This document shows, piece by piece, positions 1-64,000 of a stretch of DNA of 64,000 nucleotides. Both the position numbers and the translations under genes were made by a program. The DNA is from Oscillospiraceae bacterium (lineage in GTDB: Bacteria; Bacillota; Clostridia; Oscillospirales; Oscillospiraceae). The notes under the pieces were generated by a model that ran no database searches, had not been told where the DNA came from, and saw only the letters and a list, made by a program, of their open reading frames with translations. Position 1 is the first letter of the stretch, and every line of letters starts with the position of its first letter. The stretch spans positions 181,197 to 245,196 of the forward strand of contig JAJQCF010000022.1 in the NCBI GenBank assembly GCA_021202845.1, read 5' to 3'.

Positions 1-2
1 CC

Positions 3-656
3 GGCGACATCTGCACCGCCGTTCTCTGCGACGGCATGGGCGGCGCGCAGGCGGGCAGCGTTGCCAGCCGTATGGCGGCGGACGCATTCATGTTCCATGC
101 CGCGAACTCCCTTGATGCCGCGTCCTCGGCGCAGGACATGAAGAACATACTGGTGGAAGCGGTGAACTACGCCAACATAAAGGTCTACGACCGCTCTTTC
201 GCGGACTTCGCCTGCATGGGCATGGGCTCCACGCTGGTGGCGTTTGTCGCCACGGAAAAGCGCTGCTTCGTGGCCAACGTCGGCGACAGCCGCGCGTATC
301 TGATTGCCGGCAACAAAATCAGCCAGATAAGCCGCGACCACTCGCTGGTGGAAGAGCTGGTTGAGCAGGGCAAGATAACCCCCGAGGAGGCGCAGACCCA
401 CCCGCAGAAGAACATAATAACCCGCGCCATAGGCGTTGAGGCCTCCGTTCACGCCGATATTTTCAAGATGAAGCCGCAGAGCGGAGACATTTTGCTGCTG
501 TGCTCCGACGGACTGAGCAACCTTGTGTCGGACGCGGAAATGCTGGAAAAAGTGAAAGACGCGGCTGAGGTGGAGGACGCATGCCGCGCGCTTTTGGACA
601 CCGCCCTTGAGCGCGGAGCGCCGGACAACGTGACGGTGCTCATCGCCGAGCTTTGA
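3..656 (+). CDS. PP2C-family Ser/Thr protein phosphatase (5' end outside window)
   Basis: This is the C-terminal part of a Stp/PrpC-type PP2C phosphatase. The reading frame is open from the window edge, so the true start lies upstream. The metal-binding DGMGG motif is at the very beginning, followed by GDSRAYL, a SRDHSLV stretch, a CSDGLSN aspartate motif and a C-terminal APDNVTVL motif, so the catalytic core is essentially complete. PP2C enzymes of this type dephosphorylate targets of the PASTA kinase encoded 18 bases downstream, and this gene pair is a standard Firmicute arrangement linked to cell-wall and translation control. Family identity is certain; substrates are not visible. Confidence 0.95.
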   Translation, partial: GDICTAVLCDGMGGAQAGSVASRMAADAFMFHAANSLDAASSAQDMKNILVEAVNYANIKVYDRSFADFACMGMGSTLVAFVATEKRCFVANVGDSRAYLIAGNKISQISRDHSLVEELVEQGKITPEEAQTHPQKNIITRAIGVEASVHADIFKMKPQSGDILLLCSDGLSNLVSDAEMLEKVKDAAEVEDACRALLDTALERGAPDNVTVLIAEL

Positions 657-674
657 TGAGGGGGTCGGATAAAT

Positions 675-2363
675 ATGGACAATAACATGGACAGATATAT
701 CGGTCAAACCCTTGACGGGCGTTACGCCATTTCCGAAAAAATAGGCTCCGGCGGCATGGCGGTTGTGTACAGAGCGCAGGACACGCTGCTCAACAGAAGC
801 GTCGCCATAAAAATACTGCGCGACGACATGGCCTCCGACCGTGAGTTCCGCGACCACTTCAAGGCCGAGGCGCAGGCCGTTGCCATGCTGTCACACCAGA
901 ACATAATGTCGGTCTACGACGTAAGCCGCGTGCCCAACCCCGACTACATCGTCATGGAGTTGGTGGAAGGGCAGACGCTCAAGCAATATATGCTCTCCCA
1001 AGGCACATTAAGCGAGGGGGAGACGGTGCATTTTGCCGCGCAGATATGCCGCGCGCTGTCCCACGCGCACAGCAAGGGCATTATCCACCGCGACATAAAG
1101 CCGCAGAATATCATGATAACCGGCGAGGGCGTGGCCAAGGTGACGGATTTCGGCATCGCCTACCTCGAAAACACGCAGCAGATGGACTCCAAGACCGCCG
1201 TCGGCAGCGTACACTACATCTCGCCCGAGCAGGCGCAGGGTCACCCCGTGGACGCGAGGAGCGACATATACTCTCTGGGCGTCGTCATGTACGAAATGCT
1301 CACCGGCACGCTGCCCTATACCGGCGACACCGTGGAGGCCATAGCGCTGCAGCATATCGCCGGCAAACCGCGGCCTCTAAGCGAGCTGAACCCCGAAGTT
1401 TCGCCGAAGTTAGAGGCCATAACGCTCAAGGCCATGAACGCCGACATCCAAAAGCGCTACCAGACGGCGAGCGAGCTGCTGGCCGCGCTGGAGGCGCTGC
1501 GCGGCGGGGGAACCGAGAGCGGCGACGGCGCGGGCGGGGCAGACGTCTACCCCGACGTTGAGCCGATTTCCAGAACGGGCGAGATGAGCCGCGAGTCCTA
1601 CGCCCGCCGCAGCCGCCGCGCGGGCAAGGTCAGTCTGCTGTCCGGCATATTCCTCGTGCTGGTGTTCATTGTGGCGGTGTTCGCGTTTTTGTGGAGCTAC
1701 TGGCTGGACGACCTCTTTGCCGACTCCGAGCGCATAAACATTCCCAATTTCGCGGGCAGCGACTACGAGGACATAATCCACAACTCCGAGTTTACCTCAA
1801 TTTATAACTTCACCGTTGTGCGCACGCCGAACGCCGAATATGACGAGGGCATCATTATCAGCCAAAGCCCCGCCGAGGGCAAGTCGCTGGCGCTGGACGA
1901 GGACGGCATCGACGTGACGCTTACCGTCAGCTCCGGCATACAGCTGGTGGAGATTCCCGACGTGATAAACATGGACTACCGCGAGGCGAGCATAACGCTC
2001 ACGGCGGCGGGCTTTGAGCCCGAGCTGGAGTACAGCGCCTCGGACAGCGTGACGGCGGACTATGTAATGTACACATCTCCCGACGCGGGCGAGGTCATAC
2101 CTACCGGCACGACCGTTTATGTGACAGTCAGCACGGGGCCGGAGTCAATTACCGTTGATATGCCGAACCTTATCGGCCTCTCGCGCGACGCGGCGGTAGA
2201 AAAATTGGAGAGCGCCAACCTCTCCGTGGGTGCTATAAGCTACACGACGAACGAGCTGCCGGAGGGCACTGTCATCTGGCAGAGCATAACCGCCAACACC
2301 GAGGTCGAGCAGTACACAAAGGTGTATCTGCAAATATCCACCGGCGATGGAAGCACAGACTAA
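675..2363 (+). CDS. prkC: PASTA-domain Ser/Thr protein kinase (PrkC/StkP type)
   Basis: This is a membrane receptor kinase of 562 residues. The cytoplasmic kinase domain covers about residues 8-275, with the glycine loop GSGGMAVVY at 24-32, Lys46, the HRDIKPQN catalytic loop with Asp140, and DFG at 158-160. A single transmembrane helix lies near residues 320-345. Three extracellular PASTA repeats follow, each opening with an IPN, IPD or MPN motif; PASTA modules bind peptidoglycan fragments. The start at 675 is preceded by GAGGGGG at good spacing. The gene follows its cognate PP2C phosphatase and overlaps rsgA by 17 bases, so the three are probably co-transcribed. RsgA is a known kind of target for such kinases. 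Confidence 0.95.
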   Translation: MDNNMDRYIGQTLDGRYAISEKIGSGGMAVVYRAQDTLLNRSVAIKILRDDMASDREFRDHFKAEAQAVAMLSHQNIMSVYDVSRVPNPDYIVMELVEGQTLKQYMLSQGTLSEGETVHFAAQICRALSHAHSKGIIHRDIKPQNIMITGEGVAKVTDFGIAYLENTQQMDSKTAVGSVHYISPEQAQGHPVDARSDIYSLGVVMYEMLTGTLPYTGDTVEAIALQHIAGKPRPLSELNPEVSPKLEAITLKAMNADIQKRYQTASELLAALEALRGGGTESGDGAGGADVYPDVEPISRTGEMSRESYARRSRRAGKVSLLSGIFLVLVFIVAVFAFLWSYWLDDLFADSERINIPNFAGSDYEDIIHNSEFTSIYNFTVVRTPNAEYDEGIIISQSPAEGKSLALDEDGIDVTLTVSSGIQLVEIPDVINMDYREASITLTAAGFEPELEYSASDSVTADYVMYTSPDAGEVIPTGTTVYVTVSTGPESITVDMPNLIGLSRDAAVEKLESANLSVGAISYTTNELPEGTVIWQSITANTEVEQYTKVYLQISTGDGSTD

Positions 2364-3258
2364 CGCCGCCCGCCGCGCGGGGAGAATAACGCGGCTGCTG
2401 GCGGGCTTTTACACAGTGGACACCGAGGACGGCGAGAGCGTGAGCTGCCGCGCGCGCGGAAAGTTCAGGCTGGACGGCACGTCTCCGCTTGTCGGCGACA
2501 GGGTGCTTATCAGCATGAACCCCGACGGCAGCGGCTATGTCACGGAGGTGCTGCCGCGCAGGAACTTCTTCCTGCGTCCGGCGGTGGCGAACGTGGACTG
2601 CCTTGTGCTGATGGCCGCGGCGGTGAACCCCATAACAGACCCCTTTTTGATAGACCGCGTGGCCGTTATTGCGGAGAGCCGCGGCGTCGGAGTTGTGGTG
2701 GTAATTAACAAGTGCTCTCTTGACAGGGGAGACGAGCTTTTTGAGATTTATTCCTCAACCGGCTATCCCGTTTTGCGCACCGACGCGCTGACGGGCGAGG
2801 GCGTTGCGGAGCTGCGCGGGCTGCTCAGCGGCAAGACCGCCGCTTTCACCGGCAACTCCGGCGTGGGCAAGTCCAGCCTGCTGAACGCGATGTCCCCCGG
2901 GCTGTCGCAGCAGGTGGGCGAGGTCAGCGAGCGCCTTGGCCGCGGACGGCACACGACCCGCCACGTCCAGCTCTTCAGCCTCGGCGGCGGCACGTTCATC
3001 GCCGACACCCCGGGCTTTTCCACGTTCGACCTCAAGCAGATTGAGCCGGTCAAGGCGGAAAATCTGCAATATTTGTTCCCCGAGTTTGCGCCGCACCTCG
3101 GCCAATGCCGCTTCGACGACTGCGCCCACATCTCCGAGCCCGACTGCGCCGTGCTGGAAGCCGTGCGCACCGGCGCCATAAACCCCACCCGCCACGCCAG
3201 CTACACCAAGCTCCACGCTATCTGCTCCGAGTTCAAGGACTGGGAGAGAAAAGGGTAA
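2347..3258 (+). CDS. rsgA: Ribosome small-subunit-dependent GTPase RsgA
   Basis: This 303-residue protein is a circularly permuted GTPase that assists late maturation of the 30S subunit. It has an N-terminal OB-fold region and the permuted order of G motifs: NKCS (G4) before the P-loop GNSGVGKSS at residues 169-177 and DTPG (G3). The C-terminal zinc finger ligands are visible as Cys254, Cys259, His261 and Cys267. The ATG lies inside the end of the kinase gene, which indicates translational coupling. The length is typical of the family. No rpe or thiamine pyrophosphokinase gene follows, as it often does in Bacilli; a strong hairpin closes the unit instead. Confidence 0.96.
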   Translation: MEAQTNAARRAGRITRLLAGFYTVDTEDGESVSCRARGKFRLDGTSPLVGDRVLISMNPDGSGYVTEVLPRRNFFLRPAVANVDCLVLMAAAVNPITDPFLIDRVAVIAESRGVGVVVVINKCSLDRGDELFEIYSSTGYPVLRTDALTGEGVAELRGLLSGKTAAFTGNSGVGKSSLLNAMSPGLSQQVGEVSERLGRGRHTTRHVQLFSLGGGTFIADTPGFSTFDLKQIEPVKAENLQYLFPEFAPHLGQCRFDDCAHISEPDCAVLEAVRTGAINPTRHASYTKLHAICSEFKDWERKG

Positions 3259-3270
3259 AAACAAGTTTTC

Positions 3271-3308
3271 GAGGCTGCACCGAAGCCCTTTCGCTTCGGC
3301 GCAGCCTC
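3271..3308. terminator. Long hairpin between rsgA and the MATE gene
   Basis: GAGGCTGC pairs with GCAGCCTC, and CCGAAG with CTTCGG inside it. There is no U tract on the plus side, whereas the minus strand runs into a T-containing tail. It may be a weak terminator or a processing/stabilising hairpin at the end of the prkC-rsgA unit. Confidence 0.6.
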
Positions 3309-3334
3309 TGCTGACGAGAGAAGAGAGCTGCCCC

Positions 3335-4717
3335 ATGCCCGACGAAAAGCAGGCGTCCTTGGACGCGCAGAAAAGTGAATTATTCGAGTGCACGCCGATT
3401 CCGCGGGCTGTGATGAAAATGGCGGTCCCCACGGTTCTCAGCTCCCTTGTCATGGTTATTTATAATCTGGCGGACACTTACTTCGTGGGGCTGCTGAACA
3501 GCTCTGTCGAGAACGCGGCCGTCACGCTGGCCGCGCCGGTGCTGCTGGCTTTCAACGCCGTAATCAACCTGTTCGGGATTGGCGGTTCAAGTCTGATGAG
3601 CCGCTACTTGGGGCAGAAGCAATTTGCAGAGGTGAAGAAGAGCTCTGCTGTCAGCTTTTACTGCGCGGCAGGCTTTTCGCTGATGTTTTCTCTGCTCTTT
3701 GCTCTTTTCCACACGCAGATGCTGGGGATTCTCGGCACCACGGCCGACACCGCGGCGGCCACTTGGCAGTACCTTTGGTGGACAACCGTCTGCGGAGCCG
3801 TACCGGCAATCCTCAACGTGGTGCTGGCGAATTTGGTGCGCGCGGAGGGAGCCTCGCTCCACGCCAGTGTCGGCACCATAAGCGGCTGCGTTCTCAACAT
3901 TATCCTTGACCCCGTTTTCATTCTGCCATTCGGCCTCAATATGGGTGCGGCCGGAGCAGGGCTGGCCACGTTTATTTCCAACTGCACAGCCTGCGGCTAC
4001 TTTTTCGTCTTGCTGTGGGTGCGGCGCGGGCAGACAATGGTGTGTGTCAGCCCGCGGGCATTCTCGCTTGACCCGATAATTCTCCGCCGGATTTGCGCCG
4101 TCGGCGTGCCCGCGGCAATTCAAAATCTGCTGAACGTGACGGGCATGACGGTGCTGAACAACTTCACGGCAGTCTACGGCTCCACAGCGGTTGCCGCAAT
4201 GGGCATTGCGCAGAAGATAAGCATGATTCCGATGTACATAACAATGGGCATTTCTCAGGGGCTGATGCCGCTGGTGGGATACAACTACGCCAGCGGGAAC
4301 CGAGAACGCATGAAGAAAGCAATTACCTTTACGGCGAAGCTCAGCATTGTTTTTATCGTTTTGATGTCGATAGGCTACTACGCGGGAGCGGAGCGGCTGG
4401 TAGGTTTGTTCATGAAGAACACGGAGGTCATAGCCTACGGCGGCCGCTTCCTCCGCGGAATGTGTATCGGTCTGGTGTTCCTGTCGATTGACTTTCTGGC
4501 CGTCGGCGTGTTCCAAGCCTGCGGCATGGGAACATCCTCGCTGGTCTTTGCCATTCTGCGAAAAATAGTTCTGGAAATTCCCGCGCTGTTCATCCTGAAC
4601 CGCCTCTGGCCGCTGTACGGCCTCGCCTACGCCCAAACCTGCGCCGAATTTGTCTTAGCCATAGCCGCGGCTGTGCTGCTGAGAAAAATGTTCCGCGAGG
4701 GGAACACGGTTAAATAA
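3335..4717 (+). CDS. MATE family multidrug/Na+ antiporter
   Basis: This 460-residue polytopic inner-membrane protein has about twelve hydrophobic segments and the two-fold internal repeat of the MATE family. Typical features are a start resembling PIPRAVMKMAVPTVLS, the LADTYFVGLL motif in the first helix pair, and a second-half counterpart around GMGTSSLVF. Such proteins export cationic drugs or metabolites in exchange for Na+ or H+; the substrate cannot be read from sequence. A purine-rich GAGAAGAGAG precedes the start. The gene stands alone between the hairpin after rsgA and a bidirectional terminator. Confidence 0.93.
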   Translation: MPDEKQASLDAQKSELFECTPIPRAVMKMAVPTVLSSLVMVIYNLADTYFVGLLNSSVENAAVTLAAPVLLAFNAVINLFGIGGSSLMSRYLGQKQFAEVKKSSAVSFYCAAGFSLMFSLLFALFHTQMLGILGTTADTAAATWQYLWWTTVCGAVPAILNVVLANLVRAEGASLHASVGTISGCVLNIILDPVFILPFGLNMGAAGAGLATFISNCTACGYFFVLLWVRRGQTMVCVSPRAFSLDPIILRRICAVGVPAAIQNLLNVTGMTVLNNFTAVYGSTAVAAMGIAQKISMIPMYITMGISQGLMPLVGYNYASGNRERMKKAITFTAKLSIVFIVLMSIGYYAGAERLVGLFMKNTEVIAYGGRFLRGMCIGLVFLSIDFLAVGVFQACGMGTSSLVFAILRKIVLEIPALFILNRLWPLYGLAYAQTCAEFVLAIAAAVLLRKMFREGNTVK

Positions 4718-4725
4718 GGAAAAAT

Positions 4726-4759
4726 GTCCGCCGGAGAAGCTGAGGCCTCTCCGGCGGAC
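4726..4759. terminator. Bidirectional terminator between MATE gene and glmS
   Basis: A perfect 12-bp stem, GTCCGCCGGAGA paired with TCTCCGGCGGAC, is flanked by an A-rich stretch on one side and a T-rich stretch on the other. It can therefore stop both converging transcripts. Confidence 0.9.
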
Positions 4760-4778
4760 GTTATTTATGTTTTGCTTA

Positions 4779-6617
4779 TTACTCCACCGTTACCGACTTT
4801 GCCAAGTTTCGCGGTTTATCTATGTCGCAGCCGCGCTGCAGGGCTACGTAGTAGGCGAAGAGCTGGAGGGGGAGGACGGCCAGTGAGGGCTGGAGGATGC
4901 GGTGAGCGTCGGGCACTGACAGCACCTTGTCTACCGTCTTTTTCATCTCCTCGGCGTTGCACTCCGTCGTCAGCGCCAGCACGTCGGCTCCGCGGGAGAG
5001 AACTTCCACCACGTTGCTCATCGTCTTGTCAAACAGCGGGTCATAGGTGCCGAGGGCGATGACAAGCGTGCCGTCCACAATGAGCGAGATAGTGCCGTGC
5101 TTGAGCTCGCCGCCGGCGTAGGCCTCCGAGTGGATATAGGAAATTTCCTTGAGCTTCAGCGAGCCCTCCATGCCCAGTGCGTAGTCGAGGTTGCGGCCTA
5201 TGAAGAACACGCTCTCGTGGTTGAAGCAGCGCGAGGCGAGGAACTTTATATCCTCCGTGTTGTCCAGCACGGTCTGCATCTGCTCCGGCAGACGGTCCAG
5301 CGCGTGCATCAGCTCGCCGTACTCCTCGCGCGAAATGCTCCCGCGCATATCCGCCAGCCACACGCCCAGCATATCCAGCAGCACAAGCTGTGTGGAGTAC
5401 GCCTTGGTCGTGGCAACGGCAATTTCCGGCCCCGCCCACGTGTACAGCACGTCGTCCGCGTCGCGCGCTATGGACGAGCCGACGACGTTGACAATAGCCA
5501 GAGTGTGCGCGCCCAGCGACTTGGCCTTGCCCAGCGCCTTCATGGTGTCCAGCGTCTCGCCGGACTGGCTGATGATTATAACCAGCGTGTTCGGCCCCAC
5601 GACGGGGTCGGAGTAGCGGAACTCCGAGGCCAAGCACGGCTCGACGGGTATGTGCAGGAGGTGCTCAAGGTTATATTTGCCGACAACGCCCACATGGTAG
5701 CTGCTGCCGCAGGCCACAATGCAGATGCGCTGCACAGAGCGTATGTAGTCCACCGTCAGGCTCAGTCCGTCGAAGCAGATGCGCCCGTCGCGTATGCGCG
5801 GCGAGATTGTCTTGCGCACCGCCTCCGGCTGCTCCATTATCTCCTTGAGCATAAAGTGCTCGTAGCCGCCCTTTTCGGCGGAGGAGACGTCCCAGTCTAT
5901 TATGTGCCGCTCTTTATTTACGGGGCGGAGCATACTGTCGTATACAGTCGCGCCGCCGCGGCTGATTACGGCCACTTCGCCGTCGTCCATGTAGGATACG
6001 CAGCGCGTGTGGCGCAAAATGGCAGTGGCGTCGCTGGCGCAGAAGCAGCAGTCCTCGCCGTAGCCGAGCAGCAGCGGTGCGTCCTTGCGTGCGGCGATGA
6101 ATTTATCGGGGTCGTCGGCGCAGATTATCCCCAGCGCGTATGCGCCCTCGATTCTGTGCAGCACCTTGAACACGGCGTCGAGCAGGTCGCCGCTGCGCCG
6201 GAAGTAGTATTCGATGAGCTGCGCCACGACCTCGGTGTCCGTATCTGAGCGGAAGTGTACGCCCTCGCCCTGCAGGAACTCTTTGATTTCAACATAATTT
6301 TCTATTATGCCGTTATGTACAACAGCCACGCGGCCGTCCTCACTGAGGTGAGGGTGCGAGTTCACGTCGTTCGGTTCGCCGTGCGTCGCCCAGCGGGTGT
6401 GGCCTATGCCGAGGCAGCCGGAAAAGCACTTTCCGCCGTCCGTCAGCTCGCTGAGCGCGGCCAGCCGCCCCTTGGTTTTTTTCAGCTGCAAAACTCCGTC
6501 CTCGCTGACAACGGCAATGCCGGCGGAATCGTAGCCGCGGTATTCCAATTTTTGCAGTCCCTCAAGGAGAATCGGCCCCGCCGGAGCGGAACCGGCATAT
6601 CCAACTATCCCACACAT
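4779..6617 (-). CDS. glmS: Glutamine--fructose-6-phosphate aminotransferase (isomerizing)
   Basis: This cytosolic enzyme makes glucosamine-6-phosphate from fructose-6-phosphate and glutamine, the first step to UDP-GlcNAc and peptidoglycan. It has 612 residues, the usual length. After Met1 comes the catalytic Cys2 in MCGIVGY of the class II glutamine amidotransferase domain (about 1-235), then two SIS sugar-isomerase domains with the SQSGETLDT phosphate-binding signature, and the C-terminal KSVTVE tail. AAAGGGTGA precedes the ATG. It lies downstream of an iron-sulfur flavoprotein gene with about 100 bases between them. I saw no glmS ribozyme in that short gap. Confidence 0.98.
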   Translation of the reverse strand: MCGIVGYAGSAPAGPILLEGLQKLEYRGYDSAGIAVVSEDGVLQLKKTKGRLAALSELTDGGKCFSGCLGIGHTRWATHGEPNDVNSHPHLSEDGRVAVVHNGIIENYVEIKEFLQGEGVHFRSDTDTEVVAQLIEYYFRRSGDLLDAVFKVLHRIEGAYALGIICADDPDKFIAARKDAPLLLGYGEDCCFCASDATAILRHTRCVSYMDDGEVAVISRGGATVYDSMLRPVNKERHIIDWDVSSAEKGGYEHFMLKEIMEQPEAVRKTISPRIRDGRICFDGLSLTVDYIRSVQRICIVACGSSYHVGVVGKYNLEHLLHIPVEPCLASEFRYSDPVVGPNTLVIIISQSGETLDTMKALGKAKSLGAHTLAIVNVVGSSIARDADDVLYTWAGPEIAVATTKAYSTQLVLLDMLGVWLADMRGSISREEYGELMHALDRLPEQMQTVLDNTEDIKFLASRCFNHESVFFIGRNLDYALGMEGSLKLKEISYIHSEAYAGGELKHGTISLIVDGTLVIALGTYDPLFDKTMSNVVEVLSRGADVLALTTECNAEEMKKTVDKVLSVPDAHRILQPSLAVLPLQLFAYYVALQRGCDIDKPRNLAKSVTVE

Positions 6618-6720
6618 AACCGTTCACCCTTTCACATTTTGTGGCTGAATGTTGTGTAGTATATCACACGGAGTCGAATTTAGCAAGTAAATGTGACAGC
6701 GGCGGAATGTGGCGGGCGAT

Positions 6721-7269
6721 TTAGCTCTCGCCGACGGAGCGGCCCATGCTGAACGCCTCTTCCAGTGCGGGGCGGCCGTTTATGTCGCCCGCGTCGTTCA
6801 CGCCTCCGGCGAACACGGTTCCGGCCAGCGCCGCCTTTTCAAAGCAGTCTATCCAGCCGGTCAGCCCGCTTATGGCGCGCTCCGGCACGTCGCGCTCCTC
6901 CTCCGCCGCTGCGGTCAGCAGATATATGCTGCGGAAGGCGTAGTCCGAGAAGTAGAGCGAATTGCACCTGTCCAAAAGCGTTTTCATCTGGCCGCTCATC
7001 TCGTAGTAATATATAGGCGTGGCGAAGGCTATCGCGTCGGCGCGGCGCATTTTTTCCGCAATGGCCACGGCGTCGTCGTCAATGGCGCACCTGCCGAGGC
7101 GGTGACAGGCCAAGCAGCCGCGGCAGAAGGCCATAGTCTTGCCCTTGAGAGTTACCTTTTCCGCATTGCAGCCCGCAGACTGCGCTCCGTTCAAAAAGGC
7201 GTCTGCCAGCGCCTCGGAATTGCTGTTGGCGCGAAGGCTCGTGCTGATAACAAGAACATTTTTCGGCAT
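6721..7269 (-). CDS. Iron-sulfur flavoprotein / NAD(P)H-dependent FMN reductase family
   Basis: This 182-residue flavodoxin-fold protein has the FMN phosphate loop near the N-terminus (STSLRANSNSEAL) and a second flavin contact around TPIYYYEMSGQMK. It carries the compact cysteine motif C-x2-C-x2-C-x5-C at Cys49, 52, 55 and 61. That is the [4Fe-4S] signature of the iron-sulfur flavoprotein (ISF) family from anaerobes, which transfers electrons from ferredoxin and is tied to oxygen and peroxide stress. The physiological acceptor is unknown. The promoter has a 19-bp spacer with a dyad, as in MerR-family-controlled genes (separate entry). It is upstream of glmS in the same direction. Confidence 0.85.
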   Translation of the reverse strand: MPKNVLVISTSLRANSNSEALADAFLNGAQSAGCNAEKVTLKGKTMAFCRGCLACHRLGRCAIDDDAVAIAEKMRRADAIAFATPIYYYEMSGQMKTLLDRCNSLYFSDYAFRSIYLLTAAAEEERDVPERAISGLTGWIDCFEKAALAGTVFAGGVNDAGDINGRPALEEAFSMGRSVGES

Positions 7270-7317
7270 TTGTTTATTCTCCCTCTGACTTGTTTATTCG
7301 GCGTTGTGCCGCTGCGT

Positions 7318-7348
7318 ATTATAATACCTGAACCACGCTCCAAGTCAA
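7318..7348 (-). promoter_or_regulatory. Candidate MerR-type promoter with 19-bp spacer upstream of the flavoprotein gene
   Basis: Read on the minus strand there is TTGACT, then a 19-bp spacer, then TATAAT. The spacer region carries an imperfect dyad, ACTTGGA with TTCAGGT. Over-long 19-bp spacers with a central dyad are characteristic of promoters activated by MerR-family regulators. No MerR gene lies in the window. Confidence 0.55.
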
Positions 7349-7373
7349 GGGGATTTTGCTTCCGCGCAGACGC

Positions 7374-9209
7374 TCAAACCAGCTCTGCCTTGTACTCCCG
7401 CAGCCAGCCGTCCAGAGTCAGCAGCCACGCCAGCACCTGCGGGCCGCGCATGAGCTGGCCGTACCACGGCTCGGGGAGTATGTCGGGCGTGCGCATCAGC
7501 TCTGCCACCGCCGCGCCGTTCACAAGGCCGTGCAGCGGGCTGCCGCGGTCATTGAGCCGCTCAAGCAGCAGTTCATTCACGCGCCGCAGATAGTCGGGAT
7601 GGTAGGTCTTGGGGTAGGGGCTTTTCTTGCGCCAAGCCACGTCGGGCGTAAGAATGTCCTCGAACGCCTTGCGCATCAGCCCCTTTTCGCGCCCGTCCAG
7701 ACTTTTCAGCTCCCAAGGCAGATTGTAAGCAAGCTCGACTATCTCCTCGTCGGCAAACGGCACGCGCATCTCCAGCCCCCAAGCCATGCTCATGGCGTCC
7801 TTGCGCGAGAGCAGCGTCTGCATGAACCACTCGTAGTTCAGGCGGAACATCTGGCGCATTCTCACCGCGTGCGCGCTCTCGTTGGGCAGACAGTCCGTGC
7901 CCTCTATGGCGGCCTCGTAGGTTCCGCGCAGCCACTCTGCGGGATTTTCGCCCACGGCCTCTGGGGTCAGCAGCGCCTCGCGCACGTCGGTGGTGCGGCT
8001 CCACGGGAAGCACTGCTCGAACAAAATCTCCGAACGGTGATACCACGGGTAGCCGCCCATGAGCTCGTCTGCGCACTCGCCGCTCAGTCCCACGGTGAAG
8101 CCGCGCCGTATCTCGCGGCAGAAAAGATAGAGGCTGGAGTCCACGTCCGCCATGCCCGGCCAGCCGCGCTCCAGCGTGGAGGGCACCAGCGCGTCCGCCA
8201 GCGCCGTATTGGAGAGCGTCACGGTGCGGTGGTCGCTGCCAATAAGCTGCGACATCTGCCGCGCGTAGGGCGCGTCCTCGCTGGGCACGAAGGCGCCGGA
8301 GCGGAAGTAGCGGCTGTTGTCCGTGTAGTCCACGCTCCATGTGGTGAGCTGCCGCCCCTCGGCGCGATAGTGCTTTGCCGCCAGCGCGGAGAGTATGCTC
8401 GAGTCCAGCCCGCCGGAGAGCATACAGCACAGCGGCACGTCGCTCACGAGCTGGCGCTTGACCGCGCTCTCCGTGACGGCGCGCAGGCGGTCAATCGTCT
8501 CCTGCCGCCCCAGCTCATGCGGCGCGGCGGTCAGCGACCAGTAGCGGCGCACACTGAGCCCGCGCTCGGAGTAAGTCAGGCACTCGCCCGGGCGCAGCTC
8601 GCGGTAGTTCTTGAAAATTCCGCTGTCCGGCTTCTTCCCGGGGCCGAGCAGGAACAGCTCACGCCGTCCCTCCGCGTCCAAGCGCGGGCGCAGTCCGCCG
8701 CACCACGGCGCTGCCGCGGCCAGCGAGCGGATTGTGCTGCCGAAAACGAGCCTCCTGCCGTCCTCGTAGTAAAAAAGCGGCTTGACGCCCGCTCGGTCGC
8801 GCGCGGCGAACAGCGTGCCTTCCGCCGAGTTCCAGACGGCGAAGGCGAAGATGCCGCGCAGCTTTGCCAAACAGTCCGCGCCCCACTGGACATAGGACTT
8901 GAGCAGCACCTCCGTGTCCGAGTGCCCGTGAAAGCCCCAGCCCAGCGACGCGAGCTCCGAGCGTACGTCGTCCGTGTTGTACAGCTCGCCGTTATAGATG
9001 AGAGTGTACGCGCCCTCGCTCATCGGCTGCGCGCCGCCGAGTATGTCCACAACTGCCAGCCGCCTGTGCGCCAGAGCGCAGCGCTGCTCGACGTATACCC
9101 CGCCGCCGTCCGGCCCGCGCGCAATCAGCGTCTCCTGCATAGCCCGCACCGCGTCAATTTTTCCGCCAACGTCCTCGCAATAGCTGACCCAGCCCGCAAT
9201 CCCGCACAT
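7374..9209 (-). CDS. asnB: Asparagine synthase (glutamine-hydrolysing)
   Basis: This 611-residue cytosolic enzyme makes asparagine from aspartate, glutamine and ATP. The start is placed at the ATG giving MCGIAGW, because Cys2 is the amidotransferase nucleophile and GAAGGGAG sits just upstream; a longer open frame extending 22 codons further has no support. The N-terminal class II glutaminase domain (about 1-190) is followed by the synthetase domain with the pyrophosphate loop MLSGGLDSS. The length matches the AsnB class of Clostridia. It is divergent from the solute-binding lipoprotein gene at 9404 and appears monocistronic. Confidence 0.96.
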   Translation of the reverse strand: MCGIAGWVSYCEDVGGKIDAVRAMQETLIARGPDGGGVYVEQRCALAHRRLAVVDILGGAQPMSEGAYTLIYNGELYNTDDVRSELASLGWGFHGHSDTEVLLKSYVQWGADCLAKLRGIFAFAVWNSAEGTLFAARDRAGVKPLFYYEDGRRLVFGSTIRSLAAAAPWCGGLRPRLDAEGRRELFLLGPGKKPDSGIFKNYRELRPGECLTYSERGLSVRRYWSLTAAPHELGRQETIDRLRAVTESAVKRQLVSDVPLCCMLSGGLDSSILSALAAKHYRAEGRQLTTWSVDYTDNSRYFRSGAFVPSEDAPYARQMSQLIGSDHRTVTLSNTALADALVPSTLERGWPGMADVDSSLYLFCREIRRGFTVGLSGECADELMGGYPWYHRSEILFEQCFPWSRTTDVREALLTPEAVGENPAEWLRGTYEAAIEGTDCLPNESAHAVRMRQMFRLNYEWFMQTLLSRKDAMSMAWGLEMRVPFADEEIVELAYNLPWELKSLDGREKGLMRKAFEDILTPDVAWRKKSPYPKTYHPDYLRRVNELLLERLNDRGSPLHGLVNGAAVAELMRTPDILPEPWYGQLMRGPQVLAWLLTLDGWLREYKAELV

Positions 9210-9331
9210 AAAATCCGCTCCCTTCAAGTTTTTCGACTGTATAAGTATATGCGAGGCGGCGGGGCAGTGACACATTTTGCGCCGCGAGGGAGAAAGCTCG
9301 GCAAATTTTTATCTTTGATGCAAATTTTACG

Positions 9332-9353
9332 CAACTATGATACAACTATGATG
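9332..9353 (+). repeat. Tandem 11-bp direct repeat in the asnB/lipoprotein divergent region
   Basis: CAACTATGATA is followed immediately by CAACTATGATG. The heptamer GATGCAA also occurs twice around it (9317 and 9351). A period of 11 puts both copies on one face of the helix, which would suit a protein-binding operator just upstream of the candidate TATACT -10 box of the lipoprotein gene. Confidence 0.5.
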
Positions 9354-9403
9354 CAATGCTGTGCTAATGTAATTATACTTTTTTTGATAAAGGAGACAGC
9401 ATA

Positions 9404-10243
9404 ATGAAAACAAAATTTCAGGCAGCAATTTTATTGTCCGCCGCCGCGCTCACAGCTCTGGTAGGCTGCGCGGCCGACGGTACGGCAGGGGAGAGCGCCG
9501 AGAGCGGCAAAACGGAGATTACTCTGGGCGCGTGGTATTATTCCTCAGCCGAGAGCTGGGCGCCGCTTGTTGAAAAATTCAACGAGGAAAACGAGAGCTA
9601 CGAGATTGAAGTTGTGTCTTACGTGAGCTCGGATGAAAAAACGCTGCGCAGCGACCTCGAAGCGGGTGAAGCGCCGGATTTGCTCTGCCTTTACGGTTTC
9701 GGGCTGATTGAGAGAGCTTATTTGGAGGACTTGACGCCGTACATGGAGGAGGTGCGGGAGAGCTTTATCCCCGCGGTGCTGAACGGCATTGAGCAAAATG
9801 CTCCGCTGAAAGCGCTCCCGCTGCTCTTTGAAATGGACACGCAGGTGTACAGCGGCGGCGAGGCGGCAGCGGCTTCAACGCCGCTTCAGGGCATATCGAG
9901 GGTGTGGAACCTCTCGACGCTTTACGGCGAGGACTACGATTATATCTACGGCAGCGAGGGAAACGACATAGACTTTACCAAAACGGCCTTTGCCATTACC
10001 GCCGATAGCGGCTGCAAGGACGGCGCGTGGGCGTTTATAGAGTTTGCGCTGCGGGACGAGAGCCAGCTTGCGCTCGCAGGCTTTTCCGCATTCCCCGTCA
10101 CGCAGTCGGCCTTTGACGAGCTGTGTGCTCAGGCACTCGCGGGAGGCATCGCGGGCGGCTGGGGCTTCGAGCTGGCGCAGTCGGACATAGAAAAGCTGAG
10201 TCTGCTTGTGGACGGCACCGAAGAATACCTCTGGTGCTTCTGA
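9404..10243 (+). CDS. Shortened extracellular solute-binding lipoprotein (family 1-like), probably a remnant
   Basis: A lipoprotein signal peptide with lipobox LVGC (Cys22) precedes a sequence resembling the first lobe of ABC sugar-binding proteins (ITLGAWYYSSAESW; APDLLCLYG). It has only 279 residues, against roughly 400 or more for the family. Middle-lobe sequence seems missing between LPLLFEMDTQVYSG and the STPLQGISRVW segment, and the C-terminus stops early at EEYLWCF. No permease or ATPase gene is adjacent. AAGGAG precedes the ATG, so it may still be translated. It is either a decaying gene or a reduced stand-alone binding lipoprotein; I favour decay by internal and terminal deletion. 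Confidence 0.7.
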   Translation: MKTKFQAAILLSAAALTALVGCAADGTAGESAESGKTEITLGAWYYSSAESWAPLVEKFNEENESYEIEVVSYVSSDEKTLRSDLEAGEAPDLLCLYGFGLIERAYLEDLTPYMEEVRESFIPAVLNGIEQNAPLKALPLLFEMDTQVYSGGEAAAASTPLQGISRVWNLSTLYGEDYDYIYGSEGNDIDFTKTAFAITADSGCKDGAWAFIEFALRDESQLALAGFSAFPVTQSAFDELCAQALAGGIAGGWGFELAQSDIEKLSLLVDGTEEYLWCF

Positions 10244-10328
10244 AAATATCAGCGGCCTTAACGAGAGCGGATTTTCTCCCGCTGCGAAAACATTTACACA
10301 AAGTTTAAATGATTTGCGGAAAAATGGT

Positions 10329-10356
10329 TTTACATTCGGGCGTTTTGTGCTAAAAT
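10329..10356 (+). promoter_or_regulatory. Candidate sigma-A promoter of the P-type ATPase gene
   Basis: TTTACA, a 16-bp spacer and TAAAAT, ending about 40 bases before the ATPase start. It is a near-consensus sigma-A arrangement. Confidence 0.55.
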
Positions 10357-10398
10357 GAGATAAATTGCCGTGACTTACGGCTTGAGGAGAAATCTCAA

Positions 10399-12813
10399 AT
10401 GCCTTTCAAAAGAGAAAAATCCACTCACGAAAAGCCGAAGTTGGAGACTGTCTGCGCCTCGGAGGACTTGGGGCTGAACGCCGAGCAGGTGCGCGAGCGC
10501 GCGGAGCTGGGCTACATCAACACGCCTGTGGAGGCTCCCTCAAAAACAGTCGGGCAGATTGTCCTGTCAAATATATTCACATATTTTAACATAGTTTTCT
10601 TCGTCCTCGCGGGCTGCATTATCGCGGTGAAGAGCTGGAACGACCTCATGTTTATGGGCGTAGTCATCATCAATACCGTCATCGGCATAGTGCAGGAGCT
10701 GCGCTCCAAGCGCACGCTGGACAAGCTGACGCTGCTCTCCGCGCCGAGAGCCACGGTCATACGCGGCGGCGCGCAGCAGCAGATTAACGTGGACGGCGTT
10801 GTGCGCGACGACATTGTTCGCTTTTCCATGGGCAACCAGATTTACGCCGACGCCGTGGTTGTCTCCGGCGAATGTCAGGTCAACGAATCGCTCATCACGG
10901 GCGAGGCCGACGAGATAAAAAAGACGGCGGGGGACACGCTGATGAGCGGCTCGTTCCTCGTCTCCGGCTCCTGCACGGCGCGCATTACGGCGGTGGGGGA
11001 GGACTCCTACGCCAACAAGCTGGTGCTGGAGGCCAAGAAAAACAAAAAGCGCCGGCAGAGCGAGATGATGCGCTCGCTCGACGTGCTGATAAAAACAATC
11101 GGCTTCATAATCATACCCGTCGGCATTATCATGTGCATAAAGGAAATCAGCTGGCTGGGGCGCGGCGTGACGGAGGGCGTTGTCTCCACCGTGGCGGCGC
11201 TCGTGGGCATGATACCCGAGGGGCTTTACCTGCTGACGAGCCTTGCGCTGGTTGCCAGCGTCATGCGCCTTGCCAAGAAAAAGACCTTGGTACACGAAAT
11301 GGGCTGCATAGAAACTCTCGCGCGCGTGGACACGCTCTGCGTTGACAAAACCGGCACCATTACGGAAAACAAAATGGTCGTGGAGTCCATTCACCTGTTG
11401 TGTCCCGAGCGCTTTGTGGAGTCCGACGTGCAGATGATTATGTCCGACTACGTGTACGCCATGCGCGACGACAACGACACCATGGCCGCTCTGCGCAAAT
11501 ACTTCACCGGCAGCGTGAGCCAGACGGCGCAGGAATGTCTGCCGTTCACCTCGGCCAAAAAATACGGCGGCGTCAGCTTCCACGAGGACGAGACGTACAT
11601 TCTCGGCGCGCCCGACGTCATTTTAGGAGACGAGGCGGAGCAGTACCGCGATGTGATAGACCTCTACTCCTCCCGCGGCTGCCGCGTGCTGCTGCTGGCA
11701 ATGTACGACGGGAGCTTGTCGGATAAGACGCTCTCAGGCCGCAAGTACCCCATTGCGCTCATACTTCTGGCCAACAAAATCCGCCCCGAGGCGCCGGAGA
11801 CGTTCCGCTTCTTCGCCGAGCAGGAGGTCGATATAAAAGTTATCTCCGGCGACAACGCGGTGACGGTGTCCGAGGTCGCCAAGCGCTCGGGCATAAAGGG
11901 CGCGGAAAACTACATCGACGCGCGCACGCTGACCGGCAAGAAGGAGATACGCGACGCCGTTGAGCGCTACACGGTGTTCGGCCGCGTCACGCCGGAGCAA
12001 AAGCGCGAGATAGTCCGCGCCCTGCGCAAGAAGGGGCACACCGTGGCCATGACGGGCGACGGCGTGAACGACGTGCTCGCGCTCAAGGAGGCCGACTGCT
12101 CCATTGCCATGGCCTCCGGCAGCGAGGTGGCCTCGCAGGTCAGCCACATTGTTTTGCTCAAATCCAACTTCGCCGTCATGCCCTCGGTCGTGGCCGAGGG
12201 GCGGCGAGTTATCAACAACATCGAGCGCAGCGCCACACTGTTTCTTGTCAAGAATATATTCTCGTTTGCGCTGGCGCTCGTCTCTCTCATCTTCACGCTG
12301 GCCTACCCCTTCACGGCCTCGCAGCTCAGCCTTGTGAGTATGCTGACTATAGGCTACCCGGGCTTTGTGCTGGCGATGGAGCCGAGCGAGAGCAGGGTGA
12401 AGGGACGGTTCCTCGTGAACGTAATCACCCGCGCCATGCCCGCGGCCATGACGGACTTTGTGCTGGTACTCGGCCTGCTGCTGTTCCAGCTGGCGTTCAA
12501 TATGGACGGGGACATGATAAGCACGGTCTGCGCCGTCGTCATGGGTATTGTCGGCATACTCGTCGTGTGGCGCACCTGCGTACCCATGACGCTGATACGT
12601 AAGCTGCTGCTCGGCTCAATCGTTGCCGCGTTCATATTCTGCGCGGTGTTTCTGCACGACCTCTTTACCCTCTCCGCCCTTGACGTCCGCGGCTGGCTGC
12701 TGCTTATAGTGTTCGCCGTCCTCGCCATCCCGCTCCTGCGCGCATTCTACCGAGTGCAGGAGAACATAGTAACCCGCCGCCAAGCAAAGAAAGCTCCGCA
12801 CAAGACGGTGTAA
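10399..12813 (+). CDS. P-type cation-transporting ATPase (HAD-IC)
   Basis: This 804-residue membrane ATPase has the actuator motif LITGEAD, the PEGL motif in helix 4, the phosphorylated aspartate Asp316 in the DKTGT motif and the hinge TGDGVND. It has about ten transmembrane segments grouped as in P2/P3-type pumps. No N-terminal heavy-metal CxxC domain is present. It resembles the low-GC Gram-positive family that includes the pneumococcal calcium exporter CaxP, so calcium or another divalent cation is plausible, but the ion is not established from sequence. The gene appears to be monocistronic, with its own promoter and a multi-hairpin element after it. Confidence 0.92.
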   Translation: MPFKREKSTHEKPKLETVCASEDLGLNAEQVRERAELGYINTPVEAPSKTVGQIVLSNIFTYFNIVFFVLAGCIIAVKSWNDLMFMGVVIINTVIGIVQELRSKRTLDKLTLLSAPRATVIRGGAQQQINVDGVVRDDIVRFSMGNQIYADAVVVSGECQVNESLITGEADEIKKTAGDTLMSGSFLVSGSCTARITAVGEDSYANKLVLEAKKNKKRRQSEMMRSLDVLIKTIGFIIIPVGIIMCIKEISWLGRGVTEGVVSTVAALVGMIPEGLYLLTSLALVASVMRLAKKKTLVHEMGCIETLARVDTLCVDKTGTITENKMVVESIHLLCPERFVESDVQMIMSDYVYAMRDDNDTMAALRKYFTGSVSQTAQECLPFTSAKKYGGVSFHEDETYILGAPDVILGDEAEQYRDVIDLYSSRGCRVLLLAMYDGSLSDKTLSGRKYPIALILLANKIRPEAPETFRFFAEQEVDIKVISGDNAVTVSEVAKRSGIKGAENYIDARTLTGKKEIRDAVERYTVFGRVTPEQKREIVRALRKKGHTVAMTGDGVNDVLALKEADCSIAMASGSEVASQVSHIVLLKSNFAVMPSVVAEGRRVINNIERSATLFLVKNIFSFALALVSLIFTLAYPFTASQLSLVSMLTIGYPGFVLAMEPSESRVKGRFLVNVITRAMPAAMTDFVLVLGLLLFQLAFNMDGDMISTVCAVVMGIVGILVVWRTCVPMTLIRKLLLGSIVAAFIFCAVFLHDLFTLSALDVRGWLLLIVFAVLAIPLLRAFYRVQENIVTRRQAKKAPHKTV

Positions 12814-12873
12814 AGCGGAACTGAAAAAAATAGGCTAACACATACCCGCTTGCGCACCGCGACAAAATACGTT

Positions 12874-12999
12874 ATAATAACCGCGAAGCGGTTATTATTG
12901 CGCATATCGCCGCTGTGCGGCGATGCGCTTAGATTTAAGGCCGTGCTGCCGGAGGCAGCACATGGCCGATTATATCATGAACCAAGTTCATGATATAAT
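12874..12999. repeat. Cluster of four consecutive hairpins (possible intergenic mobile/REP-like element)
   Basis: Four adjacent inverted repeats are packed into 126 bases. They are ATAATAACCGC/GCGGTTATTAT (12874-12898); GCGC-ATCGCCGC/GCGGCGAT-GCGC with an AT bulge (12900-12928); GGCC-GTGCTGCC/GGCAGCAC-GGCC, also with an AT bulge (12939-12967); and a 14-bp stem ATTATATCATGAAC/GTTCATGATATAAT (12969-12999). All loops are three nucleotides. It lies between the ATPase and the flavin reductase gene and encodes nothing. Confidence 0.75.
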
Positions 13000-13066
13000 A
13001 CATTCAGCGATTCCATTAGCGGAATAATTTTCTTCCCTCGGGAAAAGATATATGGAGGAAAACTTT

Positions 13067-13663
13067 ATGGATAACAAGGCTCTTTACTCGCTCAGCTACG
13101 GCCTTTTCGTGCTGTCGGCGCGGGACGGGGACAAGGATAACGGGTGCATAATCAACACCGCGCAGCAGGTTGCGGGCAATCCGCTGCTCATGTCCGTCGC
13201 CGTGAACAAGGCCAATTACACTACTGAAATCATTGCCAAAACGGGGCAGTTCAACCTCTCCGTGCTGGACGAGAGCGCGCCGTTTTCGCTGTTTCAGTGC
13301 TTCGGCTTCCGCTCGGGGCGAGACTGTGATAAATTCGCGGACATTGACTTCGCCCGCTCGCCGAACGGCCTTTGCTACCTGCCGCAGCACACGGCGGCGT
13401 ATATGTCCTGCAAGGTCGTCAACACCGTTGACCTCGGCAGCCACACCATGTTCATCGCCACGGTGCCGGAGGCGGAGTGCCTTTCCTCTCTCGCGCCCAT
13501 GACCTACGCCTACTACCACGCCAACGTGAAGAACGCGCCCGCCAAGAAAACCGGCTGGGTCTGCAAGATTTGCGGCTATGTCTATGAGGGCGAGACGCTG
13601 CCCGACGACTTTGTCTGCCCCGTGTGCAAGCATCCCGCAGCGGACTTTGAAAAGCTCGGCTGA
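13067..13663 (+). CDS. Flavin reductase-rubredoxin fusion (high-molecular-weight rubredoxin)
   Basis: This 198-residue protein has an N-terminal flavin reductase-like FMN-binding split-barrel domain (about 1-155) and a C-terminal rubredoxin domain with iron ligands in CKICGY and CPVCKH. The ATG at 13067 is chosen because GGAGG lies 9 bases before it; the ATG 15 bases earlier is part of that ribosome site. Proteins with this architecture (Hrb of Moorella) feed electrons from NAD(P)H to flavodiiron proteins that remove oxygen or nitric oxide in anaerobes. No flavodiiron gene is adjacent. The thioredoxin genes following 34 bases later suggest a redox or oxygen-defence group. Confidence 0.92.
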   Translation: MDNKALYSLSYGLFVLSARDGDKDNGCIINTAQQVAGNPLLMSVAVNKANYTTEIIAKTGQFNLSVLDESAPFSLFQCFGFRSGRDCDKFADIDFARSPNGLCYLPQHTAAYMSCKVVNTVDLGSHTMFIATVPEAECLSSLAPMTYAYYHANVKNAPAKKTGWVCKICGYVYEGETLPDDFVCPVCKHPAADFEKLG

Positions 13664-13697
13664 GCGCTGAATATTTATTTTTAATGAGGTAAACATT

Positions 13698-14018
13698 ATG
13701 CTGGAAATTACAAGAGATAACTACGACGCGGAGGTCAAAAACTCCGCAGTGCCCGTGCTGCTGGACTTCTGGGCAAGCTGGTGCGCGCCGTGCCGTATGC
13801 TCAGCCCCATTGTGGACGAGCTCAGCGCGGAGCGGGGCGACATCCGCTTTGGCAAAGTCAATGTTGACGAGCAGCCGGCTCTCGCCTCGGCGTTCGGCAT
13901 CAGCAGCATTCCCACGTTGGTTCTGGTCAGCGGCGACAAGATAATCGGCCAGAGCGTTGGTTACTGCCAGAAGCCGGAGCTCTGCGCCATGATAGACGGC
14001 GCGCTGGCAAAGCAATGA
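13698..14018 (+). CDS. trxA: Thioredoxin
   Basis: This 106-residue cytosolic thioredoxin has the active site WCAPC, a common variant of WCGPC, the cis-proline region SIPTLVLV, and the usual length. It reduces protein disulfides. AATGAGGT lies upstream. The last four bases (ATGA) are shared with the start of the FTR-like gene, so the two are translationally coupled. That suggests this thioredoxin is reduced by the partner rather than by a flavin thioredoxin reductase; no trxB lies in the window. Confidence 0.96.
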   Translation: MLEITRDNYDAEVKNSAVPVLLDFWASWCAPCRMLSPIVDELSAERGDIRFGKVNVDEQPALASAFGISSIPTLVLVSGDKIIGQSVGYCQKPELCAMIDGALAKQ

Positions 14019-14215
14019 GCGTGCGTCTGAACCCCGATAAGGAGACGGTGGCAACGGTGCGCGAGGGGCTGAAACGCACCGGCGGCTACTGCCCGTGCCG
14101 ACTGGAGCGCACGGCGGAGAACAAGTGCATGTGCGCCGAGTTCCGCGCCCAGATAGCCGACCCCGAGTTCGAGGGCTACTGCCACTGTATGTTGTATTAT
14201 AAGGACAATAAGTGA
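14015..14215 (+). CDS. Short ferredoxin-thioredoxin reductase catalytic-subunit-like protein
   Basis: This 66-residue protein has three paired-cysteine motifs: CPC (Cys26, Cys28), CMC (Cys38, Cys40) and CHC (Cys56, Cys58). Plant and cyanobacterial FTR catalytic subunits carry CPC, CPC and CHC around a [4Fe-4S] cluster next to a redox-active disulfide; that protein is about 110 residues, so this is a minimal version with a shorter first spacer (9 residues). Its start overlaps the thioredoxin stop, so the pair probably forms a ferredoxin-driven thioredoxin system. No separate variable subunit is present. Electron transfer partners are inferred, not shown. Confidence 0.85.
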   Translation: MSVRLNPDKETVATVREGLKRTGGYCPCRLERTAENKCMCAEFRAQIADPEFEGYCHCMLYYKDNK

Positions 14216-14272
14216 CCCGCGCGCCGAGTGCGCGCCGGGGCGGTGAGGGTGAAGCATTTGAAGGATAAAAAT

Positions 14273-16105
14273 ATGGCGGCGCAGAAGCTCGAGCTGCTGC
14301 GCCGCTGCTTTGGTTACAGCGAGTTTCGCTCGGGGCAGGACGAGCTGACGGACGCGCTGCTCTCCGGCCGCGACGTGCTGGGAGTCATGCCCACGGGAGC
14401 GGGAAAGTCCATTTGCTATCAGCTGCCCGCGCTGCTAATGCGGGGGATAACGCTGGTGGTGTCGCCGCTCATATCGCTGATGAAGGACCAAGTCTCGGCG
14501 CTCACGCAGTCGGGCGTCGCGGCGGCTTACATAAACTCGTCGCTGACGTTTGCCCAGTACCGCGAGGTGCTGCGGCGCGCGCAGTCGGGAGCGTATAAAA
14601 TTATCTACGTCGCGCCTGAGCGCTTGGGCACGGCCGACTTTTTAGACTTTGCAGAGCACGCCGACATATCCATGCTCGCGGTGGACGAGGCGCACTGCAT
14701 TTCCCAGTGGGGGCAGGATTTCAGGCCGAGCTATTTGAAAATTGCCGACTTCATTGCTTCCCGCGCCCGCCGCCCCGTCATCGGCGCTTTCACCGCCACC
14801 GCCACGGACGAGGTCAAGGCGGACATAGAGCGGCTTTTGCAGCTGCGCGACCCGCTGCGCCTGACTACGGGCTTCGACCGCCCAAACCTGTATTTTGAGG
14901 TTGCACGGCCCAAGAACAAGCAGAGCTGCCTTGAAGCCTTTATCGCCCGACACCCGCAGCAGAGCGGCATTGTCTACTGCGCCACGCGCAAGGCTGTGGA
15001 GAAGGTGTGCGCGGACTTGCTCGACCACGGCATAAGCGCCACGCGCTACCACGCGGGTCTGGAGGACGAGGAGCGGCAGGAAAATCAGGACGCCTTTATC
15101 TACGACCGCGCCCGCGTTATGGTGGCGACGAACGCTTTCGGCATGGGCATCGACAAGTCCAACGTCGGCTTCGTCGTACACTACAATATGCCCAAGAGTA
15201 TAGAGAACTACTATCAGGAGGCGGGGCGCGCGGGGCGCGACGGAGAAAAGGCCGAATGTTTGCTGCTGTTTTCCCGCGGCGATGTGCAGACCGCGAGGCT
15301 GCTCATTACCAACAGCTCCGGCAACGAGGCTCTGTCCGAGCTCGAGCGCGAACAGGTGACAGGCCGCGAGCTGCAGCGGCTGGACAAAATGGTGGAATAC
15401 TGCACCACAAGCGGGTGCCTGCGCGCCGCGCTGCTGGGGTACTTCGGCGAGAGCGCGCCGGAGCGCTGCGGGAACTGCGGCAACTGCAACAGCGAACGCA
15501 CGGAGCGCGACATAACGGTGGAGGCGCAGAAAATCCTTTCCGCCGTGGCGCGCGTGGACAGCAAGTACCCCTACGGCTTGGGCACCACGCTCATTATGAA
15601 GCTGCTCCTCGGCAGCAGCGAGCGGCGCGTTATACAGCTGGGGCTTGACACTCTGCCCACCTACGGCGCACTGCGCGGCACCAATCAGGCGCAGCTGCGC
15701 GAGTGGATAGATTTGCTCATCACCGAGGGCTGCTTGCAGTCCACCGGCGGCGAACGCCCCGTGCTGCACCTGACGCCGGAGGCGGGAGAGGTCCTGTTCC
15801 ACGGCAAAAAGGTTATTTACACCGCCATAAAGCCGCGCTCTGCGGAGCGCTCTGCCGCGCCCGCCGCGGCTGACGAGGGACTTTTCGGCGCGCTGAAGGC
15901 TCTGCGCATGAGCATTGCGCGCGAGGAAAACGTACCCGCGTACATAATATTCACCAACGCCGCTCTAACTGACATGGCCGCCAAGCGCCCGCGCAGCTTT
16001 TCGGAACTGCTAAAAGTCTCCGGCGTAGGTCAGGTCAAGGCCAAGCGCTACGGCAAAGCGTTTTTAGACGAAATAGCGCGCTATATGGCGGAGGAGAGGG
16101 CGTAG
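14273..16105 (+). CDS. recQ: ATP-dependent DNA helicase RecQ
   Basis: This 610-residue superfamily 2 helicase acts in recombination and fork repair. Motif I is MPTGAGKS, motif II is DEAH within VDEAHCISQWGQDFR, and motif VI lies around QEAGRAGRDG. The RecQ C-terminal zinc site is present (CGNCGNC with an upstream Cys in GCLRA), followed by a winged-helix region and an HRDC domain at the C-terminus (SFSELLKVSGVGQVKAKRYG). The ATG at 14273 is preferred because GAAGGA lies 7 bases upstream; an in-frame GTG at 14249 is an alternative. It is encoded just after the thioredoxin pair, on the same strand. Confidence 0.96.
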   Translation: MAAQKLELLRRCFGYSEFRSGQDELTDALLSGRDVLGVMPTGAGKSICYQLPALLMRGITLVVSPLISLMKDQVSALTQSGVAAAYINSSLTFAQYREVLRRAQSGAYKIIYVAPERLGTADFLDFAEHADISMLAVDEAHCISQWGQDFRPSYLKIADFIASRARRPVIGAFTATATDEVKADIERLLQLRDPLRLTTGFDRPNLYFEVARPKNKQSCLEAFIARHPQQSGIVYCATRKAVEKVCADLLDHGISATRYHAGLEDEERQENQDAFIYDRARVMVATNAFGMGIDKSNVGFVVHYNMPKSIENYYQEAGRAGRDGEKAECLLLFSRGDVQTARLLITNSSGNEALSELEREQVTGRELQRLDKMVEYCTTSGCLRAALLGYFGESAPERCGNCGNCNSERTERDITVEAQKILSAVARVDSKYPYGLGTTLIMKLLLGSSERRVIQLGLDTLPTYGALRGTNQAQLREWIDLLITEGCLQSTGGERPVLHLTPEAGEVLFHGKKVIYTAIKPRSAERSAAPAAADEGLFGALKALRMSIAREENVPAYIIFTNAALTDMAAKRPRSFSELLKVSGVGQVKAKRYGKAFLDEIARYMAEERA

Positions 16106-16198
16106 AGCGGATGCTACAGCTAACCTGAAATTTCTTCCATACAAAGTATACGTAATTTGTTTGCGGCATTCACTGCCCCGCTTTTAAAGTCTTGATTT

Positions 16199-16227
16199 TT
16201 GAAAACCGATACGGTATACTATATAAT
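16199..16227 (+). promoter_or_regulatory. Sigma-A promoter of the topoisomerase operon
   Basis: TTGAAA, a 17-bp spacer and TATAAT, about 60 bases before the topoisomerase B gene. The remainder of the 16106-16285 gap shows only a weak GCGG/CCGC hairpin after recQ. Confidence 0.75.
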
Positions 16228-16285
16228 TGGTTTTTATTTATTCTTTAACACCACATATTGCAAGCGATGAGGAGTATGGCAGCGA

Positions 16286-18286
16286 ATGGCATCTAATGCG
16301 GGACAGGTTTACGGGAACGACAGCATATCTCAGCTCAAGGGAGCGGACAGAGTCAGAAAGCGGCCGGGGGTTATCTTCGGCTCGGACGGGTTGGACGGCT
16401 GCGAGCACGCGGTATTCGAGATTTTATCCAACGCCATTGACGAGGCGCGCGAGGGCTTTGGCGACGTTATCACCGTCACGCGCTTCAGCGATTTGAGCAT
16501 AGAAGTAGAAGACCACGGCCGCGGCTGTCCGCTGGACTGGAACGAGAAAGAAAAGCGCTGGAACTGGGAGCTTGTGTTCTGCGAGCTTTACGCCGGCGGC
16601 AAGTATGACAACAACTCCGGCGAGAACTACGAATACTCGCTCGGCCTCAACGGCCTTGGCTCCTGCGCCACGCAGTACTCCTCGGAATTTTTCGACGCCG
16701 AGGTTTACCGCGACGGCTTCCGCTACGAGCTGCACTTCAAAAAGGGCAACGTGACCGGCAAGAAGGGGCATGAGCTGATAAAAGAACCGTACTCCGGCAG
16801 GAAAACCGGCTCGCGCTTCCGCTGGAGACCCGACCTTGAGGTGTTCACGGATATAAATATCCCCGCGGAATACTTCACTGACATCATGCGCAGGCAGGCC
16901 GTTGTCAACGCGGGCGTGGTGTTCAGGTTCCGCAACCAGACAGGCCCCAACAGCTTCGAGACAACGGATTTCAAGTACGAGAACGGTATCTTGGACTACT
17001 GCGCGGAGATTGCCGGAGAGGAGACGCTGACGCAGCCTTACTTCATCGAGAGCGAGCGCCGAGGCCGCGACCGCGCCGACAAGCCGGAGTACAAGGTCAA
17101 GCTCTCCGCCGCGTTCTGCTTTTCCAACCGCGTCAGCTGCATAGAGTACTACCACAACTCCAGCTGGCTGGAGCACGGCGGCGCGCCGGAAAAGGCCGCG
17201 CGCAGCGCCTTCGTCTCCGCCGTGGATTCATATATAAAGAAGCAGAACAAGTACCAGAAAAACGAGAGCAAAATCAGCTTTCAGGACGTGCAGGACTGCC
17301 TTGTGCTGATTACTAACTGCTTTTCCACGCTCACGAGCTACGAGAACCAGACGAAAAAGGCCATCACCAACCGCTTCATTCAAGAGGCGATGACGGACTT
17401 TTTCAAGGAAAAGTTAGAGATATACTTCATCGAGAATAAGCCCGAAGCCGACCGCATTGCCGACCAAGTGCTTATAAACAAGCGCAGCCGCGAGAGCGCG
17501 GAAAAGGCGAGACTGAACCTGAAAAAGAAGCTGACGGGCAATCTTGACCTCAGCAACCGCGTGCAGAAGTTCGTGGACTGCCGCAGCCGCGACACGTCAA
17601 GGCGCGAGATATACATCGTGGAGGGCGACTCCGCTCTGGGCGCCTGCAAGCTCAGCCGCGACGCCGAGTTTCAGGGCATCATGCCGGTGCGCGGCAAGAT
17701 ACTCAACTGCCTCAAGGCCGACTATACGCGCATTTTCAAGAGCGACATTATAACGGACCTGCTCAAGGTGCTGGGCTGCGGCGTGGAGGTTGAGAGCAAG
17801 AGGAACAAGGACTTGTCCTCGTTCGACCTTGCCGCGCTGCGCTGGAACAAGGTCATAATCTGCACCGACGCAGACGTGGACGGCTTCCAGATTAGAACGC
17901 TTATCCTGACAATGCTCTACCGCCTGACGCCTACGCTTATAAGCGAGGGCTATGTATATATCGCCGAGTCGCCGCTATACGAGATAGAGTGCAAGGGCAA
18001 GACGTGGTTCGCCTACTCCGACAAGGAGAAAAACGACATTGTGGAGGGCTTCAACGGCGCGAAATGCTCCATAAACCGCAGCAAGGGTCTTGGCGAGAAC
18101 GACCCCGACATGATGTGGCTGACGACCATGAACCCCGAGACGCGGCGGCTTATCCGCGTCATGCCCGAGGACGCGGAGCGGACAAGCCGTATGTTTGATT
18201 TGCTGCTGGGCGAGGACTTGGCGGGACGCAAATATCACATTGCGGAAAACGGATATAAATTTCTTGAGCTGGCGGATATTTCGTAA
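16286..18286 (+). CDS. Type IIA topoisomerase subunit B (ParE/GyrB-like, divergent)
   Basis: This 666-residue ATPase subunit has a GHKL domain at the N-terminus (KRPGVIFGSDGLDG; ILSNAIDEA; GLNGLGSCATQ), a transducer domain, and a C-terminal Toprim domain with EGDSALGA and the metal-binding DADVDG motif. It is a diverged paralogue: EGDSA is kept but the usual PLRGKILNV reads PVRGKILNC, and a QLKGADRVRKRPG segment precedes the ATPase. AGGAG lies 11 bases before the ATG. With the subunit A gene at 18670 it forms a topoisomerase IV-like enzyme that decatenates or relaxes DNA. Distinguishing topo IV from a second gyrase needs phylogeny. Confidence 0.9.
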   Translation: MASNAGQVYGNDSISQLKGADRVRKRPGVIFGSDGLDGCEHAVFEILSNAIDEAREGFGDVITVTRFSDLSIEVEDHGRGCPLDWNEKEKRWNWELVFCELYAGGKYDNNSGENYEYSLGLNGLGSCATQYSSEFFDAEVYRDGFRYELHFKKGNVTGKKGHELIKEPYSGRKTGSRFRWRPDLEVFTDINIPAEYFTDIMRRQAVVNAGVVFRFRNQTGPNSFETTDFKYENGILDYCAEIAGEETLTQPYFIESERRGRDRADKPEYKVKLSAAFCFSNRVSCIEYYHNSSWLEHGGAPEKAARSAFVSAVDSYIKKQNKYQKNESKISFQDVQDCLVLITNCFSTLTSYENQTKKAITNRFIQEAMTDFFKEKLEIYFIENKPEADRIADQVLINKRSRESAEKARLNLKKKLTGNLDLSNRVQKFVDCRSRDTSRREIYIVEGDSALGACKLSRDAEFQGIMPVRGKILNCLKADYTRIFKSDIITDLLKVLGCGVEVESKRNKDLSSFDLAALRWNKVIICTDADVDGFQIRTLILTMLYRLTPTLISEGYVYIAESPLYEIECKGKTWFAYSDKEKNDIVEGFNGAKCSINRSKGLGENDPDMMWLTTMNPETRRLIRVMPEDAERTSRMFDLLLGEDLAGRKYHIAENGYKFLELADIS

Positions 18287-18324
18287 ATCCGCTTCAGGCT
18301 GCAAAAATTTTTTCGGAGGTAGAC

Positions 18325-18642
18325 ATGAAAAGAGAAAAACTGAGCTTTGAGACAGCGAGAAACATTGTCAAGGTGGTGCTGTGCTTTGCCTTTGTGCTGT
18401 GCATTATCGCGCTTATCATCATGTACAACGTGGGCGAGGACTCGGCGATTGCCAGCTCCTTGGTGGTCGTTGCGGTGATTTGCCTTGTTGCGGCGATAGT
18501 GTTCGCGGCGGCGTTTTTGAAGTGCCCCTACTGCGGCTCGCACATCTTTCGCAAGGTGCTGAGAATTACCGCCTGCCCCCACTGCCACCGCGACCTTGTG
18601 AGCGGCATGAAGGTCAAGCCAGGGAAAAAGCGTTGGTTTTAA
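18325..18642 (+). CDS. Small membrane protein with C-terminal zinc ribbon
   Basis: This 105-residue protein is of unknown function. It has two predicted transmembrane helices (about residues 15-35 and 44-65) followed by a zinc-ribbon-like pair of knuckles, CPYC and CPHC, and a basic tail ending KPGKKRWF. It begins with a good ribosome site (GGAGG) and lies between the topoisomerase B and A genes, with 38 and 27 base gaps, so it is almost certainly co-transcribed with them. Nothing in the sequence ties it mechanistically to the topoisomerase. The family was not recognised. Confidence 0.75.
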   Translation: MKREKLSFETARNIVKVVLCFAFVLCIIALIIMYNVGEDSAIASSLVVVAVICLVAAIVFAAAFLKCPYCGSHIFRKVLRITACPHCHRDLVSGMKVKPGKKRWF

Positions 18643-18669
18643 TTTTGATTTAACACTTGAGAGGTAACA

Positions 18670-20919
18670 ATGGCAAGGAAAAAACAGCCGGAGCAAAAGC
18701 GCAAGCCCTCCGGCGACCCGAACGTAATGGGTCTGCGCGCGGAGGTTCTGGAGCAGCCTATAACCGAGACGCTGGAAACGAACTATATGCCCTACGCCAT
18801 GAGCGTTATAATCTCCCGCGCCATACCCGAGATTGACGGCTTCAAGCCCAGCCACCGCAAGCTGCTGTACACCATGTACAAAATGGGGCTGCTGACCGGC
18901 GGGCGGACGAAAAGCGCCAACATCGTCGGCCAGACAATGCGCCTGAACCCCCACGGCGACGCCGCGATATACGAGACTATGGTGCGTCTGTCCAAGGGCT
19001 ACGAGGCGCTGCTGACGCCGTTCGTGGACTCCAAGGGCAACTTCGGCAAGGTCTACTCGCGCGATATGTCCTACGCCGCCTCGCGCTACACGGAGGCTAA
19101 ACTTGCGCCGGTCTGCGCGGAGATTTTCCGCGACATAGACAAGGACACCGTGGACATGGTGGATAACTACGACGGCACTATGAAGGAGCCGTCGCTTTTG
19201 CCGACCACGTTCCCCAATGTGCTGGTGTCCGCGAACACCGGCATAGCCGTCGGCATGGCGAGCCAGATATGCGGATTTAATTTAGCCGAGGTGTGCGAGA
19301 CTGCCATAGCCTGCATACGCGACAGCGCGCACAACATATCCCTCACGCTGCCCGCGCCGGACTTCCCCACGGGCGGGGAAATAATATACGACGCGGCGGA
19401 AATGGACGCCATATACCGCACCGGCCGCGGCAGCTTCAAGGTGCGGGCGCGCTGGCGCTATCTGGACAAGGAAAACGTGATAGAGGTCTACGAAATACCC
19501 TATTCCACTACCGTCGAGGCCATTATGGACAAGACGATAGAGCTGGTAAAAGCGGGCAAAATAAAAGAGATAAGCGATATGCGCGACGAGACAGACCTGA
19601 GCGGCCTCAAGCTCGCCATAGACCTCAAGCGCGGCGCCGACCCCGAAAAGCTGATGCGCAAGCTGTTCAAGATGACCACGCTCTGCGACGCCTTTTCCTG
19701 CAACTTCAACATTCTTGTCTGCGGCAACCCCAAGGTCATGGGCATAAGGGAGATATTGGACGAGTGGACGGCGTGGCGCATTGACTGCGTGAAGCGGCGC
19801 GTATTCTGCGACCTCGGCAAAAAGCGCGCCAAGCTGCACCTGCTGAACGGCCTGAAAAAAATTCTGCTTGATATAGACAAGGCCATAGCCATAATCCGCA
19901 ATACCGAGCGCGAGGAGGACGTTGTGCCGAACCTGATGATTGGCTTCGGCATAGACGAAACTCAGGCCGAGTACGTGGCGGAAATTAAGCTGCGCAACAT
20001 TAACCGCGAATATATCCTCAAGCGCACGGAGGAGGTCTCCGCGCTGGAGGCGGACATCGCCGACCTTGAGGACATTTTGGATAACCGCCGCCGGGTGCAG
20101 GACATAATAATAGGCGAACTGCGCGACGTGATTAAAAAATACTCCTCGCCGCGCAAGACGGGCATTGTCTACGCCGACGACATAGCCGACGAGCCGGAAG
20201 AGGCTGAAGAAGCGGACTACTCCGTTACGCTGTTCCTCTCCCGCGAGGGCTACTTTAAGAAGATAACCCCGCAGTCGCTCCGAATGTCCTCGGAACAAAA
20301 ATACAAAGAAAATGACGGTCTGCGCCGCTCCTTTGAGGCGACAAACCGCGCGGAGATACTCTTTTTCACGGACAAGCAGCAGGTCTACAAGGCTCATGCC
20401 GCGGACTTTGACGACTGCAAGGCCAGCGTGCTGGGCGCTTATCTGCCGTCCGTGCTGGGCTGCGACGAGGACGAGAGCATTGTGGACATGGTTCTGCCCG
20501 GAGACTACTCCGGCAGCATACTGTTTTTCTACCAAAACGGCAAGGCCGCGCGCGTGGAGATGTCCGCCTACGCCACCAAGACGAACCGCAAAAAGCTCAT
20601 CGGCGCTTACTCCGACAAGAGCCCGCTGGCAGCCATTGTGCCGCTAATGGGCGAGAGCGAGATTGCCGTCTACACTGACGAGGGACGCGCTCTCGTGTTC
20701 TCCACGGCGCTCCTGCAGCCCAAGACCAGCCGCTCCACGCAGGGCGTGGGAGTTATGAACCTCAAGGGCAAGCGCTTCGTCACCGAGGCTCACCCGCTGA
20801 GTGATACACCGATTAAAAACCTCTCCCGCTACCGTGTCCGCACCATACCGGCGCTGGGCGCGCTTCTAAAGAGCGAGGACAGGGGAGAGGAGCAGCTTTC
20901 CATACTCTCGGAGGAATAA
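18670..20919 (+). CDS. Type IIA topoisomerase subunit A (ParC/GyrA-like)
   Basis: This 749-residue DNA-cleaving subunit has the breakage-reunion domain at the N-terminus (MSVIISRAIPEIDGFKPSHR) and the catalytic tyrosine in AASRYTE, followed by a coiled tower region and a beta-pinwheel-like C-terminal domain from about residue 515. In the quinolone-determining loop the sequence is NPHGDAAIYE, so the positions equivalent to Ser83 and Asp87 of E. coli GyrA are Ala and Glu. AGAGGT precedes the ATG. It pairs with the B subunit at 16286. YitT starts one base after its stop. Confidence 0.92.
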   Translation: MARKKQPEQKRKPSGDPNVMGLRAEVLEQPITETLETNYMPYAMSVIISRAIPEIDGFKPSHRKLLYTMYKMGLLTGGRTKSANIVGQTMRLNPHGDAAIYETMVRLSKGYEALLTPFVDSKGNFGKVYSRDMSYAASRYTEAKLAPVCAEIFRDIDKDTVDMVDNYDGTMKEPSLLPTTFPNVLVSANTGIAVGMASQICGFNLAEVCETAIACIRDSAHNISLTLPAPDFPTGGEIIYDAAEMDAIYRTGRGSFKVRARWRYLDKENVIEVYEIPYSTTVEAIMDKTIELVKAGKIKEISDMRDETDLSGLKLAIDLKRGADPEKLMRKLFKMTTLCDAFSCNFNILVCGNPKVMGIREILDEWTAWRIDCVKRRVFCDLGKKRAKLHLLNGLKKILLDIDKAIAIIRNTEREEDVVPNLMIGFGIDETQAEYVAEIKLRNINREYILKRTEEVSALEADIADLEDILDNRRRVQDIIIGELRDVIKKYSSPRKTGIVYADDIADEPEEAEEADYSVTLFLSREGYFKKITPQSLRMSSEQKYKENDGLRRSFEATNRAEILFFTDKQQVYKAHAADFDDCKASVLGAYLPSVLGCDEDESIVDMVLPGDYSGSILFFYQNGKAARVEMSAYATKTNRKKLIGAYSDKSPLAAIVPLMGESEIAVYTDEGRALVFSTALLQPKTSRSTQGVGVMNLKGKRFVTEAHPLSDTPIKNLSRYRVRTIPALGALLKSEDRGEEQLSILSEE

Positions 20920-20920
20920 A

Positions 20921-21784
20921 ATGCAAGTTAAGGCCAGAGACTATGTTCGCGCATATTGCAGAATAATCTTGGGCGCGGCTCTCTACGGCTGCGGGTTCCA
21001 GTTTTTCTCCTACCCCAACGACATAGTCGCGGGCGGCGTCACCGGCATCGGTATGATAATAAACTATTTAACGGGTGTGCCGGTCGGCGTGATGACGATA
21101 ATTATAAATATACCGCTTTTCATATTCGCTTGGAAAAAGTTCGGGCTGCGCTATATGACGGCGTCGCTGGTGGGTATGCTGGCAGCGTCCGTCTTTATCG
21201 ACATTTTCAGCCTTGCGGACTTCGCGGCCACGCGGCAGCCCCTGCTGGCGGCGGTGTTCGGCGGCATGGTGCAGGGGCTGGGACTGGGCACGGTCTACTC
21301 CGTGAACGCCAGCACCGGCGGCACGGACATTGTGGCCAAGGTGTTCCGCCAAAAATACCAGCACATAAACTTCAGCACGTTCGTGCTGCTGCTGGACGCG
21401 GCGATAATTGCGGCCTACGCGCTCATTTTTGACCTCTACGACAGCGCGATGTATTCCATTATAAGCATATATATCGCCACGAAGGCCGTGGACGTTGTGC
21501 TCTTGGGCGCGGTGAACAGCAAGGTCTGCTACATTATAACCGCCAAGAGCGAGGAGACTAAGGACGCCATAATAACCGGCCTCGGGCGCGGCGTGACGTT
21601 CCTGCAGGGCCGAGGCGCTTACAGCGGCAAGGCGGAGAACGTGATTCTCTGCGTCATAAAAAGCCGCGAGATAGTGAGCCTCAAGCACCTTGTGCGCGCC
21701 ATAGACCCCAACGCTTTTATGATAGTCTGCGGCAGCCATGAAATTTTCGGCGAGGGCTTTACACGCATAAGCAGCGACGACTGA
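20921..21784 (+). CDS. YitT family membrane protein (DUF161 + DUF2179)
   Basis: This 287-residue integral membrane protein has five to six hydrophobic segments in the first 200 residues, including the family motif SVNASTGGTDIVAKV, followed by a soluble DUF2179 domain (KAENVILCVIKSREIVSLK). YitT proteins are widespread in Firmicutes, but their transported substrate or role is unsettled. GGAGG lies inside the end of the upstream gene and the start is one base past the topoisomerase stop codon, so it is translated as part of that operon. Confidence 0.92.
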   Translation: MQVKARDYVRAYCRIILGAALYGCGFQFFSYPNDIVAGGVTGIGMIINYLTGVPVGVMTIIINIPLFIFAWKKFGLRYMTASLVGMLAASVFIDIFSLADFAATRQPLLAAVFGGMVQGLGLGTVYSVNASTGGTDIVAKVFRQKYQHINFSTFVLLLDAAIIAAYALIFDLYDSAMYSIISIYIATKAVDVVLLGAVNSKVCYIITAKSEETKDAIITGLGRGVTFLQGRGAYSGKAENVILCVIKSREIVSLKHLVRAIDPNAFMIVCGSHEIFGEGFTRISSDD

Positions 21785-21797
21785 CGGGGTGTGCAGC

Positions 21798-23099
21798 ATG
21801 AAAAACCGCTTTATTGCAATATTGCTCGCTCTGGCGCTGATGACAGCGTCGGGCTGCGCCTCGCCGTTTGAGGCCGAGTACAGCTACTCCGCCGACTACT
21901 CCGACACGGTGGACAGCGACCTCAGCGCCTCCGGCACGGAAATACGCACCTATACGGCGCTGCGCAGCGCAATAATCGGGCTGATAAACAAAGGCGAGAC
22001 GGAGGGCGAGTTCCGCTTCAGCAACTATAACGGTTCCGTGGCGGAGGACCTTGCCGAGGTCTGCTTGGACATACGCTCGTCCACCGCGCTGGGAGCCTAC
22101 GCCGTGGAGGAGCTGACCTACGCCCTCAACCGCATTGTCTCCTACTACTCGGCCACTATCTACATCACCTACAGCCGAACGCCCGCGGAGATTGCCGGAG
22201 TGGTGCAGGTCAGCGGCGTGACAGAGTTAGAGGACACGGTGGCGGCGGCGATGAACGCCTTTTCGCAAAAGCTGGTTGTCAGCCTCTATTCGCTGACGGT
22301 GGACGAGGACTATATTTCACGCCTTGTCCACAGCTGCTATATCTCCGACCCGCTGACAACGGTGCTGGAGCCGCAGGTTAGCGTGACCGGCTACCCCGAG
22401 AGCGGAGCCAGCCGCATTTACGAGCTGGAGCTGAACTACGGAGCGGCGGGCGGTGCGCTCAGTGCCATGCGCTCGGCGCTGACCGCCGCCGTCAACGAGG
22501 CAGTGAGCGGCTTCACCGTTGAGGGGGACGTCTATCTGGCGCTGGAGTGCGCGCGAAGGCTGGTGTCGGGCTGCGAGTTCGGCGCGGAGGGCGCGGGCAG
22601 CGACCCCTATGCGGCAATTTTAGGCGGCTCGGCAGACTCGCAGGGCGCGGCGCTGGCGATGAAGCTGCTGTGCGACGCCGTCGGAGTGGAGTGCATTGTA
22701 GTGGAGGGCTACTCCTCCGCGCAGACGGGCAGCACCCACTGGTGGAACATTGTGACGATAGATGACGTGAGCTACCACATAGACGTCGAGCGCATGGCGC
22801 TGGACGGGGAGGGGGAAGGCTTCCTGCTCTCCGACAGCGACATCTGGGGCGAGTACATCTGGGACACCGACAGTTACCCCGAGTGCAGCGGCACTCTCAG
22901 CTACTATGACCTCGCGGAGCCCGACATTGAGCCGCCTCCGCCGCACACGGAGCAGCCGGAGGAGACAGACGAGCCTGCCGTGAGCGAGCCTCCCGCGCAG
23001 ACGGAAGCGCCGACGCCCACGCCGGAGCCGACGGAGACACCGACTCCGACCGAGACGCCGGAGCCGACCCCGACGCAGAGCGTGGAGGAAAACGAATAG
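21798..23099 (+). CDS. Transglutaminase-like lipoprotein, catalytic Cys apparently replaced by Ser
   Basis: This 433-residue exported lipoprotein has a signal peptide ending in the lipobox TASGC (Cys20). A transglutaminase-core-like domain lies at about residues 255-360. The expected nucleophile position, usually within a CQGYA-type motif, here reads DSQGAAL, giving Ser281; the histidine (His314, THWWN) and aspartate (Asp329, HIDV) positions are kept. The C-terminal 60 residues are a Pro/Thr/Glu-rich tail. The start is the ATG at 21798, with GACGGGG upstream. It is the last gene of the topoisomerase-YitT run and ends at a strong terminator. It is probably non-catalytic or altered, such as a wall-binding protein. 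Confidence 0.8.
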   Translation: MKNRFIAILLALALMTASGCASPFEAEYSYSADYSDTVDSDLSASGTEIRTYTALRSAIIGLINKGETEGEFRFSNYNGSVAEDLAEVCLDIRSSTALGAYAVEELTYALNRIVSYYSATIYITYSRTPAEIAGVVQVSGVTELEDTVAAAMNAFSQKLVVSLYSLTVDEDYISRLVHSCYISDPLTTVLEPQVSVTGYPESGASRIYELELNYGAAGGALSAMRSALTAAVNEAVSGFTVEGDVYLALECARRLVSGCEFGAEGAGSDPYAAILGGSADSQGAALAMKLLCDAVGVECIVVEGYSSAQTGSTHWWNIVTIDDVSYHIDVERMALDGEGEGFLLSDSDIWGEYIWDTDSYPECSGTLSYYDLAEPDIEPPPPHTEQPEETDEPAVSEPPAQTEAPTPTPEPTETPTPTETPEPTPTQSVEENE

Positions 23100-23108
23100 A
23101 ATGACCCC

Positions 23109-23135
23109 AAGCGGCGGCGCAAAGCCGCCGCTTTT
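23109..23135 (+). terminator. Intrinsic terminator after the transglutaminase-like gene
   Basis: AAGCGGCGGC pairs with GCCGCCGCTT around a five-base loop, followed by a short T run. Confidence 0.88.
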
Positions 23136-23240
23136 GCGCGGCAGCGGACGGCAAAAAATTTTTGCGCTGCCCGAAACTCAAACAAAACTTTAACAAACCC
23201 GTGCTACAATATGAAAACCCTTGTGTGGAGGCAGATTGCT

Positions 23241-23915
23241 ATGTTCAAAATACTGGTTGTGGAGGACGACGCCGCGCTCAACCGCTCCGTCTGCGCCTTT
23301 CTGCGGCAAAACGGCTTCAACGCGCTGGGCTGCACCGACGCGCAGGAGGCCTACGACGCCATGTACGGCGGGGACATATTTGACCTCATCATCTCCGACA
23401 TAATGATGCCCGTCACGGACGGCTTCGAGTTCGCGGAGACCGTGCGCGGGCTGGACAGTGAAATTCCCATACTGTTCATGACCGCGCGCGGCGACCTTGA
23501 CTCCAAGCGGCGCGGCTTCCGCGCGGGCGCCGACGACTACATGGTGAAGCCCATAGATTTGGACGAGCTGCTTCTGCGCGTCAGCGCCCTGCTGCGGCGT
23601 GCGGGCATTGCCGCCAACAAGCGCCTCACGCTGGGCGAGCTGACGCTGGACGCGGAGGAGCACACGGCCTACCTCAGCGGCGAGGAGGTCCCGCTGACGG
23701 TGCGCGAATTTAATCTGCTGTATAAGCTGCTGTCCTACCCGCGCAAGGCTTTCACGCGCTCCCAGCTCATGGACGAGTTTTGGGACAGCGCCTCCGCCTC
23801 CGGGCCGCGCGCCGTGGACGTTTACATCACCAAGCTGCGTGAGAAGTTTTCGGGGTGCGACGAGTTCAAAATTGTCACGGTACACGGCCTCGGCTACAAG
23901 GCGGTGACAAAATGA
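23241..23915 (+). CDS. OmpR-family response regulator
   Basis: This 224-residue two-component regulator has a receiver domain with Glu8, Asp9 and Asp10, the phospho-acceptor Asp53 (SDIMMP) and Lys102-type MVKP, and a C-terminal winged-helix DNA-binding domain (LTVREFNLLYKLLSYP; VDVYITKLREK). The ATG at 23241 is chosen because GTGGAGG lies about 10 bases upstream. The preceding AT-rich stretch has a TACAAT box and AACAAA-type repeats that could be an autoregulatory site, though no good -35 is visible. The stop codon overlaps the kinase start (ATGA). The stimulus is unknown. Confidence 0.95.
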   Translation: MFKILVVEDDAALNRSVCAFLRQNGFNALGCTDAQEAYDAMYGGDIFDLIISDIMMPVTDGFEFAETVRGLDSEIPILFMTARGDLDSKRRGFRAGADDYMVKPIDLDELLLRVSALLRRAGIAANKRLTLGELTLDAEEHTAYLSGEEVPLTVREFNLLYKLLSYPRKAFTRSQLMDEFWDSASASGPRAVDVYITKLREKFSGCDEFKIVTVHGLGYKAVTK

Positions 23916-25006
23916 GCGCGGAAAGACACCGCCGCGTCCGCACGCTGCTGCTGTCGCTGTACCGCGCGCTGTGCTTTTTCTTGATTATGGGCGCAGTCAT
24001 AACGTGCTGCATGATGCTGTTTTTGAACATAATGATGCGGCAAACGGGCGTGGAGCTGACGAGCGGCGACATCGGTCTCGCGGCGCGGCTGACGTTTGCC
24101 AACGTCATTTTCCTCAGCTTCATTTGCACGCTCATAGACACCGTGCGCCGGCGCTTTACGGTCGGAAGGCCGGTCAAGCGCATTGTCTCGGCCGCGGAGC
24201 GCATGGCGGCGGGCGACTTTTCCGTTCGCATTCCGCGCTCGCCCAGCCTCTGCCCCGCGGACGGCTTCGGCGACATTGCCGAGTGCTTCAACACCTTGGC
24301 GGAGGAGCTTGACGGCATGGAGACGCTGCGGACGGACTTCATCGCCAACGTCTCGCACGAGCTGAAAACGCCGCTCGCCGTCATGCAAAACTACGGCGCT
24401 CTGCTCAGTCGGCCAGACTTGCCGGAGCGGGAGCGGCTGGAGTACGCAAGGGAGATAACGCTTGCCTCGCGCCGTCTGTCCGACCTTATCACGAACATTC
24501 TGCGGTTGAATAAACTGGAAAACCAAAAGATTTTCCCCAAAACTCAGCGCTATGACCTCGGCGAGCAGCTGTGCGAATGTCTGCTGGCGTTTGAAGCTGT
24601 CTGGGAGGAAAAGCGCATAGACATTCAAACGGAAATCCAAGAGGGCGTGCTTGTGGAGAGCGACCCCGAGCTGCTCTCGCTGGTGTGGAACAACCTCTTT
24701 TCCAATGCGCTGAAGTTCACGCCGCCGCAGGGCAGGGTGCGCCTCACGCTCAGGGAGCGGGACGGGGAGGCTATAGTGGAGGTCGCGGACACCGGCTGCG
24801 GCATCAGCCCCGAGACGGGCGAGCATATTTTTGAAAAATTCTATCAGGGCGACGCCTCGCGCGCCACGCAGGGCAACGGCCTCGGTCTGGCGCTGGTGAA
24901 GCGGGTCATAGACATAGTGGGCGCGGAAATATCCGTTTGGAGCGAGCCGGAGCGCGGGAGCGTTTTCACCGTCAGGCTGGGGAGCGCGGCTGATGAAGCG
25001 GCTTAA
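23912..25006 (+). CDS. Sensor histidine kinase
   Basis: This 364-residue membrane kinase has two transmembrane helices (about residues 10-40 and 55-75) with almost no extracytoplasmic loop. A HAMP domain follows, then HisKA with His149 in VSHELKTP and a HATPase domain (NNLFSNALKFT; VADTGCGIS; GNGLGLALVK). The minimal sensor loop suggests that it senses within the membrane or through a partner, as in antimicrobial-peptide-sensing kinases. Its start overlaps the regulator stop by 4 bases and its end overlaps the next membrane-protein gene by 14 bases, so the neighbouring membrane proteins may be part of the sensory unit. Confidence 0.95.
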   Translation: MSAERHRRVRTLLLSLYRALCFFLIMGAVITCCMMLFLNIMMRQTGVELTSGDIGLAARLTFANVIFLSFICTLIDTVRRRFTVGRPVKRIVSAAERMAAGDFSVRIPRSPSLCPADGFGDIAECFNTLAEELDGMETLRTDFIANVSHELKTPLAVMQNYGALLSRPDLPERERLEYAREITLASRRLSDLITNILRLNKLENQKIFPKTQRYDLGEQLCECLLAFEAVWEEKRIDIQTEIQEGVLVESDPELLSLVWNNLFSNALKFTPPQGRVRLTLRERDGEAIVEVADTGCGISPETGEHIFEKFYQGDASRATQGNGLGLALVKRVIDIVGAEISVWSEPERGSVFTVRLGSAADEAA

Positions 25007-25922
25007 AAAATTCCTCACAAAAGTGTTCTGCCTGCCGCCGCTGCCGACGGTGCTGATATCCGTCCCCGCGTATGTGCTGGTTATATTCGCGCTCTCTTGG
25101 GACGCCGTGCCGCCCGCCGCCGCTTATTTTTCCTATGCGCTCTCGGCTTACGCGGTCGTAATAACCGTCACGGGCTTCAGCCGCATATTGGACGCGCTGC
25201 ACGGCGGAATTGTCAATAGCTCAATGGTCAAGCGTCTGGCGGCGCACCCTCTGGCGCGGCGGCTGCTTGACGACATAGGCTTCCGCTCCGGCATTGCGCT
25301 TGCCTTCAGCAGTCTCATAAACCTCGCCTACGCCGCGGTCAAGCTCACCTCCGGCGTGCTGTACCGCTCCTCGTGGTTCATAGCATTGGCGGGCTACTAC
25401 GTCATTTTGCTCGCGCTGCGCATATTCCTGCTCGGCCACGTCAGCCGCGGCGGCATAGGGCGGAGCATGGCGACGGAGCTGAAGCGCTGCCGCCTCTGCG
25501 GTGTGCTGCTGCTTGTTATGACGCAGGCGCTGGCGGTAATTACCGGCTTTATGGTTTGGGAGGACAGGAGCTTTGTCTACCCCGGGCTGCTGATATACGC
25601 GATGGCGGCCTACTCGTTCTACGCGATAACGCTGGCGATAATAAACTCGGTGAAATCCCGCAAATACGGCTCGCCCGTGCTCTCGGCGGTGAAAGCCGTG
25701 AACCTCACCGCGGCAATGGTTTCCATACTCTCGCTGGAAACGGCGCTCATATCGCAGTTCGGCGGCGCCAACGACCATGTGTTCCGCCGAGCCATGACCG
25801 GCGCGACGGGCGGGTGCATCTGCGCGGTTGTGCTGACAATGGCCGTTATTATGACGGCGCGCTCATCAAGACGGCTGAAACAACTCAAATGGGAGGCTTG
25901 CAGCAATGGACAAAATGAATGA
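24993..25922 (+). CDS. Polytopic membrane protein of unknown function, coupled to the two-component system
   Basis: This 309-residue protein has about eight hydrophobic segments, a basic N-terminus (MKRLKKFLTKVF) and no recognised domain. It overlaps the histidine kinase gene by 14 bases and the next gene by 17 bases, so all four genes are translationally coupled. GGGGAG lies before the ATG. Similar kinase-adjacent membrane proteins are common in clostridial genomes but uncharacterised. A role in sensing, or as the output of the system, is an inference from context only. Confidence 0.8.
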   Translation: MKRLKKFLTKVFCLPPLPTVLISVPAYVLVIFALSWDAVPPAAAYFSYALSAYAVVITVTGFSRILDALHGGIVNSSMVKRLAAHPLARRLLDDIGFRSGIALAFSSLINLAYAAVKLTSGVLYRSSWFIALAGYYVILLALRIFLLGHVSRGGIGRSMATELKRCRLCGVLLLVMTQALAVITGFMVWEDRSFVYPGLLIYAMAAYSFYAITLAIINSVKSRKYGSPVLSAVKAVNLTAAMVSILSLETALISQFGGANDHVFRRAMTGATGGCICAVVLTMAVIMTARSSRRLKQLKWEACSNGQNE

Positions 25923-26298
25923 TATGGATAACGGCAATGTTTTTGACTACTCCTACTCGGCGAAGCGGCAGGAGGAGATAGAGGCGATACGCAGAAAGTA
26001 TCTGCCGCAGAGCGAGGACAAAATGGAGCGTCTGCGCGCCCTCGACCGCAGCGCCGCGCGCCCGGGGACGGCCGCCGCCATAGTAATTGGCACGCTCGGC
26101 ACACTGCTGCTCGGCACGGGCATGAGCTGCGCAATGGTCTGGGGCGGACAGCTTTTCATAGCGGGCATTGTCATCGGCGTCGCGGGCATAGCGGCCATAG
26201 CGCTGGCCCATCCCGCATACGCGCTCATAACAAAAAAGCAGCGCGCAAAGCTCGCGCCGGAAATCCTGCGGCTAACGGAGGAGCTGTCGCAAAAATAA
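25906..26298 (+). CDS. Small two-helix membrane protein of unknown function
   Basis: This 130-residue protein has a charged N-terminal segment (KRQEEIEAIRRKYLP; KMERLRALD) that looks helical, two transmembrane helices (about residues 52-75 and 78-100) and a basic C-terminal helix. It resembles small clostridial membrane proteins sometimes labelled dihydropteridine reductase-like, but I see no enzyme motif. GGAGG lies 9 bases before the ATG, within the preceding gene. It is the last gene of the two-component unit and is followed by a strong terminator. Confidence 0.75.
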   Translation: MDKMNDMDNGNVFDYSYSAKRQEEIEAIRRKYLPQSEDKMERLRALDRSAARPGTAAAIVIGTLGTLLLGTGMSCAMVWGGQLFIAGIVIGVAGIAAIALAHPAYALITKKQRAKLAPEILRLTEELSQK

Positions 26299-26315
26299 AT
26301 AATGGCGTAAAAAAT

Positions 26316-26365
26316 CCGCGGCCTCGTCGAAACAGCTCGGCGAAGCCGCGGCGCTTTTGCTTTTT
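26316..26365 (+). terminator. Intrinsic terminator with conserved GAAACAGCT loop (copy 1)
   Basis: A 14-bp stem, CCGCGGCCTCGTCG with CGGCGAAGCCGCGG (two G-U pairs), surrounds the loop region containing AAACAGCT and is followed by two T runs. A near-identical terminator occurs at 58554. Confidence 0.9.
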
Positions 26366-26443
26366 CGCCAAGAGTTTCCGCCCGCGCGGGCGCATACGCC
26401 GAGGAAAAAGAGGAAAGATAGATAGCAGAATGACTAAAACTGT

Positions 26444-27139
26444 TTGGCGGTGATAGCTTTGGCGGTTATATTTGTGCGCACGATAGTTATATTCTTGGTG
26501 TTGATGCTGCTCATGCGCATAATGGGCAAGCGGCAGCTGGGAGAGCTGCAAATAAGCGAGCTGGTGGTCTCCGTGCTGACTGCCGACCTCGCGGCCATAC
26601 CCATGCAGGACGTGGGCATACCGCTGATAAACGGCATTGTGCCCATTGTGGTGCTGTTCGCCTGCGAGCTTATTATCTCTGACTTTGGACTGCGGAGCGT
26701 GCGCTTTCGCGCCATAGTCTGCGGCAAGCCCTGCGTGTTGATAAAAGACGGCAAAATATTGCAGCGCCATATGCGGCGCTGCCGTTTTACGATAGATGAT
26801 TTGTCGGAGGAGCTGCGCAGCAAGTCCATTACCGACGTCAGCCGCGTGCAGTTTGCCGTGCTGGAGACTGACGGCACGCTGAGCACGATACTCTACCCTG
26901 CGGAAGCGCCGCTCACCGCTTCGCTCATGGGCGTGGAGGTTCAGCCGCTGGGGTTCCCGTACACCATAATAGATTCCGGCAGGGTGCTGTCCAACAACCT
27001 GACGCTGAGCGGCCACAATGCTTCGTGGCTGCAAAAGCAGCTCGACGCCCACGGCGTGAGCAGCGCCAAGGAGGTTTACGCGCTGATAGTTTTCGAGTCG
27101 GGCAAGGTGTACTTTGAAAAAATGGAGGGCGCGAAATGA
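26444..27139 (+). CDS. DUF421 (YetF-like) membrane protein
   Basis: This 231-residue protein has three N-terminal transmembrane helices containing the family hallmark LMRIMGKRQLGELQISELVV, followed by the cytoplasmic DUF421 domain (DGKILQRHMRRCRFTIDDL) and a second alpha/beta module. In Bacillus, YetF-type proteins are linked to spore membrane and germination functions, but the biochemical role is unsettled. The start codon is uncertain: a TTG at 26444 or a GTG at 26450, both with weak ribosome sites. It overlaps the following DUF4363 gene by 4 bases, the usual clostridial pairing. Confidence 0.88.
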   Translation: MAVIALAVIFVRTIVIFLVLMLLMRIMGKRQLGELQISELVVSVLTADLAAIPMQDVGIPLINGIVPIVVLFACELIISDFGLRSVRFRAIVCGKPCVLIKDGKILQRHMRRCRFTIDDLSEELRSKSITDVSRVQFAVLETDGTLSTILYPAEAPLTASLMGVEVQPLGFPYTIIDSGRVLSNNLTLSGHNASWLQKQLDAHGVSSAKEVYALIVFESGKVYFEKMEGAK

Positions 27140-27516
27140 GGAATATGTACACAGGGTTTGCCGTGCTGCTGGCGGCTCTGGCGCTCGGACTTTGGAGCAC
27201 GGCGCACCTCGACAGCCTGACGGACGATATGCACGCTTTGGTGACTGAGTCGCAAGAATGCGCGCTGGACGAGAACTCCGCCGCCGCTGCCGAGGCGCTG
27301 CTGCGCGCCGCCGACTTGTGGGAGGCGCAGGAGTGGTACACCCACGTTTTTGTGCGCCACACCGAGGTGGACGCCGTCTCCGACGCCGTGTACGAGCTGC
27401 TGGGCAGCCTGCTGAACGAGGAATGGGGCGAGACAACCGGCGGGTACGAAAAGCTGCGCTACCACCTTGAGAGCATACGCAAGTTAGAGCACCTCAGCAT
27501 TGGCAGCATTTTTTAG
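27136..27516 (+). CDS. DUF4363 family protein
   Basis: This 126-residue protein has an N-terminal membrane anchor (about residues 5-24) and a helical extracytoplasmic domain rich in acidic residues, as in the DUF4363 family. These are regularly encoded next to DUF421 genes in Clostridia, and here they share the ATGA overlap. Function is unknown. The final codons (IGSIF and stop) fall inside a 24-base sequence that recurs at 58650, and the gene ends 23 bases inside the convergent cassette gene. Confidence 0.85.
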   Translation: MRNMYTGFAVLLAALALGLWSTAHLDSLTDDMHALVTESQECALDENSAAAAEALLRAADLWEAQEWYTHVFVRHTEVDAVSDAVYELLGSLLNEEWGETTGGYEKLRYHLESIRKLEHLSIGSIF

Positions 27517-28654
27517 CCGAGGCTATAGCGGTGACTGCGCGTGGTGCAGACGCAGTGTTTTCATATCTATAGTTCAGCGCTATCTCAACCATTGAAATGT
27601 CGGAAGAATCAAATTCCTTCCTTGACAGATTTATTGTTGATAGGAATTCCTTATTTTTCTTTAGTGACTTTGCAAGCAGCTTCTTATCTTTATCATCAAG
27701 TGTGATTTTATAAAGCAGGTTCGCCAAGGCGATGAGCATATCCTTGTGATGAACGAAATATTGCGCAGATGCATCAGCGTCAGATGCGCACAGCTTTTCA
27801 TAATCCTGTTCTGTATATTTAGGAAGAAGCCCCAAAATCGGATTAACAAGCAGTGCGGTAGAAGATTCCATTAAATTGACATATGAGCCAAGTTCATATT
27901 GCTGAGCCTCGGACATCCTGTCGTACTCTGTTCCAAACGTTTCTATTTGGGTAATCGCTTTAGATAGAATTTGATTCTCGTCAATAATCCTCTTAATTCG
28001 TTCGTTCAGCTCTACGATTGCCAGCTCGTATGATTTAATATCTCTGTTGCTAATATGAACAAAGATATTCTCCAGCCGTTCCTTGTCGCCTCTTGTTTTA
28101 ATTAAAAACAAACCGCTTGAAAGAATAGAGAGCCCTGCGATGGCCCATCCCACAGGACCGGCAAGGGCCAAAAATGCACTTCCGGCTGCCATTCCGCCAC
28201 CGCCGGCTGCCAAAGCGCCTCCGCCAAGCCATGCCAGCGCCGCATTTGTAGCTGCGGCCCCGCTTAGAGCAGATATGGCTGTTCCGGTAGACGCTACGCC
28301 GAATGTTGTTGCAATTCCCATGGCTGCTGTGGGCCCAAGGGCTGCAACAGCAAAACCGGCACTGACACCGGCTGCTCCTTGACCCGCTGCCTGTACCTCG
28401 GCCTTTTTATACTCCAATTCAATTTCTCTTGCCTGCTGCTTCCACTTTATTCTAATCTTTTCCTGATTTCTGTATCTTTGTACGTTCTCTTCAGGCATAT
28501 TTCGTATACGGTTAAATAGCAATTGTATCGTATCTAAGGAAGTGTCTAATTCAGCACCGTGAGCTCCCAGTTCAGTAATTTTCGCATTTGCCTTTTTAAC
28601 GATAATTTCTGCTTCCTGCTGTGCCAGCTGGAGCTTCGATAATTTTTTCGCCAT
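27494..28654 (-). CDS. Glycine-zipper membrane protein of unknown function (AT-rich cassette, gene 2)
   Basis: This 386-residue protein has a charged, probably coiled-coil N-terminus (about 1-90, with the KLQLAQQEAEIIVKKANAK type of sequence). A long Gly/Ala-rich hydrophobic block follows at about 95-195, with glycine-zipper spacing (SGAAATNAALAWLGGG; AAGGGGMAAG) and able to insert in membranes or oligomerise. The C-terminal domain is charged and helical. No catalytic motif is seen. The ATG at 28654 follows the partner's stop by one base (TGATATG) with AGGGGA upstream. Base composition is visibly AT-richer than the flanks. The C-terminal SAKKCCQC is encoded by a sequence repeated at 58650, so the tail may be junction-derived. 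Confidence 0.8.
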   Translation of the reverse strand: MAKKLSKLQLAQQEAEIIVKKANAKITELGAHGAELDTSLDTIQLLFNRIRNMPEENVQRYRNQEKIRIKWKQQAREIELEYKKAEVQAAGQGAAGVSAGFAVAALGPTAAMGIATTFGVASTGTAISALSGAAATNAALAWLGGGALAAGGGGMAAGSAFLALAGPVGWAIAGLSILSSGLFLIKTRGDKERLENIFVHISNRDIKSYELAIVELNERIKRIIDENQILSKAITQIETFGTEYDRMSEAQQYELGSYVNLMESSTALLVNPILGLLPKYTEQDYEKLCASDADASAQYFVHHKDMLIALANLLYKITLDDKDKKLLAKSLKKNKEFLSTINLSRKEFDSSDISMVEIALNYRYENTASAPRAVTAIASAKKCCQC

Positions 28655-28655
28655 A

Positions 28656-30098
28656 TCATTTTCCCCTAAAGTATCTGTCAATTTCTGATTTATTTTTTAA
28701 TATTTTGTTTGACGGAACATTGCGCAGCTCTGCCAACGCCGCAGATTTTCCAAATGCGTTCAGATAGGCGTCGCTTTTCTGAAAATCATCTACGAAGGTC
28801 AGCAACAGTGTGTCATCGTATTTTGCGGAAAGAAGTTTTAGCCCATCTATGTAATTTTCAATGATAACAATTTCTCTTGATGCAAAATCAGACTCTCTTT
28901 TTGCGCTGCTGTAAGAAACAGCTCTCTCTGTTTCTCCATATAGGGATATTGCAAAACGACCGACACCTATAACATTGATGCGCAAAACAAATTCAACTGC
29001 ATTGAAGGAGCCTGCTCCGCTAACAAATGCTCTCCCAACCGCATCGCCGACATCGACTAAGCAGAACGTGCCGTGTGCAACCGTCAGTACTCGTTTCACT
29101 GTTGCATTGGAGAAGGGTTCACACTTTTCCCACATAAGCTTAAAGGAACGCTCCGCTTTGGGGGTTTCCGCAAAATATTGCAACAGACGCCGTATTGAAT
29201 AGATAAGGCGAACCAGAAGTTCGTTTAATAAGACCGGGATTGCCTGCGCCGTCTGGAAACGAGTATCGTAACCCTGTTGAAAGATGTTGAGCGCTAATTC
29301 ATTTATCGCCTGCTCTGCCTCTGATGCACTAAGGCCCAGCTTCGATTTTATAGCAATCATATCATTAAACCAAGTCCACAGGGGTGACGGTATCCCCATA
29401 CCCCGGTTGCCCGAGTGAGCGCTTGACTGGGAACCGGAAACATCAGAGATAAGATGTCCTACCCAGTTTACAAAACCACAGAATAATTTACTTGTAACAT
29501 TGTTGCCCTTTAATTCCCATCCTTCATCTGCCTGCTGCAGCGCAATAAGCTGTCCATTTGAAACGAAATGAGAGGAGTTCGTGAATTGGTCAAGGATAGA
29601 AAAGAAAAGGCCAAATAAGCTCGGATTATGTGCAAGGGATTTGAAATGATGATTTTTAGCATTTAGATTAAAAACTGCTTTTCCTGCATCACCGAGACCG
29701 GTTTGATCATATGGCACTTTGAACCTTCTCTCTAAGAATTGCAGTGCAGATTCGGGACTATCAAAGCTCTTGTGTTTCGGATGGCAAAGCTTTGCGAAGT
29801 CCATCGTTCGGTTGGAAAACCATTGGTCGGTAATGTTACCAACGGGTGAATCACTGGGCTTCCCTACTAAAAATATGTCAATCACGCCGCACAATGCTCC
29901 TGAACTTGCGGCCAGAATATAATCCAAGCTGTCGCAATCAGGTTTTAGCTTTCTGACGGAATCTATGGTTTCGTTTAATACAGTCAGTTCTGTTTTTGCT
30001 TGTACCAAAGCGTCGGCAACTGATGCAGAAAAATCAAAGCCATCATTGTCAATACTTAAATCAAGAAAAACATCTTTTTTTGTCAGCCTATCATACAT
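28656..30098 (-). CDS. Uncharacterised 480-residue protein (AT-rich cassette, gene 1)
   Basis: No family was recognised with confidence. The N-terminus is soluble (MYDRLTKKDVFLDLSIDNDG), then there is one hydrophobic segment at about 60-79 (ILAASSGALCGVIDIFLVG). Two polar clusters follow: NHHFKSLAHNP at 149-159, and GHLISDVSGS with His215 and Asp219, then GMGIPSP. The spacing loosely recalls YdjM/DUF457-type membrane metal-dependent hydrolases, but that is speculative. GAGGT precedes the ATG and a near-consensus promoter lies 86 bases upstream. It is translationally coupled to the glycine-zipper gene. Low GC and foreign codon use indicate horizontal transfer. Confidence 0.8.
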   Translation of the reverse strand: MYDRLTKKDVFLDLSIDNDGFDFSASVADALVQAKTELTVLNETIDSVRKLKPDCDSLDYILAASSGALCGVIDIFLVGKPSDSPVGNITDQWFSNRTMDFAKLCHPKHKSFDSPESALQFLERRFKVPYDQTGLGDAGKAVFNLNAKNHHFKSLAHNPSLFGLFFSILDQFTNSSHFVSNGQLIALQQADEGWELKGNNVTSKLFCGFVNWVGHLISDVSGSQSSAHSGNRGMGIPSPLWTWFNDMIAIKSKLGLSASEAEQAINELALNIFQQGYDTRFQTAQAIPVLLNELLVRLIYSIRRLLQYFAETPKAERSFKLMWEKCEPFSNATVKRVLTVAHGTFCLVDVGDAVGRAFVSGAGSFNAVEFVLRINVIGVGRFAISLYGETERAVSYSSAKRESDFASREIVIIENYIDGLKLLSAKYDDTLLLTFVDDFQKSDAYLNAFGKSAALAELRNVPSNKILKNKSEIDRYFRGK

Positions 30099-30183
30099 CT
30101 TTCTACCTCACTTACCAATCGCTAATCTACAAGTTGAACCTTCTGGCTATTTCGACATACTGTATAATTCTTACTTATTATAT

Positions 30184-30212
30184 AATATACTCGCAAACCT
30201 TATCTTTTTCAA
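30184..30212 (-). promoter_or_regulatory. Sigma-A promoter of the AT-rich cassette
   Basis: On the minus strand: TTGAAA, a 17-bp spacer, TATATT. It is the only strong promoter-like sequence ahead of the two cassette genes. The rest of the 30099-30389 gap is AT-rich and then holds the M50 gene terminator. Confidence 0.75.
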
Positions 30213-30337
30213 GTCCTATTATGTGTAACAAAATCGTTGGTAAGAAAGCTTTTCAACAAGAAACGACAAGATAGGTGTATGCCGTTTGCGGTCATACAAC
30301 CAACTCTTTAGGGCAACACCGCAAAATTGCAAGAAAT

Positions 30338-30375
30338 CCCCGCGCCATTTGCCGAAAGCGGCAAGTAGCGCGGGG
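30338..30375 (-). terminator. Hairpin after the SpoIVFB-like gene
   Basis: CCCCGCGC with GCGCGGGG, continuing into TTGCCG with CGGCAA around an AAAG loop. The minus strand continues into a T-rich stretch. Confidence 0.7.
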
Positions 30376-30389
30376 AGATGGGTTTCCTG

Positions 30390-30926
30390 TTATCTGAAAT
30401 TCCACACCACCCCCGCGGCGGCGAATATTAGGGGGAGGGGAGTGCGGAGGGTTATCAGGGCGCACAGGGCGGCGGCTAAGAGCAGGAGGGAGACGGCTTT
30501 GGAGGCCGTTGCGGCGCTGCTCTCGCCTATGGCGCACGCCGCGGCGCGGCCGCCGTCCAGCGGGAGCATGGGCAGGAGGTTCACCGCCGTCAGCAGCAGG
30601 CTCGCTGTGCCGCTCATGCGCAGGAAGGCGCTGCCGGTTTGCAGGCACGCAGCGCCGTACGCCGCGCCCAGCGTCGGCCCCGCCAAGGCTGTCAGCAGCA
30701 TTTGCCGCCTGCCGAGGCGGCCGTAGTAGTCCATCACCAGCCCCGAGAGCGTCAGCCTGACGCGCGTGACCCTTGACCCGGTGAGACGCAGCACGGCGGC
30801 GTGTCCCGCCTCGTGTACGGCCATCGCCGGCAGCGCGGCGGTGACGAAGCCGCTGTTGTCCAAATACCACGCCGCGCCGAACGCCAGCAGCGCGCCCGCG
30901 CTCACCTCCCAGCGCACGTCAGACAT
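30390..30926 (-). CDS. SpoIVFB-like site-2 (M50) intramembrane metalloprotease
   Basis: This 178-residue membrane protease is compact for the family. It has the zinc motif HEAGH (within AVHEAGHAAVL) in one helix and the second motif NLLPMLPLDGGR, which supplies the aspartate ligand, in another. In Bacillus, SpoIVFB cleaves pro-sigma-K in the mother cell and is held by SpoIVFA. Here the start (ATG at 30926, coupled to the preceding stop by an 8-base overlap) directly follows a SpoIVFA-like M23 gene, in a cluster begun by spoIIE. A housekeeping role cannot be excluded. There is no C-terminal CBS domain, and it is shorter than SpoIVFB. Confidence 0.85.
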   Translation of the reverse strand: MSDVRWEVSAGALLAFGAAWYLDNSGFVTAALPAMAVHEAGHAAVLRLTGSRVTRVRLTLSGLVMDYYGRLGRRQMLLTALAGPTLGAAYGAACLQTGSAFLRMSGTASLLLTAVNLLPMLPLDGGRAAACAIGESSAATASKAVSLLLLAAALCALITLRTPLPLIFAAAGVVWNFR

Positions 30927-31668
30927 AGAACTCGGGGTCAAAGTGCAGCCCCTCGCACATAAGCTCAAAGTGCAGGTGCGGGCCGGTGGCCAGTCCCGTG
31001 GAGCCGACGCGGGCTATCTCCTGCCCCAGCGCCACCTCCTCGCCCGCGCCGACGCAGAGCGCCGAGCAGTGCGCGTACAGCGTCTGCCAGCCGTCCGCGT
31101 GGCTGATGACGATATAATATCCGTAGCCGTCATCCCAGCCGCATTCGCTGACTGTGCCGTCCGCGAACGCCGCCACGCTGTCTCCCTCATCGGCGGCAAA
31201 GTCCGTACCGTAGTGGAACCGCACCACGCCCAGCACGGGGTGCAGGCGGTAGCCGAAGCCGGAGCGCTCCGCCTCTGGCAAGGGTGAGGCATAGTCAAAC
31301 GGCAGCGTCGGGAAGTCCAAGCTGACGCCGCTTGGCAGCGTTAGCTCCGCGAACTCGGACTGCGAACTCCAAAACGCCGCCACCGCCGCCTCCTTTTCCG
31401 CTGCGGCCAGCCGCTCCGCCTCGGTGAGCATTGCCTCTGTCATGTAGCTGTCGGAGTAAACCGCCTCCGCCGAGCGCAGAGAAACAGCGTCATAGCGCCG
31501 TTCCTCGCTCTCCTGCGGCAGCGCGAGGGCGGCGATGTAGGAATAGTCCAAGTTCAGCGCCTCCGCCACCGCGCCCTGCGCCAGCGCCGCCGTCTGCGGA
31601 GAGGCCAACTTGAGCGCCGTCACCGCCAGCAGCAGCCCCGCGGCGACGAGCGGTCGGACAGTGAGCAT
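30919..31668 (-). CDS. SpoIVFA-like membrane-anchored M23 (LytM) peptidase-domain protein
   Basis: This 249-residue protein has an N-terminal membrane anchor (about 3-22), a linker, and a C-terminal LytM/M23 domain. The start is the ATG at 31668, because GGAGGCGAG precedes it. The zinc ligands of active M23 enzymes are all present: the first histidine in GYRLHPVLG, HYGTD, and HLHFEL. Order and overlap with the M50 protease gene identify it as the SpoIVFA partner that regulates the sporulation protease. Keeping the ligands suggests that the domain may still cut or bind peptidoglycan across the engulfing membranes. Confidence 0.82.
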   Translation of the reverse strand: MLTVRPLVAAGLLLAVTALKLASPQTAALAQGAVAEALNLDYSYIAALALPQESEERRYDAVSLRSAEAVYSDSYMTEAMLTEAERLAAAEKEAAVAAFWSSQSEFAELTLPSGVSLDFPTLPFDYASPLPEAERSGFGYRLHPVLGVVRFHYGTDFAADEGDSVAAFADGTVSECGWDDGYGYYIVISHADGWQTLYAHCSALCVGAGEEVALGQEIARVGSTGLATGPHLHFELMCEGLHFDPEFYV

Positions 31669-31696
31669 TTTCACTCGCCTCCGTTTCTTTTGAATG

Positions 31697-32110
31697 TTAA
31701 TATATGCCGACAATGCGCATGACGATGACAGCAGTCAGCGCCGCCGCCGCACCGAGCGCGGCGCAGAACGGCCTCGGTATGCGCTCTGTAAAACGCGGGC
31801 GGCCTGACGCGGCGGAGCGCACATACTCGTCCGCCACGCGCTCGGCCTCGCGCAGAACGTCGCCCTCGCCGATGCCCGCACCCTTAATAAAGTCCTCGCG
31901 CAATATGAAAATCGCCTGCTCGAAAAACTTTTTGTCAGGGGATTTGACAACTATAACTCGTTTTGACCTGCCTTTTACCACGCCTTTATCCTCCCGCACG
32001 GGTCTTTTCACTTCACCCCAGTTTAACCCATTGGAGGCAGTCTTATACCCCGGCGCGTAAATTCTGGTTGGGCGCAAACGCAGAAACAGGGAGAATCTGC
32101 GGCGCTTCAT
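31697..32110 (-). CDS. Small C-tail-anchored protein between spoIIE and spoIVFA-like genes
   Basis: This 137-residue protein is strongly basic at the N-terminus (MKRRRFSLFLRLRPTR). A central segment, RVIVVKSPDKKFFEQAIFIL, leads into an acidic helix, and one transmembrane helix sits at the extreme C-terminus (about 113-135). It overlaps the end of spoIIE by 4 bases, so it is co-translated with it and precedes the SpoIVFA/FB pair by 28 bases. No family or enzyme motif was recognised. The position suggests a sporulation role, which is inference. Confidence 0.75.
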   Translation of the reverse strand: MKRRRFSLFLRLRPTRIYAPGYKTASNGLNWGEVKRPVREDKGVVKGRSKRVIVVKSPDKKFFEQAIFILREDFIKGAGIGEGDVLREAERVADEYVRSAASGRPRFTERIPRPFCAALGAAAALTAVIVMRIVGIY

Positions 32111-34428
32111 TTACGCTCTTCCACCCGCACCGTCAGCACGGTCATGTCGTCTCCGCAGCCGTATTTTGTCACCGCCGCCTCCAACGTGTCCCGCGCCAGC
32201 CGCCGCACGTCTGCGCCGTCGAAGGCCATGAGCATGGAGCGCAGCCAGCCGTCGTCGCTCTCGGCGATTACGCCGTCGCTGGCTATGAGCGCCAGACTGC
32301 CGGGCTTGAGGCGCATTGTCACGGTGTCGGGATTTTTCTCGCCGGAGGCCAGTCCCGCCGCCAGCGTCTCGCTGCGCACGCGCCGCACGGAGCGCCCTGT
32401 GCGCACATAGCTCGGCGCGGCTCCGTATTTATAAAACCCAGCCTCGCCGGTGAATAGGTCAATGCACATCAAATCCGCCGTGGCAAAGCCCCATTCGTCG
32501 CCGTTTTTCAGCAGCATGAGCGAGTTCAGCAGGCGCATGGCCAGCGCGCCGTCCACGCCGCAGCGCAGGAAGCGTTCCAGTATCCTCACCGCCGCGGCGC
32601 TCTCGCGGGCAGCCTCGGGGCCGGAGCCCATGCCGTCGGACAAAATTATGCACAGCAGCCCCTGACCCGTTTTGAACCATGTGCCGCGGTCGCCGGAGAC
32701 GCTCTCGCCCTTTTTGCGCACGCTGGCAATGCCCACCGAGACAGCCAGCGGCTCGGCCTCAAGCAGGACCATGCGCCCCTCCGCCTCGCTGCCGTCCTTT
32801 TCGCGGCAAAGGCGCACGCCGACAACGCCGGAGAGCCTGTCGAGCCAGCCGCTTTCGCGCGAGAGCAGACCGAGCCGCGCGCTCTCCAAAATTATTCGCA
32901 GTCTGCCGCTGCGGTCGCGGAAGGCGGAGACGTCGGCGTCGATGTCTATGCCGTTCAAGAACCGCACCAAGCGCCGCTGGGCGAGCAAGTCCGGCCCGTA
33001 GGAGTTCAACAGCTCCTCGCTCACCTCCGACAATATTTCCGAGAGGTGCAGATACTGGCTGTAGGCCGCGCTGCGGTTTTCCTCCAATCTCGCGCGGAAG
33101 CGGCGGCGGTACATCCTTGCGCGCAGCTCCCAGTTCACGGCGTTCACCAGCTCGCCCGCGCGGACGCACTTTTCAAGGAAATAGTCGGGAAAGTCGCTCT
33201 CTGTCACGCTCCCGCGCTCGTTTATGGCGGGCGTTAAGTCGTTGAAAACGGAAAACGTGTCCATATACTCCGCCGTCCAGCAGCGCGATTTATACTTGCA
33301 GTGCGCGCACACGCTGTCGGCGGCGCGGTCAAATATCTTCGCGGGGTCGGCGTCGTTTTGCTCGGAGCCGAGGGACTTATCCACGGTGTCGTACATCTCG
33401 CGGAATGCCTCGCTCATAAGCCGCACGCGCTGCGCCGTGTAGCGCCGCAGGCCGGATTCGCCGGAGCTGACGGCAGAAGAGCGCAGGAACGAGCCTATGT
33501 AGCCGAGCGCGGAGTTGGGGAGAATGAGAAATATGACCGAGGCGGCGAACGTCTCGTACAGCGCGGATATTTGCATTTCCTCTAACCTGATGCCGAATAC
33601 CGCCGCCGCGCCCGCTAAAATAAAGCTCAGCAAGAACCACAGCCTGCCGTGGCGCGAGAACACGCCGGATACGAGCCCGCCCAGCGCGTAGCACACCGAC
33701 AGCACCGGCGCGCCGCCGCGCGCTATGTCCATTGCCACGCCCAGCGCCGTTCCCGCAGCCGCCCCGGGCAGCGCGCCGCCCTTGAAAGCCGCCGTCATCA
33801 CCAGCAGCAGGCAGACGACCCGCCCCAGCGACACGACGCCGAACAGCTCCGCGCCCGACACGGCCATCAGCAGCACCGCGGCCAAAATGACGAGCGAGAT
33901 GCCGCGCCTGAGCTCCGCTGACTCCGTGTCGCGCGGTCTCCCGTCCAGCGCCTCGCGGAAAAACCATGTACAGCCGCCGGCCAGTATCGTCTCCGTCAGC
34001 ACCGCCAGCGCCTCGCCGCCGCTGTCCACGGCGCTGAGTATGCCCGTAAGCAGCATGAAGCACGAAGCGCAAAGCGGCATAAACCAGCCCCTGCGGCAAA
34101 TGCGAATGTCGCGCGAAACGTAGCTGACCGTGAACACTAAAACGACCGCCGCAACATATTTTATGCCGCGCTCGAAGCCAAAATGAACGAGATAGCCGAC
34201 GCAGGCGCCCAGAGCGCAGCAAAGCCCGCTTATCTCCGCGCCCGCCTGCGCCGTTGCCGCCACGCCGAACGGTCCGTACTGCCCCAGCAGCGAGGCGCAG
34301 GACGTCGCCAGTCCCAGCAGCAAATTCAGCGCCCAGCACGCAATCTGCGCGGCCTGCGTTCCGTCCGAAAACATCTCTCCGCTGACCAGCCGCCGCCTTA
34401 GTTCAAGAATTTTTGCTCGTATATTCAC
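32107..34428 (-). CDS. spoIIE: Stage II sporulation protein E (PP2C-type phosphatase)
   Basis: This 773-residue protein is close to the usual length of about 800. The N-terminal third holds about ten transmembrane helices, the central region is the oligomerisation/FtsZ-interacting part, and the C-terminal PP2C domain has LSDGMGSGPEA and IASDGVIAE metal sites. SpoIIE dephosphorylates SpoIIAA to activate sigma-F in the forespore and helps place the polar septum. The start is a GTG with AGGGAGG 6 bases upstream. An AT-rich region with a TATAAT box lies before it, without a clear -35. It is the first gene of a four-gene minus-strand sporulation cluster. Confidence 0.95.
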   Translation of the reverse strand: MNIRAKILELRRRLVSGEMFSDGTQAAQIACWALNLLLGLATSCASLLGQYGPFGVAATAQAGAEISGLCCALGACVGYLVHFGFERGIKYVAAVVLVFTVSYVSRDIRICRRGWFMPLCASCFMLLTGILSAVDSGGEALAVLTETILAGGCTWFFREALDGRPRDTESAELRRGISLVILAAVLLMAVSGAELFGVVSLGRVVCLLLVMTAAFKGGALPGAAAGTALGVAMDIARGGAPVLSVCYALGGLVSGVFSRHGRLWFLLSFILAGAAAVFGIRLEEMQISALYETFAASVIFLILPNSALGYIGSFLRSSAVSSGESGLRRYTAQRVRLMSEAFREMYDTVDKSLGSEQNDADPAKIFDRAADSVCAHCKYKSRCWTAEYMDTFSVFNDLTPAINERGSVTESDFPDYFLEKCVRAGELVNAVNWELRARMYRRRFRARLEENRSAAYSQYLHLSEILSEVSEELLNSYGPDLLAQRRLVRFLNGIDIDADVSAFRDRSGRLRIILESARLGLLSRESGWLDRLSGVVGVRLCREKDGSEAEGRMVLLEAEPLAVSVGIASVRKKGESVSGDRGTWFKTGQGLLCIILSDGMGSGPEAARESAAAVRILERFLRCGVDGALAMRLLNSLMLLKNGDEWGFATADLMCIDLFTGEAGFYKYGAAPSYVRTGRSVRRVRSETLAAGLASGEKNPDTVTMRLKPGSLALIASDGVIAESDDGWLRSMLMAFDGADVRRLARDTLEAAVTKYGCGDDMTVLTVRVEERK

Positions 34429-34501
34429 TGTGATACCTCCCTAAACGAGTTTACATAAATTATATTATCTCGATTATGGGAAACCTGTCACAGTGCGCTG
34501 T

Positions 34502-34572
34502 CGTAAAAAATTGTTATCCGGCGGGAAACCTTGGGAAAACATTCATTCCCAGAGTCACCCGCCGGACAACAG
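34502..34572 (-). terminator. Intrinsic terminator after the fumarase operon
   Basis: An outer stem, TTGTTATCCGGCGGG with CCCGCCGGACAACAG, encloses an inner TGGGAA/TTCCCA stem. On the minus strand it is followed by a run of six T residues. Confidence 0.9.
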
Positions 34573-34598
34573 CGTTAAAATTTATATTATGCCGCTCA

Positions 34599-35159
34599 TC
34601 AGCACTCAAGCGACGCCAGATATTTCTGCGGCCCCAGCTCATAGAGGTTGTTGCCGAGGCTGTCTATCACCACGGTCAGCGGCATATCCACTACCTCCAG
34701 CCTGCGTACGGCCTCACAGCCCAACTCCGGCCACGCTATGACCTCAAGGTTCTTGACTGACGCTGCCATGAGCGCGCCCGCGCCGCCGATAGCGCCCAAG
34801 TATACGGCTCCAGCGGCGCGCATAGCCTCCACAACCGCCGCCGAGCGCGCGCCCTTGCCTATCATGACAAGATTTCCACGCTCTATAAGCGCCGGAGAGT
34901 ATGCGTCCATGCGCCCCGAGGTGGTGGGACCCGCCGAGCCGATTACCTCGCCCGGGCGCTCCGGCGTGGGGCCGACGTAATATATCGCGCTGCCCGTGAG
35001 GTCAAACGGCAGCGGTTCACTTTTTTCAATGCACTCAACCATGCGCTTGTGCGCCGCGTCGCGCGCCGTGTAGACGGTGCCGGACAGCAGCACGCTGTCT
35101 CCGGCTCTCAATTCCGCGAGCGCCTCAGCAGTGGTGGGAACGGTAATTTTGTACTCCAT
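34599..35159 (-). CDS. Class I (Fe-S) fumarate hydratase, beta subunit
   Basis: This 186-residue C-terminal subunit of a two-part, oxygen-sensitive class I fumarase interconverts fumarate and malate. The family motifs VLLSGTVYTARDAAHKRM and GPTTSGRMD are clear. The alpha subunit gene lies 15 bases upstream. An L-tartrate dehydratase of the same fold is an alternative that sequence alone does not exclude. Both subunits are needed for activity. The unit ends at a strong terminator. Confidence 0.93.
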   Translation of the reverse strand: MEYKITVPTTAEALAELRAGDSVLLSGTVYTARDAAHKRMVECIEKSEPLPFDLTGSAIYYVGPTPERPGEVIGSAGPTTSGRMDAYSPALIERGNLVMIGKGARSAAVVEAMRAAGAVYLGAIGGAGALMAASVKNLEVIAWPELGCEAVRRLEVVDMPLTVVIDSLGNNLYELGPQKYLASLEC

Positions 35160-35174
35160 TTCGGCTATTCCTCC

Positions 35175-36014
35175 TCACAAGTCGATGCTGGCGCGGCGGG
35201 TGACATGGCAGTTTATGTTCACGGCCACGGGCAGACCGGCAACGTGCGTGGCCGCCTGCTCTATGGCAAGGCCGAGCGCCGTGACCGCGCCGCCGAATCC
35301 CTGCGGCCCGATGCCGAGCGCGTTCACCTCGTCTAAAAGTTCCTGTTCCAGCGCGGCGTACCACGGGTCGGCGTTCGGCGTCCCCAGCGGGCGCAGCAGC
35401 GCCTTCTTTGCAAGGTACGTCACCTTGTCGAACGTGCCGCCTACGCCCACGCCGATGACGATGGGCGGACAGGGATTCGGGCCCGCTAACTTCACTGTTT
35501 CGAGGACAAAGCTCTTGAAGCCCTCCACGCCGTCGGCGGGCTTGAGCATGGCGAGACGGCTCATGTTCTCGCTGCCGAAGCCCTTGGGCATAACCGTTAT
35601 GCGGCAGAGCTCGCCCTCCGTCAGGTGAACGCTCAAGAACGCGGGGGTGTTGTCGCCGGTGTTGACCCTGCGCAGCGGGTCGCCGACAATGCTCTTGCGC
35701 AGCATACCCTCCTCATATCCGCGTCTCACGCCCTCGTTGACGGCCTGCTCCAGACTGCCGACAATATGCACGTCCTGCCCCAGCTCCAAAAAGACGCAGG
35801 CCGCGCCCGTGTCTTGGCAAATAGGCAGCTCCCGCTCCGCCGCCAAGGACATATTCTCCTGCAGCAGCTCCAGCGTCCGCCGCGCGGAGGGAAACGTCTC
35901 CCGCTCCGCCGCCGCGCCGATAGCCTCGCCCACATCCGTCGGCAGTCTGCGGTTAGCCCTGACACAAAGCATCGCCACCGCCGACGCAATAACCTCTGAA
36001 CTAATCTCTCTCAT
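35175..36014 (-). CDS. Class I (Fe-S) fumarate hydratase, alpha subunit
   Basis: This 279-residue subunit carries the [4Fe-4S] cluster; likely ligands lie in PICQDTG and NPCPPI, with the glycine-rich VIGVGVGGTFDKV following. The ATG at 36014 is preferred over an upstream TTG because GGAG lies 6 bases before it. With the beta subunit it makes an anaerobe-type fumarase, which fits a partial citric acid pathway. A near-consensus promoter lies about 60 bases upstream. Confidence 0.93.
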   Translation of the reverse strand: MREISSEVIASAVAMLCVRANRRLPTDVGEAIGAAAERETFPSARRTLELLQENMSLAAERELPICQDTGAACVFLELGQDVHIVGSLEQAVNEGVRRGYEEGMLRKSIVGDPLRRVNTGDNTPAFLSVHLTEGELCRITVMPKGFGSENMSRLAMLKPADGVEGFKSFVLETVKLAGPNPCPPIVIGVGVGGTFDKVTYLAKKALLRPLGTPNADPWYAALEQELLDEVNALGIGPQGFGGAVTALGLAIEQAATHVAGLPVAVNINCHVTRRASIDL

Positions 36015-36073
36015 CGTCCGCTCCAATCTCTTTTCAACAAAATTATTCTCAAACCGCGCAATGCGCTATGTTT

Positions 36074-36102
36074 AATATACCGCAAATTTAGCTTCGTGTC
36101 GA
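36074..36102 (-). promoter_or_regulatory. Candidate promoter of the fumarase operon
   Basis: On the minus strand: TCGACA, a 17-bp spacer, TATATT. Confidence 0.55.
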
Positions 36103-36427
36103 GGGGAAAATGAGAGGGGTCACGGCGACAGCATTTACTATCCACATACTAACAAACAATCACCGTTTCTACTTCGACGCCCAACAAAATGCTCTATGTT
36201 TGTTCTCATTCCAGTGACGGCACATCATCACTTCCGTTATGCTTTTGATTTTTGCGCTGATTAGCAGGAAGGCCATTTTGATTAGCAAAAACGGGCGTTT
36301 TTCTGCTAACGATTAGCAAGGAATTTTGCCAAAAGGCAACTGTTCGCTTTTCCTCTGGTATGCAGAATTATATTTTAGCAGAGAAGACAGAGAAATCGGT
36401 CTGCAAGGCGATTTGGACATAAGAAAA
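36103..36427. other. AT-rich non-coding stretch with GATTAGCA repeats
   Basis: No convincing gene is present. Three direct copies of GATTAGCA start at 36259, 36280 and 36311 (21 and 31 bases apart, one helical face), with an inverted TGCTAAC at 36304. Copy 2 and the inverted copy form a hairpin with AAAACG/CGTTTT inside. Base composition is lower in GC than the surroundings. A 35-codon open frame at 36110 is probably chance. Confidence 0.45.
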
Positions 36428-36459
36428 GCCGAAAGTCCTTGAAAATAAAGACTTTCGGC
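36428..36459. terminator. Terminator after tRNA-Arg
   Basis: A perfect 10-bp stem, GCCGAAAGTC with GACTTTCGGC, is flanked by T runs when read on either strand. It lies just 3' of the minus-strand tRNA. Confidence 0.85.
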
Positions 36460-36468
36460 GTTTTAATC

Positions 36469-36545
36469 TGGCGTCCCCGCCCGGACTCGAACCGGGGGCC
36501 TCGGGCTTAGGAGGCTCGCGCTCTATCCAACTGAGCTACGGAGAC
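36469..36545 (-). tRNA. tRNA-Arg (anticodon CCU)
   Basis: This 77-base cloverleaf has its CCA encoded. The acceptor stem is GTCTCCG/CGGGGAC with a T-G pair, the D arm contains GCTCAGTTGGATAGAGC, and the anticodon loop is CTCCTAA, giving anticodon CCU for AGG codons. The T arm is CCCGG-TTCGAGT-CCGGG. The anticodon stem has one A-C mismatch. A terminator follows immediately. Confidence 0.95.
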
Positions 36546-36603
36546 GTATGAAATTTTTGTTGCAGGCGAATCCTGCTTTGAACTACTGTCCTAAAAGAGC
36601 TTT

Positions 36604-36668
36604 TCACGAGGCGAACGTTGTTACGTAACCTTAGGAGGCGGACCCTCTATCCCGGTGAGGTGCGGGGG
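36604..36668 (-). pseudogene. Possible degenerate tRNA-Arg(CCU)-like remnant
   Basis: Read on the minus strand, a good D arm (CCTC ACCGGGATA GAGG, 36644-36660) is followed by CCTCCTAA, as in the intact tRNA anticodon loop, and a GTTCG stretch where the T loop would be. The anticodon stem and acceptor stem do not pair, so it cannot be a working tRNA. It sits 60 bases from the intact gene. Confidence 0.35.
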
Positions 36669-36755
36669 CGGGTGCTCTTGGCGGCAGAGCTTTTTTATTC
36701 TACACTCACATTTGTAAAATTGCAAGTTAATTTTTGCTCTGCCGTATTTATCCGT

Positions 36756-37268
36756 TCAGTCCAGTGCCCGTGTGTTGTAAAACTGCAAAAAGCGCCACTG
36801 GGTGCCGTCCGGCTCGGTGTTGGGCGCGGCGGGGGTGAAGTCGCACATGCGCCAGTACGGCTGCTTGTCCAAGTGCGGCATCACGGCATCAATGTCGGGC
36901 GTCCACTTGTATACGCGGGTGATGTAGGCGCGCTCGCACCACGGCAGCATGAGCGCGTAAATCTCCGCGCCGCCTATGACGAAGGCCTCTCCGCCGCCGC
37001 GCACCATTGCCGCCGCTTCCTCGGCCGTGTGCGCGGTCTCCGCACCCTCTATATGCAGCTCGCCGCGCGTGAGGACTATGTTGCGCCGACCCTTGAGAGG
37101 TTTGCCGTGGGGGAGGGAGGCGAGGGTTTTGCGTCCCATGATGACTGTGCCGCCCATCGTCTTGGCCTTGAAAAACGCCATGTCCTGCGGAATATTATAG
37201 AGCAGCCTGCCCTTGCTGCCGATGGCCCAGCCGTTGTCGGCACAGGCTATGAGCGAAAGATTTTTCAT
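36756..37268 (-). CDS. folA: Dihydrofolate reductase
   Basis: This 170-residue enzyme reduces dihydrofolate to tetrahydrofolate with NADPH. Family features include LIACADNGWAIG at the N-terminus, the MGRKTLASLP nucleotide-binding motif, FVIGGAEIY and the C-terminal WRFLQFYN. The length is normal. It lies 39 bases after the TrpF-like gene on the same strand; no thyA is present in the window. Confidence 0.96.
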   Translation of the reverse strand: MKNLSLIACADNGWAIGSKGRLLYNIPQDMAFFKAKTMGGTVIMGRKTLASLPHGKPLKGRRNIVLTRGELHIEGAETAHTAEEAAAMVRGGGEAFVIGGAEIYALMLPWCERAYITRVYKWTPDIDAVMPHLDKQPYWRMCDFTPAAPNTEPDGTQWRFLQFYNTRALD

Positions 37269-37307
37269 ATGTGAAGCGCCTCCTGTAATTTTTGCGTTTA
37301 GCGCTGC

Positions 37308-37880
37308 TCACCCGCGCGCCGCGGCGACCAGCTCGTTCATTTTCAGCAAGTCGTCCTGCATCTCCAGCTCAATGCAAAACGGCTTGTACTTGGCGGCGGC
37401 CTCGGCCACGGCCTCGGGGGTCTGCTCCGTGTGCATTATATACGGGCGGAAATGCTGCGGCAGGTCGTCCCAGCTCAAGTTTTCGGGGTTGTGCATTTTT
37501 AAAATAAGTATATCAGCGGGGCAGCGGGCGGCCATCATAATGTCGGCGTGCATGGAGAGGGGATAGAGCTTGAAGATTGGCATATGTCCGATGTCGCGCA
37601 GCTTGATGATGTAGTTTTCCGTTTCGTCGCCGTCCAGCTCCGCCGTGCCGATAACGCCGCGGCGGTGCAGTTCAAGGATAAGCCCGCCGGGCTGGTCACG
37701 GAAAATGCCCACGGAGGAAATAGAACGGTCGAGGGCGGCGCGTATGTCCGCGGCGACGGGCGGCGTGACGCAGTTTTGACAGTTCTCCGCGAAACGGAAG
37801 CCGACGTAGTTGGGGGCAATCTCGTTCAGCCAGTCCGCTTGCGACGGCTCGGTTATGCCGTTAATTTTAATTAAAGTCAT
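37308..37880 (-). CDS. TrpF-like (phosphoribosylanthranilate isomerase fold) protein lacking catalytic residues
   Basis: This 190-residue predicted TIM barrel begins LIKINGITEP and continues YVGFRFAENCQ, clearly the layout of TrpF (KICGIT, then GFVF with SPR). The general base Cys7 of TrpF is Asn7 here. The arginine of the SPR motif is absent (ENCQNCV) and the catalytic aspartate region reads IELEM. It is not near any trp gene and is slightly short. It is therefore unlikely to perform the TrpF reaction and may be a repurposed barrel. GGAGGG lies upstream. It is co-directional with folA. Confidence 0.75.
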   Translation of the reverse strand: MTLIKINGITEPSQADWLNEIAPNYVGFRFAENCQNCVTPPVAADIRAALDRSISSVGIFRDQPGGLILELHRRGVIGTAELDGDETENYIIKLRDIGHMPIFKLYPLSMHADIMMAARCPADILILKMHNPENLSWDDLPQHFRPYIMHTEQTPEAVAEAAAKYKPFCIELEMQDDLLKMNELVAAARG

Positions 37881-38044
37881 TTCAGACCCTCCGAAGGCGA
37901 AAGTATTTTTTAAAAGAGCGCGGACAAAAAGCCGCGCGGCGGAATTTACAGTAAAATTTTAGCCGATTTTGCGCCGGTTGTCAATAGCTTTGTGGCAGCG
38001 AAAGGGCAAAGTCTAAAATTATTGTGAATTTGTCCTGAAAATGT

Positions 38045-38073
38045 TTGCAATCCAAAATCTAATCTGATATACT
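38045..38073 (+). promoter_or_regulatory. Sigma-A promoter of tig
   Basis: TTGCAA, a 17-bp spacer and TATACT, about 95 bases before the trigger factor start. No other feature was seen in 37881-38168. Confidence 0.75.
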
Positions 38074-38168
38074 ATTGGGGCGAAATTTTTAGACTGGGCT
38101 CGGCGCAGGGAGATTTTCTGATTTTTGCGGGGTTCATGAATTTCACTATAAAGAAGGAGAAAGCAAGC

Positions 38169-39548
38169 ATGACGGTTGAAAATATCAAAAAGGTAAACGG
38201 AAAAGCAGCATTTGAAGTGGAGATTGACGCTGCGGCGTTCGAGGCCGCGGTGGAAAAGGCCTACCGCGCCAGCAAAAAGGACATATACGTCCCCGGCTTC
38301 CGCAAGGGCAAGGCCCCGCGCATGGTCATCGAGGGTATGTACGGCAAGAACGTGTTCCACGACGACGCCGTGAACGAGCTGGCCTCCGGCTGCTACGCCG
38401 ACGCCGTAAAGGAAGCCGAGCTGCGCACGGTGGGAACTCCCTCCGTGGTTGACTACAAGGTGACCGAGGACGGCGCGGTTGTTATAGCGTTTGAAACGGA
38501 TTTGTACCCCGAGGTAACTCTCGGCCAGTACAAGGGCATAGAGGCTTACAAGGCTCCCGTCGAGGTGAGCGAGGACGAAATCGCCGCCGAGCTGGACAAG
38601 CAGCGCAAGAAAAACGCCCGCATCCAGACCGTCGAGCGTCCTATTCAGAACGGCGACACTGCCAACATAGACTTCGACGGACTGCTCAACGGCGAGCCCT
38701 TCGAGGGCGGCGACGGCCAGAACTATGACCTCGTTATCGGCTCCGGCAGCTTTATCCCCGGTTTCGAGGAGCAGCTTGTGGGCCTGAGCGCCGGCGACAA
38801 CAAGGACGTTGAGCTGACCTTCCCCGACAACTATTACCCCGAACTGGCGGGCAAGCCCGTTACGTTCAAGGTCAAGGTCAACGAGGTCAAGGAGTCCCTG
38901 TACCCCGAGCTGGACGACGAGTTTGCCAAGGACGTCAGCGAGTTCGACACGCTTGAGGAGTACAAGGCAAGCATAAAGGAAAACCTCACAACCGCCAAGA
39001 CGGAGGAGATTGACAGAGACTTCCGCAACACCGTCATGGGCAAGGCTGTGGGCAACATGACCGCCGACATTCCCGAGTCCATGATTCAGGAGCAGCTGCG
39101 CAGCTCCATGTACGAGTACCGTCAGAACTGCGAGATGCAGGGCATCTCCTTTGAAACATATCTGGGTCAAATGGGCATTGACGAGATGACGTTCAGCTCC
39201 TTCCTGCGCCCGGGCGCCGAGAACACGGTCAAGACCGAGGTGCTGCTGGACAAGGTGGCCGAGGTCGAGGGCATTGCCGTCACCGACGAGGAGACGGACG
39301 CCGAGCTGGAGCGCCTTTCCACCGTTTACGGCATGGAGCTGGAGCAGCTCAAGGCCGCCGTTGACCGCGAGGCCGTTGCGCATGACCTGAAGATGAAGAA
39401 GGCTATGGACTGCATCACCGACAGCGCCGTTGCCACGGACAAGCCCGAGGAAGAGGAAGAACCGGAGACCGAAGCTGAGACCGCAGCCGAGGCAGAAGCT
39501 CCCGCCGAGGCCGCTGCGGAGACGGAAAAAACCGAGGAAGCCGAATAA
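38169..39548 (+). CDS. tig: Trigger factor
   Basis: This 459-residue ribosome-associated chaperone and prolyl isomerase has the ribosome-binding loop GFRKGKAP in the N-terminal domain, a central FKBP domain (about 150-240) and a helical C-terminal domain. The ATG at 38169 is chosen because AAGGAG lies 9 bases upstream; an in-frame ATG 33 bases earlier lacks this. An unusual acidic Glu/Ala-rich tail of about 35 residues extends beyond the normal end. It heads the tig-clpP-clpX-lon protein quality-control run. Confidence 0.96.
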   Translation: MTVENIKKVNGKAAFEVEIDAAAFEAAVEKAYRASKKDIYVPGFRKGKAPRMVIEGMYGKNVFHDDAVNELASGCYADAVKEAELRTVGTPSVVDYKVTEDGAVVIAFETDLYPEVTLGQYKGIEAYKAPVEVSEDEIAAELDKQRKKNARIQTVERPIQNGDTANIDFDGLLNGEPFEGGDGQNYDLVIGSGSFIPGFEEQLVGLSAGDNKDVELTFPDNYYPELAGKPVTFKVKVNEVKESLYPELDDEFAKDVSEFDTLEEYKASIKENLTTAKTEEIDRDFRNTVMGKAVGNMTADIPESMIQEQLRSSMYEYRQNCEMQGISFETYLGQMGIDEMTFSSFLRPGAENTVKTEVLLDKVAEVEGIAVTDEETDAELERLSTVYGMELEQLKAAVDREAVAHDLKMKKAMDCITDSAVATDKPEEEEEPETEAETAAEAEAPAEAAAETEKTEEAE

Positions 39549-39621
39549 ACCCTGCGCTTACAGGAATACTTTTTATGCTGAAAGGGCAAGCTGACTTATA
39601 TTTTAAGTAAAGGAGTACGAA

Positions 39622-40203
39622 ATGAGTTTAGTCCCTTATGTTGTGGAACAGACCTCGCGCGGAGAGCGTTCCTACGATATTTTTTCACGCCTTCTCAACG
39701 ACCGCATAATAATGCTGTCCGAGGAGGTCAACGACACGACCGCCAGCTTGGTGGTGGCGCAAATGCTGTATCTGGAGTCTCAGGACCCCGATAAGGACAT
39801 ACAATTTTATATAAACAGCCCCGGCGGCTCCGTCACCAGCGGCATGGCTATCTATGACACGATGCAGTATATAAAGTGCGACGTTTCCACTATCTGTGTC
39901 GGCATGGCCGCCAGCATGGGCGCGTTCCTGCTCTCATCGGGCGCGAAGGGAAAGCGGATTGCTCTGCCGAACTCCGAGATTATGATACACCAGCCCTCCG
40001 CCGGCACACAGGGGCAGATAACCGACATGGCTATACACCTCAAGCGCCTTGAAATCATCAAAAAGCGCATGAACAGCATACTTGCCGAGAACACGGGCAA
40101 GAGCGTTGAGCAGGTGACAGCCGACTGCGAGCGCGACAACTTTATGACCGCGGAGGAGGCCAAGGAGTACGGCCTCATAGACAAGGTCATATACAAGCGA
40201 TAA
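39622..40203 (+). CDS. clpP: ATP-dependent Clp protease proteolytic subunit
   Basis: This 193-residue serine protease forms the ClpP chamber. The catalytic residues are visible: Ser98 in GMAASMGA and His123 in MIHQPSAG, with the aspartate further on. AAGGAG precedes the ATG. It works with ClpX, encoded 67 bases later, to degrade tagged and regulatory proteins. Length and motifs are standard. Confidence 0.98.
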
Positions 40204-40213
40204 AAAATCATCA

Positions 40214-40249
40214 CAGGGGTCGGCGCGGCCACGCCGCCGCTGCCCCCTG
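40214..40249 (+). terminator. Intercistronic hairpin clpP-clpX
   Basis: CAGGGG pairs with CCCCTG around further GC pairs, with no U tract. It is more likely a processing or attenuating hairpin than a full terminator. Confidence 0.45.
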
Positions 40250-40270
40250 AACATCTGTTCGGGAGATTGT

Positions 40271-41557
40271 ATGGCGACAAGAGACGATAAAAAGACAGTA
40301 CGCTGCTCATTCTGCGGCAAATCGCAGAGCCAAGTGAGCAGACTTATTGCGGGAAGCGGGACATATATCTGCGATGAGTGTGTCCGCCTTTGCATGGGCA
40401 TAATTGACGAAAACTTCCGCGAGTATGACCCCGACGCGGCTGACGTACACTGCGTGGGCGAGGAGATTATGGACTTGGAGTCCCTGCCGAGACCCATGGA
40501 GATACGCGCCGCGCTGGACGACTACATCATCGGGCAGGAGCGGGCGAAAAAGGCGCTCTCGGTGGCGGTTTACAACCACTACAAGCGCGTACTGCGCCTC
40601 GGCAGCTCGCAGAGCGACGTTGAGCTGCAAAAGAGCAACATCCTGCTCATCGGCCCCACCGGCAGCGGCAAGACGCTCTTTGCGCAGACTATGGCGCGTA
40701 TGCTGGACGTACCCTTTGCCATAGCCGACGCCACGACGCTGACGGAGGCCGGCTACGTGGGCGACGATGTGGAGAACATCCTGCTGCGTCTGCTTCAGGC
40801 CGCGGACTTCGACGTGGAGCGCGCCGAGCACGGCATAATCTACATCGACGAGCTGGACAAGATAGCGCGCAAGAGCGAGAACACCTCCATAACGCGCGAC
40901 GTGTCGGGCGAGGGTGTGCAGCAGGCGCTGCTGAAAATTCTTGAGGGCACCGTCGCCTCCGTGCCGCCGCAGGGCGGACGCAAGCACCCGCATCAGGAGT
41001 TTATCCACATCGACACGACAAATATCCTGTTCATCTGCGGCGGAGCCTTCGACGGCATTGACAAAATAATCGAGCGCCGTTTGGACAAAAAGAGCATGGG
41101 CTTCGGCGCGGAGGTCAAGAGCCGCCGCGACAGGGACGTGGGCGAGCTGCTGCAAAACGTCCAGCAGCACGACCTAATGCGCTACGGGCTTATACCGGAG
41201 CTAATAGGCCGCCTGCCCGTCATAACGCCGCTGAACAGCCTGACGCGGGAGGATTTGATAAAAATTCTCACCGAACCGAAAAACGCGCTCACGCGCCAGT
41301 ACCAGAAGCTGCTGGAGATGGACGACGTGGAGCTTATATTCGAGGATGACGCTTTGGGAGCCATCGCGGACAAGGTTATGGCAATGGAGATAGGCGCGCG
41401 CGGACTGCGCTCGGTGCTGGAAAATCTGATGACCGACCTCATGTACGTTGTGCCTTCCGACCACTCGATAAGAAAAGTAATCGTCACGGCCGCGTCTGTG
41501 CGCGGCGAGGCGAAGCCGGTCATTGTCACCGACCGCGAATTGAAAAAAGCAGAATAA
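40271..41557 (+). CDS. clpX: ATP-dependent Clp protease ATP-binding subunit ClpX
   Basis: This 428-residue AAA+ unfoldase has the N-terminal zinc-binding domain with Cys12, Cys15, Cys34 and Cys37, Walker A GPTGSGKT, a Walker B region [10 protein letters not shown] and the sensor/pore motifs (GYVGDDVEN). It delivers substrates to ClpP. Length and order after clpP are canonical for Firmicutes. Confidence 0.98.
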
Positions 41558-41569
41558 AACGTCATTTCA

Positions 41570-41591
41570 GCGGGGGACGTTAGTCCTCCGC
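41570..41591 (+). terminator. Hairpin between clpX and lon
   Basis: GCGGGGGAC with GTCCTCCGC around GTTA, followed by CGTTTGTT. A weak terminator or attenuator. Confidence 0.55.
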
Positions 41592-41626
41592 CGTTTGTTC
41601 ACAGTCTGTTTGGAAGGGAGGCTGCA

Positions 41627-44047
41627 ATGGACATTTTAGAAAAGGAATTTCTCACCCTGCCGGTGATGCCCCTGCGCGGCACCACCATGTTCCCGGGAAT
41701 GGTATTAAATTTCGACGTCGAGCGCGCCATATCGCGTGCGGCTGTGGAAAAGGCATTCGCCGCGGACAACCAAATATTCCTCGTAACGCAAAAGCAGCTG
41801 TCCAAGGAGGAGCCGGAGGCGGACGACCTCTACTCCGTGGGTACGCTCTGCACCATAAGCCAGATACTGCGCGTGCAGGGCTCCTCGATGATGAAGGTGC
41901 GCGTGGAGGGCGTCTGCCGCGCCAAAATTACGGAGCTGCTGGCGCTGCGCCCGCATATAACCGCAAGCATAGAGCCGCTGACGGAGCCGGAAGCGCCCAC
42001 CGGCGCGCGCGTCGAGGCCGAGATAAGAAAGTGCATAGGGCTGTTCAACCAATACTCGCTCGCCACCGCCGCGGTTGCGCCGGAGACCATGCTCAGGGTC
42101 ATAGATATGACCGACTGCGGCGCTCTGGCGGACTACGTGGCGCAGAACGTGTATTTTCAGCACTCGCACAAGCAGCTCGTGCTGGACGAGGTTCGCCCGC
42201 TCAAGCGCCTGCAGCTTGTGAGCGACCTCTTGGTGCGGGAATTAGACGTGCTCAATTTGCAGCGCCTCTTGGATGAGGACACGCACGAGCAGATTGACGC
42301 CGACCAGCGCGACTACTACCTGCGCGAGCAGATGAAGGTCATACAGCGCGAGCTGGGCGACAGCGACGGCGAGTATGGCGACGAGACGGAGGAGTACGAG
42401 AAAAAGATTATGGCGCTGCACCTGCCGCGCGAGAGCGAGGAAAAGCTGCTGAAGGAAGTCTCCCGCATGGCAAAGCAGCCCTTCGGCTCGGCGGAGTCGG
42501 CGGTGACGCGCACATATCTCGACATCTGCCTTGACCTGCCGTGGGGCAAGCGTACGCGCGACACAACGGACATAGCCCGCGCGCGCAAGTGCCTTGACGC
42601 CGACCATTACGGTCTGGAAAAGGTCAAGGAGCGCATTATAGAGTTTTTGGCCGTGCGCTCGCTCGCGCCCAAGCTCACGGGCGGGGTGCTCTGCCTTGTC
42701 GGCCCGCCGGGCGTGGGCAAGACGAGCATCGCCATGAGCATAGCCCGCGCCACGAACCGCAAATTAGCGCGCATCTCGCTCGGCGGTGTCCACGACGAGG
42801 CGGAAATACGCGGCCACCGTAAGACCTACGTCGGCGCAATGCCCGGGCGCATTATCGCCGGTATGCAGCAGGCCAAGAGCATGAACCCCGTTATGGTTCT
42901 GGACGAAATTGACAAGATGGCCTCCGACTTCCGCGGCGACCCCGCCTCCGCGCTGTTAGAGGCGCTGGACGGCGAGCAAAACGGCACTTTCCGCGATAAT
43001 TTCCTCGAAATTCCGTTCGACCTCAGCGACGTGCTGTTCATCACCACCTGCAACACCACGGACACCATACCCCGCGCTCTGCTCGACCGCATGGAGGTCA
43101 TAGAGCTCGGTAGCTACACGGACGAGGAAAAGCTGCTCATAGCCAAGGAACACCTGCTGCCCAAGCAGCGCAAAAAGCACGGCCTGACCGCCGCCAAGCT
43201 CAAGCTGAGCGACGAGGCTCTGCGGGAGATAATAGCCGATTACACGCGCGAATCCGGCGTGCGCATTTTGGAGCGTCAGCTGGCGGCTATCTGCCGCAAG
43301 ACCGCGCGCATAATCTCCGAGGGAGAGCGCAAGTCCGTCTCCGTCAAGGCGGGCGAGCTGCAGCCCCTGCTGGGTGCGCCGAAGTATAACCGCGACCGCA
43401 TGTACCCCACGGACGAGGTGGGACTGGTGCGCGGCCTCGCGTGGACGAGCGTCGGCGGCGAGGTGCTGGACGTCGAGGTCAGCGTCATGGCGGGCACGGG
43501 CAAGTTAGAGCTGACCGGCAATTTGGGCGACGTGATGAAGGAGTCGGCCAAGGCCGCCGTCACCTATATCCGCACCCGCGCCGAGGCGCTGGGCATAGAC
43601 CCCGAGTTTTACAAAAACCGCGATATACACATTCACTTCCCCGAGGGCGCGGTGCCCAAGGACGGCCCCTCGGCGGGCATCACTGTCTGCGTCGCCGTCA
43701 TATCCGCGCTGACGGGCGTGCCGGTGCGCCGCGATATCGCCATGACGGGTGAGATAAGCCTGCGCGGCCGCGTTATGGCCATCGGCGGCCTGCGGGAAAA
43801 GACAATGGCGGCGCTGCGCTGCGGAATCCACACCGTCATCGTCCCAAGCGAGAACGAGCGCGACCTTGACGAGATTGACCCCAACGTGCGCAAGGCCATG
43901 GACTTTGTACTGACAGACCACGTTGACAAAATTCTTGACGTTGCGCTCCGCCGTCCCGCGGCGGCTGCGGAGGAGGCGAAGCCGGCGTTTGCCTTTGCCG
44001 AGCCTCACGCCAAGGCGCGCAGCCGTGTGCGGCAGGTGACGCAATGA
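41627..44047 (+). CDS. lon: ATP-dependent protease Lon (LonA)
   Basis: This 806-residue cytosolic AAA+ protease has an N-terminal substrate-binding domain (LPVMPLRGTTMFPGM), Walker A GPPGVGKTS, and a C-terminal serine-lysine protease domain with the catalytic serine in KDGPSAGITV. It degrades misfolded and regulatory proteins. GGGAGG precedes the ATG. Its stop overlaps the engB start by four bases, a widespread Firmicute gene pair. Confidence 0.98.
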   Translation: MDILEKEFLTLPVMPLRGTTMFPGMVLNFDVERAISRAAVEKAFAADNQIFLVTQKQLSKEEPEADDLYSVGTLCTISQILRVQGSSMMKVRVEGVCRAKITELLALRPHITASIEPLTEPEAPTGARVEAEIRKCIGLFNQYSLATAAVAPETMLRVIDMTDCGALADYVAQNVYFQHSHKQLVLDEVRPLKRLQLVSDLLVRELDVLNLQRLLDEDTHEQIDADQRDYYLREQMKVIQRELGDSDGEYGDETEEYEKKIMALHLPRESEEKLLKEVSRMAKQPFGSAESAVTRTYLDICLDLPWGKRTRDTTDIARARKCLDADHYGLEKVKERIIEFLAVRSLAPKLTGGVLCLVGPPGVGKTSIAMSIARATNRKLARISLGGVHDEAEIRGHRKTYVGAMPGRIIAGMQQAKSMNPVMVLDEIDKMASDFRGDPASALLEALDGEQNGTFRDNFLEIPFDLSDVLFITTCNTTDTIPRALLDRMEVIELGSYTDEEKLLIAKEHLLPKQRKKHGLTAAKLKLSDEALREIIADYTRESGVRILERQLAAICRKTARIISEGERKSVSVKAGELQPLLGAPKYNRDRMYPTDEVGLVRGLAWTSVGGEVLDVEVSVMAGTGKLELTGNLGDVMKESAKAAVTYIRTRAEALGIDPEFYKNRDIHIHFPEGAVPKDGPSAGITVCVAVISALTGVPVRRDIAMTGEISLRGRVMAIGGLREKTMAALRCGIHTVIVPSENERDLDEIDPNVRKAMDFVLTDHVDKILDVALRRPAAAAEEAKPAFAFAEPHAKARSRVRQVTQ

Positions 44048-44622
44048 ACCTGCACAACGCCGTGTTTATAAAGTCCGCCGCCTCCGCGCAGAGCTTTATC
44101 CGCGACGACCGGCCGGAGATTGTGTTCGCGGGCCGCTCCAATGTGGGAAAGTCCTCGCTTATAAATAAGCTCTTAAACCGCAAAAACTTTGCCCGTGTCG
44201 GCTCGGCTCCCGGCAAAACCGCGCACGTCAACTACTTTTTGATTGACGACAGCGCCTACTTCGTGGATTTGCCGGGCTACGGCTACGCCAAGGTGTCCAA
44301 GGCCGAGCGCGACCGCTGGGCGGAGCTTATGGAGGCGTTTTTCGCCTGCGGAAAGATAACGCTGGGCGTGCTCATAGTTGACGCGCGCCACAAGCCCACG
44401 GCGGACGACTGCACAATGTGCGACTGGTTCAAGCTCTCAGGCTGCCCCTTCGTCGTGGCGGCGAACAAGACGGATAAGCTCAAGGCCAAGGAGCTGGCGG
44501 CGAATATCCCCCTGATAAGCGAAACGCTCGCCCTTGGCGACGCTGCTGCCATTATACCCGTCTCCGCGGAGAAGGGTACGGGCCGAGACGAGCTGCTGAA
44601 TGTAATTTTGCAATACTGCTGA
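44044..44622 (+). CDS. engB: Ribosome biogenesis GTPase EngB (YsxC)
   Basis: This 192-residue TRAFAC-class GTPase has the P-loop GRSNVGKSS, DLPGYGYA (G3) and ANKTDK (G4). It supports assembly of the 50S subunit. Start and stop overlap with lon as ATGA. Length is standard. Confidence 0.97.
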   Translation: MNLHNAVFIKSAASAQSFIRDDRPEIVFAGRSNVGKSSLINKLLNRKNFARVGSAPGKTAHVNYFLIDDSAYFVDLPGYGYAKVSKAERDRWAELMEAFFACGKITLGVLIVDARHKPTADDCTMCDWFKLSGCPFVVAANKTDKLKAKELAANIPLISETLALGDAAAIIPVSAEKGTGRDELLNVILQYC

Positions 44623-44696
44623 TTTGCAGCTAATAATAATTTAGAAAAGCCTGCCGCTTTCCACATGAATTTTGGCGGGCGGATTGGAGAACTAAA

Positions 44697-45551
44697 ATGA
44701 GTGAAAACGTAAACAGTTCAAATTGCAGCTCCGACTGCTCCTCCTGCGGAGCCAGCTGCCCCTCGCGCAGCGCTCCCCAGAGCCTTCTTGAGCCGCAGAA
44801 CGAGAAGTCCAACGTGAGAAACGTCATTGCCGTTGTCTCCGGCAAGGGCGGCGTGGGCAAGAGCCTTGTCACCGGCCTGCTGACCGCCGCCGTCGCCAAG
44901 CGCGGCAAGACGACCGCCGTGCTGGACGCGGACATCACCGGCCCCAGCATACCGAAGATTTTCGGCGTTGACAACTGCGTCGCCGGAGCGGTGGAGAACA
45001 ACATCCTGCCGACCGTTACGGACGCGGGCACAAAGATTGTCAGCCTCAACCTCATGCTTCAGGACGTAACCGAGCCTGTAGTCTGGCGCGGCCCCGTCAT
45101 TTCCGGCGTTATCAAGCAGTTCTGGCACGACACCATCTGGGGTGACGTGGACTATATGTTTGTCGATATGCCCCCGGGAACCGGCGATGTGCCGCTGACC
45201 GTGTTCCAGTCCCTGCCCGTGAAGGGCATAGTCATAGTCACCTCGCCGCAGGAGCTGGTGGGCATGATTGTCGCCAAGGCCGTGAACATGGCCAAGATGA
45301 TGCACGTCCCCGTTATCGGCATTGTGGAGAATATGTCCTATTTTGAGTGCCCCGACTGCGGCGCCCGCCACGACATTTTCGGCCAGAGCCATTTGGACGA
45401 GACGGCTATGGAGTTCCATATTCATCACACCGCGCGCCTGCCCATCGACCCCGGCATAGCCAAGGCCTGCGACGCGGGACAGGTGGAGGCTCTTGACGGC
45501 GGCTGGCTGGACGCTATGGCCGACTCCATCATCAAAATGGGCGAGCAGTAA
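44697..45551 (+). CDS. Mrp/NBP35-type iron-sulfur cluster carrier ATPase
   Basis: This 284-residue ParA-like ATPase has the deviant Walker motif GKGGVGKS and the CxxC of the family in FECPDCGA, which binds a bridging [4Fe-4S] cluster between subunits. A short N-terminal extension contains four more cysteines (Cys10, 14, 17 and 21), similar in spirit to Nbp35 but with different spacing. It delivers Fe-S clusters to apo-proteins. It follows engB on the same strand and precedes dapF by 21 bases. Confidence 0.93.
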   Translation: MSENVNSSNCSSDCSSCGASCPSRSAPQSLLEPQNEKSNVRNVIAVVSGKGGVGKSLVTGLLTAAVAKRGKTTAVLDADITGPSIPKIFGVDNCVAGAVENNILPTVTDAGTKIVSLNLMLQDVTEPVVWRGPVISGVIKQFWHDTIWGDVDYMFVDMPPGTGDVPLTVFQSLPVKGIVIVTSPQELVGMIVAKAVNMAKMMHVPVIGIVENMSYFECPDCGARHDIFGQSHLDETAMEFHIHHTARLPIDPGIAKACDAGQVEALDGGWLDAMADSIIKMGEQ

Positions 45552-45572
45552 TCCGCCCGCAAGAGGACTGAT

Positions 45573-46409
45573 ATGCAGTTTTGGAAAATGAACGGCGCGG
45601 GCAATGATTTCATTGTCATCAACAACATCGTCGAGCGCATTCCCGCCGACAAGCTGTCCGCCGCCGCCAAGGAAGCCTGCGACAGACGCTATTCCGTGGG
45701 CGCCGACGGCTTTATAGTTGTGGACGCCGCACGCGGCGGCGGCGACTTCCGCATGGAGTTCTATAACTCCGACGGCAGCGTGGGCGAGATGTGCGGCAAC
45801 GGCGCGCGCTGCGTCTGCCGCTACGCCTACGAAAACGGTTTGGCGGGCAAGCGGGTGCGCGTGGAGACCGGCGCGGGACTTGTGACAGGGGAGAGAGTCA
45901 GCGAGCGCATATGGCGCGTCAAGATGAACGACCCCACTGTGCTGCGCTCGCACGTTGCAGTTGAGGCCGGCGGCGAGACAGTAGACTGCGCCTATGTTGA
46001 GCTCGGCTCCCCGGGCAGCCCCCATGCCGTTGTGGAGGTAAAGGGACTGGACACCGTCGGCCGCGCGTCGCTCTTCACCGTGGGCCGCGCGCTGAGGAGC
46101 AATCCCGCTTTTCCCAAGGGTGCGAACGTCAACTTCTTCGAGCTGACAGCGCCGAACGAGGCTGCAATTTTGACCTACGAGCGCGGCGTGGAGAACTTCA
46201 CCCTCGCCTGCGGCACCGGCTCGTGCTCCACCGCCGCCGTGCTCGCGGCGACAGGCAGAGCGAAAGACCGCGTGACGCTGCACAACCCCGGCGGCGACCT
46301 CGTCGTTGAGTTTAAGCGCGGCGGCGAGCGCGTTTATAATCTCCGCCTCACTGGCCCCGCCGACTGCTCGGCCAAGGGCGAGCTGATTTTTAATAACTGC
46401 ACATTTTAG
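45573..46409 (+). CDS. dapF: Diaminopimelate epimerase
   Basis: This 278-residue enzyme converts LL- to meso-diaminopimelate for lysine and peptidoglycan synthesis. The two catalytic cysteines are in MCGNGARC and ACGTGSC, and the N-terminal FWKMNGAGNDF motif is present. Length is normal. It ends the plus-strand run and is followed by a bidirectional terminator. Confidence 0.97.
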   Translation: MQFWKMNGAGNDFIVINNIVERIPADKLSAAAKEACDRRYSVGADGFIVVDAARGGGDFRMEFYNSDGSVGEMCGNGARCVCRYAYENGLAGKRVRVETGAGLVTGERVSERIWRVKMNDPTVLRSHVAVEAGGETVDCAYVELGSPGSPHAVVEVKGLDTVGRASLFTVGRALRSNPAFPKGANVNFFELTAPNEAAILTYERGVENFTLACGTGSCSTAAVLAATGRAKDRVTLHNPGGDLVVEFKRGGERVYNLRLTGPADCSAKGELIFNNCTF

Positions 46410-46421
46410 TAAAAACGAAAA

Positions 46422-46459
46422 CGCCGCCCGAAGCTGTCAGACAGCAGCCTCGGGCGGCG
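46422..46459. terminator. Bidirectional terminator between dapF and the stalk-domain gene
   Basis: A 10-bp stem, CGCCGCCCGA with TCGGGCGGCG, has an inner GCTG/CAGC. The minus side runs into TTTTCGTTTTT, the plus side into a weaker T-rich stretch. Confidence 0.88.
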
Positions 46460-46477
46460 ATTTGTTACACGCCCCTT

Positions 46478-47563
46478 TCAGTCCGTCTCCCTCGGCGGGC
46501 GCACGTTGTACAGCTCGGTGTCCAGATATTGCAGGACGCTGGCCGCGGCCGCGGGCTGTTCGGCAGCGCCTACCAGCGCCAGAGAATTGCAGGCCGTGCC
46601 GCCGCCCAGCAGCGTGGGCAGAGCGCCCAGCGACACGTTGAGCGAGCTGCCGGCGGCAATGTCGAAGCCAATGGCCGCAAACCCCGTCTCCTGCGTGATG
46701 ACAGTCAAATCACTGAGACTGAGCGTGAGCGAGGCCGCCATGACCGCTCTGTACTGCGCGGCGCTGAAGAGTGCGTCGGCAGCGCTTTGCAATTCCCCTG
46801 CGCTCTCCGACACCAGCAGCCCCACGCTGTGCCCCGAGCAGATGATTGCCCTCACGGTGTCGGGGTCGGCCAGAATGTCCTCCTCCGTGAGAAAAAAGCA
46901 GACCGTGAAGCCGTAGCTGTCCAGCAGCTGCAAGGTGTCCTCCGAGGGCAGACCGATAAAGCTCAGCGTCATGTCCTGCCCCTCGTGCTGCGCGTCGTCC
47001 GTCGGCTCCGGCGTGGCGGCGGGCTGGGGAGTGACGGCCACATAGGCCTTGTAGCGCGACTCCATGAGCGTGGAGGCCGCGTCCAAAAACTCCGCGTCAG
47101 AGAGAATGACGTTATTGTCCTTTATGCGCAGAATGTCCCCGTAGCCCACGCCGGGGATATAGCTGTAAACGAGGCTGCCGAAGAAGCTGCACATGAAGCT
47201 CAGCGGCAGGTAAACGGTGCCGCCGCGCATTATCGCGTGGACGCTGTAGGTGTTCTCGCTGCCGTCGTATGTCGTGCCTTCGGAGATGTTAAAAACAACC
47301 ATGTGCTCGCCGGTGTAGAGTATTGCGGAGCCGGTTGACTGCACGTAGGAGTAGCTGATGCCGAAGTAGTCGGAGAACACCCAGTACGGCACATAGGTGA
47401 TGCCGCCGGAGATGTACGGCGTGGAGCTGAGTTCCAGCAGCACGTCATTCACGGCAATAAACGTAACGCTCGCCGCGGAAACGTCGGAGCTGAGCGTCGG
47501 CACCGCGCAAATAAGCAGCACGATGCAAAGCAAAATTATAGCCGTCCCGCGCCAGCGCTTCAT
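46478..47563 (-). CDS. Secreted stalk-domain protein with a degenerate NodB-like deacetylase domain
   Basis: This 361-residue exported protein has a signal peptide (about 1-33) ending after VSA. A copper-amine-oxidase N-terminal-like (stalk) domain follows at about 35-140 (ISGGITYVPYWVFSDYFG; GTVYLPLSFMCSFFG). After a Pro/Thr linker comes a domain with the rhythm of polysaccharide deacetylases (LSFIGLPSEDTLQLLDSYGF; CFFLTEEDI; CSGHSVGLLV) but without the DD and HxxxH metal ligands. It is probably a wall-associated, non-catalytic protein. The ATG at 47563 has AAAGGAG upstream, and a separate promoter lies at 47612. Confidence 0.78.
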   Translation of the reverse strand: MKRWRGTAIILLCIVLLICAVPTLSSDVSAASVTFIAVNDVLLELSSTPYISGGITYVPYWVFSDYFGISYSYVQSTGSAILYTGEHMVVFNISEGTTYDGSENTYSVHAIMRGGTVYLPLSFMCSFFGSLVYSYIPGVGYGDILRIKDNNVILSDAEFLDAASTLMESRYKAYVAVTPQPAATPEPTDDAQHEGQDMTLSFIGLPSEDTLQLLDSYGFTVCFFLTEEDILADPDTVRAIICSGHSVGLLVSESAGELQSAADALFSAAQYRAVMAASLTLSLSDLTVITQETGFAAIGFDIAAGSSLNVSLGALPTLLGGGTACNSLALVGAAEQPAAAASVLQYLDTELYNVRPPRETD

Positions 47564-47611
47564 GTGCCTCAGCTCCTTTGGAAAAAGATTTTGCATAGCT
47601 TCTTTCAGATA

Positions 47612-47640
47612 AATATAACACGTTTTTCTCGGTAATGCAA
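47612..47640 (-). promoter_or_regulatory. Promoter of the stalk-domain gene
   Basis: On the minus strand: TTGCAT, a 17-bp spacer, TATATT, about 50 bases before the start codon. Confidence 0.65.
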
Positions 47641-47719
47641 ATATTTATGGCTCAGGCAAAAGTCCGTTTTTCCGTGAAAAACCGTCCCGTATTTGTGAGC
47701 TAAATTGTATAATAATTCG

Positions 47720-47748
47720 TTGACTTTTTGCCGTACTTAGTGTAAAAT
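47720..47748 (+). promoter_or_regulatory. Sigma-A promoter of the pur operon
   Basis: TTGACT, a 17-bp spacer and TAAAAT. Transcription would begin near 47755, leaving a leader of about 240 bases before purE. The stretch 47641-47719 shows nothing else. Confidence 0.75.
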
Positions 47749-47754
47749 CAAAAT

Positions 47755-47890
47755 TGCGCAGGAATGCCTTTTCTGCGACTGACGGCGAAGGGGAGTGGTG
47801 TCGGTGACCGGCGATGTGATGATTCTTACTGCCTGCGGCTGCGGTTTGCGGGGAGACGTGAGGGCATATCAAACGGCATCGGCATACGGG
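47755..47890 (+). ncRNA. Structured pur operon leader RNA (riboswitch candidate, class not assigned)
   Basis: A hairpin, CGCAG/CTGCG (47757-47777), presents an 11-base loop. Within it ATGCCTTT can pair with GAGGGCAT at 47860-47867, giving a long-range loop pseudoknot. The intervening region is GC-rich and foldable. An intrinsic terminator follows, then purE. The arrangement is that of a ligand-sensing or protein-sensing leader. I could not match it to guanine, ZTP, PRPP or other known purine-linked riboswitch cores. Confidence 0.5.
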
Positions 47891-47928
47891 CAGCCTTATC
47901 CGCTATTGGCGGGGTAAGACTGTCTTTT
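47891..47928 (+). terminator. Terminator in the pur leader
   Basis: CAGCCTTATCC pairs with GGGTAAGACTG (one mismatch, one G-T), followed by TCTTTTT. It lies 70 bases before purE, so it should act as an attenuator. Confidence 0.8.
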
Positions 47929-47997
47929 TGACTTTGCGCGCCAAATGTTCAACCAAGCCCCGCCGAGTGCGGCAATGAAAAAACGGAGGTATTCAAC

Positions 47998-48540
47998 ATG
48001 AGAAAAATTGGTATCATAATGGGCAGCACAAGCGACATGCCAATCATGCAGAAGGCTATCGAGCTGCTTGACGAGTTCGACGTGCCGTTTGAGGTTCATG
48101 CATATTCTGCGCACCGCACGCCCGCGCAGGTCATTGACTTTGCCACGGGAGCGCGCAAGCGCGGCTTCGGCGTGATAATCGGCGCCGCGGGCATGGCTGC
48201 GCACCTGAGCGGAGTTATTGCCGCCAACACCACGCTGCCCGTCATAGCGGTTCCCCTGAGCGGCAAGAATTTGGACGGTCTGGACGCGCTGCTGAGCTCT
48301 GTGCAGATGCCGACCGGCATACCTGTGGCTACCGTGGCCATTGACGGCGCCGCCAACGCCGCGCTGCTGGCAATGGAGATAATCGCCATCGGCGAGCCTG
48401 ACCTCGGCAAAAAGTTGGAGGCATACCGCCTTGCGGAGACGAAAAAGCGCCTGAAGCAGAACGCGGACATCGAAGCAAAATACAACAAGACCCCCGCCGC
48501 GAGCAGCGACGAATTAGTGCGCGACTACGGCGTTATCTGA
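47998..48540 (+). CDS. purE: N5-carboxyaminoimidazole ribonucleotide mutase
   Basis: This 180-residue class I PurE acts in de novo purine synthesis, moving the carboxyl group of N5-CAIR to form CAIR. The N-terminal [12 protein letters not shown] substrate loop and the [17 protein letters not shown] motif are typical. GGAGG precedes the ATG. No purK lies in the window. It is the first gene of purE-C-F-M-N. Confidence 0.97.
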
Positions 48541-48624
48541 GGCCGCCGCGCGGGATAAGACGATAAGATTAAAATAAACATATATTTATAATTTACAAAT
48601 CTGTCTGGAGGAAGATTATAAAGC

Positions 48625-49341
48625 ATGGAAAAGCGTGAACAGCTCTACGAGGGCAAGGCAAAAAAGGTCTACGCTACCGACGACGCGGACATTGTCATCG
48701 TCTCCTACAAGGACGACGCCACCGCGTTCAACGGACTGAAAAAGGGTACAATTACCGGCAAGGGCGTAATTAACAACCGCATGACGAACATGATGATGGC
48801 GCTGCTGGAGCGTAACGGCGTGCCGACCCACTTCGTCGAGGAGCTCAGCGAGCGCGACACGGCTGTGAAAAAGGTCAGCATAGTGCCGCTGGAGGTAATT
48901 ATCCGCAATGTTTCCGCAGGCTCTTTTGCCAAGCGCTACGGCGTAGAGGAGGGCATCGTCTTTGAAAACCCCACCATTGAGTTTTCTTACAAAAACGACG
49001 ACTTGGGAGACCCGCTTATAAACGACAGCCACGCCTTGGCTCTCAAGCTGGCGACAGCGGAGGAGATTGACACCATCAAGGCTATGGCCTTCAAGGTCAA
49101 CGCTGTTATGAAGGAATACTTCCTCACTCTCGGCATTAAGCTCATAGACTTCAAGCTGGAGTTCGGCCGCCTTGCCGACGGAACTATAGTTCTCGCCGAC
49201 GAAATCAGCCCCGACACCTGCCGCTTCTGGGACGTGAACACCAACGAAAAGCTGGACAAGGACCGCTTCCGCCGCGACTTGGGCGGAGTGGAGGACGCAT
49301 ACAACGAGGTTATGCGCCGTCTCACGGGGGAGAAAGCCTGA
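48625..49341 (+). CDS. purC: Phosphoribosylaminoimidazole-succinocarboxamide synthase
   Basis: This 238-residue SAICAR synthetase joins CAIR and aspartate using [14 protein letters not shown] at the N-terminus and the LIDFKLEFG and [11 protein letters not shown] motifs are diagnostic. GGAGG lies upstream. purF begins one base after its stop. Confidence 0.97.
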
Positions 49342-49342
49342 T

Positions 49343-50788
49343 ATGCCTGATAACGCAGTCCATGAGGAGTGCGGCGTATTCGGCGTATTCCTCAATAGAA
49401 CCGCGGACGTGGCGGGCACTGTTTACTACGGGCTCTACGCCCTTCAGCACCGAGGTCAGGAGAGCTGCGGCATAGTTGTCAACGACGACGGACTTTTCCG
49501 CCTGCACTGTGACGTCGGCCTCGTCAGCGAGGTTTTCCACAGCGAAACGCTGGCCAAGCTCGGCCGCGGCAACATGGCCGTCGGTCATGTGCGCTACGGC
49601 ACAACGGGCGGCACCGGCAGACTGAACGCCCAGCCCATAGTTGTCAACCATGTCAAGGGCTCCACGGCTCTGGCGCACAACGGCAACCTTGTAAATTCTT
49701 GGGAACTGCGCCGGACGCTGGAGCTTCAGGGCAGCATATTCCACACCACCAGCGACACGGAGGTAATCTCCTATATCATAACGCGCGAGCGCCTGACCTC
49801 CGGCTCAATCGAAGAGGCCGTGGAGCGCACGATGAACCACATTAAGGGCGCGTACTCGCTGGTCATCATGTCGCCCAGCAAGCTCATTGCCGCGCGCGAC
49901 GAGCGCGGATTCCGTCCGCTGTGCTACGGCGAGTTGCCCGGAGGCGGCTGGGTCGTGGCCTCGGAGAGCTGTGCGCTGGACGCCGTGGGCGCGCGCTTTG
50001 TGCGCGACGTTGACCCGGGCGAGATAATAGTTTTCGACAAAAACGGCGTGCGCTCCATACGCAGCCACTGCGGCAAGCAGCAGCAGAGCATGTGCGTTTT
50101 TGAGTACATCTACTTTGCGCGCCCCGACTCCGTGCTGGACGGCTGCAGCGTCCACGCCGCCAGACTGCGGGCGGGCGAGTTTTTGGCGCACAGCCACCCC
50201 GTTGACGCTGACATAGTCGTCGGTGTGCCGGACTCGGGACTGGACGCGGCCAGCGGCTACTCCAAGGCCAGCGGCATACCCTACGGCTTGGGCTTTTTGA
50301 AGAACAAATATATAGGCCGCACGTTCATCGCGCCCGACCAAGCGGACAGGGAGATAAGCGTCAGAATTAAGCTCAACCCCATATCCAGCACCGTCAAGGG
50401 CAAGCGCGTTGTGCTGGTAGACGACTCCATAGTGCGCGGCACGACGAGCGAGCGCATTGTCCGTCTGCTGCGCGACGCGGGCGCGACGGAGGTGCATATG
50501 CGCATATCCGCGCCGCCGTTTATGAACCCCTGCTACTACGGCACGGATATAGACTCGCGGGAAAACCTTATCGCCTGCCACCACTCCATAGACGAGATTG
50601 CGCAGATAATCGGCGCGGACTCGCTGGGTTATCTCAGTGTGGAGCAGGCGCGCCAGCTTGCGGCGGACAGCCACTGCGGCGGCTTCTGCACCGCGTGCTT
50701 CAGCGGGGAATACCCGACCGAGACGCCGAAAAAGCGGCAGAAATACCGCTTTGAAACAAAGATAAGCGAAAGAGAGGATGCGGAATGA
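49343..50788 (+). CDS. purF: Amidophosphoribosyltransferase
   Basis: This 481-residue enzyme catalyses the committed step of purine synthesis, PRPP plus glutamine to phosphoribosylamine. The catalytic cysteine is Cys10 (CGVFGVF), so a nine-residue propeptide must be removed, as in the Bacillus-type enzyme. The PRPP-binding motif [13 protein letters not shown] lies in the C-terminal phosphoribosyltransferase domain, and cysteines for an Fe-S cluster of the Bacillus type are present (e.g. GGFCTACF). It overlaps purM by 4 bases. Confidence 0.97.
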
Positions 50789-51831
50789 CGCCTCACGAAA
50801 ATTCCAGCTCCGCCAGCTACGCCGCGGCGGGAGTTGACATAACTGCGGGCTACAAATCCGTGGAGCTGATGAAGTCGCACATTGCCAGAACTGTGACAAG
50901 CGGCGTTCTGGACGGCATAGGCGGCTTCGGCGGGCTGTTTGCGCCTGACCTCGCCGGTATGAGCGAGCCTGTGCTCGTCTCCGGCACCGATGGCGTGGGC
51001 ACAAAGCTCAAGATAGCTTTTTTGATGGACAAGCACGACACCGTGGGCATAGACTGCGTTGCCATGTGCGTCAACGACATAATCTGCTGCGGCGCGAAGC
51101 CGCTGCTGTTTTTGGACTACATCGCCTGCGGCAAGAACGTGCCGGAGCGCATTGCGGAAATAGTCTCCGGCGTGGCCGAGGGCTGCGTCCGCTCCGGCGC
51201 GGCGCTCGTGGGCGGCGAGACTGCCGAGCACCCGGGACTGATGCCGGAGAGCGAATATGACCTCGCGGGCTTCGCCGTGGGCATAGTGGACAAGAGCAAA
51301 ATTATCGACAACACCGCCATAAAAGCGGGCGACGTGATAATCGCGCTGCCCTCCAGCGGCGTTCACTCCAACGGCTTTTCCCTCGTGCGCCGCGTTCTGG
51401 ACGTGGAAAACGCGGATTTGGGCGCGCCCGTGCCGGAGCTGGGCGGCGCCGGACTGGGAGAGACGCTGCTGACCCCGACAAAAATATACGTCAAGCCCGT
51501 GCTCTCGCTCATGGAGCGTGTGCGCGTCAAGGGCGTCAGCCACATCACCGGCGGCGGCTTTTACGAAAATATTCCCCGCAGCCTGCCCGACGGCATAGGC
51601 GCGAAGATTGAAAAGTCCGCTGTGCGCGTGCCGCCCATATTCCGCCTCATAGCGGAGCGCGGCTCCATCCCCGAGCGCGATATGTTCAACACGTTCAACA
51701 TGGGCGTGGGCATGAGCATTGTCGTCGCCCCCGAGGAGGCAGACGCGGCGCTGGAGCACCTGCGCGCGAGCGGCGAGGACGCCTATATCATCGGCGAGAC
51801 CGCCGCGGGCGAAGGCGTGACGCTGTGCTGA
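50785..51831 (+). CDS. purM: Phosphoribosylformylglycinamidine cyclo-ligase
   Basis: This 348-residue AIR synthetase closes the imidazole ring. [26 protein letters not shown] and [12 protein letters not shown] are family signatures. The start is within the purF stop (ATGA), and purN begins inside the last codons. Confidence 0.97.
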
Positions 51832-52439
51832 ATATGGAAAAGACGAAAATTGCCGTTTTAGTCTCCGGCGGCGGCACAAATTTGCAGGCGCTCATAGACG
51901 CGCGGGGCAAGGTACTGCAAAGCGGCGAGATTGTGCTTGTGGTCTCCACACGCTCCGACGCCTACGCTCTGCAGCGCGCGGCGGCGGCGGGCATTCCCGC
52001 CGTCACGGTCGAGCGCAAGGGAAAGACCCAGCAGGAGTTTGAGCGCGGCTTGACCGAGGCTCTGTCAGCTGCCGGAGCGGAAATGCTGGTGCTGGCTGGC
52101 TTTATGAGCATACTCAGCGCGGACTTCACCTCGCGCTGGCCGGAGAGAATAATCAACATCCACCCCTCGCTGATACCGTCGTTCTGCGGCAAGGGCTTTT
52201 ACGGGCTGCACGTCCACGAGGCCGCGCTGGCATACGGCGTCAAGGTGACGGGCGCGACTGTGCATTATGTAAACGAAGTTCCCGACGGCGGAAAAATCAT
52301 TCTGCAAAAGGCCGTTGAAGTTCTGCCCGACGACACGCCGGAGACTTTGCAGCGCCGCGTAATGGAGCAGGCCGAGTGGGTTCTGCTACCGCGGGCGGCG
52401 GAGATGACGGCCCGCGCGCTGGCAGAAAAACGAAATTGA
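51825..52439 (+). CDS. purN: Phosphoribosylglycinamide formyltransferase
   Basis: This enzyme of about 204 residues transfers a formyl group from 10-formyl-tetrahydrofolate to [26 protein letters not shown] and the catalytic region [19 protein letters not shown] are clear. The start is uncertain: a GTG at 51825 has GAAGG 9 bases upstream, while the ATG at 51834 has no nearby ribosome site but could be reached by coupling. The operon ends here; purH and purD are not in the window. Confidence 0.95.
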
Positions 52440-52446
52440 CAAAAAT

Positions 52447-52470
52447 CCGCGCACAGCAAATCGTGCGCGG
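52447..52470 (+). terminator. Terminator after purN
   Basis: A perfect 8-bp stem, CCGCGCAC with GTGCGCGG, is followed by a T-rich stretch. Confidence 0.8.
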
Positions 52471-52538
52471 GCTTTGCATTGAATTGTAATTTTAATTATT
52501 GATTATTGAATCGAATTGAAAAAGAGAGAATTGCTGTA

Positions 52539-53399
52539 ATGGCGCACACCTATAATGAGCTGTATATTGAAACGCGGCGGCGGCTGCGCGACGCGGGCAT
52601 AAGCGCCTATGCGCTGGAGGCGCGGCTTATAACCGCAATGGCGGCGGGAAAGACGACAGAAAAGCTGCTGCAAGACTTAAATTATTACACAACCGACGCC
52701 ATAGCGCGCTCTGTGAGGGAGCTGTGCGACCGCAGATTAGCGGGGGAGCCGGTGGCCTACATCACGGGGCGCTGGGAGTTTTACGGTCTGCCGCTGGAGA
52801 TAACGCCCAACGTGCTCATTCCGCGCGCGGACACGGAAGTGCTTGTGGAGAAGTCCGTGGAGATGCTGCGCGGCGTGAAGCAGAACGCCCATGTGCTGGA
52901 CTTATGCACCGGCAGCGGCTGCGTCGGCTGCGCCGTTGCCAAGACAATGCCCGCGGCGCGCGTTACGCTTGTGGATAATAGCCGCGCGGCGCTGGAGGTG
53001 GCGCGCAGGAATATACGCCTGAACTCGCTCAGCTCGCGCGTGGTCTGCGTGGAGGCTGACGTTACGCAGCCCCCGCCGCTCCGCCTCGGGCGCTTTGACC
53101 TCATCACCTGCAACCCGCCGTACATACGCACGGACGAATTGCCGACGCTGGACGCCGAAGTGCGCGACTATGAGCCCATATCCGCTCTGGACGGCGGGGA
53201 GGACGGCCTTGACTTCTACCGCGCCGTGCTCAGCCGCTGGACGGTGCTGCTCTCGCGCGGCGGCGCAATGCTCTTTGAAGTGGGGGAGGGGCAGGCCGAC
53301 GACGTGCTTAATATGATGCGCGGCGCAGGCTTTATAGATTTGGGAACGGTCAGGGATACCGGCGCGATGGAGCGCGTTGTGTTCGGTGTTGCTCCCTGA
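52539..53399 (+). CDS. prmC: Peptide chain release factor N5-glutamine methyltransferase
   Basis: This 286-residue SAM-dependent enzyme methylates the GGQ glutamine of release factors 1 and 2. It has a helical N-terminal domain and a Rossmann domain with LDLCTGSGCVG and the catalytic NPPY motif (LITCNPPYIR). The ATG at 52539 is preferred over an upstream TTG, with AGAGAGA before it. prfA is not adjacent. Confidence 0.94.
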   Translation: MAHTYNELYIETRRRLRDAGISAYALEARLITAMAAGKTTEKLLQDLNYYTTDAIARSVRELCDRRLAGEPVAYITGRWEFYGLPLEITPNVLIPRADTEVLVEKSVEMLRGVKQNAHVLDLCTGSGCVGCAVAKTMPAARVTLVDNSRAALEVARRNIRLNSLSSRVVCVEADVTQPPPLRLGRFDLITCNPPYIRTDELPTLDAEVRDYEPISALDGGEDGLDFYRAVLSRWTVLLSRGGAMLFEVGEGQADDVLNMMRGAGFIDLGTVRDTGAMERVVFGVAP

Positions 53400-53477
53400 T
53401 TATGTATAATATTATATATTCGAGCTTTATGCAGCAGATTTAACGAATTATGAATTATTTTGTGAGGTAGCAAAGAA

Positions 53478-54578
53478 ATGGCTGAAAAGAAAAAGGTTCC
53501 AATATCCACACCGGGTCAGGCGAGCGACAAAAAGACCGCGCTTGAAACGGCTATAGCGCAGATTGAAAAGAGCTACGGCAAGGGCGCCATTATGCGCCTC
53601 GGCGACGACATTCCCGTGAATGTGGACGCCATATCCACCGGCTCGCTCTCTCTGGACTTGGCGCTCGGTATAGGCGGAGTCCCCAGAGGGCGCATTGTGG
53701 AAATCTACGGCCCAGAGTCCTCCGGCAAGACGACCTTGGCGCTGCACATTCTGGCCTCCGCGCAGAAGGGCGGCGGCGAGGTGGCGTTCATCGACGTGGA
53801 GCACGCGCTGGAGCCCGCCTACGCCCGCGCCGTCGGCGTGAACATTGACGATTTGCTCATATCCCAGCCGGACACCGGCGAGCAGGCGCTGGAGATAACG
53901 GAGGCGCTTGTGCGCTCCGGCGCGGTTGACGTTGTGGTTGTTGACTCCGTGGCCGCGCTGCTGCCGCGCAGCGAGTTGGAGGGCGAAATGGGCGACTCCT
54001 CCGTCGGCGTTGTGGCAAGGCTTATGTCGCAGGCGCTGAGAAAGCTGGCGGGCACGATAAGCAAGACGAACTGCATCGTCGTCTTTATCAACCAGCTGCG
54101 TGAGAAGATAGGCGTTATGTACGGCAACCCCGAGACGACCCCGGGCGGCCGCGCGCTGAAATACTTCTCCTCCGTGCGCATAGACGTGCGCCGCATTGAA
54201 ACGCTCAAGTCCGGCGGCGAGATGATAGGCAACCGCACGAGGGCGAAAATTGTCAAGAACAAGGTCGCGCCCCCGTTCCGCGAGGCGGAGTTCGACATCA
54301 TGTACGGCGAGGGCATCAGCAAGGTCGGCGAAATCGTTGACCTCGCGGTGAAGCTGGAGATTATCGACAAGGGCGGCGCGTGGTTCACCGTCGGCGACAC
54401 GCGCATACAAGGCCGTGACGGCGTTAAGGAATACCTCAAGGAGCACCCCGACGTGGCGGACGACATCGAAGCGCAGATACGCGCCAACGCCTACAAGCTG
54501 ATGACGCCGCAGTCGCGCCGCGCCGCGCAGGTGGCAGGCCGCGCCGTGGACGTCTCCGCCGAGGACTTTGAAGGCTGA
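53478..54578 (+). CDS. recA: Recombinase RecA
   Basis: This 366-residue strand-exchange protein and LexA co-protease has Walker [10 protein letters not shown], the [14 protein letters not shown] loop 2 region and a normal C-terminus. GTGAGGT lies upstream. A TATAAT box occurs in the AT-rich gap, but no LexA/DinR box is visible, so SOS control is not apparent. recX follows after five bases. Confidence 0.98.
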
Positions 54579-54583
54579 AGACA

Positions 54584-55186
54584 GTGAAGCTGACCGGCGT
54601 ACAGCCCCTATCGGGAGATAAATACCGCCTGAGCTTTGACGGCGCGGAGGCGCTTATAGTCCCTGCGGACATTGCCGTGGGGCTCGGCGGCGGGGAGCGC
54701 GGCGTTTCCGACGAGGAATATGCCGAGTGGCGCGCCGCCGCTGACTCTCTGCACTGCCGCGAGCGGGCTATGCGCATTCTCTCCGCCACCCCCATGAGCG
54801 AGCGCGGGCTTTATGACCGCCTTGTGGAGAAGGGAGAGCCGGAGCGCGCCGCCGCCGAGACCGTGGCGTGGCTTGTGTCCATAGGCTTTTTGAACGATGA
54901 GACCTATGCCGCCATGTTGGTGCGCCACTGCGCGGCCAAGGGCTACGGCGCGCGGCGAGTGCGCGACGAGCTCTACCGCCGCAAGGTTCCGCGCGAAATG
55001 TGGGACGCGGCCATGGACGAGATGCCGGAGCAGGACGAGACAATAGACCGCCTCCTGCGCTCAAAGCTGAAGAGCGCGGAGCCGGACAGAGCCGAGCTGA
55101 AAAGAGCCACGGACGCGCTGGCGCGCCGCGGCTTTAGCTGGGAGGAAATTCGCGCGGCCTTGGAGCGGCTGCGCGACGAGGAATAA
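54584..55186 (+). CDS. recX: Regulatory protein RecX
   Basis: This 200-residue protein, mostly helical three-helix repeats (SERGLYDRLVEKGEPERAA; GFLNDETYAAMLVRH; GARRVRDELYRRKVP), caps RecA filaments. The start is GTG with GAAGG upstream. It is co-transcribed with recA, as in many Firmicutes, and ends two bases before rimO. Confidence 0.93.
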   Translation: MKLTGVQPLSGDKYRLSFDGAEALIVPADIAVGLGGGERGVSDEEYAEWRAAADSLHCRERAMRILSATPMSERGLYDRLVEKGEPERAAAETVAWLVSIGFLNDETYAAMLVRHCAAKGYGARRVRDELYRRKVPREMWDAAMDEMPEQDETIDRLLRSKLKSAEPDRAELKRATDALARRGFSWEEIRAALERLRDEE

Positions 55187-55188
55187 AA

Positions 55189-56511
55189 ATGGCGAATGAA
55201 AAAATTGCCCTCATTTCACTGGGCTGTGCAAAAAACCTTGTAAACAGCGAACAGATGCTGTGTCTGCTCTCCGACGCCGGTTATGAGCTGGTGTCCGAGC
55301 TGGAAGGCGCTGACGCAGTTATAATCAACACCTGCGGCTTCATCGACGAGGCCAAGAGCGAGGCCATAGCGAACATTGTGGACGCGGGTCTGCTCAAAGC
55401 CGACGGCAAGCTGGGCAAAATCATTGTCACCGGCTGCCTCGCGGAGCGCTATCGCAGCGAGATACGCAGCCAGTTGCCCGAGGCCGACGCGCTGGTGGGC
55501 GTGGGCAGCTACGGCGAGATTGCCGACGTTGTGCGCCGCACCTTGGACGGCGAGCGCCCCGAGGCCTACGCCGACAAAAACGCGCCCGTGGACGAGGTGG
55601 GGCGCTTCATCACAACCGGCCCCGCGTGGGCTTACCTGAAAATTGCCGAGGGCTGCGACAACCGCTGCGCCTACTGTGCCATTCCCGACATACGCGGACG
55701 CTTCCGCAGCCGCCCGATGGAGAATATAATAGCCGAGGCCAAGGCGCTGGCGGAAAGCGGCGTGAAGGAGCTCATACTCATAGCGCAGGACTTGACGCGA
55801 TACGGCACCGACATCTACGGCCGCCGCGCGCTGGCGGAGCTGTGCCGCGCTCTGGCCGAGCTGGACGGCGTACACTGGCTGCGCCTGCACTATCTCTACC
55901 CCGACGAGATTGACGGCGAGCTGATAGACGAAATCGCCGCCAACGAGAAAATTGTCAAATATCTCGACATACCAATTCAGCACATCAACTCCGACATTCT
56001 GCGCCGCATGAACCGCAGGGGCGACGGCGAGTTTATCCGCGCGCTCTTTTCCGACTTGCGCGAGCGCATACCGCGGCTCGTACTGCGCACCAGCCTCATA
56101 ACCGGCCTTCCGGGCGAGGGCGAGGCGGAGTTCGAGGAGCTGTGCGAGTTCCTGCGCGAAGCGAAAATTGAGCGCGTCGGCGTTTTTCCCTACTCCCCCG
56201 AGGAGGGCACACCGGCGTATGATATGCCCGACAGGTGCGATTTCGAGGAAGCGGAGCGCCGCGCGGGGCTTATTATGGAGCTGCAAAACGGCATAATGGA
56301 TGAATACAACGCCGCCATGCAGGGCAGGACGCTGGAGGTGCTCTGCACCGGCGCCGATGGCGGTTACTTGACAGGGCGGACGTATGCCGACTCGCCCGAC
56401 GTTGACGGCACTATCTACTTCACGGGTAAGTGCGAGGCGGGGCAATTCACCAAGGTGCTCGTCACCGGCGAAATGGACGGCGAGCTTGTAGGAGAGGAGA
56501 TTGACGAATGA
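55189..56511 (+). CDS. rimO: Ribosomal protein S12 methylthiotransferase RimO
   Basis: This 440-residue radical SAM enzyme adds a methylthio group to Asp of ribosomal protein S12. The N-terminal MTTase domain starts with ISLGCAKNLVNSE, which separates RimO from MiaB. The radical SAM motif CDNRCAYC and a C-terminal TRAM domain follow. It overlaps pgsA by four bases. Confidence 0.97.
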   Translation: MANEKIALISLGCAKNLVNSEQMLCLLSDAGYELVSELEGADAVIINTCGFIDEAKSEAIANIVDAGLLKADGKLGKIIVTGCLAERYRSEIRSQLPEADALVGVGSYGEIADVVRRTLDGERPEAYADKNAPVDEVGRFITTGPAWAYLKIAEGCDNRCAYCAIPDIRGRFRSRPMENIIAEAKALAESGVKELILIAQDLTRYGTDIYGRRALAELCRALAELDGVHWLRLHYLYPDEIDGELIDEIAANEKIVKYLDIPIQHINSDILRRMNRRGDGEFIRALFSDLRERIPRLVLRTSLITGLPGEGEAEFEELCEFLREAKIERVGVFPYSPEEGTPAYDMPDRCDFEEAERRAGLIMELQNGIMDEYNAAMQGRTLEVLCTGADGGYLTGRTYADSPDVDGTIYFTGKCEAGQFTKVLVTGEMDGELVGEEIDE

Positions 56512-57029
56512 CAACAGCCAACAAGCTGACTTTATTGCGCGTTGCGCTGATACCTGTATTTTTGATAATACTATATCTGGATTTCCCGTTTGCGAGCTGG
56601 GTGGCGCTGGCGGTGTTCATAATCGCCAGCCTGACGGATATGCTGGACGGCTACATAGCGCGGCACTACAACCAAGTGACCGACTTCGGCAAGTTTATGG
56701 ACCCGCTGGCGGACAAAATGCTTGTCATGGCGGCCATGTGCTGGTTCGTCGAGCGCGGCGCGATGTACGGCTGGGTGCTGGCGCTCGTGCTGCTGCGGGA
56801 ATTTGCCGTCAGCGGTATGCGCCTTGTCGCCGTTGAGCAGGGCAGGGTAATAGCCGCGGCCAAGAGCGGCAAGATTAAGACGTTCGCCACAATGGTCTGC
56901 CTGTGCCTCATGCTGGCGTTCAGCTTCGGCTGGCTGAACATTGTGTGCCAAATCGTAATTCTTGTCACAACGCTGTACTCCGGCGTTGAATACTTTGTCA
57001 ATAACAAGGACGTTTTCCGCAGCGCGTAA
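56508..57029 (+). CDS. pgsA: CDP-diacylglycerol--glycerol-3-phosphate 3-phosphatidyltransferase
   Basis: This 173-residue membrane enzyme makes phosphatidylglycerol phosphate. The CDP-alcohol phosphotransferase motif is intact (DMLDGYIAR, then GKFMDPLADK), with about five transmembrane helices. rimO-pgsA linkage is common in Firmicutes. Confidence 0.96.
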   Translation: MTTANKLTLLRVALIPVFLIILYLDFPFASWVALAVFIIASLTDMLDGYIARHYNQVTDFGKFMDPLADKMLVMAAMCWFVERGAMYGWVLALVLLREFAVSGMRLVAVEQGRVIAAAKSGKIKTFATMVCLCLMLAFSFGWLNIVCQIVILVTTLYSGVEYFVNNKDVFRSA

Positions 57030-57034
57030 TTACG

Positions 57035-57066
57035 GCGCGGGCAAAGCGTCCTGCGCCTGCCCGCGC
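57035..57066 (+). other. Hairpin just before the SLH gene ribosome site
   Basis: GCGCGGGCA pairs with TGCCCGCGC; the ribosome site GAAGGAGAGAGG follows at once. With no U tract, it is more likely a stabilising or processing hairpin than a terminator. Confidence 0.45.
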
Positions 57067-57082
57067 GAAGGAGAGAGGAAAA

Positions 57083-58528
57083 ATGAGCTGCAAGAGGCTT
57101 TTTGCGGCGCTGCTGGCCGCGGCAATGCTGCTCCTGCCGACGCTCGCGCTGGCAGAGGGCTCGCTTACGCTGTCCGAGCAGTCGATAACAATGACTTTGG
57201 GCGAGAGCACGCACTACATAACCTCCACGCTCAGCGGCAGCGATGACACACGCCGCTGGCAGAGCTCCGATACCTCGGTCGTCACGCTGGCCACCGCGGG
57301 CGGCGGGCGCTCGGCGTATCTGACCGCGGTGGGCGAGGGCGAGGCCGTTATCACAGTGACGGCGGGCGAGCTCTCCGCCTCCTGCCGCGTGACGGTCACA
57401 GCTGCCGCGACCGGCGAAACTTCGACAGAGGCCGCAGCGGAGGAGAACTCAACAGAGGCCGACGCGGAGCAGGACGGAACCCAAGCGGAGACCGGCGGCG
57501 CGGCAGAGACGACCGACGCTACACAATCAACTGCCGAAGCGACCGAGACAGCAGCCGAGACCTTTGCCATATCCGTCGAGTACACCGCGGGCGGCAGCGT
57601 CAGCGGCCCCGACAGCGTGGAAAAGGGCGAGCGGGCGGAGTATACGATTACGGCGGACACCGGCTGGCACATCGCCGCGGTCACGGTTGACGGCGTGAGC
57701 GTCGGCGCGGCGGAGGAGTACGCTTTTTCCTCCGTGACGAAAAACCACACCCTGACCGCCGTTTTTGAGCAGCATATTTTGGCTCACTACTTTGCCGCCG
57801 AGCCGACGACGGAGGCGACGGGGAACTTGGAGTATTGGTACTGCACAACCTGCGGCAAATATTTCTCGAATTCCGCGGGGACTAAGGAGACGACGCTCTC
57901 CGCCGTCACGCTCTCCAAGCTCTCGGCTGACTCCGCGGCTGCCGTAGCGGAGACGGTGGAGGCCGAGCCGAGCGCGGAGGACGACTACAGCGACCTCACC
58001 GCGGGCGCGTGGTACGCCTCGGCGGTGGAATTTGTTCTGACAAACGGCCTGATGAACGGCGTAGGCGGCGGCAAGTTCAACCCCGATGGCGTTATGAGCC
58101 GCGCCATGCTCGTGACCGTGCTGCACCGCGCGGCGGGCTACCCCGAGGCGACGGTTGCCTCCGCCTTTGCCGACACTGAGCGCGACAGCTGGTACTCCGC
58201 CGCGGTTGACTGGGCGGCGCAAAACGGCATAGTCAAGGGCTACAGCACGTTTGAGTTTGACCCCAACGGCTCAGTGACGCGCGAGCAGATAGCCGCCATT
58301 TTCCAGCGCTACGCCGCGTGGCTGGGCGTGGAAGAGCCAGAGAGCGGCGATACTTCCGGCTTTTCCGACGCCGCGCAAATATCCGCGTGGGCTGAAGATT
58401 CAATCCGCTGGGCAGTAGGCAGCGGCCTCCTCCACGGCAACGCCGACGGTACCCTAAACCCCACCTCCGCCGCCACCCGCGCCGAAACCGCGCAGATACT
58501 CCTGAACTTCGAGCTGAGCAGGGGATAA
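57083..58528 (+). CDS. Surface protein with Ig-like domain and three SLH repeats
   Basis: This 481-residue exported protein has a signal peptide (about 1-24, ending ALA). A bacterial Ig-like BIG2 domain (about 25-110) is followed by a Thr/Glu/Ala linker and a beta-repeat domain (ISVEYTAGGSVSGPDSV, about 165-230). A small module has a CTTCGKYF motif. Three S-layer homology repeats follow, starting near residues 295, 355 and 420 (WYASAVEFVLTNGLMNG; WYSAAVDWAAQNGIVKG; WAEDSIRWAVGSGLLHG). SLH domains bind pyruvylated wall polymers, so it is anchored to the cell wall. Its partner is unknown. It ends at a strong terminator. Confidence 0.9.
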   Translation: MSCKRLFAALLAAAMLLLPTLALAEGSLTLSEQSITMTLGESTHYITSTLSGSDDTRRWQSSDTSVVTLATAGGGRSAYLTAVGEGEAVITVTAGELSASCRVTVTAAATGETSTEAAAEENSTEADAEQDGTQAETGGAAETTDATQSTAEATETAAETFAISVEYTAGGSVSGPDSVEKGERAEYTITADTGWHIAAVTVDGVSVGAAEEYAFSSVTKNHTLTAVFEQHILAHYFAAEPTTEATGNLEYWYCTTCGKYFSNSAGTKETTLSAVTLSKLSADSAAAVAETVEAEPSAEDDYSDLTAGAWYASAVEFVLTNGLMNGVGGGKFNPDGVMSRAMLVTVLHRAAGYPEATVASAFADTERDSWYSAAVDWAAQNGIVKGYSTFEFDPNGSVTREQIAAIFQRYAAWLGVEEPESGDTSGFSDAAQISAWAEDSIRWAVGSGLLHGNADGTLNPTSAATRAETAQILLNFELSRG

Positions 58529-58553
58529 TGCCAATGGCAGAGAATTAAAAATC

Positions 58554-58596
58554 CGCGGCCTCGTTGAAACAGCTTGACGAGGCCGCGGCATTTTTG
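58554..58596 (+). terminator. Intrinsic terminator with conserved GAAACAGCT loop (copy 2)
   Basis: A 12-bp stem, CCGCGGCCTCGT with ACGAGGCCGCGG, surrounds TGAAACAGCTTG and is followed by CATTTTT. It is near-identical to the terminator at 26316, including the loop. Confidence 0.92.
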
Positions 58597-58649
58597 CCCT
58601 ACTGTCATTTTTTCTACTCGAGCGGACGGATACGTCGCAAAATTACTGA

Positions 58650-58674
58650 ATTGGCAGCATTTTTTTAGCCGAGG
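58650..58674. repeat. 25-base sequence also present at 27499-27522
   Basis: TTGGCAGCA, a run of T (seven here, six there) and AGCCGAGG are shared, with weaker similarity continuing for about 12 bases. Here it covers the stop codon of the phosphodiesterase gene; at 27.5 kb it covers the ends of DUF4363 and of the AT-rich cassette gene. Confidence 0.6.
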
Positions 58675-59213
58675 TTCTCGCTGTGGTATACGCTGCCGTC
58701 CAGCGTTTTCCACTTTGCCATATCTCCCTCCAAGAGCATATAACCGCGCTCGCTGCCGTCCTTGGGGATGGACACCGAGCCGGGGTTCAGGCAGATGTTG
58801 TCCTCGCCGAAGCGCTCCCAAGTCGGGACGTGCGTGTGGCCGTGCAGCAGAATGTCGCCGCGCTGCAGCGGCGGCGGTGAGGCAAGGCTATAGCGGTGGC
58901 CATGCGTGGCGTAAATAAGGCGCCGGCCGAGCGCGAGAACGCAGAAGTCGGACATTATGGGAAACTCCAGCATCATCTGGTCCACCTCGGCGTCGCAGTT
59001 GCCGCGGATGCAAAATATTTTTTGCTTAATGCCGTTCAGCATTTCCGCCGTCTCGCTGGGCGCGTAGCCTTGGGGCAGGGCGTTGCGCGGGCCGTGGTAG
59101 AGAATGTCGCCCAAGAGCAGCAGCCTGTCCGCGCCCTCGCGCTCCAGCGCCTCCAGCAGCTTGGAGCAGTAAAACGCCGAGCCGTGTATGTCCGACGCTA
59201 TCATAAGCTTCAT
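58665..59213 (-). CDS. YfcE/MJ0936-type metallophosphodiesterase
   Basis: This 182-residue calcineurin-like phosphoesterase has metal ligands in IASDIHGS, LLGDILYHG, IRGNCDAE, ATHGHRY and LHGHTHVP. Related enzymes hydrolyse small phosphodiesters; the natural substrate is unknown. GGAGG precedes the ATG. It lies downstream of metQNI but is separated from it by a terminator, so it is probably a separate unit. Confidence 0.93.
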   Translation of the reverse strand: MKLMIASDIHGSAFYCSKLLEALEREGADRLLLLGDILYHGPRNALPQGYAPSETAEMLNGIKQKIFCIRGNCDAEVDQMMLEFPIMSDFCVLALGRRLIYATHGHRYSLASPPPLQRGDILLHGHTHVPTWERFGEDNICLNPGSVSIPKDGSERGYMLLEGDMAKWKTLDGSVYHSENLG

Positions 59214-59250
59214 GTGCAGTACCTCCTATCGGATTATGTTAAAAAGCAAA

Positions 59251-59280
59251 GCGGCGTGTCATGCATTTACGACACGCCGC
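59251..59280 (-). terminator. Terminator after metI
   Basis: A perfect 10-bp stem, GCGGCGTGTC with GACACGCCGC, followed on the minus strand by TTTGCTTTTT. Confidence 0.9.
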
Positions 59281-59306
59281 TATTTTTGCAGTCTCCGGCC
59301 GCGCGG

Positions 59307-60017
59307 TCACTTCAGGCGCTTGTCGCTCTTGACCGTGGCCGCCGTGCCTATGGACTGAAATATTTGAACGATAATTATCAGCAGTATGACCGCAATCACC
59401 ATGACGAGGTACTTGTAGCGGTAGTAGCCGTAGTTTATGGCAATCTTGCCCAGACCGCCGCCGCCGATTATGCCGCTCATGGCGGAGTAGCCCAGCACCG
59501 TGGTTATGGCAATGGTGAAATTCGATATAAGCGAGGGTACGCTCTCCGGCAGCATGACCTTCCACACAATCTGGAACGGCGACGCGCCCATGCTCTGCGC
59601 GGCCTCGATTATATTGGGGTTGACTTCGCGCAGGCTGCTTTCCACAAGGCGCGCCACAAAGGGGAACGCCGCCACCACGAGCGGCACGACTGTTGCCGGA
59701 GTGCCGACGGTGGTGCCGATTATGAGGCGCGAGAGGGGAAAGACCATTATCATCAGTATGAGGAAAGGTATGGAGCGCAGCAGGTTTATTATCACGTTCA
59801 GCGCCGCCATAAACGGTTTGGGCAGCGGCCGCACGCCGCTTTTGTCGCCCGCGACCAGCAGCACGCCCAGCGGCAGACCGATGACCACAGCCAGCAGCGT
59901 GCTGAGCACCGTGACGTAAAATGTCTCCCAAATGGCAAAGGGGATTTCCTCCTGCAAAACTCTGAGAGCCTCCTCCACGGAGGCGGATGTAAACATTTTT
60001 TCCAACATTGCGCTCAA
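59307..60017 (-). CDS. metI: Methionine ABC transporter permease
   Basis: This 236-residue permease with five transmembrane helices has the EAA-type loop ESSLREVNPNIIEAAQSMGASP of the MetI family and GGGGLGKIAINYGYYRY near the end. The start overlaps the metN stop by four bases. It is the last gene of metQNI. Confidence 0.95.
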   Translation of the reverse strand: MSAMLEKMFTSASVEEALRVLQEEIPFAIWETFYVTVLSTLLAVVIGLPLGVLLVAGDKSGVRPLPKPFMAALNVIINLLRSIPFLILMIMVFPLSRLIIGTTVGTPATVVPLVVAAFPFVARLVESSLREVNPNIIEAAQSMGASPFQIVWKVMLPESVPSLISNFTIAITTVLGYSAMSGIIGGGGLGKIAINYGYYRYKYLVMVIAVILLIIIVQIFQSIGTAATVKSDKRLK

Positions 60018-61012
60018 ACCTCCTCAACGACCACGCCGTCTACACTCTGCAAAAACTGCTTCGCCGCCTCGAAGTCGGCGTCGCCGCCGGGCAGAGCCAG
60101 CAGCATGGTTCCGTAAACCTTGTCGTCCAGCCGCCGTGTGGACGCGGCTAGTATGTTTGCCAGCACGTTTTTCTCCACGGCCATGCGCGCAATGAGCGGA
60201 GAGCCCGCGGCGTCCGCACCGTTGAACGTGACCCGCAGACGCTTTTCGTCGTGGGGGTCGGAGACGAGCACGTCGGCTCCCGTGGGGAACACCAAGCGGC
60301 GCGCGGCGTCGGACTTGGGGCTGGAGAATACCGTGCCCACAGCGCCCTGCTCGGCCACCTCGCCGCCGTCTAAGATGGCGACATGGTCGCATATCTCCTC
60401 CACGACGCTCATTTGGTGAGTGATGATGACGACGGTAATGCCCAGCTTTTCGTTTATGTCCTTTATGAGCTGCAAAATGGAGTGCGTCGTGTTGGGGTCG
60501 AGCGCGGAGGTGGCCTCGTCGCACAGCAGCACCTTGGGGTCTGTGGCGAGCGCGCGGGCTATGGCTACGCGCTGCTGCTGGCCGCCGCTGAGCTGTGCGG
60601 GGTAGCTTCGCGCCTTGTCGGGCAGGCCGACAAGCTCCAGCAGCTCCATTGCGCGCTTTTTGGCCTCGGCGCGCTTCATGCCCGCCAGCTCCAGCGGGAA
60701 GCAGACGTTGCGCAGGCAGCTGCGCTGCATGAGCAGGTTGAAGCTCTGGAATATCATGGCGATGTTGCGCCGCTCCGCCCTCAGCTCGGTATCCGAAAGC
60801 GCGGCCATGTCCCTGCCGTTTATTATAACGTGCCCCTCCGTGGGGCGCTCAAGCATATTTATGCAGCGCACAAGCGTACTCTTGCCCGCGCCGGACATGC
60901 CGATTATGCCGAAAATATCCCCGTCGTTTATAGTGAGGGAGATATTTTTCAGCGCCTGCACCTCTCCGCCGGATACGGAAAAGGTTTTGGAAAGGTTTTG
61001 TATTTCTATCAT
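60014..61012 (-). CDS. metN: Methionine ABC transporter ATP-binding protein
   Basis: This 332-residue ATPase has Walker A GMSGAGKST, signature LSGGQQQR and Walker B VLLCDEAT. A C-terminal NIL regulatory domain (about 255-332) in MetN binds methionine and inhibits uptake. The ATG at 61012 is chosen because GGAGG lies upstream and the sequence then begins MIEIQNLSKTF. Confidence 0.95.
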   Translation of the reverse strand: MIEIQNLSKTFSVSGGEVQALKNISLTINDGDIFGIIGMSGAGKSTLVRCINMLERPTEGHVIINGRDMAALSDTELRAERRNIAMIFQSFNLLMQRSCLRNVCFPLELAGMKRAEAKKRAMELLELVGLPDKARSYPAQLSGGQQQRVAIARALATDPKVLLCDEATSALDPNTTHSILQLIKDINEKLGITVVIITHQMSVVEEICDHVAILDGGEVAEQGAVGTVFSSPKSDAARRLVFPTGADVLVSDPHDEKRLRVTFNGADAAGSPLIARMAVEKNVLANILAASTRRLDDKVYGTMLLALPGGDADFEAAKQFLQSVDGVVVEEV

Positions 61013-61063
61013 TAAAACGCCTCCGGAATTTTTATGTCCGTGCCGATGCCGGAGCAAGCATAA

Positions 61064-61094
61064 GACGCCGACAGACTGTGTGCCGGTCGGCGTC
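61064..61094 (-). terminator. Hairpin between metQ and metN
   Basis: A 9-bp stem, GACGCCGAC with GTCGGCGTC. The following minus-strand sequence is only weakly T-rich, so partial termination or 3'-end protection giving more metQ than metNI is likely. Confidence 0.6.
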
Positions 61095-61107
61095 TATAAT
61101 TATAAAC

Positions 61108-61968
61108 TCAGCCGGTGATTACGTCAAGGCTGGTCTGCTTTCCGCCGTAAATGCCCATAGGCTCAACGTGTACGCCGGCAATGGACACAATGTGCGTGCC
61201 GTTTTCGGCGTTGAAGTCGTCAAGGTAGGGAACGTGCTGGAAGTAGTTAGCAAAGACCTCGCCGCTCTCAACAACGGTGTTGGGCTGGACATAGTCCGTG
61301 AACTCCATGATGTCCAGAGTGATGTCCTTCTCCGCCAGAATTTCGGCTGCGACGGCTAAAATCTCGGCGTGGGGAGCGGGGGAGCAGGCAATGGTGATGG
61401 TGGTTCCGGCAAGAGCGTCGTAGTCAACGGTGTCGTCGTAGCCGGTGCCCGGGTTATCGACCGCGGAGACAACGGAGCCGCTGTAAGTCTCGGTTATGAA
61501 GTCGGCGACAGCCTGACTGTAAACGGCGGCGGCAAGAGCCTTAGCCTCGTCGGTGTCCTCGTTGCCCTCGCGCACGCAGACGATGTTGACGTAAGCGGAG
61601 GCGGAGCCTTCCATTGCCAGCGCCTCGGTCATGGGGTCGATGTCGGCGGCTATGGCGTAGTTGGAGTTGATGATGCCGAAATCAACGTCCTGAAGCACAT
61701 TGGGTATCTGCGCGGCCTCGACCTCGCTGAACTGGAGGTTGTAGGGGTTGTCCGTGATGTCGCTGATGGTGGCGGTGATGCCGGCGTCGGCGTCGATGGT
61801 TATGTAGCCGAGGGTCTCAAGCAGCAGCAGCGCGCGCGCTTCGTTGGTGGTGTCGTTGGGAACGGCGATGGTGTAGGTGGTTTCCTCGGTCTTGCCGCAG
61901 GCGGTGAAGGAGCCAAGGCAGGCAACGACCAGAGCGAGAGTGAGGATTAGCGCAAGAGTCTTTTTCAT
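61108..61968 (-). CDS. metQ: Methionine-binding lipoprotein (NlpA family)
   Basis: This 286-residue surface lipoprotein has its signal peptide ending at lipobox FTAC (Cys23). YTIAVPNDTTNEARALLLLE and GIINSNYAI are NlpA/MetQ motifs. It captures methionine for MetNI. The ATG at 61968 has AAGGAG upstream and follows the attenuator terminator by about 30 bases. Confidence 0.95.
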   Translation of the reverse strand: MKKTLALILTLALVVACLGSFTACGKTEETTYTIAVPNDTTNEARALLLLETLGYITIDADAGITATISDITDNPYNLQFSEVEAAQIPNVLQDVDFGIINSNYAIAADIDPMTEALAMEGSASAYVNIVCVREGNEDTDEAKALAAAVYSQAVADFITETYSGSVVSAVDNPGTGYDDTVDYDALAGTTITIACSPAPHAEILAVAAEILAEKDITLDIMEFTDYVQPNTVVESGEVFANYFQHVPYLDDFNAENGTHIVSIAGVHVEPMGIYGGKQTSLDVITG

Positions 61969-62000
61969 GGTGGTTTCTCCTTTTTTGATATTTTTTGCAA

Positions 62001-62032
62001 TAAAAAAACGGAAAGCCTGATGGACTTTCCGT
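62001..62032 (-). terminator. Attenuator terminator of metQNI
   Basis: On the minus strand, ACGGAAAG pairs with CTTTCCGT (extended by CC/GG with one bulge), followed by a run of seven T residues. Confidence 0.9.
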
Positions 62033-62066
62033 GATTGCACAAGTTGAGGGGGTTGAATCAGCTCTT

Positions 62067-62075
62067 ACAGAAAGC
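62067..62075 (-). promoter_or_regulatory. Antiterminator segment of the metQNI leader
   Basis: On the minus strand this reads GCTTTCTGT, almost the same as the terminator 3' arm GCTTTCCGT. It can pair over eight bases with the terminator 5' arm ACGGAAAG (one G-U), excluding the terminator. It starts ten bases past the leader peptide stop codon, where a ribosome at the stop would cover it. Confidence 0.75.
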
Positions 62076-62084
62076 ACATCGTAT

Positions 62085-62162
62085 TTAGGCGCGGCGGCAC
62101 ATGCACATGGTCATCATGCGCATAGCGGTCATATTCATCATTGTGCTGACGAAATGCCTCAC
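62085..62162 (-). CDS. Methionine-rich leader peptide of metQNI
   Basis: This 25-codon frame starts at GTG, with AAAGGAG 8 bases upstream, a strong ribosome site. It has eight internal Met codons, including two MM pairs, concentrated in residues 8-21 (MMNMTAMRMMTMCMC), and ends RRA then TAA. It lies between a consensus promoter and a terminator/antiterminator pair ahead of the methionine transporter. It has no domain of its own. The arrangement is that of trp- or his-type leader peptides, in which ribosome stalling at scarce aminoacyl-tRNA favours readthrough. Confidence 0.85.
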   Translation of the reverse strand: MRHFVSTMMNMTAMRMMTMCMCRRA

Positions 62163-62192
62163 GACGTGTTCTCCTTTCACTGATTTTCCGCT

Positions 62193-62221
62193 ATTATAAC
62201 TGCAACGGCCATAATTGTCAA
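62193..62221 (-). promoter_or_regulatory. Perfect sigma-A promoter of the metQNI leader
   Basis: TTGACA, exactly 17 bases, TATAAT on the minus strand: a full match to consensus. It is about 30 bases before the leader peptide start. Confidence 0.92.
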
Positions 62222-62287
62222 GTTGAATTTTTACCGAAACAGAGGTAAAATGAAAGCGTACATTTGTCTACTAAGGAGATTTTCACC

Positions 62288-63622
62288 ATGCTTTATCTGC
62301 CTCAGCACATAAGCAGGGTCATATCCGCGCTCAGCTCCGCGGGCTTTGAGGCCTACGCCGTGGGAGGCGCGGTGCGGGATATGCTGATGGGCGCCGCGCC
62401 GCGCGACTACGACGTGGCCACCTCCGCGCTGCCGGACGAGACGGAGGCGGTGTTCGCGCTTGAGCGGGTGCTGGAGACCGGCAAAAAGCACGGCACCGTG
62501 ACGCTGATGACCTCCGACGGGGGAGTGGAGATAACGACCTTCCGCGCGGACGGCAAGTATTCCGACAACCGCCATCCCGACGCCGTGCGCTTCGTCAGCG
62601 GTATAGACGAGGACTTGGCCCGCCGCGACTTCACGATAAACGCAATGGCCTATGACGGCAAGGTGCTGCGCGACCCCTTTGGCGGGCGGCGCGACATTGC
62701 CGCGCGCACCATACGCTGCGTCGGCGAGCCGGAACGCCGCTTCGGTGAGGACAGCCTGCGCATACTGCGCGGCCTGCGCCTTGCCTCCGAGCTGGAATTT
62801 TCGATAGAGCCGGAGACGGCGGAGGCCATGCGCCGCTGCCGCGCTCTGCTGCAAAACGTCTCCGCCGAGCGTATAAATACGGAGCTGACGCGGCTGCTGT
62901 GCGGCGCCGGCGCGCAACGGGTGCTGCTGCAATATCCCGACGTTCTCTCCGCCGTGTTGCCGGAGATTGAGCCGATGGTCGGCTTTTTGCAGCACTCGCC
63001 GTGGCACAGCCTTGATGTCTGGGCGCACACAGCGGCGGTTGTGGCCAACACTCCCGCGCAGCCGGTGCTGCGCTGGGCGGCGCTTTTTCACGACATGGGC
63101 AAGCCCGCGACATTTTCCCTTGACGAAAACGGCGTCGGCCACTTTTACGGCCACGCCTCGGTCAGCCGCGACATTGCGGTTGACATAATGCACCGCCTGC
63201 GCTTTGACCGCGCCTCCGCAGAGCGCATAGAGCTGCTGGTGAAGCGGCACGACACACCCGTGCGCGTGGAGCGCGAGGCGCTGAAAAAGCTGCTGCGTCG
63301 TATCGGCGCGGAGGCTGCGCGCCAGCTCCTGCAGCTGGGAAGAGCGGATAATCTCGGTCAGAGCGAGGCCGTGCGGCACCGTCAGGCGGCCTACGACGCG
63401 GCGGAGGTGCTGTTGGAGGAAATTTTGGCCGCCGACGAGTGCTTTACGCTGAAAAAGTTAGCGGTGAACGGCAGCGACGCGCTGGCGGCCGGACTGCGCG
63501 GAGCGCAAATAGGCGCTGCCTTAAACGAGCTGCTGGACGCGGTGGTGGAGGGTCGCGCGCAAAATGACCGTGCCGAGCTCCTTGCGCTGCTTGCGCACAT
63601 TGCCGAGGGTGAAAATAACTGA
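62288..63622 (+). CDS. cca: CCA-adding tRNA nucleotidyltransferase with HD domain
   Basis: This 444-residue class II nucleotidyltransferase has VGGAVRDML, the catalytic RDYDVATSA and RRDFTINAMAYD motifs of the CCA-adding/PcnB family, and a C-terminal HD domain (LFHDMGKP). It adds or repairs tRNA 3' CCA ends. The intact tRNA-Arg in this window already encodes CCA, so repair may dominate for that species. The ATG at 62288 is supported by AAGGAG. It is divergent from metQNI. Confidence 0.92.
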   Translation: MLYLPQHISRVISALSSAGFEAYAVGGAVRDMLMGAAPRDYDVATSALPDETEAVFALERVLETGKKHGTVTLMTSDGGVEITTFRADGKYSDNRHPDAVRFVSGIDEDLARRDFTINAMAYDGKVLRDPFGGRRDIAARTIRCVGEPERRFGEDSLRILRGLRLASELEFSIEPETAEAMRRCRALLQNVSAERINTELTRLLCGAGAQRVLLQYPDVLSAVLPEIEPMVGFLQHSPWHSLDVWAHTAAVVANTPAQPVLRWAALFHDMGKPATFSLDENGVGHFYGHASVSRDIAVDIMHRLRFDRASAERIELLVKRHDTPVRVEREALKKLLRRIGAEAARQLLQLGRADNLGQSEAVRHRQAAYDAAEVLLEEILAADECFTLKKLAVNGSDALAAGLRGAQIGAALNELLDAVVEGRAQNDRAELLALLAHIAEGENN

Positions 63623-63681
63623 AAAATATTTGTGTCTTTTTCACTTTTGCAGACTCTAATATACAGAGCGAGGTGGCGGCT

Positions 63682-64000
63682 GTGGACGAGTTTGAAAGAC
63701 TTTTTCGGGACTATACGCCCGTTGTGTACCGCTTCCTGCTGTCGCTGTGCGGCGACGCGGGTTTGGCGGAGGAGCTGACCGACGAGACTTTCTATCAGGC
63801 ATACCTGCACATCGGCCGGTTCAGGGGCGAGTGCAAAATAGAGACATGGCTCTGCCGCATCGCCAAAAACGCGCTGTATAAGGAGCAAAAGCGCGCCAAA
63901 CGCACAGCGGCAGGCGCGGAGCCGGACGAGACGGCGGCAACGGAAGACCCATTTGCCGCCATACACGACAAATCGCAGGCGCTGGAAATCCACAGGCATC
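63682..64000 (+). CDS. ECF-type RNA polymerase sigma factor (3' end outside window)
   Basis: An open frame from GTG at 63682 to the window edge (106 codons) has AGGTGG five bases upstream. The N-terminus, DEFERLFRDYTPVVYRFLLS with EELTDETFYQAYLHI and ETWLCRIAKNALY, is sigma-70 region 2. Region 4 would lie beyond the window. Such factors usually pair with a membrane anti-sigma factor encoded next; that cannot be seen here. Confidence 0.9.
   Translation, partial: MDEFERLFRDYTPVVYRFLLSLCGDAGLAEELTDETFYQAYLHIGRFRGECKIETWLCRIAKNALYKEQKRAKRTAAGAEPDETAATEDPFAAIHDKSQALEIHRH

Follow-up and report, generated by a model that had tools for sequence, protein, structure and literature searches.

The metQNI locus and its leader

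The analyzed DNA (the window) is a stretch of 64,000 nucleotides from a gut-type Oscillospiraceae bacterium, in which the genes metQ, metN and metI lie on the minus strand downstream of a leader (Table 1). Judged from their family matches, the three genes are a predicted methionine ABC importer. The MetQ of the window is circularly permuted: the half that is C-terminal in NlpA/MetQ models and in solved structures corresponds to residues 33-169 here, with the N-terminal half coming after. This permuted form stands behind most of the leaders described below, with the canonical order in L008 and L131, and a literature search found no paper describing a circularly permuted MetQ.

The first-pass annotation of this DNA had claimed that the minus strand carries, in order, a promoter, an AAAGGAG sequence, a 25-codon peptide with eight internal Met codons, a stop codon, and a terminator followed by seven T residues before metQ. 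Each of these elements was located, and their order and coordinates were borne out base for base. The leader peptide, MRHFVSTMMNMTAMRMMTMCMCRRA, contains two Cys codons in addition to its eight internal Met codons. The terminator hairpin has a predicted stability of about -13 kcal/mol; a terminator scan found one against a chance expectation of 1.3, so that taken by itself the terminator has no significance, which it gains from its conservation in relatives.

Table 1. Features of the metQNI locus in window coordinates.
Feature	Position	Strand	Remarks
Sigma-70-type promoter TTGACA-17-TATAAT	62193..62221	-	12/12 consensus matches; TTGACA 62221-62216, 17 nt, TATAAT 62198-62193
Leader ORF Shine-Dalgarno (SD) AAAGGAG	62171..62177	-	position matched in related leaders
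Segment 1, SD/start region GGAGAACACGTCG	62162..62174	-	partner of segment 2 (own-versus-swapped pairing)
Leader peptide ORF MRHFVSTMMNMTAMRMMTMCMCRRA	62085..62162	-	GTG at 62162, 25 codons, TAA 62087-62085
Invariant Met codon M19	62106..62108	-	33 nt ahead of GCTTTCTG in segment 2
Segment 2, antiterminator strand (AT) CGATGTGCTTTCTGT	62067..62081	-
GCTTTCTGT, antiterminator element named in the first-pass annotation	62075-62067	-
Segment 3, terminator 5' arm ACGGAAAGTC	62023..62032	-	partner: segment 2 or segment 4
ACGGAAAG	starts at 62032	-
Segment 4, terminator 3' arm GGCTTTCCGT and seven-T tract	62002..62017	-
CTTTCCGT, then seven T	last T at 62002	-
metQ, methionine-binding lipoprotein, circularly permuted	61108..61968	-	NlpA/MetQ family, halves in swapped order; ATG 61968
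metN, methionine ABC ATPase with NIL domain	60014..61012	-	ABC_MetN, PF09383; probable start MIEIQNL
metI, methionine ABC permease	59307..60017	-	best model MetI, slightly under its cut-off

Recurrence and conservation of the leader

A MetQ scan was the source of 54 loci for comparison. We found 22 further leaders of identical build in Clostridia (23 with that of the window), each consisting of a small ORF with a ribosome binding site (RBS), 4-10 internal Met codons, a pyrimidine-rich AT and then an intrinsic terminator, whose hairpin and T-tract were present in 23/23 leaders. Distant homologues (L031, L032, L034, L050, L051 and L054) have, ahead of metQ, an RBS, a Met/Cys-rich small ORF and a terminator. 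Across ~0.5 Mb of fetched sequence, read on both strands and with some loci repeated, the combination of Met-rich ORF, RBS and terminator occurred only upstream of metQ. A peptide-profile search of the organism's own 2.24 Mb genome gave a match only at this site, and because of this single match and the repetition of the whole layout before methionine genes elsewhere, the leader is not a chance feature.

Matches to the peptide profile were obtained in 16/300 genomes of the family, 6/295 of the order, 3/391 of the class and 2/398 of the phylum, counts that include the organism's own genome every time plus a few false hits. Diverged leaders were probably missed, because the window's own peptide reaches only E=0.0016 with a second profile. 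The profile matches L097, L099, L102, L107 and L108 were rejected, as on reading they lay inside genes, and a weak phylum-wide match (L136) was left out of the reading. At L008 (843-947) we observed a divergent Met-rich leader, MTFRNTMMMRMLFSRACNMARCFGMRCCTPENNA, with a terminator and then a canonical, non-permuted metQ; this leader was left out of the 23-leader set.

The first-pass annotation had proposed looking in related leaders for the small frame with its Met codons, for conserved spacing and for covariation in both helices. The small frame and its Met codons are retained: with the 23 leaders pooled, 173 ATGs are in frame versus 10 out of frame (9 and 1), and Met accounts for 22% of codons. 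Apart from the start, a 17-peptide alignment has three Met columns without any variation, and a Met stands at the M19 position in 23/23 leaders. Frame conservation, together with the RBS, argues that the leader ORF is translated. The spacing is also kept, the distance from M19 to AT being 33-35 nt in 23/23 leaders (sd 0.6, a value not to be over-read because the MAFFT gap costs favor a constant Met-to-AT distance). The position of AT relative to the stop codon ranges from 34 nt before it to 14 nt after it (-34 to +14), a shift of almost 50 nt, and its variants in this sequence-only MAFFT alignment are GCTTTC, GTTCTCC, GCTTCTTC and similar. AT is read in several frames or lies outside the ORF, and is therefore conserved at the RNA level.

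Most of the leaders are upstream of metQ-metN. One (L098) is directly upstream of metN, and five (L100, L101, L103, L105 and L109) are upstream of PLP enzymes of Cys/Met metabolism of the O-acetylhomoserine sulfhydrylase (MetY) type, an assignment that comes from a family test on two N-terminal stretches and makes the exact enzyme name presumptive. A single genome (G761) contains two leaders, L104 before metQ and L109 before metY. With metQ-metN, metN alone or metY-type genes downstream, the switch therefore tracks methionine genes, in agreement with the methionine role claimed for it at the outset.

We also observed a second conserved small ORF, e.g. MKNYFESLVRANFRFGRMCFCCK, which in many families of Clostridia lies a short way (roughly 50-130 nt) upstream of metY or metQ. 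Its core is RxNFRxGRM (LxRxNFRxGRM), followed by Cys or a stop (CGA ATG TG). It was found at L116, L117, L119-L127, L129 and L131-L133 and in the organism's own genome (G000:C13:3729-3788), and between the terminator and metQ or metY at L034, L088, L089, L096 and L101-L109; the metQ leader of the window lacks it. It corresponds to no family in Pfam or NCBIfam, and it could be an arrest-type leader peptide. The promoters of L101, L103-L106 and L109, and also of L116 and L117, overlap the palindrome-like ACCTATTGACAAGGTAGGTAA, which suggests a Rrf2/CymR-like repressor site besides the attenuator. Where metQ has no Met leader (L040, L043 and L045-L048, with L055-L061 similar), TATAGGT-N-ATCTATA or ATAGG..CCTATA is found near the promoter, motifs that resemble LysR-type operators.

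Competing helices and a model for attenuation

The competition between antiterminator and terminator that had been claimed for this leader was upheld by the comparison of relatives, but the claim lacked a third helix, which is the best conserved, i.e. the pairing of the SD/start region (62174-62162) with 62081-62069 in AT. We tested covariation by swapping partners between leaders, with offset segments as controls. Pairing of AT with its own terminator 5' arm (2:3) had a mean of -9.4 kcal/mol, versus -7.9 kcal/mol when swapped (p=0.0005 for 23 leaders, p=0.009 for 15 dereplicated), and pairing with its own SD/start region (1:2) had a mean of -12.7 versus -10.4 kcal/mol (p=5e-5 for 23, 7.5e-4 for 15 dereplicated), where all p-values may be inflated by residual relatedness among the leaders. 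Among the controls, segments lying 12-48 nt upstream of AT gave no pairing signal (p 0.08-0.88), and those downstream of AT gave at most a weaker signal, for the SD (p 0.005 and up). By partner swapping, both competing helices covary. Matching changes are seen in L101-L104 (GGAGAACA/TGTTCTCC), L092 (CAGAAAGC/GCTTTCTG) and L091 (GGAGAAGC/GCTTCTTC); 1:2 and 2:3 are both weak in L098, and the 2:3 helix of L101-L106 has only 5 pairs. Partner swapping superseded per-leader shuffling for antiterminator complementarity, which gave p from 0.005 to 0.86 and has little power because any 100-nt stretch finds some complement to the purine-rich arm.

When the naked transcript was folded, a long hairpin (-41.9 kcal/mol) joined the SD/start region to AT and left the terminator free. 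When the A site of a ribosome was set at M19 and the transcript extended to the terminator 5' arm, AT was predicted to lie on that arm (-10.1 kcal/mol); with the ribosome at the stop codon, half of AT was covered and 2:3 was weakened. Antitermination would depend on kinetics, because the terminator of the window is more stable than 2:3.

The two competing, covarying helices point to a three-state attenuator with trp/his logic, in which segment 2 (62081-62067) would have the SD/start region (1:2) or the terminator 5' arm (2:3) as alternative partners and the terminator would be 3:4. The predicted states are as follows: (i) when the leader is untranslated, 1:2 would form, leaving segment 3 free, and transcription would stop; (ii) when methionine is plentiful, the ribosome would reach the end of the leader and cover segment 2, so that the terminator would form; and (iii) when Met-tRNA is scarce, the ribosome would stall in the Met-rich core ~34 nt ahead of segment 2. 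In the stalled state, SD occlusion or ribosome queueing would block 1:2, 2:3 would form first and metQNI would be transcribed. Such queueing or steric hindrance would be needed because the SD stays uncovered by a ribosome at M19 alone. Severe Met starvation would favor termination, because fMet-tRNA would also drop, and initiation on the leader with it. From this arrangement we infer that ribosomes stall and queue, that methionine is the effector and which way the response runs. On comparative sequence grounds, the attenuator interpretation of the first-pass annotation is well supported, and we assign a probability of about 0.83 to the leader controlling metQNI as a ribosome-mediated transcription attenuator that senses when charged elongator Met-tRNA is scarce.

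The specificity is not purely Met, because every peptide contains Cys codons (1-5 in 23/23 peptides, 10% of all codons). The same attenuator might thus sense cysteine, or both sulfur amino acids, by stalling at the Cys codons of the MCMC core, a reading favored by the alternation of Cys and Met in that core, by the metY-type enzymes that link the sulfur pathways and by the proposed Streptomyces metL peptide, in which Cys is as frequent as Met. We consider it unlikely, while giving it more weight than any other alternative: no Cys column is invariant, whereas three Met columns are, not counting the start; a single Cys stands beside 8 internal Met in L098 and 7 in L054; the genes downstream serve methionine uptake and homocysteine/methionine synthesis; and the organism's own genome has a T-box-like element ahead of a cysE-cysS pair.

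It is very improbable that the leader is an untranslated RNA element (a riboswitch or protein-binding site) in which the AUG repeats have a structural role. A long conserved hairpin does enclose the ORF, but the ATGs keep to one frame, the aligned Met cores differ by indels of three nucleotides or multiples thereof, every leader has a start codon with a properly spaced SD, and an Rfam search up to E=5 gave no match bar an irrelevant chance match elsewhere. Slightly less probable still is a functional Met/Cys-rich peptide, e.g. a metal-binding one, with the terminator merely its 3' end and metQ reached by partial readthrough. MCMC-type sequences are similar to soft-metal ligands and the ORF is well conserved, but its C-terminal third is variable in sequence and length, the peptide has no match in Pfam or NCBIfam, and the DNA of segment 2 is kept across frames, is not part of the ORF in the window, and shows covariation with both the SD and the terminator. 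Least likely of all is that the leader responds to antibiotics or to a general slowing of translation instead of methionine, for although resistance-gene leader peptides work by similar logic, the codons here are specific to sulfur amino acids and methionine genes follow in every clear case.

Relation to known systems and implications

For Trp, His, Leu, Thr and Phe, attenuation by leader peptides is textbook knowledge, and the usual accounts of methionine genes in Firmicutes involve SAM riboswitches, T-boxes or repressors. The proposed methionine attenuator shares with the trp, his, leu and thr attenuators of Enterobacteria a small ORF rich in cognate codons, the 1:2/2:3/3:4 logic and an intrinsic terminator before the structural gene. 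It differs from them in that the cognate amino acid would be Met, which is also the initiator amino acid, with Cys codons mixed in, in that segment 1 is the leader's SD/start, and in that the genes served, in Clostridia, are those of a transporter and of metY type. Firmicutes leader peptides are known for His (hisS/hisZ; PMC2965389), and a Leu-rich attenuator is known in Staphylococcus (PMC5794164); likened by description, these too are Gram-positive leader-peptide attenuation replacing T-boxes, whereas their amino acids and genes are different (PMC2965389, PMC5794164).

The S-box (SAM-I, RF00162) also acts by premature termination and is the usual control of methionine genes in Firmicutes, and the T-box (RF00230) senses uncharged tRNA upstream of amino-acid genes. 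In an Rfam search, the metQ leader gave no match to the S-box up to E=5 and none to the T-box. The RF00162 model works in this genome, because it finds a match elsewhere, i.e. the genome's single S-box, before metK. Five T-box-like elements, below the curated cut-off, lie elsewhere in the genome before what ORF reading indicates are trp-, phe- and cys-type genes, and none of the five precedes a methionine gene. About 0.9 kb past the end of the window, a T-box-like element (G000:C12:246091-246290, plus strand; 63.5 bits, under the Rfam cut-off) stands before cysE-cysS.

The earlier statement that no methionine leader-peptide attenuator of this kind had been described is nearly right, but a metL peptide, MSTTSDRTPATEATTTPGARCMCRRMCAF, was previously predicted from RNA-seq before metNIQ of Streptomyces lividans (PMC8079986). 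This is also a short Met/Cys-containing peptide ahead of a methionine transporter operon; it differs in its leaderless transcript without a clear terminator, in having three Met only, in that no covariation was shown and in belonging to another phylum (PMC8079986), whereas an SD, a 5' UTR and a terminator are present in the window leader. A 2005 survey of Actinobacteria reported methionine operons without conserved upstream RNA structures (PMC1262725), and in Lactobacillus sakei a methionine transporter is preceded by a T-box (PMC2965389). In the open literature, a scope outside which most subscription journals fall, we found no other methionine leader attenuator, demonstrated or covarying. 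What is new is the specificity and the build, in a mechanism already known, and the leader family is absent from Rfam.

More broadly, and tentatively, the leaders may belong to a layer of sulfur-amino-acid control in Clostridia, consisting of a Met (perhaps Met and Cys) attenuator whose initiation needs the sensed amino acid, often with the second small ORF further down the same leader, possibly a sequence-specific arrest peptide for a sulfur metabolite. A methionine attenuator would separate the sensing of methionine (as charged tRNA) from that of SAM within one genome, the leader acting on metQNI and the S-box on metK. It would also pose a paradox, since every translation start uses methionine: how can the leader be translated, and stall, during methionine shortage? 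For uncultured gut and rumen Clostridia, the leader would provide an in vivo methionine sensor, and an RNA family that could be added to annotation.
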